Assembly: GCA_025355325.1 (NCBI GenBank)
Contig: JANXZX010000235.1
Coordinates: 1 to 41,724, forward strand
Length of the DNA: 41,724 nucleotides
Origin: Geobacteraceae bacterium
GTDB taxonomy: Bacteria; Desulfobacterota; Desulfuromonadia; Geobacterales; Pseudopelobacteraceae
Direction of reading: 5' to 3'
The notes under the pieces are model-generated. The model did not search any database. It was not told the origin of the DNA and saw nothing but the letters and a program-made list of their open reading frames with translations. Both the position numbers and the translations under genes were made by a program. Positions 1-41,724 of the stretch are shown in pieces; position 1 is the first letter of the stretch, and every line of letters starts with the position of its first letter.

Positions 1-61
1 GCCGGACTGACAGACTATTTGTAACAGAACCAGAAGTTTGAAGTGCTCCCCGTCTCCAGGG

Positions 62-89
62 GGAAATACGGAGAGTATTCCGCATTTCC
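62..89. other. Imperfect hairpin downstream of the secreted-protein gene
   Basis: An 11-bp stem with one A-C mismatch (62-72 against 79-89) encloses a 6-nt loop. It lies 26 bases beyond the stop of the minus-strand gene ending at 115. No T-run follows on either strand, so it is not a canonical intrinsic terminator. It could still protect a 3' end or mark a Rho-dependent end. Confidence 0.35.
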
Positions 90-114
90 GCCTTGGAGCT
101 TGAACTTTAGCCTG

Positions 115-855
115 TTACTGCTCAAATTTTATATCGTCAACATTTATATGTCCCCACCCGCCGCTTGAATCATCTACCAACCTGATCTGAGCCGATTTTC
201 CGATGTACTTGGATACCGGGAAATTGTCAGCTTCCATCGTTTCGGTACATTTTCCGGTTACCCTGTCAACAACTGCACCATCAATCAGCAATTCGATGCG
301 TACAGTCTCCAGATCACAACCCCCGCCGACAAGAAAACTGATAGTGTTGCAGGTAATCTTAAAGGGTGCCGATGTAAGAGTCCCTTTCGGGCCGTCCCCT
401 TGTGTCTGTCCAGCCAGGTGTCTGTGAGTCGGGCGGTTTTCGTAGGTACCGATCCAGAAATTACCTTGATGATTTGATTGTTGTCCACGATGCCGGGCAG
501 TCGGGTTGTCACCGTAGGTTGGCTGGAATTTAAATGCGGTACCTGTTGCTTTCCAGCCGGTGAGGTTTCCGGTTTCGAAGTCCCATGTAACAGACGACGG
601 GGGCGATGAGTCACCCGCTTTATTCTTGACTGTGCTCTTCGGTTTAGGTGTTGGCTTTGGTGTTTCCAATTCCTCATCGCTGTTGATTTTAATAGTAATG
701 TTTGTTTTGGATTTCAACTCGGTTGCTTCGTCATCAGAGTTGAAAGCAGGGGGGGGAGCGTTGTCAGCACTGTCTTCATCGTCGGCAAGGCACATCGACC
801 ATGACATCATACAAACAAAAAGAGCCAAACAGAGAATTTTCATTGCTGTCTTCAT
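115..855 (-). CDS. Secreted protein with acidic/proline-lysine linker and C-terminal carbohydrate-binding-like beta-sandwich domain
   Basis: The 246-residue protein begins with a Sec signal peptide (Lys near the N-terminus, a hydrophobic stretch, cleavage plausible after the Ala of CLA near residue 24). An acidic, Asp/Glu-rich segment and a Pro-Lys-Thr linker run to about residue 85. The rest starts with WDFETGNLTGW and ends with GGWGHINVDDIKFEQ. That layout resembles the jelly-roll module attached to some GH32-type glycosidases and planctomycete secreted proteins (recalled resemblance, not searched). No catalytic residues are visible, so a binding or adhesive role outside the cytoplasm is inference. 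The start is supported by AGGAGGG eight bases before the ATG. It is probably monocistronic, since the next gene upstream on this strand ends 170 bases away. Confidence 0.7.
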   Translation of the reverse strand: MKTAMKILCLALFVCMMSWSMCLADDEDSADNAPPPAFNSDDEATELKSKTNITIKINSDEELETPKPTPKPKSTVKNKAGDSSPPSSVTWDFETGNLTGWKATGTAFKFQPTYGDNPTARHRGQQSNHQGNFWIGTYENRPTHRHLAGQTQGDGPKGTLTSAPFKITCNTISFLVGGGCDLETVRIELLIDGAVVDRVTGKCTETMEADNFPVSKYIGKSAQIRLVDDSSGGWGHINVDDIKFEQ

Positions 856-1024
856 AAATTATACCCTCCTTGTGAAATTACCAACCCAGTCTCACCAGCA
901 TCAATTTTCAGGTATTTTACCAGAGTTTTTCACTATTAATAGCAAAAATAATGCTGGTAAAATCATGCATAAAGTAAATTCATTTCCATTTATTTGACCT
1001 GTCTGTTGACTCCAAAATTCCCTG

Positions 1025-1588
1025 CTATTCTTTAGAATCAGCCAGTTTTCTTGCCACCCGTAACATAACCGCTCGTAAATTTTTTCCCGATTTTGTGTTC
1101 CTCAAATCATGACAGATAGATAACAGTGGCCTCAATACTTCACATCTCAAAAATAACAATAAATCTTTTGTTCGTTCTTTGGCCCGTTCTCTGATCGATA
1201 TGTTCCGTGCGATGCACATTACTCCTACAATTTCGCCGCTAGGTAAAATCCATGGAAATTTCGTTACAGAAACTTTTATCGTTTCTCCATTTTTGTGAGT
1301 TATGGTTTCTCGTTGATCCTCTATCGGTTTTCGATGTTTCATCACCCAAATATCATCTTGAAATGCCTTTACTGCCTGATCGTGCGGCAAAAGATCAAAG
1401 TCGGTGTAGCCCCTGATACTATCCATGTTGAAGCCGTAATGGCTGGCTTTGGCTGCACTGGCACAAATAATTTTTCCTCCTACGAAATTACCCGCATCAG
1501 TGGCAAAATATTCCTTTATTACAATTGAATCACTCGTGTGTGTTAAAAATGCATTAAAAATCAAAAGTTCCTGCATCGATCTTCCCAT
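1025..1588 (-). CDS. PAS-domain sensor protein without a recognisable output domain
   Basis: The protein has 187 residues. Residues of about 10-130 form a PAS fold with a typical PAC ending: a GYTDFDLLP turn, then HKNGETIKVSVTKFPW and GEIVGVMCIARNIS. A charged helix (RERAKERTKD) follows, with a short basic tail ending at 187. No HisKA phospho-acceptor box, HATPase, GGDEF or LuxR-type helix-turn-helix is evident, so it is either a stand-alone sensor or the remnant of a larger signalling protein. The start at 1588 has AAGGCGG close upstream. A start four codons further in, preceded by GGGAAG, is also possible. It lies divergently from the biotin operon with no functional link visible. Confidence 0.65.
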   Translation of the reverse strand: MGRSMQELLIFNAFLTHTSDSIVIKEYFATDAGNFVGGKIICASAAKASHYGFNMDSIRGYTDFDLLPHDQAVKAFQDDIWVMKHRKPIEDQRETITHKNGETIKVSVTKFPWILPSGEIVGVMCIARNISIRERAKERTKDLLLFLRCEVLRPLLSICHDLRNTKSGKNLRAVMLRVARKLADSKE

Positions 1589-1647
1589 AAAACCGCCTTG
1601 GATAAGTAATTATAGATATTGCCTGTTACCGGATTGTTGCGCGGTCT

Positions 1648-1676
1648 ATTGTTTCAACTTCTTTGCTTGATGTCAA
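1648..1676 (-). promoter_or_regulatory. Possible sigma-70 promoter for the PAS gene
   Basis: On the minus strand TTGACA (1671-1676) is followed after 17 bases by AACAAT (1648-1653). The -35 is perfect and the -10 is weak. It would give a leader of roughly 50 bases to the PAS start codon. Confidence 0.3.
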
Positions 1677-1759
1677 TGCAGGAAAGTCAAAATGTAAGGC
1701 ATATACCACACTGGAGTGTCGGGAATAATTATTATCTCGAAAATACGGATGACTTTTTT

Positions 1760-1787
1760 TTGGACACATTGTCAACCTTGATATAAT
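1760..1787 (+). promoter_or_regulatory. Promoter of the bioFHC operon
   Basis: TTGGAC (1760-1765), a 16-base spacer and a perfect TATAAT (1782-1787) place transcription initiation near 1794. This makes the ATG at 1788 unusable, because it overlaps the -10 box, and supports initiation of BioF at 1815. The promoter lies inside the BirA-type operator. Confidence 0.6.
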
Positions 1788-1801
1788 ATGCAGGTTAACA
1801 A
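1769..1801. promoter_or_regulatory. BirA-type biotin operator
   Basis: TTGTCAACC (1769-1777), 15 bases, then GGTTAACAA (1793-1801). This matches the arrangement of the conserved BirA operator (TTGTAAACC-N14/15-GGTTTACAA), with symmetric half-sites and the expected spacing. It covers the -10 box of the promoter in front of bioF, so biotinoyl-AMP-loaded BirA would block initiation as in E. coli. The regulator itself is not in the window. Confidence 0.8.
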
Positions 1802-1814
1802 CTTAGGGGCAGGT

Positions 1815-2987
1815 ATGAACAGAACGATACAACATGAGCTTGATGACATTACAAGACGCGGGCTACTGCGGACTACGCGGCTGATATCCGGTCGCCAGAC
1901 GGCTCGCGTTTCGTGCAACGACTGCGACGTGCTGCTGCTCTGCTCCAATAATTACCTGGGTCTGGCCGACCATCCGGTCCTGGCGGCGGCTTCGATTGCG
2001 GCAATTGAGCAGTACGGCACATCGAGCGGCGCTTCCCGGTTGGTGTCCGGCACAATGGATTTGCACGAACGGCTGGAAAGCGCCGTCGCTTCCTTTAAAC
2101 AGAGCGAAGCGGCTCTTGTTTTCAACAGTGGCCATGCGGCAAATACCGGCATTATTCCAGCTTTGGCTGGACGGGGGGATGTGGTCTTTTCCGACCGCCT
2201 CAACCACGCCAGCATCGTTGACGGTATTCTGCTTTCCGGGGCCCGACTGGTGCGATATCCTCATAATGATTACCGGGCGTTGGCTGCACTGATGGAAAAG
2301 CATGCCAAGGGGCGCAGTCTGATTGTCACCGATGGCGTGTTCAGCATGGATGGCGACATTGCTCCGCTGGCAGAGCTGGTCGAGCTTAAGCGCTCGTACG
2401 GTGCGCTCCTTATGGTTGATGACGCCCATGGCAGCGGTGCTCTGGGAGAGCAGGGGCGGGGGAGTGCCGAACTACAGGGAGTGGGCAATGATGTTGATAT
2501 TCTGATGGGTACGTTCGGTAAGGCGTTGGGAAGCTTTGGGGCGTATGCCGCTGTTTCAGCTGAACTGCGAAGTCTGCTGATCAATCGTGCCCGAAGCTTC
2601 ATCTTCTCGACATCATTGCCTCCTGCGGTGCTGGCGGCTTCGCTGGCGGCAGTCGAGATTGTGCAGACTCGCGAGGGGGACGGGTTGAGAGACGCACTCT
2701 CCGCCAACACCCGCTTTTTCAGAAATGCCTTGAAAAACGCCGGTTTCAAGATTCCCGCCGGTTCGACCCAGATTGTGCCGATTGTCGTAGGTTCTGCAGT
2801 TACCACTATGCAGTTTTCTGAAGCTCTGCTTGCAGAAGGGTATTTTGCCCAGGGGATACGTCCGCCGACGGTGCCGATCGGCACCAGCCGTCTCCGCTTT
2901 ACGCTGATGTCTAGCCACACGCATGCTGATCTTGTCGGTGCCGTTGACTGCATCACCACTATCGGTCGGCGTCTCGGGGTTCTGTAA
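1815..2987 (+). CDS. bioF: 8-amino-7-oxononanoate synthase (BioF)
   Basis: This is a PLP-dependent alpha-oxoamine synthase that condenses pimeloyl-ACP or pimeloyl-CoA with L-alanine, the first step in assembling the biotin rings. The 390-residue protein has the family's usual length. It shows the substrate-binding NNYLGL segment, the [10 protein letters not shown] motif that holds the cofactor, and the PLP-binding lysine at about residue 236 in [13 protein letters not shown]. An in-frame ATG at 1788 lies within the promoter and operator, whereas the ATG at 1815 has AGGGGCAGG just upstream, so 1815 is chosen. It is first in an operon with bioH (TAATG, one-base overlap) and bioC. Repression by BirA is expected from the operator upstream. 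Confidence 0.95.
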
Positions 2988-3814
2988 TGCCGTGGTATAA
3001 GAATCGGAGAGGTGAACGGTTGTGGTATGAAGACGAGGGGGCAGGGTGTCCGGTGGTGATGATTCATGGCTGGTGCATGTCCTCGGCGGTCTGGAAATAT
3101 CAGTTCGTCAATTGTGCCGGATCAATTCGCATTCTGGCACCTGACCTTCGCGGACACGGTCTTTCACGGGGAATATCCGGTTATCCGGATTTTGACGGTT
3201 TTGCCAACGATCTGATTGATATGATAGATTTTCTGGAGCTTCCTTCGGTTGTTCTCGTGGGCTGGTCCATGGGCGCACAGATTGCGCTCCAGGCGTGTTC
3301 CAGTCTGTCAGGACGGGTAGCCGGTCTGGTGCTGGTCTCTGCAACTCCCTGTTTTACCGCTTCGGATGACTTTCCGTACGGGCTTGCCGACAAGGAAGCC
3401 AGTGGAATGCGGCTTAAGGTGCTGCGCAATATAGAGCGGGCGCTTGAAGGGTTTCATACTCGTCTGTTTGCGGAAGGCGAACTTAACGGCCATCCGTCAT
3501 TTTCGGAGATAGAACAGCTGCTTGCGGCGATTCCCGCGCCGGATACCGCTGCTGCGCTCGAAGCTCTTGATACGCTTGTCCGGACTGATATGCGCCACCT
3601 GCTGACAACAATTGTTGTTCCGACCCTGATTGTTAATGGTGCTCTGGACCGGGTCTGTCTGCCTCAGGCATCAGGCTACCTCAAAGAGCACATCCATGAC
3701 GCCGAACAGAGCGTTTTCCCGTACTGTGGGCATGCCCCGTTTATGACCTTTCCTATGCAATTCAATGCCGAAGTTATCAGATTTACAAGGAGCGTGTGTG
3801 CACTTAATGCCTGA
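2987..3814 (+). CDS. bioH: Alpha/beta hydrolase, probable pimeloyl-ACP methyl ester carboxylesterase (BioH)
   Basis: The 275-residue protein is a classic alpha/beta hydrolase. It has an oxyanion HGW at 27-29, nucleophile Ser94 in GWSMG, acid Asp221 in GALDRV and general base His249 in CGHAPF. Membership of the hydrolase family is certain. The specific role, cleaving the methyl ester of pimeloyl-ACP made by BioC and the fatty-acid enzymes, is inferred from its position between bioF and bioC. Its start codon overlaps the bioF stop by one base, indicating translational coupling. A different esterase with the same function (BioG/BioK type) cannot be separated by eye, but the full triad and length favour BioH. 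Confidence 0.88.
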   Translation: MPWYKNRRGERLWYEDEGAGCPVVMIHGWCMSSAVWKYQFVNCAGSIRILAPDLRGHGLSRGISGYPDFDGFANDLIDMIDFLELPSVVLVGWSMGAQIALQACSSLSGRVAGLVLVSATPCFTASDDFPYGLADKEASGMRLKVLRNIERALEGFHTRLFAEGELNGHPSFSEIEQLLAAIPAPDTAAALEALDTLVRTDMRHLLTTIVVPTLIVNGALDRVCLPQASGYLKEHIHDAEQSVFPYCGHAPFMTFPMQFNAEVIRFTRSVCALNA

Positions 3815-4622
3815 TTCCAACAAAATTGCCGCAGCATTTCATCAAAAAGCTGGTGAGTACGATCAGCATATTCGTGTACAGAAACGCGTAGTGGCACAGC
3901 TGGCCAGCTCTGTTAAACTGCATCTCGGCACCAGTCCGGCGCATATTCTGGATGTGGGAACCGGGACAGGGGGGCTGCTGGAAAGACTGCATTCATCGTA
4001 TCCGGCTGCCCGACTGACTGGAGTTGATATTGCCCTCAACATGTGTCTGCGTACGCGACAAAAGATGGGAGGTGTCTGTCAGGTTGTTTGCGGTGACGTC
4101 GAATGTCTTCCATTTCGAGCCGGGACATTTGATCTGGTTGTTTCGGCGTCTGTTCTGCAATGGGTTGGCAATCTCTCTCTCGCTCTGAGCGAGTTACGCA
4201 GAGTTGTTCAGCCGGGCGGAAGCATCAGTCTGGCCTTTTTCTGCGATGGTACGCTGGGAGAGTTGCAGCACTGTTTTAGGGATGCGCTTGGCCGGTTCTG
4301 CTGTGACGAAGGTCACGGAGTGTCCCGCCTGCATGATTTTTGGACTGTTGATGATGTGAAGTCAATTGTGAACCGCCTGGACTTTGAAAAGGCTGTTGTG
4401 ACGGTTGAAACGGAAGTTGACTGGTATGATGATCTATACTCTTTGCTTCGGGCAATTAAAAACATCGGAGCCGGAACGGTTTCGGGAGGTGCGGTAAAAG
4501 GGCTGGGATGGAGGAGGGTGCTACAGGAAGCGTCACGGCTCTATCAGCAACGGTATGAGATCGAAGGACATATTCCAGCAACCTACAAGGTTCTCTATCT
4601 GACTGCATCCGTTGGTAAATAA
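3798..4622 (+). CDS. bioC: Malonyl-[ACP] O-methyltransferase (BioC)
   Basis: BioC methylates the free carboxyl of malonyl-ACP with SAM, so that the fatty-acid cycle can build pimeloyl-ACP methyl ester. The protein (about 274 residues) opens with a BioC-like IAAAFHQKAGEYDQH segment. It has the class I methyltransferase motif I (ILDVGTGTGG) near residue 50 and a post-motif GDVECLPF. A GTG start at 3798 sits five bases after AAGGAG. An ATG three codons on (3807) is also possible, with looser spacing. Either start overlaps the end of bioH. With bioF and bioH it forms the BioC-BioH pimelate route. bioA, bioB and bioD are not here and must be elsewhere. Confidence 0.9.
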   Translation: MHLMPDSNKIAAAFHQKAGEYDQHIRVQKRVVAQLASSVKLHLGTSPAHILDVGTGTGGLLERLHSSYPAARLTGVDIALNMCLRTRQKMGGVCQVVCGDVECLPFRAGTFDLVVSASVLQWVGNLSLALSELRRVVQPGGSISLAFFCDGTLGELQHCFRDALGRFCCDEGHGVSRLHDFWTVDDVKSIVNRLDFEKAVVTVETEVDWYDDLYSLLRAIKNIGAGTVSGGAVKGLGWRRVLQEASRLYQQRYEIEGHIPATYKVLYLTASVGK

Positions 4623-4679
4623 TCTTCTTTCCTGCTCAAATATATAAACCGTGTTACTTTGTGCTTCCGTGGCAAATAA

Positions 4680-4713
4680 AAGACCCCCGGGTTTTGGAAA
4701 CCTTGGGGGTCTT
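4680..4713. terminator. Bidirectional intrinsic terminator between bioC and the ArsR gene
   Basis: A nine-base stem (AAGACCCCC 4680-4688 with GGGGGTCTT 4705-4713) continues into an inner GGTTT/AAACC stem (4690-4694 with 4698-4702). Read on the minus strand it runs into TTTTATTT, so it terminates the arsR-like gene well. Read on the plus strand the T-run is short, giving weaker termination after bioC. Confidence 0.75.
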
Positions 4714-4751
4714 GATACGTTTAAATGTGAAAAAAATATAGATTAATAGAA

Positions 4752-5024
4752 TTAAAATGATTCAATAATTTTCTTCGCAAATTCATTGATGACGCTGTAG
4801 TGTACCTCGACTCCGTCCCGTTTGCCTTCGATAATTCCCTTGTTTTTCAGAAGTGCCAGGTGCTGGGAAACGGTTGCTTGCGGTAGCCCAAGGCATTCCC
4901 ATATATGTTTGACATTACATTCTTTTGTACAGAGTCCGGCAACAATCTTCAGGCGTATAGGGTGGCCAAGTACCTTTAATACTTCGGCTTCAGTGGTGAA
5001 TGTCATGTCTTTATCAAAGGCCAT
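4752..5024 (-). CDS. ArsR/SmtB-family winged-helix transcriptional regulator
   Basis: The 90-residue protein is a compact ArsR-type repressor. An N-terminal helix (AEVLKVLGHPIRLKIVAGL) leads into a recognition segment (LPQATVSQHLALLKNKGIIEGKRDGVEVHYSV) typical of the family's winged helix. Cysteines at about 32, 36 and 44, close to the DNA-binding helices, could bind a metal or sense thiol or redox state, but the exact ELCVCDL arsenic site is absent. The start has GGGAG seven bases upstream. A sigma-70 promoter and a perfect palindrome lie immediately upstream, suggesting autoregulation. No resistance gene is adjacent, so the regulated targets are unknown. Confidence 0.85.
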   Translation of the reverse strand: MAFDKDMTFTTEAEVLKVLGHPIRLKIVAGLCTKECNVKHIWECLGLPQATVSQHLALLKNKGIIEGKRDGVEVHYSVINEFAKKIIESF

Positions 5025-5053
5025 CGCTCGGCTCCCATTATTATTTTTTTATT

Positions 5054-5082
5054 ATCATATATATGGAATTTACACTAGTCAA
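5054..5082 (-). promoter_or_regulatory. Promoter of the ArsR-family gene
   Basis: On the minus strand TTGACT (5077-5082) is separated by exactly 17 bases from TATGAT (5054-5059). Initiation would fall about 25 bases before the start codon at 5024. The -35 box is partly inside the palindrome 5080-5104. Confidence 0.65.
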
Positions 5083-5104
5083 CCTAAAACTGTATTTTAG
5101 GTTG
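5080..5104. promoter_or_regulatory. Perfect palindrome, probable operator of the ArsR-family regulator
   Basis: CAACCTAAAA (5080-5089) and TTTTAGGTTG (5095-5104) form a perfect ten-base inverted repeat around a five-base centre. It overlaps the -35 box of the arsR-like promoter. In the direction of transcription from the ABC-transporter genes there is no T-run after it, so an operator is more likely than a terminator. Confidence 0.6.
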
Positions 5105-5122
5105 CAATTTTTTAAAGTTTTT

Positions 5123-6097
5123 TCAATCGTATAGCTGTCTACTTAAATGACAGGCTGCGGTGTGTCCGCTTGCATATTCCACCAGGTTCGGAATTTCGCT
5201 ACGGCAGATATCAACCGCATGGCGACAGCGTGGATGGAATCGGCACCCTGGTGGAATTGACAGTGCGGACGGCAAATCATCTCGCAATAATTCGCTTTTT
5301 GACGCAGTTGATACTTGAAAACCGGGTATTGCCGCGACGAGTGCTTCAGTATACGGGTGCCTACAGCGATGAAATAATTCTGCCGCCGGTCCGCATTCAA
5401 CGACCACTCCAAGATACATGATAATAATTCTGTCACATATATGTCTCAGGATCAGCAGGTTGTGCGAGACAATCATCATGGATAGCTTGAAGTCAGTCTT
5501 CATCTGTAACAGGATATTGATAATCTGGGCTTGAATTGAAATATCCAGTGACGATACCGGTTCATCGGCAATCAGGATTTCAGGAGAAGCCGCCAGAGCG
5601 CGGGCTATGCCGATGCGTTGCCGTTGGCCGCCCGAAAACTCATCAGGAAAACGATTGACGGCTTCGCTGGATAAGCCAACCGCTGCCATGATTCTGGCGA
5701 GTTCGGTACGTTGTTCCGGAGCCGGAATGTCGGCAATATGGAGTGGTTCTGATATGCTGTCCCCGATTCGCATACGCGGATTTAGCGATGAGAAGGGATC
5801 CTGAAAAATCATCTGGGTTTTGCGCCGGAACCTAGTCAGGCTGTTCCGGTCAAGGTGCGACAGTTCCATGCCTTTGTATAGTAACCTTCCGCTATCTGGA
5901 CTCAAAAGTCCGGCCATGATTTTTGCGAGCGTTGACTTGCCGCATCCTGATTCACCCGCAATTCCGAGTGTTTCACCGAAAGACAGATGCAGGGTTACCT
6001 GGTCGAGTGCGGTCAGTATGCGGGAGGAATGACCTTGTGCAGAGACCTTGAACGTTTTTGACAGATCTTCTGCGCTGAGAATAGGAGTTTCGTTCAT
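5123..6097 (-). CDS. Oligopeptide/dipeptide ABC transporter ATP-binding protein (OppF/DppF type)
   Basis: The 324-residue ATPase carries Walker A (GESGCGKST), the ABC signature (FSGGQRQR), Walker B (LIADEPVSSLD) and the family's C-terminal HPYTEAL segment. The closing cysteine cluster GCRFHPRCRHAVDIC is typical of OppF/DppF. It would energise import of peptides or similar solutes (nickel is another possibility) together with the OppD-like partner. The ATG at 6097 overlaps the partner's stop (ATGA), which fixes the start despite nearby alternative codons. No permease or substrate-binding gene is adjacent, so the pair is detached from its transporter or works with one encoded elsewhere. Confidence 0.88.
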   Translation of the reverse strand: MNETPILSAEDLSKTFKVSAQGHSSRILTALDQVTLHLSFGETLGIAGESGCGKSTLAKIMAGLLSPDSGRLLYKGMELSHLDRNSLTRFRRKTQMIFQDPFSSLNPRMRIGDSISEPLHIADIPAPEQRTELARIMAAVGLSSEAVNRFPDEFSGGQRQRIGIARALAASPEILIADEPVSSLDISIQAQIINILLQMKTDFKLSMMIVSHNLLILRHICDRIIIMYLGVVVECGPAAELFHRCRHPYTEALVAAIPGFQVSTASKSELLRDDLPSALSIPPGCRFHPRCRHAVDICRSEIPNLVEYASGHTAACHLSRQLYD

Positions 6098-7056
6098 GAG
6101 CATTTCCAACACCGAAGTTCATGTGATGGCGCAATCTCGCATAGTTGCTGAATTTCAGTGCGGCATCTCGCCTCAGCGAGCGGACAGCGCTCTGCAAAGC
6201 TACAGCAACCGCCTGACGCTGATTGGGTATTCAGTTGCCCATTCAGCGTGGGCAGTGGGTTGCCGGGATCGGCATATTGAGGCAGAGAAGCCAATAGTGC
6301 TTTTGTATACGGGTGTCGCGGTGATGCGAGGAGGGTGTCGGTTGGCGCTGATTCAACCACTTGACCGGCGTACATGACCGCAGTGTGATCAGCCCGTTCG
6401 GCCACTATTCCCAGGTCATGGGTAATGAGCAGGATCGACAGGCCGCTTGTCTTTCTCCTGGTATCGAGAAGTTCCAGTATCTGAGCCTGAATGGTGACAT
6501 CCAATGCCGTTGTGGGTTCATCGGCAATCAGCAATGATGGATTGCACGCCAGAGCCATGGCAATCATAACCCGCTGTCTCATTCCGCCGCTCAGTTGGTG
6601 CGGATAGTCACGCATTCGGTCGCTTGCGGATGGAATACCGACGTTTTCCAGCAGTTCTACCGCACGATCCCGGGCATCTTGCCTGGACAGTTTCATATGG
6701 AGAATCAACGGTTCGCACAGTTGATCGGCAATGCGCATGACCGGATTCAGTGAGGTCATGGGATCCTGAAAAATCATTGAAATTTTTCGTCCCCGTATAC
6801 TGCGCAGAGACTCTTCCGGAAGCTTCAACAAATCATGCCCCTCAAAAAAAACTTCACCTGAGCTGATGACTCCTGGGGGGGGAACAAGCCGCATGATTGC
6901 AAGTGCCGTCATGGTCTTTCCCGATCCGGATTCACCGACGAGCGCCAGCACGGAACCGGCTGCAAGGGAAAGTGTAATTCCACGGACGGCTTGAAACGTG
7001 CTTGTTTCGGCGGGAAAAGAGATCTGCAGGTTGTTGATTGAGAGCAGTTGCTTCAC
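6094..7056 (-). CDS. Oligopeptide/dipeptide ABC transporter ATP-binding protein (OppD/DppD type)
   Basis: The 320-residue ATPase has Walker A (GESGSGKT), signature LSGGMRQR, Walker B ([11 protein letters not shown]), the C-terminal [13 protein letters not shown] segment and the cysteine-containing tail ([15 protein letters not shown]) of the OppD/DppD subfamily. The open frame extends further upstream, but homology begins at [14 protein letters not shown]. The GTG at 7056, with GAG a few bases before it, is therefore taken as the start, giving the usual family length. It is first of a two-gene minus-strand operon with the OppF-like ATPase (ATGA overlap). Substrate cannot be deduced without the permease. 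Confidence 0.87.
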
Positions 7057-7178
7057 GGTGAACTCACAGAATATGGAATGACCTTTTACTGATCGCACAT
7101 ACGGTTGACTCTTGGTACAGCTAGTAAATATATCTGTCAAACATACAGTAAGGGAGCTGAATAGTGCAATAACGATAT

Positions 7179-7207
7179 TTGAGGTAAAAAAAATCAAATA
7201 ATATATT
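7179..7207 (+). promoter_or_regulatory. Promoter upstream of the SpoIID-domain gene
   Basis: TTGAGG (7179-7184), 17 bases, TATATT (7202-7207) in an AT-rich stretch. Initiation would fall near 7214, leaving a short leader before the ATG at 7237. Confidence 0.45.
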
Positions 7208-7236
7208 GATCAAAAAAATTGACATGGTGGCGTATT

Positions 7237-8400
7237 ATGTGTTTCTATCCTCAGGTTTTGCAGCCATTGAATCGTAAGTGCATACTTATCCTCCTCGTGC
7301 TGGCGATGACCGTTTTATCGTGGCCTGTGCGGAATGGGATACACGCAGCAGTACTGGATGAGACCATCCGGATTGCAATTGTAAAATCAGCTTCTGAAGT
7401 GACGGTGGCTGGTGAGGGTCTCCTTGTAACCAGTGAGACCGGGGAACCTCTTTCTATGACGTTTCCCGCTACAGTCAGGCTGACAAAGGGCGGGTTGCTG
7501 GTTGAAGGGAAAAAGTTCCGGCGACTTTTGTTTTCCGCTTCTTCTGCAGTGTATGTGAATAATAAGCCATATCGGGGACTCGCCGAGTTGTCTGTGGCAG
7601 ACAACGGGATTCAGGTGGTAAATCAGTTGCCGCTTGAAGAATATCTGGTCGGATTGATTAATTGCGAAATTTCGTCCTCATGGCCGATTGAGGCGGTAAA
7701 AGCTCAGGCAATTATCGCCAGGACGTATGCCTTAAACAGAAAAATGGCCCGTATGTCCGCTCCGTACCACATGGAGTCCTCGGTTATCGACCAGGTGTAT
7801 GACGGGTGCCTGATTGAAGACAGCAGAGCACGTCGCGCGGTACAAGAAACTGAAGGAAAGGTTTTGACATTCGGCGGCGGCATTATACAGGCATTTTACC
7901 ACTCCAGTTGCGGTGGGCGTACGGAGGCTTCCGCAAATGTATGGGGAACTTCGCTGCTGTATCTTAAAGGTGTTGAGTGCCAGTACTGCTTGACTTCCCC
8001 GGCTTCTACAGCGTGGGAATGCAAGCTTTCTCTCAAAGAGATTGAAGAGAGGTTACGGGCGGCCGGTCATAAAGTATCCGGTCTGAATGAAATAAAACCT
8101 GGGTCGCTTAATTCCAGGGGACGCTTGAAGCAGGTTGTTCTGCTTGCGTCAAATGGTGACATCGCGATCAGCGGAGAACAATTTCGAAAAGCGATCGGGT
8201 ATGGGGTCATCAAGAGTACCCGTTTTGTGATGAAGAACTTAAGGAATGAAATCAGCTTCTCCGGAAGCGGTAACGGACATGGTGTAGGACTGTGCCAGTG
8301 GGGCTCCAAACAGCGGGCACTTGACGGGTTTGACTGCGGAGAAATCCTTTCCTATTACTACCCGGGTACAGAATTAAAAATGTTCTCTGATATTCGTTGA
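7237..8400 (+). CDS. SpoIID/LytB-domain protein (probable peptidoglycan-acting lytic protein)
   Basis: The protein (about 387 residues) has an N-terminal hydrophobic export segment (ILILLVLAMTVLSW) and a SpoIID/LytB domain. Hallmarks are LPLEEYLVGLINCEISSSWPIEAVKAQAIIARTYAL, the YHSSCGGRTEASANVWG segment and the closing GNGHGVGLCQWG motif. In Bacillus SpoIID is a lytic transglycosylase acting on denuded glycan. This organism shows no sign of sporulation here, so a cell-wall remodelling role is likely. A TTG at 7219 in the same frame has no ribosome-binding site, and the ATG at 7237 follows GGTGG, so 7237 is preferred. The start is uncertain by several codons. queA follows 22 bases later. Confidence 0.85.
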   Translation: MCFYPQVLQPLNRKCILILLVLAMTVLSWPVRNGIHAAVLDETIRIAIVKSASEVTVAGEGLLVTSETGEPLSMTFPATVRLTKGGLLVEGKKFRRLLFSASSAVYVNNKPYRGLAELSVADNGIQVVNQLPLEEYLVGLINCEISSSWPIEAVKAQAIIARTYALNRKMARMSAPYHMESSVIDQVYDGCLIEDSRARRAVQETEGKVLTFGGGIIQAFYHSSCGGRTEASANVWGTSLLYLKGVECQYCLTSPASTAWECKLSLKEIEERLRAAGHKVSGLNEIKPGSLNSRGRLKQVVLLASNGDIAISGEQFRKAIGYGVIKSTRFVMKNLRNEISFSGSGNGHGVGLCQWGSKQRALDGFDCGEILSYYYPGTELKMFSDIR

Positions 8401-8422
8401 CCGCAGGATTGATAGGGACTGA

Positions 8423-10578
<2,156 letters not shown>

Positions 10579-10604
10579 ACTGAAGAAAAGGGAGGATACT
10601 ACAG

Positions 10605-10931
10605 ATGTTTGGATTGGCTTTTGCGATGGGTGGAGCTCCGGGAGGAGCGGCAGGTGGAGCCGGTGGTGGAATGGCTGCATTTCAACAGATAATACCGCTG
10701 GTATTCATGTTTGCAATATTCTATTTTTTACTTATTCGTCCGCAGCAGAAAAAGGCCAAAGAGCATAAAGCATTGCTGGAATCAATGAAAAAAGGAGACA
10801 ATGTCATAACCGCCGGTGGCGTTCATGGTAAAGTTTCCGCTGTAGATAATGATCTTGTGACACTTGAGGTTGCCAATAATGTGAACATCAAGATTACCAA
10901 GAGTTACATCGCTGCAATCAAGAAAGACTAA
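10605..10931 (+). CDS. yajC: Preprotein translocase subunit YajC
   Basis: The small inner-membrane protein has 108 residues and associates with SecDF. A Gly/Ala-rich N-terminal run (GGAPGGAAGGAGGG) precedes a single membrane segment (IIPLVFMFAIFYFLLIRP), the conserved QQKKAKEHK motif and the cytoplasmic MKKGDNVITAGGVHGKV domain. GGGAGG precedes the start. It lies between tgt and secD, the arrangement common to many proteobacteria, and is presumably co-transcribed. Confidence 0.95.
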   Translation: MFGLAFAMGGAPGGAAGGAGGGMAAFQQIIPLVFMFAIFYFLLIRPQQKKAKEHKALLESMKKGDNVITAGGVHGKVSAVDNDLVTLEVANNVNIKITKSYIAAIKKD

Positions 10932-10963
10932 GCTCATAATCTGTGGAAGGGAGAACAAGCCTT

Positions 10964-12556
10964 ATGCCAAAAGAAACTGGCTGGCGTATAAGCCTGATAG
11001 CCGTCTTTGTCGCACTATCATTTCTGTACCTGACTCCGACTCTTTCGAGTAAACTGCCATCATGGTGGGGGAGCCTTTTACCAAAGGACAAAATTCATCT
11101 CGGTCTTGACCTGCAGGGCGGCACCCATCTGGTGATGGAGGTTGACACCCAGAAGGCGGTCGAAGGTTCGCTGGATCTTGTCGCAACGGATCTCGAAGAT
11201 ACTTTGAACAGCAAACAGCTTCGCTTCAAACACATTGCCAGAAACGGTTCCGATAAAGTTTCTCTGGTGCTGTACGAGAAGGGAACCGCCGATGCAGTTC
11301 AAAAACTGATCAAGGATAAATATCCTTCCTATGAGCAGAGCCCTACGTTTGATGAAGGCGGCTTTGTTGCCATGACGTTGCGGGTTAACGAGAAGGACGC
11401 ACAGGATCGCAAGGATAAGGCTGTTCAGCAGGCTCTTGAAACGATCCGGAACAGGATTGACCAATTTGGTGTTTCTGAGCCGACTATCCAGCGTGAAGGC
11501 ATCAACCACATTGTTGTCCAGCTGCCCGGTATTAAAGATCCGCAGCGGGCGATAGATCTTATCGGGCGTACTGCCCGGCTGGATTTTAAAATGGTGCGGG
11601 AAGACATCTCGCCGACATCCGGAAATATTCCCGAAGATGCTGAGCTGCTCAAGGAGAAAAGTGTCGATTCCAAAACTGGCGCCGTCACGGAGATTCCTAT
11701 CGTAGTCCAGAAAAAATCCATGATTACCGGTGATTTGCTTACTGATGCCCAGGTCAGAATTGATTCTCAATTCAACCAGCCCTATGTCGGCATTGAATTC
11801 AATTCTCTGGGCGCCAAGTTGTTTGATCAGGTCACTGCTGCAAATGTCGGCAAACGATTTGCCATCGTACTTGATAATAATATTCACTCGGCGCCGGTCA
11901 TCCGGGAGCGGATTTCCGGCGGCAGCGCCCAGATTTCCGGGAACTTCACCGAGAAAACCGCTGCTGACCTTGCCATCGTACTTCGTGCCGGTGCATTGCC
12001 GGCGCCGGTCAAGATTATCCAGAACGTGACCGTCGGCCCCTCTTTAGGGCAGGATTCAATCAATAAAGGGCTGTATGCCGGTTTGATCGGGGTATTACTG
12101 GTCGTCGTCTTCATGGCAGTGTATTACAAACTGTCGGGTATGATCGCCAATCTGGGAATGGTTCTGAACATATTATTCCTGATGGGATCGTTGGCGGCAC
12201 TGGGCGCCACCCTGACGCTGCCCGGTATCGCGGCTATCGTTTTGCTGGTCGGTATGTCGGTGGACTCGAACGTCATTATCTTTGAGCGTATTCGCGAAGA
12301 ACTCAAGCTGGGCAAGTCCCCGAAATCTGCTCTGGATGCCGGTTACGACAAGGCTTTCCTGACGATCATGGACTCCCATATTACAACCCTGATTACGGCT
12401 GCAGTTCTGTTTCAGTTCGGCACCGGTCCGGTAAAAGGTTTTGCCGTTTCCTTGAGTCTGGGGGTTATCATCAATTTGTTTACCTCGCTGATCGGAACCA
12501 AGGTTACCTTTGACCTGTTCCTGCATAAAGGCACTGTTAAAAAAATGAGCATATAG
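10964..12556 (+). CDS. secD: Protein translocase subunit SecD
   Basis: SecD, with SecF, uses the proton gradient to pull preproteins through SecYEG on the periplasmic side. The 530-residue protein has an N-terminal membrane segment, the D1 motif GLDLQGGTHLVMEVD, the large periplasmic P1 region and five C-terminal membrane segments. The conserved SVDSNVIIFERIREEL lies in the RND-like core. The ATG at 10964 is preferred over the GTG at 10943, because AAGGGAG lies at suitable distance before the ATG and homology starts at MPKETGW. The gene is followed by secF after 15 bases. Confidence 0.96.
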   Translation: MPKETGWRISLIAVFVALSFLYLTPTLSSKLPSWWGSLLPKDKIHLGLDLQGGTHLVMEVDTQKAVEGSLDLVATDLEDTLNSKQLRFKHIARNGSDKVSLVLYEKGTADAVQKLIKDKYPSYEQSPTFDEGGFVAMTLRVNEKDAQDRKDKAVQQALETIRNRIDQFGVSEPTIQREGINHIVVQLPGIKDPQRAIDLIGRTARLDFKMVREDISPTSGNIPEDAELLKEKSVDSKTGAVTEIPIVVQKKSMITGDLLTDAQVRIDSQFNQPYVGIEFNSLGAKLFDQVTAANVGKRFAIVLDNNIHSAPVIRERISGGSAQISGNFTEKTAADLAIVLRAGALPAPVKIIQNVTVGPSLGQDSINKGLYAGLIGVLLVVVFMAVYYKLSGMIANLGMVLNILFLMGSLAALGATLTLPGIAAIVLLVGMSVDSNVIIFERIREELKLGKSPKSALDAGYDKAFLTIMDSHITTLITAAVLFQFGTGPVKGFAVSLSLGVIINLFTSLIGTKVTFDLFLHKGTVKKMSI

Positions 12557-12571
12557 GGGGTAATACCGTTC

Positions 12572-13483
12572 ATGGAACTTCTTGGAAAAACAAGAATAGA
12601 TTTTATCGGAAAGCGTAATATTTCATTTATCATATCTGCGATTATTTCGATTATCGGTATCATTGGAGTAATTCAGGTTGGTCGTGGTGCTGCCAACATG
12701 GGCATCGATTTTTCAGGTGGCACCTCCATGCAACTGAAGTTCAGCAAGCCGATCTCCATTGCAGACGCCAGAACGGCACTGCATAAAAACGGAATTGCCA
12801 AAGCTGATCTTCAGGAAATCAAGGACGGCAATAAACTGCTGGTCAAGATGGCCGGAGCCGCAGTCGGCAAGCCGTCCGAAATGGTGCAGACCGCCTTCAA
12901 AAAAGAATTTGCAGATAACGCATTTACCGTGGAAAGTTCAACGGAAATCGGGCCTTCAATTGGTGATAAACTGCGCAAGGATACCATGGTTGCTGCGTTT
13001 CTCTCATTGCTCGGGATTATCATGTATATCGCCTGGCGCTTTGACTTCAAATTCGGGGTAGGGGCTACTCTTGCCACCATGCACGACTGTCTTGCCATGT
13101 TTGCGGTTTTTTACCTGATGAATAAAGAGATAAACCTGCTGTTTATTACCGCCGTACTGACGATTGCCGGTTATTCACTGACAGACACCGTTGTTGTATT
13201 TGACCGTATTCGCGAAAATCTGCATAAAAATTTAAAAGGTTCGATGAAAACTATTTTCAACGACAGCATCAATGAAGTCCTTTCCCGTACTATTGTGACT
13301 TCGCTGACGGTTTTTCTTGCTGCAGTTTCTCTCTTCCTGTTTGGAGGGGAGGTAATTCATGACTTTTCGTTGGCCCTTTTGGTTGGCGTGATTGTAGGTA
13401 CCTATTCATCGGTTTTTGTTGCGAGCCCGATTGTGGTAATTCTTGAAGATCGTGCCCTGGCAAAAGAAACTAAAACCGCTTAA
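12572..13483 (+). CDS. secF: Protein translocase subunit SecF
   Basis: The 303-residue partner of SecD. It has an N-terminal membrane segment after FIGKRNISF, the periplasmic GIDFSGGTSMQL motif, and five further membrane helices including TDTVVVFDRIRENLHK and an SRTIVTSLTVFLAAVSLFLFGG helix. The length is normal and the start is preceded by GGGGG at usable spacing. Its placement directly after secD shows they are made together for the SecDF-YajC complex. Confidence 0.96.
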   Translation: MELLGKTRIDFIGKRNISFIISAIISIIGIIGVIQVGRGAANMGIDFSGGTSMQLKFSKPISIADARTALHKNGIAKADLQEIKDGNKLLVKMAGAAVGKPSEMVQTAFKKEFADNAFTVESSTEIGPSIGDKLRKDTMVAAFLSLLGIIMYIAWRFDFKFGVGATLATMHDCLAMFAVFYLMNKEINLLFITAVLTIAGYSLTDTVVVFDRIRENLHKNLKGSMKTIFNDSINEVLSRTIVTSLTVFLAAVSLFLFGGEVIHDFSLALLVGVIVGTYSSVFVASPIVVILEDRALAKETKTA

Positions 13484-13516
13484 GCGTAGTAATTTATTTA
13501 AACGGAGAGGTGTCCT

Positions 13517-14092
13517 GTGAATAAAGATTCCATTTTGATAGCCGTAGTTGCCCTCGTTGTCGGATTATTGGGGGGGTATCTGGTTTTCAGTATCAGTAAT
13601 GCCGGTAAAGCTCAACAGCAGACTTCTTCCATACCGGCCGGTGCCGGATCGCCGGTCGATTATACGCAGCGTATTGCCCAGGCTGAGAAGATCGTAGCGC
13701 AGGATCCGAAAAATGTTAATGCCTGGATATCGTTGGGTAATGATTTTTTTGATACGGAGCAGACCCAAAAGGCGATAAATGCGTATGGCAAAGCGCTGGA
13801 GCTTCAACCAAACAACGCGAATGTTCTGACTGACCAGGGAGTTATGTATCGGAAGATCGGCTGGTATGACAAAGCGCTTATAAATTTTGAAAGAGCCAAT
13901 ATAGTCGAACCTAATCATCTGCAAAGCTTATATAACGCCGGAATTGTGTATAGTGTTGATATGAAACAGCCGGAAAAAGCAATCCCATATTGGGAGAGGT
14001 TCCTGAAGATTGATTCAAACAGCCCGACCGCCATTCAGATTAAAACTCTGATGGAACAGTCGCGTAAAGGCACGGCGCCGAAGATGAAATAA
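13517..14092 (+). CDS. Membrane-anchored tetratricopeptide-repeat protein
   Basis: The 191-residue protein begins with an uncleaved-looking membrane anchor (ILIAVVALVVGLLGGYLVF), then a short Gln/Ser/Pro linker. About three TPR units follow from residue 60 (NAWISLGNDFFDTEQTQKAI, NVLTDQGVMYRKIGWYDKAL, HLQSLYNAGIVYSVDMKQPEKAI). Such proteins act as periplasmic scaffolds, and no partner is visible. The GTG start is preceded by GGAGAGG. It is the last gene before a strong terminator, so it probably belongs to the secDF transcript. A role near the Sec machinery is only suggested by position. Confidence 0.82.
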   Translation: MNKDSILIAVVALVVGLLGGYLVFSISNAGKAQQQTSSIPAGAGSPVDYTQRIAQAEKIVAQDPKNVNAWISLGNDFFDTEQTQKAINAYGKALELQPNNANVLTDQGVMYRKIGWYDKALINFERANIVEPNHLQSLYNAGIVYSVDMKQPEKAIPYWERFLKIDSNSPTAIQIKTLMEQSRKGTAPKMK

Positions 14093-14100
14093 CAGAAACG

Positions 14101-14128
14101 ATCCCCCGCCAGTCGGGGGATTTTTTTT
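14101..14128 (+). terminator. Strong intrinsic terminator after the TPR gene
   Basis: ATCCCCCG (14101-14108) pairs with CGGGGGAT (14114-14121) around a five-base loop and is followed by eight T residues. It ends the yajC-secDF-TPR transcript. Only 29 bases separate it from the recJ start, leaving no clear room for a separate recJ promoter. Confidence 0.92.
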
Positions 14129-14157
14129 ATCCAAAGTTGTTCGGAGATTTATTCGTA

Positions 14158-15870
14158 ATGCAGAAAAAATGGCTTATCAAAACGATTGCCGATACCGGAG
14201 TCGAAGAGATTTCTCAGTCTCTCGGGGTGAGTACCGTAGTGGCCCGAATCCTGATGGGCAGAGGGGTACTCACCATTGAGGACGGAAAGAAATTTCTCAC
14301 GCCGACTCTTTCGACCATGCTTGATCCTTTTCTGTTGAAAGGAATTCTTGCTGCGGTGGAGCGGGTTCTGCGTGCTCGAAAAGAGGGTGAAACCGTATGT
14401 GTCTACGGCGATTATGATGTCGATGGCATAACCGGCACAGCGCTGCTGGTGTCGTTCCTGCGTCAGGTGGGTCTGGTTTGTAAGTATTTTATTCCGAATC
14501 GTTTTGATGACGGTTATGGTCTTAACGAAGAGGCGCTTCAGCATATTATCGACGCGGGTTCATCGCTGATAATCTCTGTAGATTGCGGCATAGTTTCGCT
14601 GAAAGAAGCTGCTTTTTGCCAACGTGCCGGTGTCGATTTGATAATACTGGATCACCATACGCCGGGAGAACATCTTCCCGAAGCCGCTGCGGTGGTAAAT
14701 CCTCTTCAACCGGGCTGTGCGTATCCGTTTAAAATGCTGGCGGGGGTCGGTGTTGCTTATAATCTGCTGGTTGCGATGCGTAAACGCTTGCGGGAGGAGG
14801 GGGTGTTTGAAGCGGGACAGGAGCCTGATCTTCGGGATTGGCTTGATCTGGTTGCTCTCGGAACGATAGCCGACGTTGTGCCGTTAATTGATCAAAACCG
14901 CTTGTATGCGTTCTATGGATTGCAAAAACTGGAAAAATCCGGCAGGCCTGGTATTACCGCTCTCAAAAAGGTTGCTGGAATAGTGGAAGCTGTTACCTGT
15001 GGGCAGGTTGGCTTTCGCCTGGCGCCTAGGTTGAATGCTGCCGGTCGCATGGAAAGTGCGGTGCCGGGTGTGGAATTGTTGCTCAGTGCGAATAGTGATG
15101 AATGCACTGTAATAGCAGATGAACTTGATACGGCCAACGCCGAGAGACAAGTGGTTGAGCGGAGCATACTTGAACAGGCTGTCGCTACGGTTGATTCAAG
15201 TGGCGTTTACCCGTCCTGCAAAAGTATTGTGCTAGCCTCTCGCGAGTGGCACCAGGGAGTTATCGGGATTGTTGCTTCCCGGCTTGTTGAGCGCTATCAT
15301 CGTCCGACTATTCTTATAGCTATTGATGAACAGGGCAACGCAAAAGGCTCCGGACGCAGTATTCCCGGCTTTCACCTGCTGGAGGCGCTTAACGGATGCT
15401 CAGAATACCTTGAGCGTTTTGGCGGACACCGGTATGCTGCCGGTGTCGGTTTGAAGGAGGGAAATGTGGATTCTTTCGCAGCGTCCTTCGAAGCTGCCGC
15501 CGCTCTCATGCTTGGAGACTCGGAACTAGTGCCGACCCTTGATATTGATAGTGACGTTAGCTCGGCTGAGGTTCATACTGCGCTGGTTCAAGAATTGAAA
15601 CGTCTGGAGCCGTTTGGCACCGGCAATCCGGAACCGACACTGATGCTGCGCGGTGTAACGGTTGTGGAGCGCAGGATTGTGGGAGATGGACATCTCAAGC
15701 TGCGGGTGTCATCTGAAGGGCAGACCTTCAGTGCTATTGCGTTCCGGCAGGCAGAATGTCCGACGGATGGTCTGCTGGACATAGCTTTTTTCCCGGAACT
15801 GAACGTCTGGAACAACTCGACAACATTGCAATTACGGATAAAAGCGATCAGAAAGGCGGCGGAGCAATAA
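14158..15870 (+). CDS. recJ: Single-stranded-DNA-specific 5'-3' exonuclease RecJ
   Basis: RecJ degrades single-stranded DNA 5' to 3' in recombination and mismatch or base-excision repair. The 570-residue protein has the DHH phosphoesterase motifs: DYDVDG at 85-90, VDCG at 141-144 and DHH at 165-167. The DHHA1-type GGHRYAAGVGL follows, with a C-terminal OB-like domain containing LEPFGTGNPEPTL. The frame opens at a TTG at 14137, but the ATG at 14158 has CGGAGA upstream and matches the family N-terminus. The next gene overlaps its stop by one base (TAATG). Confidence 0.95.
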   Translation: MQKKWLIKTIADTGVEEISQSLGVSTVVARILMGRGVLTIEDGKKFLTPTLSTMLDPFLLKGILAAVERVLRARKEGETVCVYGDYDVDGITGTALLVSFLRQVGLVCKYFIPNRFDDGYGLNEEALQHIIDAGSSLIISVDCGIVSLKEAAFCQRAGVDLIILDHHTPGEHLPEAAAVVNPLQPGCAYPFKMLAGVGVAYNLLVAMRKRLREEGVFEAGQEPDLRDWLDLVALGTIADVVPLIDQNRLYAFYGLQKLEKSGRPGITALKKVAGIVEAVTCGQVGFRLAPRLNAAGRMESAVPGVELLLSANSDECTVIADELDTANAERQVVERSILEQAVATVDSSGVYPSCKSIVLASREWHQGVIGIVASRLVERYHRPTILIAIDEQGNAKGSGRSIPGFHLLEALNGCSEYLERFGGHRYAAGVGLKEGNVDSFAASFEAAAALMLGDSELVPTLDIDSDVSSAEVHTALVQELKRLEPFGTGNPEPTLMLRGVTVVERRIVGDGHLKLRVSSEGQTFSAIAFRQAECPTDGLLDIAFFPELNVWNNSTTLQLRIKAIRKAAEQ

Positions 15871-16769
15871 TGCAACGAACTGAACGTTTTGACAGCGCTG
15901 ACCGGATCATAAAGATAGGTTTCTGGGTCAATGCAGTGCTGATGGTTTTGAAACTGTCCGCCGGATATTGGGGACGTTCTGACGCTGTTTTTGCTGACGG
16001 TATCGAGAGTGCGTGCGATTTTATCGCAATATTTGCGACCATGATGGCGCTCAAGCTGGGTCGCCAGCCTTTTGATGCCAATCACCCATATGGCCACGGT
16101 CGAGCCGAGAGTCTGGCGGCGCTTCTGGTCGCCCTGGTGATTGGAGCTACCGGCGGATGGATTTTGTATGAGTCGGTTATTACCGTTATTGCAGGAGAAT
16201 TTAAATCACCCGGCTGGATTGCAGTTGCTGCCGCTGCCGTTACGATAATAATCAAAGAGTGGCTGTACCGATTTTCGACACGTACCGGCAAAAAGCTGGA
16301 AAGTCCGGCACTGCTGGCAATTGCCAAAGATCACCGGAAAGATGCGATTACCTCTGTTTCAACACTGGTTGGTGTTATCGGTGCCTTCTTCGGTTTGGGA
16401 ATTATGGACCCGCTGGCTGCCGGTTTAACCTCATTTTTTATTCTGCATGTCGGCTATCAGACGTTTCGTGAGGCTGCGCATGATTTGATGGACGGTACCG
16501 CACCCGCTGATTTTATCGATGCACTTCAGGCGCTTGCCGAAAGCGTTGAGCATGTCGAGCATGTACATGAAATGCGCGCCCGCCGTTCCGGTCAATACAT
16601 GATTGTTGATCTAAAACTCGAAATGGATCCGCATATGACGGTCAAACAGTCGCATGATGTTGCCACCTGCGTGAAAAAACTGATCTTCGACCGCTATCCC
16701 GGTGTTGGAGATGTCATGATTCACGTTAATCCGCATGATGAGGAACATGAGGACTTGATCAGACTGTAA
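15870..16769 (+). CDS. Cation diffusion facilitator (CDF) family metal-ion/proton antiporter
   Basis: The 299-residue protein has six predicted membrane helices and the cytoplasmic C-terminal CDF domain (residues ~205-299). The membrane metal site is made of Glu46 and Asp50 in helix 2 (ADGIESACD) and Asp154 and Asp158 in helix 5 (KDHRKDA). NHPYGHGRAE lies between helices 2 and 3. Asp-x3-Asp in helix 5, rather than His-x3-Asp, is associated with iron- or manganese-type CDFs in the literature, so Mn/Fe export is a reasonable guess, but zinc cannot be excluded. Its ATG overlaps the recJ stop, so the two are translated from one message. Confidence 0.88.
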   Translation: MQRTERFDSADRIIKIGFWVNAVLMVLKLSAGYWGRSDAVFADGIESACDFIAIFATMMALKLGRQPFDANHPYGHGRAESLAALLVALVIGATGGWILYESVITVIAGEFKSPGWIAVAAAAVTIIIKEWLYRFSTRTGKKLESPALLAIAKDHRKDAITSVSTLVGVIGAFFGLGIMDPLAAGLTSFFILHVGYQTFREAAHDLMDGTAPADFIDALQALAESVEHVEHVHEMRARRSGQYMIVDLKLEMDPHMTVKQSHDVATCVKKLIFDRYPGVGDVMIHVNPHDEEHEDLIRL

Positions 16770-16855
16770 ATCAGAAAGTCAATTGAACGTGGAAAAGGCG
16801 GATTGAACGGATATTACGTATACATCCTGTAATTCTGAAAAATCTGTTTTTGTCA

Positions 16856-18142
16856 TTAATGTATGATCTCGCCAAGGCAGCCGTCCACAGCATATTCTGT
16901 TATTATCACTGACACTTCATTATTCAGTAACGATTTTTCTCCGGAAAACGAAGCATTGATGTAATTACGCGACAGCCCTTTGCAGCATCCGGTCCTGGCA
17001 TCATGGCCTTGAACCAGTACCTCAAGTTTCCTGCCGATAAATCGAGCCAGAAAATCCATCTTCTTCAATTTGGCAATGCTTCGCAAGCGTGCAGCCCGCT
17101 CGGTAACGATATGAGCCGGGAGATGTCCAGGCATACCTGCCGCTCTCGTTCCGGGGCGACGGGAATAGGGAAATACGTGCAGATCGGAGAACGGCAGCTC
17201 TTCGAGAAGGCGGACGGTTTCGCTGAATTCCTCCTCAGTTTCTCCCGGGAAACCGGCAATGACGTCGGCGCCGACAAAAGCGTCCGGAACTGTCGAAGAA
17301 ATCCGGGCCAGCAGAGCTCTGAAATCAGCCGATGTGTACGGTCTCCCCATGCGCTGCAGCACAGAATCGCTGCCACTTTGCAGCGGGAGATGCAGGTGCG
17401 GGCAGATGATCTGTGACCCGGCCATCAGGTTCAGGAGTTCGTCACTGACTTCATTCGGTTCAACCGAGCCGATGCGCAGGCGGGGCACAATTGACTCTGT
17501 ATCTATCTGTCTGACCAAATTTGTGAGTGAAGTTGGTGTTGAAAGGTCAAGGCCATAGGCACCGAGGTGGATACCGGTAAGCACAACCTCTTTAAAACCA
17601 TTGGCGGCAAGATCCCTCATGCCGTGCAGGACGTCATCCGGTGAAACACTGCGGCTGCGGCCACGGGCGTAAGGGACGATGCAGTATGAACAGAATGAGT
17701 TGCAGCCATTCTGAATCTGGAGAAATGCTCGGGTATGCTCGGCAAAACTGGTAAGTTTGAGCGGATCACCCTGCTTGATAGCGCTCATGTCGGACACGGA
17801 ATGTTCGGAGGTTTCCAGCAGCTTTGCTATGAACTGTTTTTCCTGATTGCCGAGTACACTGTCAAGCTCGGGCATCTTTTCCAGTTCACCGGGCGCCACC
17901 TGGGCATAGCAGCCGGTGGCGACAATGCGGGAGGCCGGATTGAGGCGGCGGGCGCGGCGGATCAGGCGGCGGGTTTCCGCATCGGTTCGGGCGGTGACGG
18001 TGCAGGAGTTGATAATGTAAATATCAGATGGTTCGCTGAAGGGAACGATACGGTATCCGGCATCCTGTAACTGTTCAACCATGGCTGCCGATTCGAATTG
18101 ATTTGTTTTGCACCCCAGTGTGCTGATTGCTACCCGTTTCAT
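16856..18142 (-). CDS. mtaB: tRNA (N6-threonylcarbamoyladenosine37-C2) methylthiotransferase MtaB
   Basis: This radical-SAM methylthiotransferase converts t6A37 to ms2t6A in ANN-decoding tRNAs. The 428-residue protein has the N-terminal UPF0004 domain with iron-sulfur ligands Cys11 (TLGCKTNQFE), Cys47 and Cys78, and the radical-SAM triad Cys147, Cys151 and Cys154 in NGCNSFCSYC. A C-terminal TRAM-like segment follows. TLGCKTNQ and NSFCSYC fit MtaB better than MiaB or RimO. The frame runs further upstream, but the ATG at 18142 overlaps the MATE gene stop (ATGA) and starts the conserved region, so it is chosen. Confidence 0.92.
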   Translation of the reverse strand: MKRVAISTLGCKTNQFESAAMVEQLQDAGYRIVPFSEPSDIYIINSCTVTARTDAETRRLIRRARRLNPASRIVATGCYAQVAPGELEKMPELDSVLGNQEKQFIAKLLETSEHSVSDMSAIKQGDPLKLTSFAEHTRAFLQIQNGCNSFCSYCIVPYARGRSRSVSPDDVLHGMRDLAANGFKEVVLTGIHLGAYGLDLSTPTSLTNLVRQIDTESIVPRLRIGSVEPNEVSDELLNLMAGSQIICPHLHLPLQSGSDSVLQRMGRPYTSADFRALLARISSTVPDAFVGADVIAGFPGETEEEFSETVRLLEELPFSDLHVFPYSRRPGTRAAGMPGHLPAHIVTERAARLRSIAKLKKMDFLARFIGRKLEVLVQGHDARTGCCKGLSRNYINASFSGEKSLLNNEVSVIITEYAVDGCLGEIIH

Positions 18143-19494
18143 GTATTGATCATATCCTTTTCCAGTATGGCAAGTGTTCTGCTGACATAGACAACGACGA
18201 CCAGCGCCGCCGACCAGGTAATTCCGAATATCCCCCACCAGATTCCGATAAGCCCCAATCCCATAACAACAGTAAGCAGATGGAAGAGTGCCGCCGGCCC
18301 GGCAATTTGGCGGAAGAGCCCAATATAGAGGCCGAACAGGGGCCTTTTAATGCCCTGCATGGCAGAAACGCAGATGTAGAGAAGAACATACGATGGCAAT
18401 ACAAACGCTTCAATGGCAAGAAACCCGACGCCGGTGTCAATAACGGAGCTGTCTTTCGTGAAAATCCCCATTAATTCACGGCCAAACAGCAGAGCCGCAA
18501 CGGTTCCGGTGATCGCCAGCAGCATGCCGTAACGGAGAGAAACCCTAAGCGTTTCACGAATGCGGTCGATTCGTTCCGCACCGAAATTTTGCGCGGTCAG
18601 GGCCAGCGTGGACATGTTGAGTCCCATAACCGGCAGCAGCGCAATCTGCTCTATGCGAGTGCCGATGCCATAAGCGGCTACTGCCTGCTCGCCAAAGCGC
18701 CCCACGTACCAGGTGATGATGAAGATGCCGAGTGATACGGTCATCATATTCATGGCCGCCGGAAATCCCTGTCTGAATAGCTCACGGAAGTAATGTATGC
18801 GTGGACGCAGATCGGCAAGGCTGAGAGAAGGCATGCTGCCGGTTTGCGATAACTGGCTGAAGAGGTAAAAAACTCCGAGGCACTGGACAAACACGGTAGC
18901 CAGCGCTATTCCGGCAAGCCCCAGCTTCGGGACTCCGGCGCCACCGTACATAAACCAAGGGTCGAGTGCCAGATTGAGAAAAAAACCCCCAATCAGGAAG
19001 TTGCGATAGGCCCTGGTGTTGCCGTGGGCGTTGAGGATGGCATTCATTACGTAGTTAAGCAGAAAAAAGGTACTGCCGGCAAAAATAACATTCATGTACT
19101 GCAAGGAAAGGGAAAGGTATTCCCCCCGGGCTCCCATCAGGAAAAATATCTTCGGAGCAAGGAACAGACCGGCAGCGGTCAATAACAACGCATGGAGCAG
19201 GGTGAATGACAGCGACTGAGAAAGGTAGCGACTGGCTTCTTCTTGGTCTTTGCGGCCAAGCGCGTTGCCGATCATGGTGGTTGCGCCGCTTGAAACACCG
19301 CTGCCGATTGCCAGAATTAGAAAAAAAACCGGAAAGGAAAGTGACATGGCAGCCAGGGCGCTGGTCGAAAGCTTTCCCCCATACCAGGTGTCAACGACAT
19401 TAAACATGGTGTTGAAGAAAAAACCGGTTCCGGCCGGTATGGCCAGGCGTCTGACAAGATGTGGTATCGGCGCGGATGTGAGATCGGAAGTCAT
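18139..19494 (-). CDS. MATE-family multidrug/metabolite efflux transporter
   Basis: The 451-residue protein has about twelve hydrophobic helices arranged as two MatE repeats. The first begins LAIPAGTGFFFNTMFNVVDTWYGGKLS, and the second around the QGFPAAMNMMTVSLGIFIITWYVGRFG stretch. MATE proteins export cationic drugs or metabolites using Na+ or H+ gradients. The ATG at 19494 is taken, and a TTG at 19515 in frame is possible; neither has a good ribosome-binding site. It is translationally coupled to mtaB downstream, an unusual partner for a transporter, and may be preceded by a long leader. Confidence 0.88.
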   Translation of the reverse strand: MTSDLTSAPIPHLVRRLAIPAGTGFFFNTMFNVVDTWYGGKLSTSALAAMSLSFPVFFLILAIGSGVSSGATTMIGNALGRKDQEEASRYLSQSLSFTLLHALLLTAAGLFLAPKIFFLMGARGEYLSLSLQYMNVIFAGSTFFLLNYVMNAILNAHGNTRAYRNFLIGGFFLNLALDPWFMYGGAGVPKLGLAGIALATVFVQCLGVFYLFSQLSQTGSMPSLSLADLRPRIHYFRELFRQGFPAAMNMMTVSLGIFIITWYVGRFGEQAVAAYGIGTRIEQIALLPVMGLNMSTLALTAQNFGAERIDRIRETLRVSLRYGMLLAITGTVAALLFGRELMGIFTKDSSVIDTGVGFLAIEAFVLPSYVLLYICVSAMQGIKRPLFGLYIGLFRQIAGPAALFHLLTVVMGLGLIGIWWGIFGITWSAALVVVVYVSRTLAILEKDMINT

Positions 19495-19511
19495 GAAAAC
19501 AGGGTAAGGGG

Positions 19512-19592
19512 TCAATGATTTGCGGTCAAGAAAAAACAGCGGTTTTTCTTTTCTGTTCCGATATCAGTTGATATATGCCAATTCGAGATCAT
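19512..19592 (-). CDS. Possible 26-codon leader ORF upstream of the MATE gene
   Basis: A short reading frame (starting MISNWHIS, stop TGA at 19512-19514) lies in the MATE leader and ends just upstream of the transporter start region. AAGG lies about ten bases before its ATG. Its only support is position, a start codon and a tolerable ribosome-binding site, and it could be chance. Confidence 0.2.
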   Translation of the reverse strand: MISNWHISTDIGTEKKNRCFFLTANH

Positions 19593-19671
19593 TCAGGTAA
19601 CCTTTATACCCCACCTCCTACAAGCATTCAAACAGTCGTCAACCAGGGATACGCCATAGCCCGCTTGTGAG

Positions 19672-19701
19672 TTTATAGACCGGCAAAAACGAGTGTTGCA
19701 A
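19672..19701 (-). promoter_or_regulatory. Possible promoter for the MATE-mtaB operon
   Basis: On the minus strand TTGCAA (19696-19701), 18 bases, TATAAA (19672-19677). It would give a leader of about 170 bases before the MATE start at 19494. Confidence 0.4.
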
Positions 19702-19802
19702 GCATCCTGTCCCACCTCATTTGAAACCTACTAAACAGGTAAGCCATCCAACTATATATATGTTAATATTTTATTGATATAATTCAAAATTTATAATTTT
19801 TA

Positions 19803-19832
19803 TTGACAGATTATGAAATATAGCCATATATC
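19803..19832 (+). promoter_or_regulatory. Possible promoter for the Rhs gene
   Basis: Perfect TTGACA at 19803-19808 followed by TATATC (19827-19832, spacer 18) or ATATAT (19826-19831, spacer 17). The implied untranslated leader is about 135 bases. Confidence 0.45.
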
Positions 19833-19974
19833 ACCGGGCATTATTGTTTGAAGTGGTTGCCGCTTATTAGAAACTAATTATGTATATTAATTAGATTGCT
19901 GTGATGCGACTATAAAATCAACCCAATTTATATATAGATTACAAACTAGCGATGTCACCAAAAGAGAGGTACTA

Positions 19975-22900
19975 ATGAGATCATCAAATATTATTACTAA
20001 AGTTGTTTCACTGTTAGCACTGGTTGTAATTGTTGTTTTAAGCTACTCACCAGCATTTGCTTTAGTAGAACTAAAACTTACAAATGGATACTATACAGAA
20101 GATACTACTTATCCGGAAAGTTATGGTAATACAACAGGGCTTTCACATCGGTATTTATCAACTATATATAATATAATAACAAATAAGATCATTAAACACA
20201 TTACTCAAGTTGATAATTCCGTAACCGTTTTCGACGGAACAGTTGAATATTTTACTAATGTATCTCCTGCAGAAGTAATGGCTGGTAATCGTGAACATAT
20301 AGATAAAGGATACCAAATATATGATGAAATCACTGCAACCAAAGCAGAGACTAAATTTACACTAAAGCATGATTGTATTGGTGAAAATTATATCAATATG
20401 TTGCATGTGTCGCTTGAAGTAGTCATTTCACCCAGCTCTGTCACAGAATTTATAGATCCATGTGGTGTTTCTTTTTGTGAGAATAGAACGATCACCCCAG
20501 TCGATCCAAAAAACATTCTTTTAAATGGAATTTCACCAACATCATATAATCCAGACCAATATGAAGCAAATATGATGTTTTGGGATATTCCGGTTAAACT
20601 CCATTGTGGAGACACTGTAACTATTACACCTACACTTGCCAGTGGTATTGCATATGCGAAGATTGGTGATGTTTATAGCCATTTTACCGGAGAATACGTT
20701 TCACCTAAAACCAAAGATAAAGGTCCCTGTGAAGATCCCTGTGGCTGCAATCAGACAATAACTAACTCTCAGGCCAACCTTAGAAGCGGAAATTACTTTC
20801 ACTCACAAAACATGATCACCAAGCCTGAGAGCTTAGCCTTTGGTCTTTCCTACAACAGTTTGGAAAACTTTGATATTCCACTCGGCAGAGGGTGGAACCA
20901 CAACTACAATATAGGCATATTAGAATCATCAGGTAAAATATCAATAAGTCTCGGCGAAGGAGATGTCTTAAACTTTGTCTATTCCGGAGGCATATATCTG
21001 CCTGCATCAACTAGCAAAGATACCAGTTCCATTGTAAAAAATGCCGACGGCACCTACACCCGCACCTTTATAAACGGTCTCATCCAAACATTTAACAATG
21101 CCGGTCGGTTAACCGCGATAACCGATCCAAATGGTAAAAAAACGACTCTTACCTATGCCGGTTCAGATTTAGCCATGATTACCGACTCAAGCGCTCGCAA
21201 GCTGACTATTGTATCCTCCGGCGGCAGGATTACCTCGATAAGTGATCCGGCAGGCAGAATCACCACCTTTACCTACACCGGCAACCTGCTGACCAGCGTC
21301 AACGGTCCAGCGGGCAACAGTTGGCAGTACACCTATGATGCAATCGGTTTCCTGATTCGGAAAACTGACCCGGCTGGCAACAGCAGTAGCAACGTCTATG
21401 ACATATCCGGGAAGAACACCGTCAGCACCGACCCGCTCGGCAGGACGAAATCCATCAGCTATGACAGTTCCACCTCCAGCACCATTACCGAGAAAGACGG
21501 CAGCACCTGGAATCGCACCTATGACCCGATCATCAACGCCCCTACGGCAACGGTCGATCAGTTGGGCAACACTGCAAACAAGACATTCGACAGCAAAGGC
21601 AACATCCTGACCAACACCACTGCGGCAGGCAACACGACCCGCTACACCTATGATGCCGCCAACAACATGACCTCCGTAACCGATCCGCTTGGCCACACTA
21701 CCAGCTACACGTACAACAGTCTCGGCAAAGTGCTGACCACCACCGACCCCAACGGTCATGTCACCACCAACAGCTACGATGCCAAAGGCAACCTGTTGCA
21801 GACCATCGACCCGAAGGGTGGCAAAACGGTCTTTACCTATGATACCAAAGGCAATCTCCTCACCGTTACCGACCCGCTCGCCAAAAAGGTTACCTACGCG
21901 TATGATACCTACAACAACCTTATAACCATAACCGATCAGAATAAAGGGATCACCACGCGTACCTACGACGCCGTCGGCAACCTGCTGACCGAGAAAAATC
22001 CGGTCGGCGGCACCACCACCTATACTTATGATCAATTGAACCGCCCGGTAAAAATCACCGATCCGCTCGGCTATATCACGCAATTCACCTATGACAATCT
22101 CGGCAACCGCACCGCCACCACTGACGCAAACGGCAAGATCACTACCTCTGTCTACAATTACAAAAACCAACCGGTGCGAACGCAGGATGCAATGGGAGCA
22201 ACCACCACCTATACCTATGGCAGTACCAGCTGCGCCAATTGCAGCGGTGGCGGTGCCGACAAGCTCACCTCCGTGACCGATGCCAGCGGTAATGTCACAG
22301 GCTATGCCTATGATCAGGTAAGCAGACTGACTCAGGAAACCGATCCAGGCGGCCATATCACCAGTTACAGCTACAATCCCGATGGCACCCTGGCCAGCCG
22401 TACTGACGGCAACGGTCACACAACCACCTACAGCTATGATGCGGCAGGACATCTGCTGTCCAGAACGTACGCTGATGGCCGGAGCGATACCTTTACCTAT
22501 GATCCGGCCGGCAACATGCTGACCGCCCGTAACGGTAATATCAGCTATACCCTGACCTGGGATGCGGCCAACAAGCTCACCGGCATAACCGACAGCCTGG
22601 GGAGAACGATCAGCTATACGCTCGATGCCGACGGCAACCGCACCAAAATGGCCGCACCCGACGCCAGGGTCACCACCTATGTCTATGACGTCAAAAACCG
22701 CCTCACCTCGCTGGTCAATAACGGAAGCAACTACAGCTTCACCAATGATGCGCTCGACAGAAGAACCAAGCTGACTAGCCCCAACGGCACAAATACCGCG
22801 TACACCTATGATGCCGACAGCCGTGTCACCGCTCTTGCCACCAAAACATCAAAAAACAAGGCCATAACCTCAGTGAGCCACGCCTATGACAAAACCGCCA

Positions 22901-24018
22901 ACCGGCTGACGAGAGTTGAGCCGACCGGCACGACCAATTACAGCTATGACACAATCTACCGCCTGATCAAGAACGCGCTCGGTACCATAACGAAAGAGCA
23001 ATTCACCTATGACACAACCGGCAACCGAACCACCGGCCCGACCATAGCCACTGCCTACACCATTGATCAGGGCAACCAGCTGAAAGCCAAAACCGGAACG
23101 AGCTACACCTACGACAACAACGGCAACCAGATCAACAAGGTCGAAAGCACCACCACTTGGCATTACAGCTATGACGGTGACAACCGGCTGGAGAAAGTAG
23201 AAAAATCAGCCGGAACCACAACAAACACCACCACCTTCAAATACGATCCGTTCGGCAACCGCATTGAAAAAACGGTAGACGGCGTAACGACAAAATACCT
23301 TTACGATGGCAGCAATATCCTTTATGAATATGACGCGACCAACGCCATAACTGCCCGCTATACCCACAACCTGGCTATAGATGATCCGCTGGGGTTTGAG
23401 AAGGGCGGCAAGCTGTATGCGTATCACAAGGACACGCTGGGGAGCATAACCGCCATCACCGACAGCACCCAGGCGGTTGTTAATTCGTATAGCTATGACA
23501 GTTTTGGTAATATGACGCAGACAGGAACGCTTGCTCAGCCGTACGCGTACACGGCAAGGGAGTGGGATAAAGAAACGGGACTCTACTATTACCGAGCTAG
23601 AGCGTATGATTCGATGGTGGGGCGGTTTCTTCAAAAAGATCCGATTGGATTTAAAGGTGGGATAAACCTTTATAATTATGTCCAAAATAATCCGATTAAC
23701 TTTACTGACCCGACAGGGCTTTATTGGTTTCGGCAATCTTGGCAAGAACCTGGTGTCGTCGGACGTCGAGACACTCCCGTCCCGCCTAGGGGCTTGGTCA
23801 GTGAGTTCATTGAGAAGTATGTGCCGGCTGGTTATACTTTTGGCGAGACGCATGACGGTTTTGTGGATGCCGCTACCGGAGCCGGAGTTCCAGATATCAT
23901 AGCCAATATTCCTTCGATGATTCCGATGTTAGGTGTAGCAATAGGTGCCGAAGTATTGAGGACTTTGGGGATTCTCGACCAACCGAAACCAACGAGGCAA
24001 CCAACCCCATGCAAATGA
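19975..24018 (+). CDS. Sec-exported RHS/YD-repeat protein with short variable C-terminal tail
   Basis: The 1347-residue protein has a signal peptide (VVSLLALVVIVVLSYSPAFA), an N-terminal ~225-residue domain of unknown type and a cysteine-rich PCEDPCGC hinge near residue 255. A long array of YD repeats follows (T-Y-x-YD-x-x-G-N type, roughly residues 370-1150). The RHS core ends in RARAYDSMVGRFLQKDPIGF and NPINFTDPTGL near residue 1249. Beyond it lies a unique ~98-residue tail with a hydrophobic segment (VPDIIANIPSMIPMLGVAIG). In characterised Rhs and WapA proteins the tail is a toxin and the repeats form a protective shell. The tail's activity here is unknown. It lacks PAAR or VgrG domains, so delivery would be by Sec. 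GAGAGG precedes the start. The first 750 bases are AT-rich compared with the repeats, suggesting a mosaic. Confidence 0.9.
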   Translation: MRSSNIITKVVSLLALVVIVVLSYSPAFALVELKLTNGYYTEDTTYPESYGNTTGLSHRYLSTIYNIITNKIIKHITQVDNSVTVFDGTVEYFTNVSPAEVMAGNREHIDKGYQIYDEITATKAETKFTLKHDCIGENYINMLHVSLEVVISPSSVTEFIDPCGVSFCENRTITPVDPKNILLNGISPTSYNPDQYEANMMFWDIPVKLHCGDTVTITPTLASGIAYAKIGDVYSHFTGEYVSPKTKDKGPCEDPCGCNQTITNSQANLRSGNYFHSQNMITKPESLAFGLSYNSLENFDIPLGRGWNHNYNIGILESSGKISISLGEGDVLNFVYSGGIYLPASTSKDTSSIVKNADGTYTRTFINGLIQTFNNAGRLTAITDPNGKKTTLTYAGSDLAMITDSSARKLTIVSSGGRITSISDPAGRITTFTYTGNLLTSVNGPAGNSWQYTYDAIGFLIRKTDPAGNSSSNVYDISGKNTVSTDPLGRTKSISYDSSTSSTITEKDGSTWNRTYDPIINAPTATVDQLGNTANKTFDSKGNILTNTTAAGNTTRYTYDAANNMTSVTDPLGHTTSYTYNSLGKVLTTTDPNGHVTTNSYDAKGNLLQTIDPKGGKTVFTYDTKGNLLTVTDPLAKKVTYAYDTYNNLITITDQNKGITTRTYDAVGNLLTEKNPVGGTTTYTYDQLNRPVKITDPLGYITQFTYDNLGNRTATTDANGKITTSVYNYKNQPVRTQDAMGATTTYTYGSTSCANCSGGGADKLTSVTDASGNVTGYAYDQVSRLTQETDPGGHITSYSYNPDGTLASRTDGNGHTTTYSYDAAGHLLSRTYADGRSDTFTYDPAGNMLTARNGNISYTLTWDAANKLTGITDSLGRTISYTLDADGNRTKMAAPDARVTTYVYDVKNRLTSLVNNGSNYSFTNDALDRRTKLTSPNGTNTAYTYDADSRVTALATKTSKNKAITSVSHAYDKTANRLTRVEPTGTTNYSYDTIYRLIKNALGTITKEQFTYDTTGNRTTGPTIATAYTIDQGNQLKAKTGTSYTYDNNGNQINKVESTTTWHYSYDGDNRLEKVEKSAGTTTNTTTFKYDPFGNRIEKTVDGVTTKYLYDGSNILYEYDATNAITARYTHNLAIDDPLGFEKGGKLYAYHKDTLGSITAITDSTQAVVNSYSYDSFGNMTQTGTLAQPYAYTAREWDKETGLYYYRARAYDSMVGRFLQKDPIGFKGGINLYNYVQNNPINFTDPTGLYWFRQSWQEPGVVGRRDTPVPPRGLVSEFIEKYVPAGYTFGETHDGFVDAATGAGVPDIIANIPSMIPMLGVAIGAEVLRTLGILDQPKPTRQPTPCK

Positions 24019-24464
24019 AGAAATTCGATTATGCAATAGTGGAGATCATCATCGCGTTCACGCTATTCACTGTGATTAGCACCATCTTCTGCGGCCCAAG
24101 TTGCGCAAGCGAAGAGCTACAGCCTGGGAGTCGATACAAAATCGTCAAGCCTGTGTATTTAGCGGCTGAATATTACAGCCTTAACAATAGGCAAGTCAGC
24201 AGAGAGACGGCGCGTGCATATTTGGAATCGAAGCAGACCTACAAGAAATCCAGGGTCGCATTTCAATGCAAAGTGCCAGTAGGCACGATCATGACCATTG
24301 TTGGTCAGGCACCAAAAGTCTGGCATCTCCCTTTTTTTGCCGATCGGTACTATGTCCGAATAGACCCGGATCTGTCGCAAGGGCTTGACGTTGTGCTTGA
24401 ACTTGATCGGGGGGTTGAAGGAAGCCTAGATGGGTTGAATCCGGAATTATTTAGCCGGCCGTAA
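24009..24464 (+). CDS. Small exported protein of unknown function overlapping the Rhs gene; candidate immunity protein
   Basis: The 151-residue protein starts with a hydrophobic export signal (IVEIIIAFTLFTVIS), ending near a Gly-Pro-Ser-Cys-Ala-Ser stretch that does not fit the lipoprotein consensus well. The mature part has no family I recognise. It contains GSRYKIVKPVYLAAEYYSL and VPVGTIMTIVGQAPKVWHLPFFADRYYVRIDPDL, beta-rich patterns that could make an SH3-like barrel. The start overlaps the last ten bases of the Rhs gene (an ATG at 24015 is an alternative). Tight coupling to a polymorphic-toxin-like gene is the usual arrangement for an immunity partner. That role is inference only. Confidence 0.65.
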   Translation: MQMKKFDYAIVEIIIAFTLFTVISTIFCGPSCASEELQPGSRYKIVKPVYLAAEYYSLNNRQVSRETARAYLESKQTYKKSRVAFQCKVPVGTIMTIVGQAPKVWHLPFFADRYYVRIDPDLSQGLDVVLELDRGVEGSLDGLNPELFSRP

Positions 24465-24497
24465 GAGAATTGCATACAGGGCACAGCCTGCTGCACG

Positions 24498-24539
24498 AAA
24501 AGGGGACAGGCAACTTTTATAAAGTAGCCTGTCCCTTTT
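24498..24539. repeat. Long palindromic element (REP/MITE-like or terminator) abutting brnT
   Basis: GGGACAGGC (24503-24511) and GCCTGTCCC (24527-24535) are perfect arms, extended inside by ACTTT/AAAGT with a TAT loop and outside by an A-run opposite TTTT. On the plus strand it could terminate transcription of the Rhs pair. Its sequence type (GGGGACAGGC-A/T-rich core) is one I associate with dispersed palindromes near REP-associated transposases in this group of bacteria, but this is recall rather than a search. It sits exactly where the missing 5' half of brnT should be. Confidence 0.6.
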
Positions 24540-24561
24540 CCACGCCTTTAATAGTCCGATT

Positions 24562-24747
24562 GTGGAACGTCTTGACACCCGTTTCGACTATAGCGAAGAA
24601 AGATGGATAGCCATTGGGCTTTCCCATGATGTCTTGTGTGTAGCAGTAATTTACACCGAGCGAACCAGCAACACTATCAGGATCATATCTTTCAGAAAGG
24701 CAGACAAATATGAAAGGGAAGCATACTACAAAACCTTCACAAACTGA
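24562..24747 (+). pseudogene. brnT: BrnT toxin, 5'-truncated
   Basis: The remaining 61 codons match the C-terminal two thirds of a BrnT ribonuclease toxin: an FDYSEERWIAIGL segment, a central beta strand, then the diagnostic IRIISFRKADKYEREAYY ending. A full BrnT is about 90 residues and begins with a F-x-W-D-x-x-K-x-x-x-N-x-x-K-H-G-like segment, which is absent. BrnT-like sequence (FNSPIV) continues a few codons upstream of the GTG at 24562. The frame is stopped by TAA at 24520-24522, in the palindrome. No ribosome-binding site precedes the GTG. The toxin is therefore probably inactive. It overlaps brnA by 38 bases, as expected for the pair. Confidence 0.7.
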
Positions 24748-24976
24748 CTGGGATCGCGTCATGAATATGAAAGACGAAGAAATTGACTATTCCGACATTC
24801 CGGAGTTGCGTGAAGATTTCTTCAATGATGCCCACATTCGCTGGCCTGGCAATAAAAAACAACTGACCCTGCGCCTCGATCCTGATGTGGTGGATTATTT
24901 CAAACATCTCGGCAGAGGGTATCAAAGAACCATGAACAATGTGCTGCGTAAATATATGGAAGCACACTCGCATTGA
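24710..24976 (+). CDS. brnA: BrnA-family antitoxin
   Basis: The 88-residue protein has the BrnA hallmarks: TDWDRVMNMKDEEIDYSDIPEL, then the ribbon-helix-helix-like segment KKQLTLRLDPDVVDYFKHLGRGYQRTMNNVLRKYMEAH. BrnA neutralises BrnT and represses the brnTA promoter. The start follows AAGG at nine bases and lies inside the end of brnT. The gene appears intact although its toxin is truncated, making it an orphan antitoxin. It may survive as a regulator or as an anti-addiction module. Confidence 0.88.
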   Translation: MKGKHTTKPSQTDWDRVMNMKDEEIDYSDIPELREDFFNDAHIRWPGNKKQLTLRLDPDVVDYFKHLGRGYQRTMNNVLRKYMEAHSH

Positions 24977-25018
24977 TCTGATTACTTTGTGCAGACTCCC
25001 CCTGCTTCCGACTTATTT

Positions 25019-28000
25019 TCAGCCGTTCGCCCCCATATAAGCCGACGAAGTCCCTTGCTGCCAGATATAGCTGTAGACCTCCCTTGCCGCAGCCTGCTTG
25101 TCATCATCAGTGAACGGTGGTGACGGCAGCAGTGGATAAAGGTGATCGAGGATAAATACTTCTACCTCCGCTTGTGTCTGTTCCTTCTGTGTCCACTGTT
25201 CCAGTGGCGCCAGCAACGCCCGGATCTCACGTAACAGGCTGCGACTGGCAACCTTTACCCGTTCACGTTCAGCCTTGCCCAGGTCATCTCGCAGCAACAG
25301 GCAGAACAGTGCGTATTCCTCTTCTGACAATCCCTCTTCTACGACCCGGCGCTGCTCGTCATCAAGGCTGGCGGCCAGATCAGCCAGTCTGGTAAAGGTG
25401 TCCTCTATGCTGACTCGATCTTTCTCGCGATTATAGTCGGCAATGATCTCCTGATAGCGCTTGTAGTAATCCATTCGCAACGGATTGCGACTCAGCATGT
25501 CGGCGAGTTTTTTCTCCACAATCTCTCGGATGTCCTGGAGCGCAGTAGCCTTGCGGCGCACTTTGCGAGCGAATTCATCCCGAAGTTTTTCAAGATCAAT
25601 ACTGCTCAGGTCGTAGAACGTGCTTTCTGCGGGAGGTTCTGCGGCTGATGTCTGTGCGCGGATCGCTTCATTGACAATACGGTGCAATTCCTTGAGCAGT
25701 GCCGTCACATCGGCGGTGTCCCGCCGTTCCGTCAGCTTCTTGTATATCGCCTCGATATTGTCATGGCGCTCGGCAAACAGCAGGGCGGACGGTTCCATCA
25801 GCAAGCCTTTGAAACGGATAAACACCTGACGGGCCATTATCTCATAGCGTCGCTTGGATTCATCGGATGTGTAGACCGCCTCCACTCCATCAGCCAGTAA
25901 CTGGATGCGAGTGAAGCCTTTTGCACCGATCAACTGCGCCGCATCGAATCCAAGTGAAAGCAGATGCCGTTCCGTCTCTTCGATGGCATCCTTCAGCGCA
26001 ACAACGCGCTCCTCTACAGGCGCAACGATCTCTTCTCCACTGCCACCCTCGTCGCCAAGGGCATATTGTGCCAGCGCCTCCCGCAAACTTTTCAGCATGC
26101 CGTTGTAGTCCACTATCAGCCCAAAGTCTTTGCCAGGGAAGCGTCGGTTGGCGCGGGCGATTGCCTGCATCAGGGTGTGGGCTTTCATCGGTTTGTCGAT
26201 ATACAGCGTGGAAAGGCATTCCACATCGAATCCGGTCAGCCACATGGCGCATACGATGGCGATACGGAAAGGATGATCCGGATTCTTGAAAGCCGTCTCG
26301 ACATCCACCCGCTTGCCATCCGGAGTCTCGAAACCCTGCTTCATGATGGCTCGGTGGGGGATGATATCGAACTTCCATTTCTTGAAAGCTGCAACTTCGC
26401 CCTGAGCCTCGCTGATGATGATCTCGATGATGGTGCTCTCCAGCCAGGCTGCCTGTGCGGCGAGGTGGTTCCTCTGGTCGGTCAGCAGCTGTCTGGTGTC
26501 GCTGTCACACGGCACACTCAAAGCGGCTTCACGTGCCAGCACCTCTTTTTGCACATACGCCAACTTCTTTTTCCATCTCGGGATGATCAGTTTGTGCATC
26601 CTGGCACAGGTGATTTTATCGATGCAGACCAGCATTGATTTGCCCGACTCCCAGCGCGTAGTGGCATGCATCACAAAATCGTCGGCCAGTTTCTCCAGTC
26701 GATCATCGGCAGTGATGACTTCGTAATCCTTGCCCAGCAGTTTTTCCAGCAGCGCCGTCTGATCCTGATCCAAATCCGCTTTCTCAACCGCTTCGGCGAT
26801 CCGGTCATTTAGATCGAGTCGGGCGATGCCCAGTTTCTCTCCCCGGTTTTCGTAGACCAGTTTGACCGTAGCGCCATCTTCTTCGGAGCGTTTGAAGTCA
26901 TAGCAGGAGACGTAACCGCCGAATATTCGTTTTGTCAGATTGTCATGCTTGAAGAGCGGTGTGCCGGTAAAACCGATAAAGGCGGCATTGGGGAGCGCCA
27001 GTCGCATGTTGCGAGCCAACTTGCCGGACTGGGTTCGGTGTGCTTCGTCAGAAATTACAATGATGTCGTCACGGCGGCTGTACGGCTCTTCCGGATTAAT
27101 TCCCTGGTTGAACTTGTGGATCAGACTGAAAATATAGCGGTGGTTCTCTTTAAGAAGCTGCTCCAGCTCCTTGCCGGAAGTTGCCCGTGGCGTTTGTTCA
27201 TCGGCAGCGCCACACCCTACAAAGGTTCGATAAATCTGGCCGTCCAGATCATTCCGGTCGGTCATCATTACAAAGGTAAAATTGCCCGGCACTGTCCGGC
27301 GCACCTTCTCGGTGAAGAAGGCCATGGAATAAGACTTTCCGCTCCCTTGCGTATGCCAGAAAACCCCCAGTTTGCCGAGTTCAGGATGGGCGGCTACGGG
27401 GAACCGGAGGGTGTCGGGTTCCGCTGTCTCAACCAGAACCGGCAAATCGCTGTCAGTTGCCAGCTCTCGGGGCAGCTCGATCACCTTATATTTCAGCCGC
27501 TCCTCTGCCGGGAACTGCAGCTTCAACTCTTCCTGGCGGATGACCGAGTCCACGGCACTGTTGACCCCCATCACCTGATGGTTGCGAGCCACAACTTTGC
27601 GCACTGATCCCGGCTTGCTGGCATCGAACAGGATGAAACTTTCCAGGATATCCAGCAGCCGATCCTTGTCCAGCATGCCGTTCAGAAGCACCTCGGCATC
27701 GACATTCCCCTTGTCTCTTTCATCAAGCCGTTTCCACTCGCCGAAATGATCCCATCCGCTGGTAATGGAGCCGTATCGCGCCCGGTGACCATTGCTGACT
27801 ATCAGGAAGGCGTTGTGGTGGAAGGCATGAGCAATGACATGCTCGTCCATATAATCTTTCAGGTTGCCGTCGAATCCGGCGCGGATATTCTTGTAGACTG
27901 CCTTCAGCTCGATGAAAACCAGCGGCAGGCCGTTGACGAAGCATATCAGATCAGCGCGGCGGTTGTAGTTCGGTGTTCGCAAACCGGTGAGTTTCAGCTC

Positions 28001-28426
28001 GCGTACCGCCACAAAGCGGTTATTCGGTTTTCCGTCGGTTGTTCCGTTCTGAAAGTCGATGACTCGCGCCTGTGCATGACGCAGGGTTCCGTTCGGTTCC
28101 CGGTAGTTTACCTGGACGCCATCGCGGATCATTTTGTAGAAGGCTTGATTATGCTGCAGGAGGGAGCGGATGAAATCGTGGTAGGTAAATTTTGTAACCG
28201 CTTCGTCAACAGCCGAGGGCGGGAGTTGAGGGTTCAACGTAACAAGAGCCTGGCGCAAATCGCGCTTTAAGACCACCTCGCGAGTGTCGGCGCGTCCCAG
28301 CAGGCTGTTTGGACCGAAGTCCTCCTGTTTCCATGCATAGACGTTCTCCCAGCCAAGCTCATGTTCCAGATGCTCGGCAAAGGTGGCCTGCACCAGGCGG
28401 TCTTCATTGTTGATGTCGGTGATCAT
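25019..28426 (-). CDS. hsdR: Type I restriction enzyme, restriction/translocation subunit (HsdR)
   Basis: The 1135-residue HsdR cuts unmodified DNA at a distance after ATP-driven translocation. It has a PD-(D/E)xK nuclease site (Asp159 in RADL, Glu173-x-Lys175 in FIELK), and superfamily 2 helicase motifs: Walker A HTQGSGKS (358-365), DEAH (460-463) and GFTGTP (485-490). A long helical C-terminal region binds the methylase core. The start is preceded by GAGGGG. It is the last gene of the hsdM-hsdS-(four-helix-bundle)-hsdR operon and appears intact. Confidence 0.95.
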   Translation of the reverse strand: MITDINNEDRLVQATFAEHLEHELGWENVYAWKQEDFGPNSLLGRADTREVVLKRDLRQALVTLNPQLPPSAVDEAVTKFTYHDFIRSLLQHNQAFYKMIRDGVQVNYREPNGTLRHAQARVIDFQNGTTDGKPNNRFVAVRELKLTGLRTPNYNRRADLICFVNGLPLVFIELKAVYKNIRAGFDGNLKDYMDEHVIAHAFHHNAFLIVSNGHRARYGSITSGWDHFGEWKRLDERDKGNVDAEVLLNGMLDKDRLLDILESFILFDASKPGSVRKVVARNHQVMGVNSAVDSVIRQEELKLQFPAEERLKYKVIELPRELATDSDLPVLVETAEPDTLRFPVAAHPELGKLGVFWHTQGSGKSYSMAFFTEKVRRTVPGNFTFVMMTDRNDLDGQIYRTFVGCGAADEQTPRATSGKELEQLLKENHRYIFSLIHKFNQGINPEEPYSRRDDIIVISDEAHRTQSGKLARNMRLALPNAAFIGFTGTPLFKHDNLTKRIFGGYVSCYDFKRSEEDGATVKLVYENRGEKLGIARLDLNDRIAEAVEKADLDQDQTALLEKLLGKDYEVITADDRLEKLADDFVMHATTRWESGKSMLVCIDKITCARMHKLIIPRWKKKLAYVQKEVLAREAALSVPCDSDTRQLLTDQRNHLAAQAAWLESTIIEIIISEAQGEVAAFKKWKFDIIPHRAIMKQGFETPDGKRVDVETAFKNPDHPFRIAIVCAMWLTGFDVECLSTLYIDKPMKAHTLMQAIARANRRFPGKDFGLIVDYNGMLKSLREALAQYALGDEGGSGEEIVAPVEERVVALKDAIEETERHLLSLGFDAAQLIGAKGFTRIQLLADGVEAVYTSDESKRRYEIMARQVFIRFKGLLMEPSALLFAERHDNIEAIYKKLTERRDTADVTALLKELHRIVNEAIRAQTSAAEPPAESTFYDLSSIDLEKLRDEFARKVRRKATALQDIREIVEKKLADMLSRNPLRMDYYKRYQEIIADYNREKDRVSIEDTFTRLADLAASLDDEQRRVVEEGLSEEEYALFCLLLRDDLGKAERERVKVASRSLLREIRALLAPLEQWTQKEQTQAEVEVFILDHLYPLLPSPPFTDDDKQAAAREVYSYIWQQGTSSAYMGANG

Positions 28427-28453
28427 GGTTGACCCCTCGATTATCTCGCCGTT

Positions 28454-29230
28454 TCAGCCCAACTGACGAGTACTTTTGCATTCCGGGTAACCGGAACAGC
28501 CTAAAAATTGTTTCCCCGCATTTTTCCCCTGCTTTGCCGTGCGCAACACCATCGGCTTGCTGCAGAGCAGACAGGGGGGAAGCGTTAGTGGTGCCTCTGA
28601 CGGCTCGGCGCGATCACGCGGTTCCGACCGATGATACCCACTGCGTTTTTTAATTCGCGCCGCTGCCAACTGTTCGCTATAGCCGCCATCGCTGACAAAG
28701 CTGCGCTCCAAGCCGCTAATCTGCTGGTCAAGCAGGTAATTGGCCTGGTGGATCAGGCAAATGAGTGTGTTGGCAACAACTGCCGGGTCCTGATTGTTCA
28801 GCCAGGCGGCGTATGGTGTGTCATCCGCCGGATTGATCGGATCCGCCCGATCCGGCGGATAGTGAAGCACTTTCCCCACTGACCTTACCGCTTTTGCCTC
28901 AACATCGTCTTTTGTCCACTGCCGCTTGCCGCGTTGGCGCAGAAAATCTTCGTAATCCAGCAGCAACTCATCCAGGCTGGCGCGGGCGACGTTTACCAGG
29001 CGAAGCTCAGTCTGGCTGGAGGTCGCCGAGGCCCGGCTCCCTTCGGCAATGTTCTGTCTGCCGCTGCGTGCCGCCTGCACCATCTGGTCGATCAGGCGGG
29101 AGCGCTTGTCGATGAAACGCTCACAGAATGATACCGTGGCATCGTAGATGATGGTGGTTGTCTGAAAGGAACGCAGAGTGCGGTATCCACCGCTTGGTCG
29201 AAGTTTTTTGTAAGTGGTGTTCTCGGTCAT
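28454..29230 (-). CDS. Four-helix-bundle protein with suffix domain and C-terminal topoisomerase-type zinc finger, in the hsd operon
   Basis: The 258-residue protein has an N-terminal four-helix bundle of the 23S-rRNA-intervening-sequence/Avd-like type (IDKRSRLIDQMVQAARSGRQNIAEGS, then ARASLDELLLDYEDFLRQRG), to about residue 120. A helical 'suffix' of about 75 residues (AAWLNNQDPAVVANTLICLIHQANYLLDQQI) follows, then a C4 zinc finger (Cys220, Cys223, Cys245, Cys251) resembling the C-terminal fingers of type IA topoisomerases. Its ATG overlaps the hsdS stop (ATGA) and it ends 27 bases before hsdR, so it is made with the restriction system. The combination suggests a nucleic-acid-binding accessory factor. 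Its role in restriction is not established. Confidence 0.85.
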   Translation of the reverse strand: MTENTTYKKLRPSGGYRTLRSFQTTTIIYDATVSFCERFIDKRSRLIDQMVQAARSGRQNIAEGSRASATSSQTELRLVNVARASLDELLLDYEDFLRQRGKRQWTKDDVEAKAVRSVGKVLHYPPDRADPINPADDTPYAAWLNNQDPAVVANTLICLIHQANYLLDQQISGLERSFVSDGGYSEQLAAARIKKRSGYHRSEPRDRAEPSEAPLTLPPCLLCSKPMVLRTAKQGKNAGKQFLGCSGYPECKSTRQLG

Positions 29231-30366
29231 ACGCTGATGTCTCCATTCATCAGTTTTGGTAGCAGCAGGTCGCGGGCGGTGCGGAGTTTTTGTTTCATTT
29301 CCCCCAATTTGTTTATCTGGCTGTGCATCGGGGTAACTGCCTCGATAAAACTACGCATGATTCGGTTTGGCGGCAGTAGCAACTCCCGGCTATAGGCAAA
29401 ATCTCGATTAAGTCCCGGCACCGCAACGTCTGTGCTCATGAAATGCATATTCTTTAGAGCATAGTACAGATAAAAGTTGCTCGACTCGGCGTTGATGAAA
29501 TATACCGTATCAATTGGGTAGAAGTCTTTGTTAGCCCAGAACACGCTTCCAACATTGCCTTTGCGGCCAACGATGATGGCAGGTCCAGGAACCAGAGGCT
29601 TTTCGTGCGAGCCTACAATCCCGCTTGATCCATAAACCGGAAATGGCCCCTCGACTCGGATTTCAGCTTTAAGAGCCTTGCCGTAGCTCAGAGTTACATG
29701 TTCTCCCAGCCTTTTTCTCACCCACCCCTCCGGCACTCCATCCACAATGCGGGTATGCTCACGACCGGGGAAGCGCAGGCGCACGAACCACTCCTGGTAC
29801 ACCTGCCGCGCCGCATCTTCCAGCAGAGCCATCCGCCGCCGGTTGTTTTCGATCAGGTCGTCGTAGGTGGAGAGGATGGTGGCGATGCGTTGCTGAGTAT
29901 CAACGTTAGGGGAAGAAATCTTCATCTGTTTAAGCAAAATGATTGTATATGCTGCTTGAGAAGTCCCGATAGTACTTTTATTAAGTTCAGCTTTTCCGTT
30001 CGGAGATTGCAGCCAGTAATAAACAAATTTACTGTCCAAGCCATCGAAAGAACGAAACCAAGTAAGGTTACCATCTTTGAAGTAAAATGCTTCGTCCGTA
30101 CTCACGTAAAAAGGAACACCGAGCGTCCCTACCGAGGTTAGGAGCAAATCCCCCACTTGTGGTGCTCCAAATTTATCAACGATTTCTTCAAACCGGTTTC
30201 TTGGTATAAACAACTCTGTCGAAACATGTTGAGCACCATTGAATTTTTCGACGACTTCTTTCCCGCGAAAAAATGGGACTCCCTCAGGAGTATATTCATG
30301 CGCATAAATTCTTTTACTCGAAGTAATGTCACAAAGTTCACCTATTTGTTTTGTGACCCAACTCAT
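29227..30366 (-). CDS. hsdS: Type I restriction enzyme specificity subunit (HsdS)
   Basis: The 379-residue HsdS chooses the bipartite target sequence for methylation and cleavage. It has two target-recognition domains: the first begins SWVTKQIGELCDITSSKRI, the second around PEGWVRKRLGEHVTLSYGKALKAE. They are separated by the conserved helical spacer (ATILSTYDDLIENNRRRMALLEDAARQVYQEWF), with a matching C-terminal helix (INKLGEMKQKLRTARDLLLPKLMNG). The target sequence cannot be read from the protein. Both ends overlap neighbours by ATGA junctions (hsdM upstream, four-helix-bundle gene downstream), enforcing balanced synthesis. Confidence 0.94.
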   Translation of the reverse strand: MSWVTKQIGELCDITSSKRIYAHEYTPEGVPFFRGKEVVEKFNGAQHVSTELFIPRNRFEEIVDKFGAPQVGDLLLTSVGTLGVPFYVSTDEAFYFKDGNLTWFRSFDGLDSKFVYYWLQSPNGKAELNKSTIGTSQAAYTIILLKQMKISSPNVDTQQRIATILSTYDDLIENNRRRMALLEDAARQVYQEWFVRLRFPGREHTRIVDGVPEGWVRKRLGEHVTLSYGKALKAEIRVEGPFPVYGSSGIVGSHEKPLVPGPAIIVGRKGNVGSVFWANKDFYPIDTVYFINAESSNFYLYYALKNMHFMSTDVAVPGLNRDFAYSRELLLPPNRIMRSFIEAVTPMHSQINKLGEMKQKLRTARDLLLPKLMNGDISV

Positions 30367-32549
30367 ACCCCCAACTCCTCAAAATTCTCCTGAATCCGCG
30401 CCGCCAGCTCCACCGCTTCCCGGTTCAGATCCGCCAGCTCAACATGAATATCCTTGAGCGTCTGCTCAAAATCGAAATCCTCATCCACCTCTGCCGCAGC
30501 AACTCCCACGTAGCGACCAGGGGTCAAACTCCAATCGGCAGCCTCGATCTCAGCTCTGCTGACTACCTTGCATAATCCCGGCACGGTTGCCATCACAGCA
30601 TCAGGGAAACGCTCCTCCAGCCAGTGAATCTGCCGGTGAAAGTAAACAGCCAGCTTGAGCTGTTCCACGGTCAGTTTGCGTTGCTCATCCAGTTGTTTGA
30701 TCAGTTTGTTGGCAGCCCGGCGGTCGTAAAATTCGGCAGCCTCTTGCGTTCCAGCCAGTTCCTGCGCCACCTGACCGACGCGGGCGGCAAGTTTGTAGAG
30801 CAGATCCACTTGCTTTACCAATCCCCTGACACCCTCAGCCAAGGGGTCAAAACCCTGGCGGGCTGTGTGCTGATCACTATTGGTTGTTGGCAGAGTTGCA
30901 TACGTTTTCAGGAAGGTTGCCAGATCAGCCAGCAGAGATATCCGGTCAACCTGGTAGGCATTGGCTGCTTCGGTGTACTCCATCAGGGCCTCGATCAATG
31001 GCTGCCGCTGATAATCAAGCTCCCCCCTTGATAAAGGGGGGCTGGGGGAGATTTGCTTTTTACCGTCAGAGGCAAATCCCCCTAAATCCCCCTTTATCAA
31101 GGGGGACTTTAATGACTCGGCAAATTCAGCATATAGCTTCTGCAGCTCAGTCAGGGTTTTATCGAAAACATCCAGCTCTGCCGGAATGGCAGCAGTTTCT
31201 TCGCACAGTTTACCGAAGTATTCCTGTACCAGTCCGAGGAAGCGTTCCTGTTGACCACGATACAGCCAGACGATGGCGGTCAGGTTGGCGAGCTGCTCCG
31301 GGCTGAAGTCGTAAATTTTGCGGGTGACTTTGCGGTAGATGTTTCGCGCATCCAGCATCAACACCTGGTCGCGCCGTTCTGCGGGCTTCCCTTTGTCAAA
31401 GTGCCACAATTCACACGGCACGGTGCGGGTGTAGAAGAAGTTGGAGCGGATGGAGATCATTACATCTACATCGCCGGTCTCGACCAGCTTGCGCCGCACC
31501 TCGGCCTCGCCATGTCCGCCGCTGGACGCCTGCGATGACATGACAAAACCGGCTCGACCGTTTGGCCCGAGGTAACTGTGGAAGTAGGAGATCCAGAGAT
31601 AGTTGCCGTTGCTGACTTTCTTGGCTTTGTTGACCCCCGGCAGGCCGAAGGGGAGGCGGCGGTCGTCCTTGACCTTGTCCGCGTCCACCATATCCACGTT
31701 GAACGGCGGATTTGCCATGACAAAATCGCACTCGCCCCAGATGTCATGGACATCTTCGTAGAAGGTGTTGGCTTCGCGGATGTGCCCTTCCAGTCCATGC
31801 ACGGCCAGGTTCATCTTGGCCAGACGGATGGTTGTGCCGGTCTTTTCCTGGCCGTAAAAGGTGACTTTATGTCCGGTGTCTTGCCCGTGGCTCTCGATGA
31901 AATGGCTGGATTGGACGAACATGCCGCCGGAGCCGCAAGCCGGGTCGAGGACGATGCCGTGATCCGGCTCGATCACGTTGACGATGGTCTGCACCAGCGA
32001 GGGTGGGGTAAAGAATTCGCCGTTGTCCTGCGCTCCCTGCATGGCAAATTTCATCAGGAAGTATTCGTAGATCCGGCCAAACAGGTCTCCGCTGGCTGTG
32101 CGTAGCGCCTGCGAGTCGAAGGTGCGCAGAATATCTTCCAGCAGCGTATCCTCGAATTTGTCATACTCCTTGGGAAGCTGGCCTCGCAGCGGTTCGAACT
32201 CCGCCTCGATGGCATTCATGGCTTCCACCAGAGCAGTGCCAAGACTGGCGCCGGTAGGGAGTTTCAGCAGATAGCCATACCGACCGTTCTCCGGCAGCAT
32301 TAGTGCGCGGCGTTTGATGAAGTCACCCTTCACCAGCGGTCGGTTGGGCATCTTGCCGTCAGCCTGCTCGGCTTTTATCTGTGCCAGGGCGGTCTCGTAG
32401 CGGTTACTGGCGTGACGCAGGAAGATGATTCCCAGCACCGGCATGCAGTATTCGCTGGAGGTCAGCTTGGAGTTGGCGCGAAGTTGATCGGCAGCTTCCC
32501 AGAGGCTGGATTCGATTTTTTCTATGGTGTGCATTGTGTTGGCGGTCAT
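30363..32549 (-). CDS. hsdM: Type I restriction-modification DNA methyltransferase (HsdM) with in-frame repeat insertion
   Basis: The 728-residue N6-adenine methyltransferase has an N-terminal HsdM bundle (SLWEAADQLRANSKLTSSEY), SAM motif I DPACGSGGMF (202-211) and catalytic NPPFN (280-284). It is longer than many HsdM proteins. Residues of about 481-511, proline/glycine-rich and unlike the rest, are encoded by an inverted palindromic repeat inserted without breaking the frame, outside the catalytic core. HsdM with HsdS methylates the host sites, and with HsdR it forms the restriction complex. A GGAG lies eleven bases before the ATG at 32549, and a later ATG at 32534 is possible. It is first in the hsd operon. 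Confidence 0.94.
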   Translation of the reverse strand: MTANTMHTIEKIESSLWEAADQLRANSKLTSSEYCMPVLGIIFLRHASNRYETALAQIKAEQADGKMPNRPLVKGDFIKRRALMLPENGRYGYLLKLPTGASLGTALVEAMNAIEAEFEPLRGQLPKEYDKFEDTLLEDILRTFDSQALRTASGDLFGRIYEYFLMKFAMQGAQDNGEFFTPPSLVQTIVNVIEPDHGIVLDPACGSGGMFVQSSHFIESHGQDTGHKVTFYGQEKTGTTIRLAKMNLAVHGLEGHIREANTFYEDVHDIWGECDFVMANPPFNVDMVDADKVKDDRRLPFGLPGVNKAKKVSNGNYLWISYFHSYLGPNGRAGFVMSSQASSGGHGEAEVRRKLVETGDVDVMISIRSNFFYTRTVPCELWHFDKGKPAERRDQVLMLDARNIYRKVTRKIYDFSPEQLANLTAIVWLYRGQQERFLGLVQEYFGKLCEETAAIPAELDVFDKTLTELQKLYAEFAESLKSPLIKGDLGGFASDGKKQISPSPPLSRGELDYQRQPLIEALMEYTEAANAYQVDRISLLADLATFLKTYATLPTTNSDQHTARQGFDPLAEGVRGLVKQVDLLYKLAARVGQVAQELAGTQEAAEFYDRRAANKLIKQLDEQRKLTVEQLKLAVYFHRQIHWLEERFPDAVMATVPGLCKVVSRAEIEAADWSLTPGRYVGVAAAEVDEDFDFEQTLKDIHVELADLNREAVELAARIQENFEELGV
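31017..31109. repeat. Palindromic repeat element inserted in hsdM
   Basis: Two arms of about 38 bases face each other around a short spacer. Each contains a small hairpin (CCCCCTTGATAAAGGGGG type) followed by a C- or G-run and AAATC/GATTT. The unit resembles the abundant 'CCCCCTT-n-AAGGGGG' dispersed repeats of Geobacter-like and cyanobacterial genomes (from memory). Its length, counted from the codons for residues 481 to 511, is a multiple of three and it contains no stop in the hsdM frame. It therefore adds about 31 residues to the methylase instead of inactivating it. Confidence 0.8.
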
Positions 32550-32567
32550 GTTGTGGAAACTCCGGAG

Positions 32568-32587
32568 AGGGGGAGTGTTTCTCCCCA
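32568..32587. other. Short hairpin in the hsd leader
   Basis: GGGGAG (32570-32575) and CTCCCC (32581-32586) can pair around a five-base loop, about 20 bases upstream of the hsdM start on the minus strand. It would lie in the 5' untranslated leader and might affect translation or RNA stability. Simple composition bias is also possible. Confidence 0.3.
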
Positions 32588-32604
32588 GGTAGAAATGCCC
32601 TTGC

Positions 32605-32633
32605 GTTATAACATCGCATCATCATTACTTCAA
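32605..32633 (-). promoter_or_regulatory. Promoter of the hsdMS-hsdR operon
   Basis: On the minus strand TTGAAG (32628-32633), 17 bases, TATAAC (32605-32610). Initiation near 32598 would give a leader of about 50 bases before hsdM. Confidence 0.55.
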
Positions 32634-32694
32634 TCAGTTCTCAGAAATCTCCCTGGCGATAATTTAAGAAGAGCATGACTGGTAGTGGAATTAG

Positions 32695-32723
32695 TTGAAA
32701 AATCCGAAAAAAACAGCTAAAAC
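32695..32723 (+). promoter_or_regulatory. Possible promoter of cimA
   Basis: TTGAAA (32695-32700), 17 bases, TAAAAC (32718-32723), giving a leader of about 50 bases to the cimA start. The -10 element is weak. Confidence 0.35.
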
Positions 32724-32782
32724 GAAACGCATTTTTATTTATCTGCTAAAGCAACAGTTGTAACTACTTTCGGGAGGCACTC

Positions 32783-34351
32783 ATGAGTCTGATCAAGCTG
32801 TATGATACAACCCTGCGGGACGGCACCCAGGCTGAAGACATCTCATTTCTGGTTGAAGACAAGATTCGCATCGCTCACAAGCTTGATGAATTGGGCATTC
32901 ACTATATCGAGGGTGGATGGCCGGGTAGTAATCCCAAGGATATCTCTTTCTTTAAGGATATAAAAAAGGAAAAGCTGACTCAGGCGAAGATTGCGGCGTT
33001 TGGTTCAACCCGCCGTGCCAAGGTGACTCCTGATAAAGATAATAATATCATTACATTGGTAAAGGCCGAGCCGGATGCGATTACTATTTTCGGGAAGACC
33101 TGGGATTTTCATGTGCGCGAGGCGCTGCGTATCTCACTTGAGGAAAATCTGGAACTGATTTTCGACTCCCTTGAATATCTCAAAAAGCATGCTCCGGAAG
33201 TTTTTTATGATGCCGAGCATTTTTTCGATGGCTACAAGGCAAACCCGGAGTACGCCATTAAAACCCTCCAGGCTGCGGAAAATGCCAATGTTGACTGCAT
33301 TATCCTCTGTGACACAAACGGTGGTACCATGCCGTTCGAGGTTGCTGAAATCATCAAGACGGTTAAAAAACATATTAAAACTCCGCTCGGCATACATACC
33401 CACAATGATGGTGAATGTGCCGTTGCCAATACCATGATTTCCGTCCAGCAGGGCATTGTCCAGGTTCAGGGTACAATTAACGGTTTCGGAGAACGCTGCG
33501 GTAACGCCAACCTTTGCTCCATTATCCCGGCACTGAAGGCCAAAATGAAGAAGGAGTGTATTACAGACGAGCAGATGCGGCATTTGCGCGAGGTCTCCCG
33601 TTATGTGTACGAACTGGCCAATATTTCGCCGAACAAACATCAGGCCTACGTTGGCAATTCCGCGTTTGCTCATAAGGGTGGGGTGCATGTCAGCGCTATT
33701 CAGCGCCACCCGGAAACATATGAACATATGCGTCCCGAATTGGTCGGTAACTGCACCAGAGTGCTGATTTCCGATCTGTCCGGTCGTTCCAATATTCTGG
33801 CCAAGGCTGAGGAATTTAACATCAATCTTGACAGCAAGGATCCGGTAACCCTGGAAATTCTTGATAACATCAAGGACATGGAGAATCGCGGCTACCAGTT
33901 TGAGGGAGCAGAGGCATCCTTTGAATTGTTGATGAAAAAGGCGCTTGGCGCTCACAAGAAATTCTTCACCGTACTCGGCTTCCGGGTAATTGATGAAAAA
34001 CGGGGCGAAGACCAGAAGCCGGTGGCCGAAGCAACCATCATGGTTAAGGTCGGCGGGAAAGTAGAGCATACCGCCGCCGAAGGTAATGGTCCGGTCAATG
34101 CGCTTGATAACGCTATTCGCAAGGCACTCGAAAAGTTCTACCCCAAATTGAAGGAAGTGAAGCTGCTCGATTACAAAGTGCGCGTTCTGCCTGCCGGTCA
34201 GGGCACCGCCTCCGCAACCCGCGTACTGATCGAGTCGGGTGACAAACATTCGCGCTGGGGCACCGTTGGTGTTTCTGAAAACATCATCGATGCTTCCTAT
34301 CAGGCTCTGATTGACAGTATCGATTATAAGTTGCACAAATCAGAGGAGTAA
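32783..34351 (+). CDS. cimA: (R)-citramalate synthase (CimA)
   Basis: CimA condenses pyruvate with acetyl-CoA to citramalate, the entry to the threonine-independent isoleucine pathway used by Geobacter. The 522-residue protein is a DRE-TIM metallolyase-type enzyme. It has [14 protein letters not shown] at the N-terminus, the metal-binding [13 protein letters not shown] segment, [14 protein letters not shown] and a C-terminal LeuA-type allosteric dimerisation domain from about residue 390. The catalytic features are shared with 2-isopropylmalate and homocitrate synthases. The [12 protein letters not shown] sequence and length point to citramalate synthase. GGGAGG precedes the start, and the downstream ComEA-like gene begins five bases after the stop. 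Confidence 0.9.
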
Positions 34352-34356
34352 ACTAC

Positions 34357-34926
34357 ATGCGTCGGGCCGCGATGGTTGTCTGCGCGGCACTTGTCGTTAT
34401 ACCGGTCGTAATGAAAAGCCGTATGGTTCAGGATCTTCCTGACCATGCGGTTTTTCACGTTTTATCGAGTGGCAGAGTGTCAGTCAAGGTCAGCGGGGAT
34501 GTGAAACATCCGGGCGTATATGTTGTGCCCGTCAATTCATTGGCGGTTGTAGCCATAAATATGGCGGAACCACTTCATCCTCTTGATCAGCATAATATCA
34601 ATTCCATTGCATCTGGGCCATTGCTGAATGGTTCGGCAGTTTCACTCGCAGTGCAGCCTGACGGCACACAGCGTATGACGGTCGGTCAGATGATGGTTTC
34701 CGAACGAATGGTTCTTGGCATTCCGCTTGATATTACAACAATGACTGAGGCCGATTTTGACCGTTTACCCGGGATTGGGCCTGCTCTGGCTAAGCGCATT
34801 GTTGAATATCGTCAAAATAATGGCGGTTTTTTGCGGGTGGAAGACCTTGCGGCAGTTGAGGGGATCGGTGAAAAGAAGTATCAGAAAATTCAGGCCTATT
34901 TCCAACCGCCTAAAATTGAAAGGTAA
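34357..34926 (+). CDS. ComEA-like helix-hairpin-helix DNA-binding protein
   Basis: The 189-residue protein starts with a hydrophobic export or anchor segment (RRAAMVVCAALVVIPVVM). A SLBB-like beta-rich domain (VSVKVSGDVKHPGVYVVP) follows, and the C-terminal tandem helix-hairpin-helix (ADFDRLPGIGPALAKRIVEYRQNNGGFLRVEDLAAVEGIGEKKYQKIQ). This is the ComEA layout: in competent bacteria ComEA binds incoming double-stranded DNA at the membrane. No other competence gene is nearby, so the role is uncertain. GAGGAG sits eight bases before the ATG, overlapping the end of cimA, so it is translated with cimA. Confidence 0.82.
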   Translation: MRRAAMVVCAALVVIPVVMKSRMVQDLPDHAVFHVLSSGRVSVKVSGDVKHPGVYVVPVNSLAVVAINMAEPLHPLDQHNINSIASGPLLNGSAVSLAVQPDGTQRMTVGQMMVSERMVLGIPLDITTMTEADFDRLPGIGPALAKRIVEYRQNNGGFLRVEDLAAVEGIGEKKYQKIQAYFQPPKIER

Positions 34927-34954
34927 AATATATTAGTTGTCATATATCCCGGTC

Positions 34955-35026
34955 GAAGCGATAAAATTATTCGTTATTGGCACACAAGATGTATCCAAGA
35001 GGAAGTGTTTATTTAATTATCGCTTC
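34955..35026. repeat. Ten-base inverted repeat flanking the leader of the small zinc-ribbon gene
   Basis: GAAGCGATAA (34955-34964) is the exact reverse complement of TTATCGCTTC (35017-35026). The right arm ends directly next to the AGGAGGG ribosome-binding site (35028-35034) of the 51-residue gene. Pairing in RNA would create a long hairpin beside the initiation region. It could also be a protein-binding repeat. Confidence 0.4.
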
Positions 35027-35039
35027 CAGGAGGGATACC

Positions 35040-35195
35040 ATGCATTGTCCACGTTGCAAAGGCCGCATGTTTGCAGAGAAATTTTATGATTTCGTTCGCT
35101 CCTTCAATGCATGGAAATGCACCTGCTGCGGAGAGCTGATCGATCCCACCATCCTTGCCAATCGAGCCAGAAACAATAATACCCATCTTGGCTGA
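35040..35195 (+). CDS. Small zinc-ribbon protein (51 residues)
   Basis: A tiny protein beginning MHCPRCKGRM with a second pair of cysteines in WKCTCCGELIDP, so two CxxC knuckles about 25 residues apart can hold one zinc ion. Small proteins of this sort are common in Geobacter-like genomes and have no assigned function. The very strong ribosome-binding site AGGAGGG five bases before the ATG at 35040 makes expression likely and excludes the longer frame beginning at 34977. A terminator follows 40 bases after the stop. Confidence 0.8.
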   Translation: MHCPRCKGRMFAEKFYDFVRSFNAWKCTCCGELIDPTILANRARNNNTHLG

Positions 35196-35236
35196 TTGAA
35201 TACTTCCGGATGCTGTTGCACGTCAATAAACTAATA

Positions 35237-35263
35237 GGGGACCTGATTTCAGGCCCCCTTTTT
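35237..35263 (+). terminator. Intrinsic terminator after the small zinc-ribbon gene
   Basis: GGGG-A-CCTG (35237-35245) pairs with CAGG-C-CCCC (35250-35258) around an ATTT loop, with one internal A-C mismatch, followed by five T residues. It closes the cimA-comEA-like-zinc-ribbon transcript before rph. Confidence 0.85.
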
Positions 35264-35333
35264 GTTTGACTCTGCTTCGCTGACAGGTTAATGAACAAGG
35301 TCGTGTTTTGATTTTTGAAGTTGAGGAGTTTTT

Positions 35334-36050
35334 ATGAGGAATGATGGCCGTAGTTCTACCGCATTACGTTCAATTAAAATAACGCGTAATTTTACCAGAC
35401 ATGCGGAAGGGTCTGTTTTGATAGAATTCGGCGATACGATGGTTATTTGTACCGCGTCTGTTGAAGAGTCGGTGCCCCCGTTTCTGAGAGGTAAGGGTAC
35501 CGGGTGGGTAACCGCCGAATATGCGATGCTGCCGCGTGCCACCCATACCCGTTCGCAACGCGAAGCGGCAAAAGGGAAGCAGACCGGTCGTACACTCGAA
35601 ATTCAGCGTCTTATTGGCCGCTCTCTAAGGGCGGTAACGGATCTTTCGAAGCTTGGCGAACGCTCCGTATATATCGACTGTGATGTTATTCAGGCCGACG
35701 GCGGAACGCGCACCGCTTCCATAACCGGTGCCTATGTTGCGTTAGTCGATGCGCTCACGACCCTGAAATCCCGGGGGCTTCTTGCGGAAATTCCGATCAA
35801 GGAGGCTGTTGCGGCGGTCAGTGTCGGTATTGTTGGCGGAGAGGCCCTGCTTGATCTGAACTATGTTGAAGATTATTCTGCGGAAGTTGACATGAATTTT
35901 GTCATTACTTCCAGTGGCCGTTTTGTGGAAGTGCAGGGTACGGCTGAAGCGGAACCGTTCACTAGTGCCCAGATGGATGCCATGCGTGACCTTGCCCTTG
36001 ACGGTGTGCGCCAACTCTTTGCTTTCCAGCAGGAGGCGCTTGCTCGATGA
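35334..36050 (+). CDS. rph: Ribonuclease PH (Rph)
   Basis: This phosphorolytic 3'-5' exoribonuclease trims tRNA 3' ends, using phosphate and releasing nucleoside diphosphates. The 238-residue protein is full length and shows the RNase PH signatures: an N-terminal [21 protein letters not shown], the [21 protein letters not shown] loop that binds RNA and phosphate, and [30 protein letters not shown] precedes the ATG. It is translationally coupled to the downstream rdgB (ATGA overlap), a frequent pairing in bacteria. Confidence 0.97.
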
Positions 36051-36640
36051 ACCATTTGGTTGTTGCGACGCGCAATAAAGGCAAAATTCTGGAAATTAAC
36101 GCGTTACTGGCTGGTCTGGTTGATCGAATCAGCGGCGCAGGCGATTATGTCGATTTTCCTGAAACCATTGAGGATGGAGCCACGTTCGAGGAAAATGCCC
36201 TTAAAAAAGCCCGTGAGGCGGTACTTTTTACCGGACTGCCGGCATTGGCAGACGATTCCGGGCTGGTGGTTGACGCACTTGATGGCCGCCCCGGCGTTTT
36301 TTCGGCTCGCTATGCCGGAGAAGGCGCCGGTGATACTGCCAACAATGCCCGACTGCTGGAGGAGTGCCGGGATATTCCCTCCGACCGGCGGCAGGCGGCG
36401 TTTGTCTGTGTGCTGGCATTTGTGACTCCGGAGGGAGTTGAAAAACTGTTTACCGGGAGAGTTGCCGGACGAATTCTTACAGCGGCCAGAGGGGAGGGGG
36501 GCTTCGGCTATGATCCGCTTTTTCTGGTTGATGGTTTTGAGCGCAGCATGGCAGAGCTGACATTGGCGGAGAAGAATGGAGTAAGCCACCGTGCCTGGGC
36601 ATTTATGAAGTTTCGTGAGTATCTGGAAACGATGGAATAA
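36047..36640 (+). CDS. rdgB: XTP/dITP diphosphatase (RdgB/HAM1 family)
   Basis: A 197-residue house-cleaning nucleotidase that hydrolyses dITP, XTP and ITP to the monophosphates, keeping deaminated purines out of DNA and RNA. Family motifs are [16 protein letters not shown] at the N-terminus, [37 protein letters not shown] and GGFGYDPLF. The length is normal. Its ATG overlaps the rph stop codon. Confidence 0.96.
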
Positions 36641-36688
36641 ACGATTATTTGGATAAAAGAAACCGGATTGAAGAGAAGGAATACACTA

Positions 36689-38149
36689 TTGAAGAATAAA
36701 GACCAACGTGAATATGCGAAGAAAACGGCAGCGCGCGGTCCATCGCGAAAGCCTGACGAAGCGATTCCTGCAGAAAAACCTTTTGTTCGACTGACCAACA
36801 AGAACGTACTTGAGCTGCGCATTGCATCTCTGGATGATGACGGCTACGGAGTTGCCCGTAACGAAGACGGGATGACGCTCCGGGTTGTCGGTGCTCTGCC
36901 CGGAGACGTCGTGTTGGCCGGTGTCGATCATGTCGCTGGCGGTACGGCATTTTGCCATGTAAAAAAAATGATGCAGCCATCGCAGTTGCGCAGCAGCAAT
37001 CCCCCGTGCCGTGAAAGCGCCGACTGTTTTGGCTGTCCGCTGATTGCGATGAAGTATACAGAGCAAAAGATCTGGAAACGGGGCATGATTCTGGCTGAGA
37101 TGGCCAAATATCCCGGCCTTTCTGACATCGTCGTCCATCCGCTCCTTTCGCCGGAGAACCTGATTCATTACCGCACGACGGCAAAGCTGACGGTGGCCGG
37201 CAAGTTCTCTGAGCCTTTTATCGGTATCTACCGACGCGCCAGTCATGATGTCTACGATCTGGAGCAGTGCCCGATTCATCATCCGCTTATTGACAAGGTC
37301 GTGGCAGCGGTCAGAAAAGGGATCAAAAAAGGGAAGGTGCAGGTTTATAATCCGCAAAGCAAGATGGGACTGTTGCGTTATCTTGTGGTGCGCGTCTCGG
37401 TGCATGAGAAAAAGGCGATGGTGGTTTTCGTTACTTCCAAGCGCTCCTTCAATGAAATTCATCATCTGGGTCGTTTTGTGCAGGATCTGGTTCCTGAGGT
37501 TGACGTCGTTGTCCAGAATGTCAATGCGACTGAGGGCAACGTGATTCTGGGACAAAAGGATTATTTTCTGACGAAGAAGCTGCATCTTACCGAAAAGATA
37601 GGCGATGTTTCATTCAGAGTTTCTCCCCGCTCATTTTTTCAGGTCAACAATAGCGGGGCCAATCTGATTTACAGTAAAGTGCGCGAATGGGCCGGGCTCA
37701 CCGGGTCTGAAACGGTACTCGATCTCTACTGCGGTATTGGCGGCATTTCGCTGTTCCTGGCCGGATCTGCCAAAAATGTGATCGGTGTTGAGGTTGTTGA
37801 AGAAGCGGTAGCCGATGCGACAATGAATGCCCGGATAAACGGTATAAGAAATTGCCGGTTCGAAGCCGGTGATGCCGCTGATCTGCTCGATGAGATGGCT
37901 GAAGAGCATCAACTGGTCAATGTGGCCGTGCTCAATCCACCCCGCAAAGGGTGCGATCAAAAAGTGCTGGAGAGTGTTGCCGCGCTCGGACCGAAGTCTG
38001 TTATCTATGTGTCATGTTCTCCGCAGAGTCTGGCCAGGGATCTGGATGTCCTGGGCAAGTTGGGATATATCTGCCGCGAAATCCAGCCGGTTGATATGTT
38101 TCCCCAAACGGTGCATGTGGAGAACGTGGCCAGGCTGGAAAAACGATAA
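36689..38149 (+). CDS. Iron-sulfur 23S rRNA (uracil-5-)-methyltransferase (RlmD/RumA family)
   Basis: The 486-residue SAM-dependent enzyme makes 5-methyluridine. It has an N-terminal TRAM-like region, and a 4Fe-4S cluster site at Cys107, Cys113, Cys116 (CRESADCFGC) and Cys194 (EQCPIHH). SAM-binding DLYCGIGG (345-352), NPPR (416-419) and the nucleophile Cys443 in VSCSPQSLARDL follow. The cluster places it with RlmD (U1939) and RlmC rather than TrmA, but which uridine is modified cannot be decided, so no symbol is given. The start is TTG at 36689 with AGAAGGA eight bases before it. A TTG at 36668 lacks a proper ribosome-binding site. Confidence 0.87.
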   Translation: MKNKDQREYAKKTAARGPSRKPDEAIPAEKPFVRLTNKNVLELRIASLDDDGYGVARNEDGMTLRVVGALPGDVVLAGVDHVAGGTAFCHVKKMMQPSQLRSSNPPCRESADCFGCPLIAMKYTEQKIWKRGMILAEMAKYPGLSDIVVHPLLSPENLIHYRTTAKLTVAGKFSEPFIGIYRRASHDVYDLEQCPIHHPLIDKVVAAVRKGIKKGKVQVYNPQSKMGLLRYLVVRVSVHEKKAMVVFVTSKRSFNEIHHLGRFVQDLVPEVDVVVQNVNATEGNVILGQKDYFLTKKLHLTEKIGDVSFRVSPRSFFQVNNSGANLIYSKVREWAGLTGSETVLDLYCGIGGISLFLAGSAKNVIGVEVVEEAVADATMNARINGIRNCRFEAGDAADLLDEMAEEHQLVNVAVLNPPRKGCDQKVLESVAALGPKSVIYVSCSPQSLARDLDVLGKLGYICREIQPVDMFPQTVHVENVARLEKR

Positions 38150-38156
38150 AATCAGC

Positions 38157-38185
38157 TTGACATACGCGATGTAACTTGCTATTAC
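38157..38185 (+). promoter_or_regulatory. Promoter of the tRNA-Val gene
   Basis: Perfect TTGACA (38157-38162), 17 bases, TATTAC (38180-38185), placing initiation about ten bases before the tRNA 5' end. Confidence 0.7.
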
Positions 38186-38203
38186 TCTCCAGCTTTTTGA
38201 TGT

Positions 38204-38278
38204 AGGCGCGTAGCTCAGCGGGAGAGCGCTACCCTGACACGGTAGAGGTCGGCGGTTCGACACCGCCCGCGCCTACCA
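38204..38278 (+). tRNA. tRNA-Val, anticodon GAC
   Basis: A complete cloverleaf: acceptor AGGCGCG/CGCGCCT, D-arm GCTC/GAGC, anticodon stem CTACC/GGTAG, loop CTGACAC with GAC at 38236-38238, and T-arm GGCGG-TTCGACA-CCGCC. The discriminator is A and CCA is encoded at 38276-38278. It reads GUC and GUU valine codons. It lies between the rRNA methyltransferase and thrS. Confidence 0.97.
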
Positions 38279-38310
38279 TTATCAAGCGTAGATGAAGCGG
38301 GCGGGATGCA

Positions 38311-38340
38311 GGCATCGATGTATCGATGCCTTTTCTGTTT
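38311..38340 (+). terminator. Hairpin with T-rich tail between tRNA-Val and thrS
   Basis: GGCATCG and CGATGCC (38311-38317 with 38324-38330) form a seven-base stem around a six-base loop, followed by TTTTCTGTTT. It probably terminates the tRNA transcript, or partly attenuates read-through into thrS, whose start codon is 21 bases downstream. Confidence 0.65.
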
Positions 38341-38361
38341 GACCTCAAAAAGGAATTATTT

Positions 38362-40272
38362 ATGGCTACAATCTCAATTACGCTTCCGGATAATTCTTCT
38401 CGTGAACTGAACGAGGGTGCCACCGTATATGATCTGGCCGCCTCTATTGGCGCTGGTCTTGCCAAAGCCGCTTTGGCCGGCAAGATCAACGGAGAGCTGG
38501 TGGACCTTTCTGCCGGGCTGTCTAACGGCGACCGTGTTGAAATTGTTACCGAAAAAAGCGCTGAAGCGCTTGAAATAATTCGCCACTCAACCTCGCATCT
38601 GATGGCCCAGGCGGTTAAAGAGCTTTTTCCCCAGGCAAAGGTTACCATTGGCCCTGCCATTGAAACCGGTTTTTATTATGATTTTGATGTAGAAAAGCCG
38701 TTTACGCCTGAAGACCTGGAAAAAATAGAAGCAAAAATGCTGGTATTGGCCGCTGCCGACCAGAAGATTGAGCGCCGTGAGTATTCCAGCGCCGATGCAA
38801 TCAGTATGTTCGAAGCGATGGGAGAACCGTACAAGGCCGAGTTGATCAATGATCTCGGCGTTGACAGTGTCTCGGTCTATAGTCAGGGTACATTTGCCGA
38901 TCTTTGCCGTGGTCCTCATCTTCCTTCCACAGTTCGGATCAAGGCTTTTAAACTGCTTTCCATTGCCGGCGCCTACTGGCGCGGCGACGAAAAAAACCGT
39001 ATGCTTCAGCGCATTTACGGCACCGCTTTCGCCGATAAAAAAGAGCTGGAAGCATATCTGCACCGTCTGGAAGAGGCGAAGCGTCGCGACCACCGCAAGA
39101 TCGGCAGGGAGCTTGATCTGTTCTCCTTCTCTGACGAAGTTGGCGCCGGTTTTCCGATTTGGCACCCAAAAGGCGCCATGTTGCGCACGGTTCTGGAAGA
39201 TTTTGAGCGCAAAGAACATTTGAAGCGCGATTATGATATCGTAGTCGGCCCGCAGATCCTCAAGAGTGAGCTCTGGCAGCGTTCGGGGCACTACGAGAAC
39301 TACCGCGAAAATATGTATTTCACCGAAGTGGACGAGCAGAGTTACGGCATCAAGCCGATGAACTGCCTGTCCCACATGATGATCTACAAATCACAGCTGC
39401 GCAGCTATCGTGATCTTCCGCTTCGCTTTTTCGAGCTTGGCACGGTTCATCGTCATGAGCGGGCAGGGGTTCTCCATGGTCTTATGCGGGTACGCTGCTT
39501 TACCCAGGATGATGCCCACATTCTCTGCACCCCAGAACAGCTTGATGCCGAAATTAAAGGGGTCATCTCCTTTGTTAACGATGTGATGGCAATTTTCGGT
39601 TTTGAATACGAGATGGAATTGTCAACCCGTCCCGAAAAATCCATCGGATCCGATTCTGACTGGGAACAGGCAACCGGCGCATTGTTGTCCGCTCTCAAGG
39701 ACTCCGGTCGTCCGTACGAGATAAATGAGGGTGATGGCGCGTTTTACGGGCCTAAAATAGACATTAAACTGCGCGATTGTCTTGACAGGAGATGGCAGTG
39801 TGCTACTATCCAGTGCGATTTTACCCTGCCGGAGCGCTTTGATCTTACCTACGTAGCATCAGATGGTGAACGTAAACGCCCTGTCATGGTTCATCGGGTT
39901 ATTCTCGGTTCGATCGAGCGGTTTATCGGTGTTCTTATAGAGCATTTCGCCGGCAGTTTCCCGCTTTGGATTTCGCCGGTTCAAGCAACTATCGTAACCG
40001 TTACCGATAGCCAGATACCGTTTGCCCAGGAAGTTTACCGGCAGTTGCGTAATGCCGGGATTCGTGTTGAGCGTGACGTGCGTAATGAAAAGCTGAGCTT
40101 CAAGATTCGTGAAGCCCAACTGCAGAAGATACCGTACATGCTGGTCATTGGTGATAAGGAAGTTGAACAGGGAACGGTCACACCTCGCTATCGCGACGGT
40201 AAAAACCTACCGGCTATGACTCCCGTTGAGTTTATTGATTTTGTAACTCAGGAATGTAAAGAATATAAATAA
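38362..40272 (+). CDS. thrS: Threonyl-tRNA synthetase (ThrS)
   Basis: This class II synthetase charges tRNA-Thr and edits misacylated serine. The 636-residue protein has a TGS domain (1-62) and the editing domain with His75, His79 (HSTSHL), Cys182 and His186. The catalytic core has zinc ligands Cys335 (MNCLSH), His386 and His511, and the anticodon-binding domain is C-terminal. All sites match the E. coli enzyme, with essentially the same numbering. The open frame extends upstream, but the ATG at 38362 with AAAAAGGA is the proper start. infC follows after a short gap, as in many bacteria. Confidence 0.97.
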
Positions 40273-40323
40273 TGTGTATGTCAGATGGCAGAGAAGGATA
40301 ATCTGCTGTCAGGAGGTGTCGCC

Positions 40324-40842
40324 ATAGCAAAACCGACCGTCAACATCAATCAGGCCATCAGGGTTTCTGAAGTTCGAGTAATTGGTGCAACCGGAGAGGC
40401 ACTTGGTGTCCTTCCCCTTTCACAGGCACTTGAGCTGGCCGAACAGCAGCAGTTGGATCTTGTTGAAGTCTCTCCGACGGCAGTTCCACCAGTCTGCAGG
40501 ATAATGGACTATGGTAAGTTCAAGTATCAGCAGAGTAAAAAGTTGCAGGAAGCAAAAAAGAAACAGGTTCATGTTCTGCTCAAGGAAGTGAAGTTACGCC
40601 CCAAGACAGATAGTCATGACCTCGAATTTAAAATAAACAACGTTAAACGCTTTCTCGAAGAAGGCAATAAAGCAAAAATTACGCTCGTGTTTCGTGGTCG
40701 AGAGATCACTCATATGGATGTTGGTCGGGCGGTTATTGAAAAAGTTGCAAAGGAATTGCAGGATGTCTGTGTTATTGAGAATCAACCCCGTGTTGAGGGA
40801 CGTAACATGTACATGATTGTTGCACCAAAACCGAAAAAATAA
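40324..40842 (+). CDS. infC: Translation initiation factor IF-3 (InfC), apparently initiated at ATA
   Basis: IF-3 prevents premature 50S joining and checks start-codon fidelity. The 172-residue protein is complete (INQAIRVSEVRVIGATGE, the PPVCRIMDYGKFKYQQSKK linker region, KEVKLRPKTDSHD, FRGREITHMDVGR). A strong AGGAGGTG (40311-40318) lies just before an ATA codon at 40324, where the family's normal N-terminus begins (AKPTVNINQAIR). An in-frame ATG at 40285 would put this ribosome-binding site inside the gene. Rare AUU, AUC or AUA starts allow IF-3 to repress its own translation, as known in E. coli (AUU), so ATA is chosen here by homology and context. Confidence 0.9.
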   Translation: MAKPTVNINQAIRVSEVRVIGATGEALGVLPLSQALELAEQQQLDLVEVSPTAVPPVCRIMDYGKFKYQQSKKLQEAKKKQVHVLLKEVKLRPKTDSHDLEFKINNVKRFLEEGNKAKITLVFRGREITHMDVGRAVIEKVAKELQDVCVIENQPRVEGRNMYMIVAPKPKK

Positions 40843-40892
40843 AGATATTGTACCTCTATAGGTAAGTTCTTATAACCAAGAAGGAGTTTCTC

Positions 40893-41090
40893 ATGCCAAA
40901 GATTAAAACAAATCGTGGCGCTGCCAAGCGCTTCAAAAAAACAGCTTCCGGCCGTATCAAATGCGGATGCGCCTTCACCAGTCACATTTTGACACCCATG
41001 AGCCGTAAGCGTAAGCGCAACCTGCGCGGCGGATCAATGGTTGCTGCGGTTGATCAGAAAAACATCGCCCGCCTGATTCCTTACAAATAA
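40893..41090 (+). CDS. rpmI: 50S ribosomal protein L35
   Basis: The 65-residue basic protein starts [20 protein letters not shown] and ends IARLIPYK. It is full length and typical of L35, and binds within the large subunit. AGAAGGAG precedes the start. It lies between infC and rplT, the conserved infC-rpmI-rplT order. Confidence 0.97.
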
Positions 41091-41122
41091 CAATTTTCTC
41101 TCATTTCGGTGAGGGAAGCAAA

Positions 41123-41188
41123 ATGCCAAGAACCATGAGGAAATTGTCTCCCCTTATGGATCTGGCCAATTCAGCAACGAAGGAGTAG
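41123..41188 (+). CDS. Possible 21-codon ORF in the rpmI-rplT gap
   Basis: A small frame starting MPRTMRKLSPL has GAGG at suitable distance before its ATG. It ends with a TAG directly after the AAGGAG that serves rplT, so its translation could couple to L20 synthesis. No homology is known to me. The rpmI-rplT gap is often a regulatory RNA, so it could be a structured leader instead of a coding region. Confidence 0.3.
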   Translation: MPRTMRKLSPLMDLANSATKE

Positions 41189-41194
41189 CTACGT

Positions 41195-41548
41195 ATGGCA
41201 AGAGTAAAAAGAGGATTTAAAGCGAGACGCAGACGTAACAAGGTATTGAAATTAGCCAAAGGTTATCGTGGCGCGCGCAGCAAGTTGTTCCGAAGCGCGA
41301 CAGAAGCGGTAGACCGGGCTTTAAATTATGCCTTCCGTGACCGCCGCGTCAAAAAACGTGATTTCCGTAGCCTGTGGATTGTTCGTATCAATGCGGCTTC
41401 ACGTATCAATGGTTTGTCGTACAGCAAGTTTATTTTTGGCCTCAAAAAAGCCAATGTCCAGATCGATCGTAAAGTACTGGCTGATATCGCCGTTACTGAT
41501 CCGAATGGATTCACACAGATTGCGGCGCTCGCCAAGGCCGGCATTTAG
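41195..41548 (+). CDS. rplT: 50S ribosomal protein L20
   Basis: The 117-residue protein is complete: [35 protein letters not shown], then the [31 protein letters not shown] core. L20 is a primary binder of 23S rRNA and, in other bacteria, represses its own operon by binding the message. AAGGAG precedes the ATG, overlapping the end of the small frame in the gap. Confidence 0.97.
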
Positions 41549-41571
41549 ACTCTCAGTAAGTTTACTTGCGG

Positions 41572-41605
41572 AAAGGGAATGGGACCGGTGCCCATTCCCT
41601 TTTTT
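41572..41605 (+). terminator. Strong intrinsic terminator/attenuator between rplT and pheS
   Basis: AAAGGGAATGGG (41572-41583) pairs with CCCATTCCCTTT (41591-41602) around a seven-base loop, running into a T-run (41600-41605). It separates the ribosomal-protein genes from pheS, which starts 49 bases further on. It probably lets only part of the transcripts through, or a new promoter lies in between. Confidence 0.85.
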
Positions 41606-41654
41606 GTACAGCATATGAAGCGGTCACTAAATCTTACCTCGAAGGTAATCATCT

Positions 41655-41724
41655 ATGCGGGAACAACTTGAGCACTTGAGAAATGGCGCCCTGCAGGCAA
41701 TTGCATCTGCGGTCGCAGTAGAAC
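41655..41724 (+). CDS. pheS: Phenylalanyl-tRNA synthetase alpha subunit (PheS), 5' end only
   Basis: The first 23 codons (MREQLEHLRNGALQAIASAV) resemble the N-terminal coiled coil of PheS, and pheST commonly follows rplT. AAGGT sits about nine bases before the ATG. The gene runs off the window, so the assignment rests on this short stretch and gene order. Confidence 0.85.
   Translation, partial: MREQLEHLRNGALQAIASAVAVE

Follow-up and report, generated by a model that had tools for sequence, protein, structure and literature searches.

An in-frame pair of inverted triplex motifs in a type I methylase gene of a Geobacteraceae bacterium, and its probable relation to DUF559 nuclease genes

Rickettsia palindromic elements (RPEs) and further small repeats, namely RU-1/RU-2 and intragenic REPs, are dispersed palindromes of about 100 bp that conserved proteins contain in translated form, in frame (PMC2229807, PMC3767692, PMC3733652 and PMC2759123). 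For Geobacter bemidjiensis and G. metallireducens, a multicopy family inserted in protein genes without frameshifts, in 'all reading frames', is reported in the relevant section of PMC2996986, and the abstract of PMC2700814 mentions multicopy sequences 'even within genes'. The repeats TM_ECO and PIT, consisting of a hairpin plus a third strand, belong to the G/C-rich class II of Holder et al. 2015 (PMC4666352), whose criteria, as set out there in part, are a block of pyrimidines, the complement of this block and a third strand in mirror arrangement, with a stem of 6-15 nt, loops of 1-6 nt and one mismatch permitted where the stem is longer than 7. According to the same portion of that paper, E. 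coli K-12 has five inverted pairs of such triplex motifs (TMs), each pair made of two motif types.

The window, that is, the whole stretch of 41,724 nt analysed here, contained hsdM (nt 30363..32549, minus strand) encoding a 728-aa subunit of a type I N6-adenine DNA methyltransferase, with the Pfam domains HsdM_N (residues 12-135) and N6_Mtase (residues 153-427), which was called MTase_I by PADLOC (7.2e-251). It was part of a type I system together with hsdS (nt 29227..30366, minus strand; Pfam Methylase_S), encoding the specificity subunit, hsdR (nt 25019..28426, minus strand; Pfam SWI2_SNF2 and HSDR_N), encoding a restriction subunit of 1135 aa, and, between these two, an ORF (nt 28454..29230, minus strand) for a protein with a four-helix bundle (23S IVP-like) and a zinc ribbon. 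The original prediction placed a palindrome in the hsdM frame without a stop or frameshift, and this was borne out: the frame was open throughout, and a repeat search of nt 30800-31300 returned a single inverted pair (31023-31063 / 31065-31105, arms of 41 nt, 80% complementary). The element (nt 31017..31109, minus strand) was read in frame at about residues 482-511 as ...SLKSPLIKGDLGGFASDGKKQISPSPPLSRGELD..., well downstream of what we take to be the catalytic motifs, DPACGSGG (starting near residue 202) and NPPF (residues 280-283), so that its predicted position outside the catalytic motifs also held. For the sense strand of the element, folding gave -55.6 kcal/mol with z -5.7, which none of 200 shuffles equalled, and among seven Rfam matches at E up to 1 in nt 30800-31300 none attained its gathering score.

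Each half of the element fitted a hairpin plus third strand, that is, a class-II intrastrand TM, in a scan with a custom script (stems of 7-15, at least half C-G*G), and each may form a triplex. Half 1 in the sense direction (nt 31075..31106, minus strand) had a spacer of the ATTTA type and encoded SPLIKGDLGGF; half 2 (nt 31022..31052) was a TM of the opposite, plus strand with a CT-type spacer and encoded SPSPPLSRGE in hsdM. These were the only two TMs in the 41.7-kb window, hsdS and hsdR being devoid of them. Fold z-scores had been tried on HsdM inserts as well (mean -0.93 for 37 inserts versus -0.08 for 185 control windows, p 0.008) and were replaced by the triplex scan because the z-score performs poorly on C and G tracts.

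Among the 80 HsdM loci fetched, the nearest named relatives being Desulfuromonadales/Geobacteraceae MAGs, alignment showed the insert to be absent from the near relatives L017-L020 and L069. The predicted insertion therefore stood, but not its size of about 31 residues: close homologues lacking the element have 705 aa (L018 and L069), so that the protein has become only 23 residues longer, the insert having taken the place of about 8 native ones. Within this alignment the same insert was shared by one relative only, the gene listed both as L016 and as G017/L104 (87% identical). Because L017, without insert, was the sister of L016 on the HsdM tree (support 98*), and hsdM DNA of the window and L016 was 82% identical outside the element, the shared insert reflects two independent entries at this loop or else a single entry combined with a loss. 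Several unrelated genera carried different residues, with palindromes of their own, at the insert loop and at other HsdM loops; the same residues encoded by unrelated DNA in unrelated genera, which would have spoken against a translated repeat, were not seen among the homologues fetched.

In an AlphaFold model of HsdM (58 sequences; mean pLDDT 85, pTM 0.81), the insert occupied about residues 482-507 and connected helix 455-481 with helix 508-549, forming the tip of this helical hairpin as a loop of low confidence, with pLDDT <50 at residues 485-501. Whether the insert is a surface loop had been put forward earlier as a point to check, and a loop is what the model predicts; the peptide would be exposed to solvent, as for RPE-like elements, and may be tolerated as a flexible loop.

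That the palindrome is dispersed, as originally claimed, was evident from three further long copies in the same genome, one in frame in hypF and two outside long ORFs. The element was matched in 58 of 76 family genomes (8 of 9 genera) and, in the class, in 143 of 277 genomes (46 of 82 genera). Aligned copies shared AAGTCCCCCTT-n-AAAGGGGGATTTAGGGGGATTTG ... CAAATCCCCCCCAGCCCCCCTTT-n-AAAGGGGGG, and in a set of 84 copies, made up of 80 taken in order of rank and the four of the window's genome, TMs were found on both strands in 71 and on one strand in 13. Twenty-two of the 84 lay within an open frame of at least 120 aa with 25 codons on each side. The copies in hsdM of the window and of G017 were inserts by alignment; a Pfam domain was matched across the copy in an N6_Mtase protein (L184), and on both sides of it in the HypF proteins from seven genomes (as a single stretch in six, as two stretches in L109). 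Several other copies just upstream of a domain are probably intergenic. The best 30 hypF loci of the family included 7 with the full insert and 5 with shorter inserts at the same place, which we read as remnants, the rest having no clear insert; since hypF carries the element, methylases are not its sole hosts. The hypF loci concerned were L002, with the element at 1501-1590, and the set L216-L245, which included one tandem expansion (L229). A related single-hairpin repeat, TCCCCCCTTATCAGGGGGGA, occurred at five places in the same genome (L010-L013 and L015), and at those that were inspected no long ORF having a known domain enclosed it.

The element resembles MITEs in having terminal inverted repeats, multiple copies and no transposase gene; target-site duplication was not evident, repeats of at least 8 bp being found at only 4 of the 84 copies, with a chance expectation of 1.2%. 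The palindromic dimer architecture also recalls REPINs, and six PF01797 matches in the genome would provide candidates for a RAYT (Y1) transposase moving such an element. However, the six PF01797 loci of this genome (18.6 kb) contained neither the element (best chance match, E 2.6) nor a TM, so that the association with RAYT genes was missing at these loci, and for this genome a REPIN-type origin appears extremely improbable.

Other in-frame palindromes were apparent in the alignment of HsdM homologues, and HsdM was selected for testing on the ground that the motif is present in the copy of the window. In 79 of the 80 loci (the broken L091 being left out and other broken homologues represented by their best piece), 20 TMs lay in 15 coding sequences (165 kb) versus 5 in 534 kb of flanking DNA (binomial p 4e-9, with motifs taken as independent), and codon shuffles preserving the proteins yielded 0 TMs per set. 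Four of the five flanking TMs bracketed DUF559 genes adjoining hsdM in L034 and L048. The TMs in HsdM were located at three places, at about residues 390, 490 and 602, with 10, 3 and 6 carriers, respectively, including the window, and all three were loops in the model (residues 386-394, 482-507 and 600-609, the last with a four-residue helix). On the HsdM tree, which comprised the 76 of 80 rows longer than 550 aa, 9, 3 and 6 changes, each a gain or a loss, were required at these sites, so that 19 site-carriers needed 18 changes. Carriers included Pseudomonadota, Thermodesulfobacteriota, Verrucomicrobiota and Fibrobacterota. The in-frame TMs of DNA-methyltransferase genes, spread over several phyla and located at a few loops, point to a recurrent process of which the insert would be one case. 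Three more hsdM-like genes of the family had the window's own element type in their frame, namely L195, where it was at the 390 loop, L204, and L184, where it lay within the catalytic domain. With one pattern, the repeat at site 390 was sought elsewhere in seven carrier genomes and was found several times in four (G076, 3; G077, 79+75; G079, 10+8; G080, 1+8), once in two and not in one, and the reversed control gave 0 in all seven; a second, exact pattern, which was uninformative, gave 1, 1, 1 and 3 matches in four genomes. Longer in-frame palindromes of a CCGG type, which are not TMs, were observed near residues 602 (L059) and 550 (L080) of the HsdM alignment.

A second methylase family, PF01555, was represented by 70 loci of the family (30 best and 40 further), including G016:C10, which had been suspected beforehand; left out were 6 matches within the E-value range (one partial) and weaker ones, among them the DUF559-bearing G016:C18 and G070:C53. 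Inside 10 of these 70 genes were 18 TMs, or 0.141 per kb versus 0.081 per kb outside, and this excess over all flanking DNA was not significant (p 0.088). Compared with coding DNA, the excess was significant: TMs were present in 25 of 149 methylase genes versus 0 of 414 other neighbouring ORFs of at least 250 aa (496 kb; p 7.5e-16), and for PF01555 alone in 10 of 70 versus 0 of 104 ORFs (p 7e-5), in tests that ignore kinship among genes. In these tests and in those against flanking DNA, TMs no more than 90 nt away from the start of an ORF were left uncounted. A strict count of motifs after the domain start, which dropped L391 and L395 with a motif only 98 nt past the assumed start, gave 8 of 70 (p 5e-4). 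The methylase bias thus holds in the samples taken.

This bias could be expected if the methylase gene or its mRNA contained a triplex or hairpin with a selected function as a switch of methylation, by phase variation or attenuation, and an association of TMs with local instability in E. coli is on record in PMC4666352; yet earlier work cited in that paper found the motifs to be without promoter or terminator activity, and we regard such a switch as very improbable. The bias also bears on whether tolerance was merely passive, with elements inserting at random, most coding copies being lost and loops like those of HsdM retaining in-frame ones, in which case DUF559 would be irrelevant to movement. 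The modelled loops at all three HsdM sites and the copy in hypF, with its shorter remnants at the same place, are what this explanation would predict, but it does not account for the absence of TMs from the 414 neighbouring ORFs and from hsdR and hsdS, nor for a bracketing of DUF559 domains far above control (see below), and it is therefore considered unlikely.

DUF559, which we take to be a small, Vsr-like endonuclease, was matched in 52 of the 76 genomes of the family. Seventy loci were analysed, consisting of the 30 best and 20 further, hand-picked ones of the family (two of the latter chosen because element halves were near) and 20 of 30 loci from other genomes (full-length matches). Convergent TM pairs within 200 bp bracketed 38 of the 70 domains (18/30, 10/20 and 10/20 by set), and any TM within 200 bp was found at 62 (25, 18 and 19 by set), leaving 8 without, versus 0 and 18, respectively, for 600 random windows in the HypF and HsdM loci. 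Among the 43 loci flanked by TMs left and right, the pair was convergent in 38 and reversed in 1, and in 4 the two motifs pointed the same way. Five units of the family (L289, L323, L324, L334 and L337) had the end types of the window's element, with 74-94% identity over about 32 nt, shifts of up to 2 being allowed. Direct repeats of at least 8 bp, up to 35 bp, flanked 8 of 37 units (a set not quite the same as the 38 convergent ones) versus 3.6% of mismatched pairs, two of the eight (L289 and L333) lying inside neighbouring repeats. In L048, a DUF559 unit with a 13-bp flanking repeat (L295) was situated between hsdM and hsdS, and the related L033 had no unit there; the L048 protein resembled the endonuclease-like chain 3hrl (E 4e-31). 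No direct repeat was found around the L034 unit (L294). Over the 76 genomes, counts of the element and of DUF559, which are minimum values per genome, were correlated (rho 0.42, p 1e-4). The genome of the window itself yielded three partial DUF559 matches but no intact gene; one locus, L420:1048-1267, had the order TM, partial DUF559, TM and is apparently an internally deleted unit.

DUF559 domains were also met within methylases. In HsdM of an Opitutales MAG (L094/L349), the domain lay in frame between two TMs, and seven of the eight strong DUF559 matches followed up in frames of at least 500 aa were DNA methylases (HsdM, MmeI, type ISP and N6_N4). TMs bracketed the domain convergently in L345-L347 and in reversed orientation in L349, and one TM was near it in L348. 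L343 and L344 had no TM within 200 bp of the domain and may be ordinary methylase-nuclease fusions. The methylase frames L344, L345, L346 and L347, of 924-1227 aa, each possessed four or five TMs in addition to the DUF559 domain.

Because of this bracketing, and since some units have the end types of the element, the latter looks like a non-autonomous derivative of a TM-DUF559-TM unit. We consider it rather likely that the insert in hsdM is a dispersed, MITE-like TM pair of about 90 bp that settled in a permissive loop, with DUF559 as the likely mobiliser. Weighing against this reading are the failure to find an intact DUF559 gene in this genome, the missing target duplications at the copies of the element, the L034 unit that has no direct repeat, the non-convergent TM pairs at some DUF559 loci and the loci with no TM near, hypF as a host other than a methylase, and the non-significant excess of TMs in PF01555 over flanking DNA. 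By this proposal, a non-autonomous element of two inverted class-II TMs, arisen by deletion from a TM-DUF559-TM unit, would have entered hsdM at the tip loop of the helical hairpin and left the gene readable; its mobility, its movement through catalysis by the DUF559 endonuclease, whose gene is often bracketed by TM pairs, and continued activity of HsdM are presumed on the basis of sequence. That TM-DUF559-TM units make up an undescribed class of mobile element, with one small nuclease gene between inverted triplex-forming ends, is put forward tentatively, at somewhat less than an even chance.

The exact repeat and peptide strings of the element gave no match in the open-licence literature searched, nor was a link of DUF559 to flanking repeats found there; MITEs of another PD-(D/E)XK family are discussed in a section of PMC4853749. 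If DUF559 nucleases do move triplex repeats, the origin of these repeats, which the pertinent text of PMC4666352 ties to no mobile element, could be tested directly. From the methylase bias it can be seen where triplex repeats persist inside genes, and it is useful for asking whether restriction-modification genes are refuges; the methylases, as a naturally occurring set of proteins that have acquired loops, also lend themselves to studies of the conversion of repeats into protein.

In being a dispersed palindrome read in frame, in a protein whose homologues can lack it, the element resembles RPEs, RU-1/RU-2 and intragenic REPs by description and not by sequence; the analogy drawn at the outset with RPEs thus applies to the way of working, a repeat having become protein in a predicted loop, and not to the sequence family. 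It differs from RPEs in occurring in taxa other than Rickettsia and Wolbachia and in having mainly DNA methylases as hosts. The part of PMC3733652 concerned stresses replication and repair genes and makes no mention of methylase, methyltransferase or restriction. The Geobacter multicopy sequences are alike in their insertion into genes, again by description and not by sequence, and the terms restriction, methylase, methyltransferase, hsdM and endonuclease are absent from the main text of PMC2996986. Unlike TM_ECO, which in E. coli K-12 is always intergenic and unlinked to mobile elements according to the text of PMC4666352 dealing with it, the TMs described here lie in frame in methylases and adjoin DUF559 genes. 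Translated repeats of this sort were already known; within the searches made, what is new is their bias towards methylases and their bracketing of DUF559.
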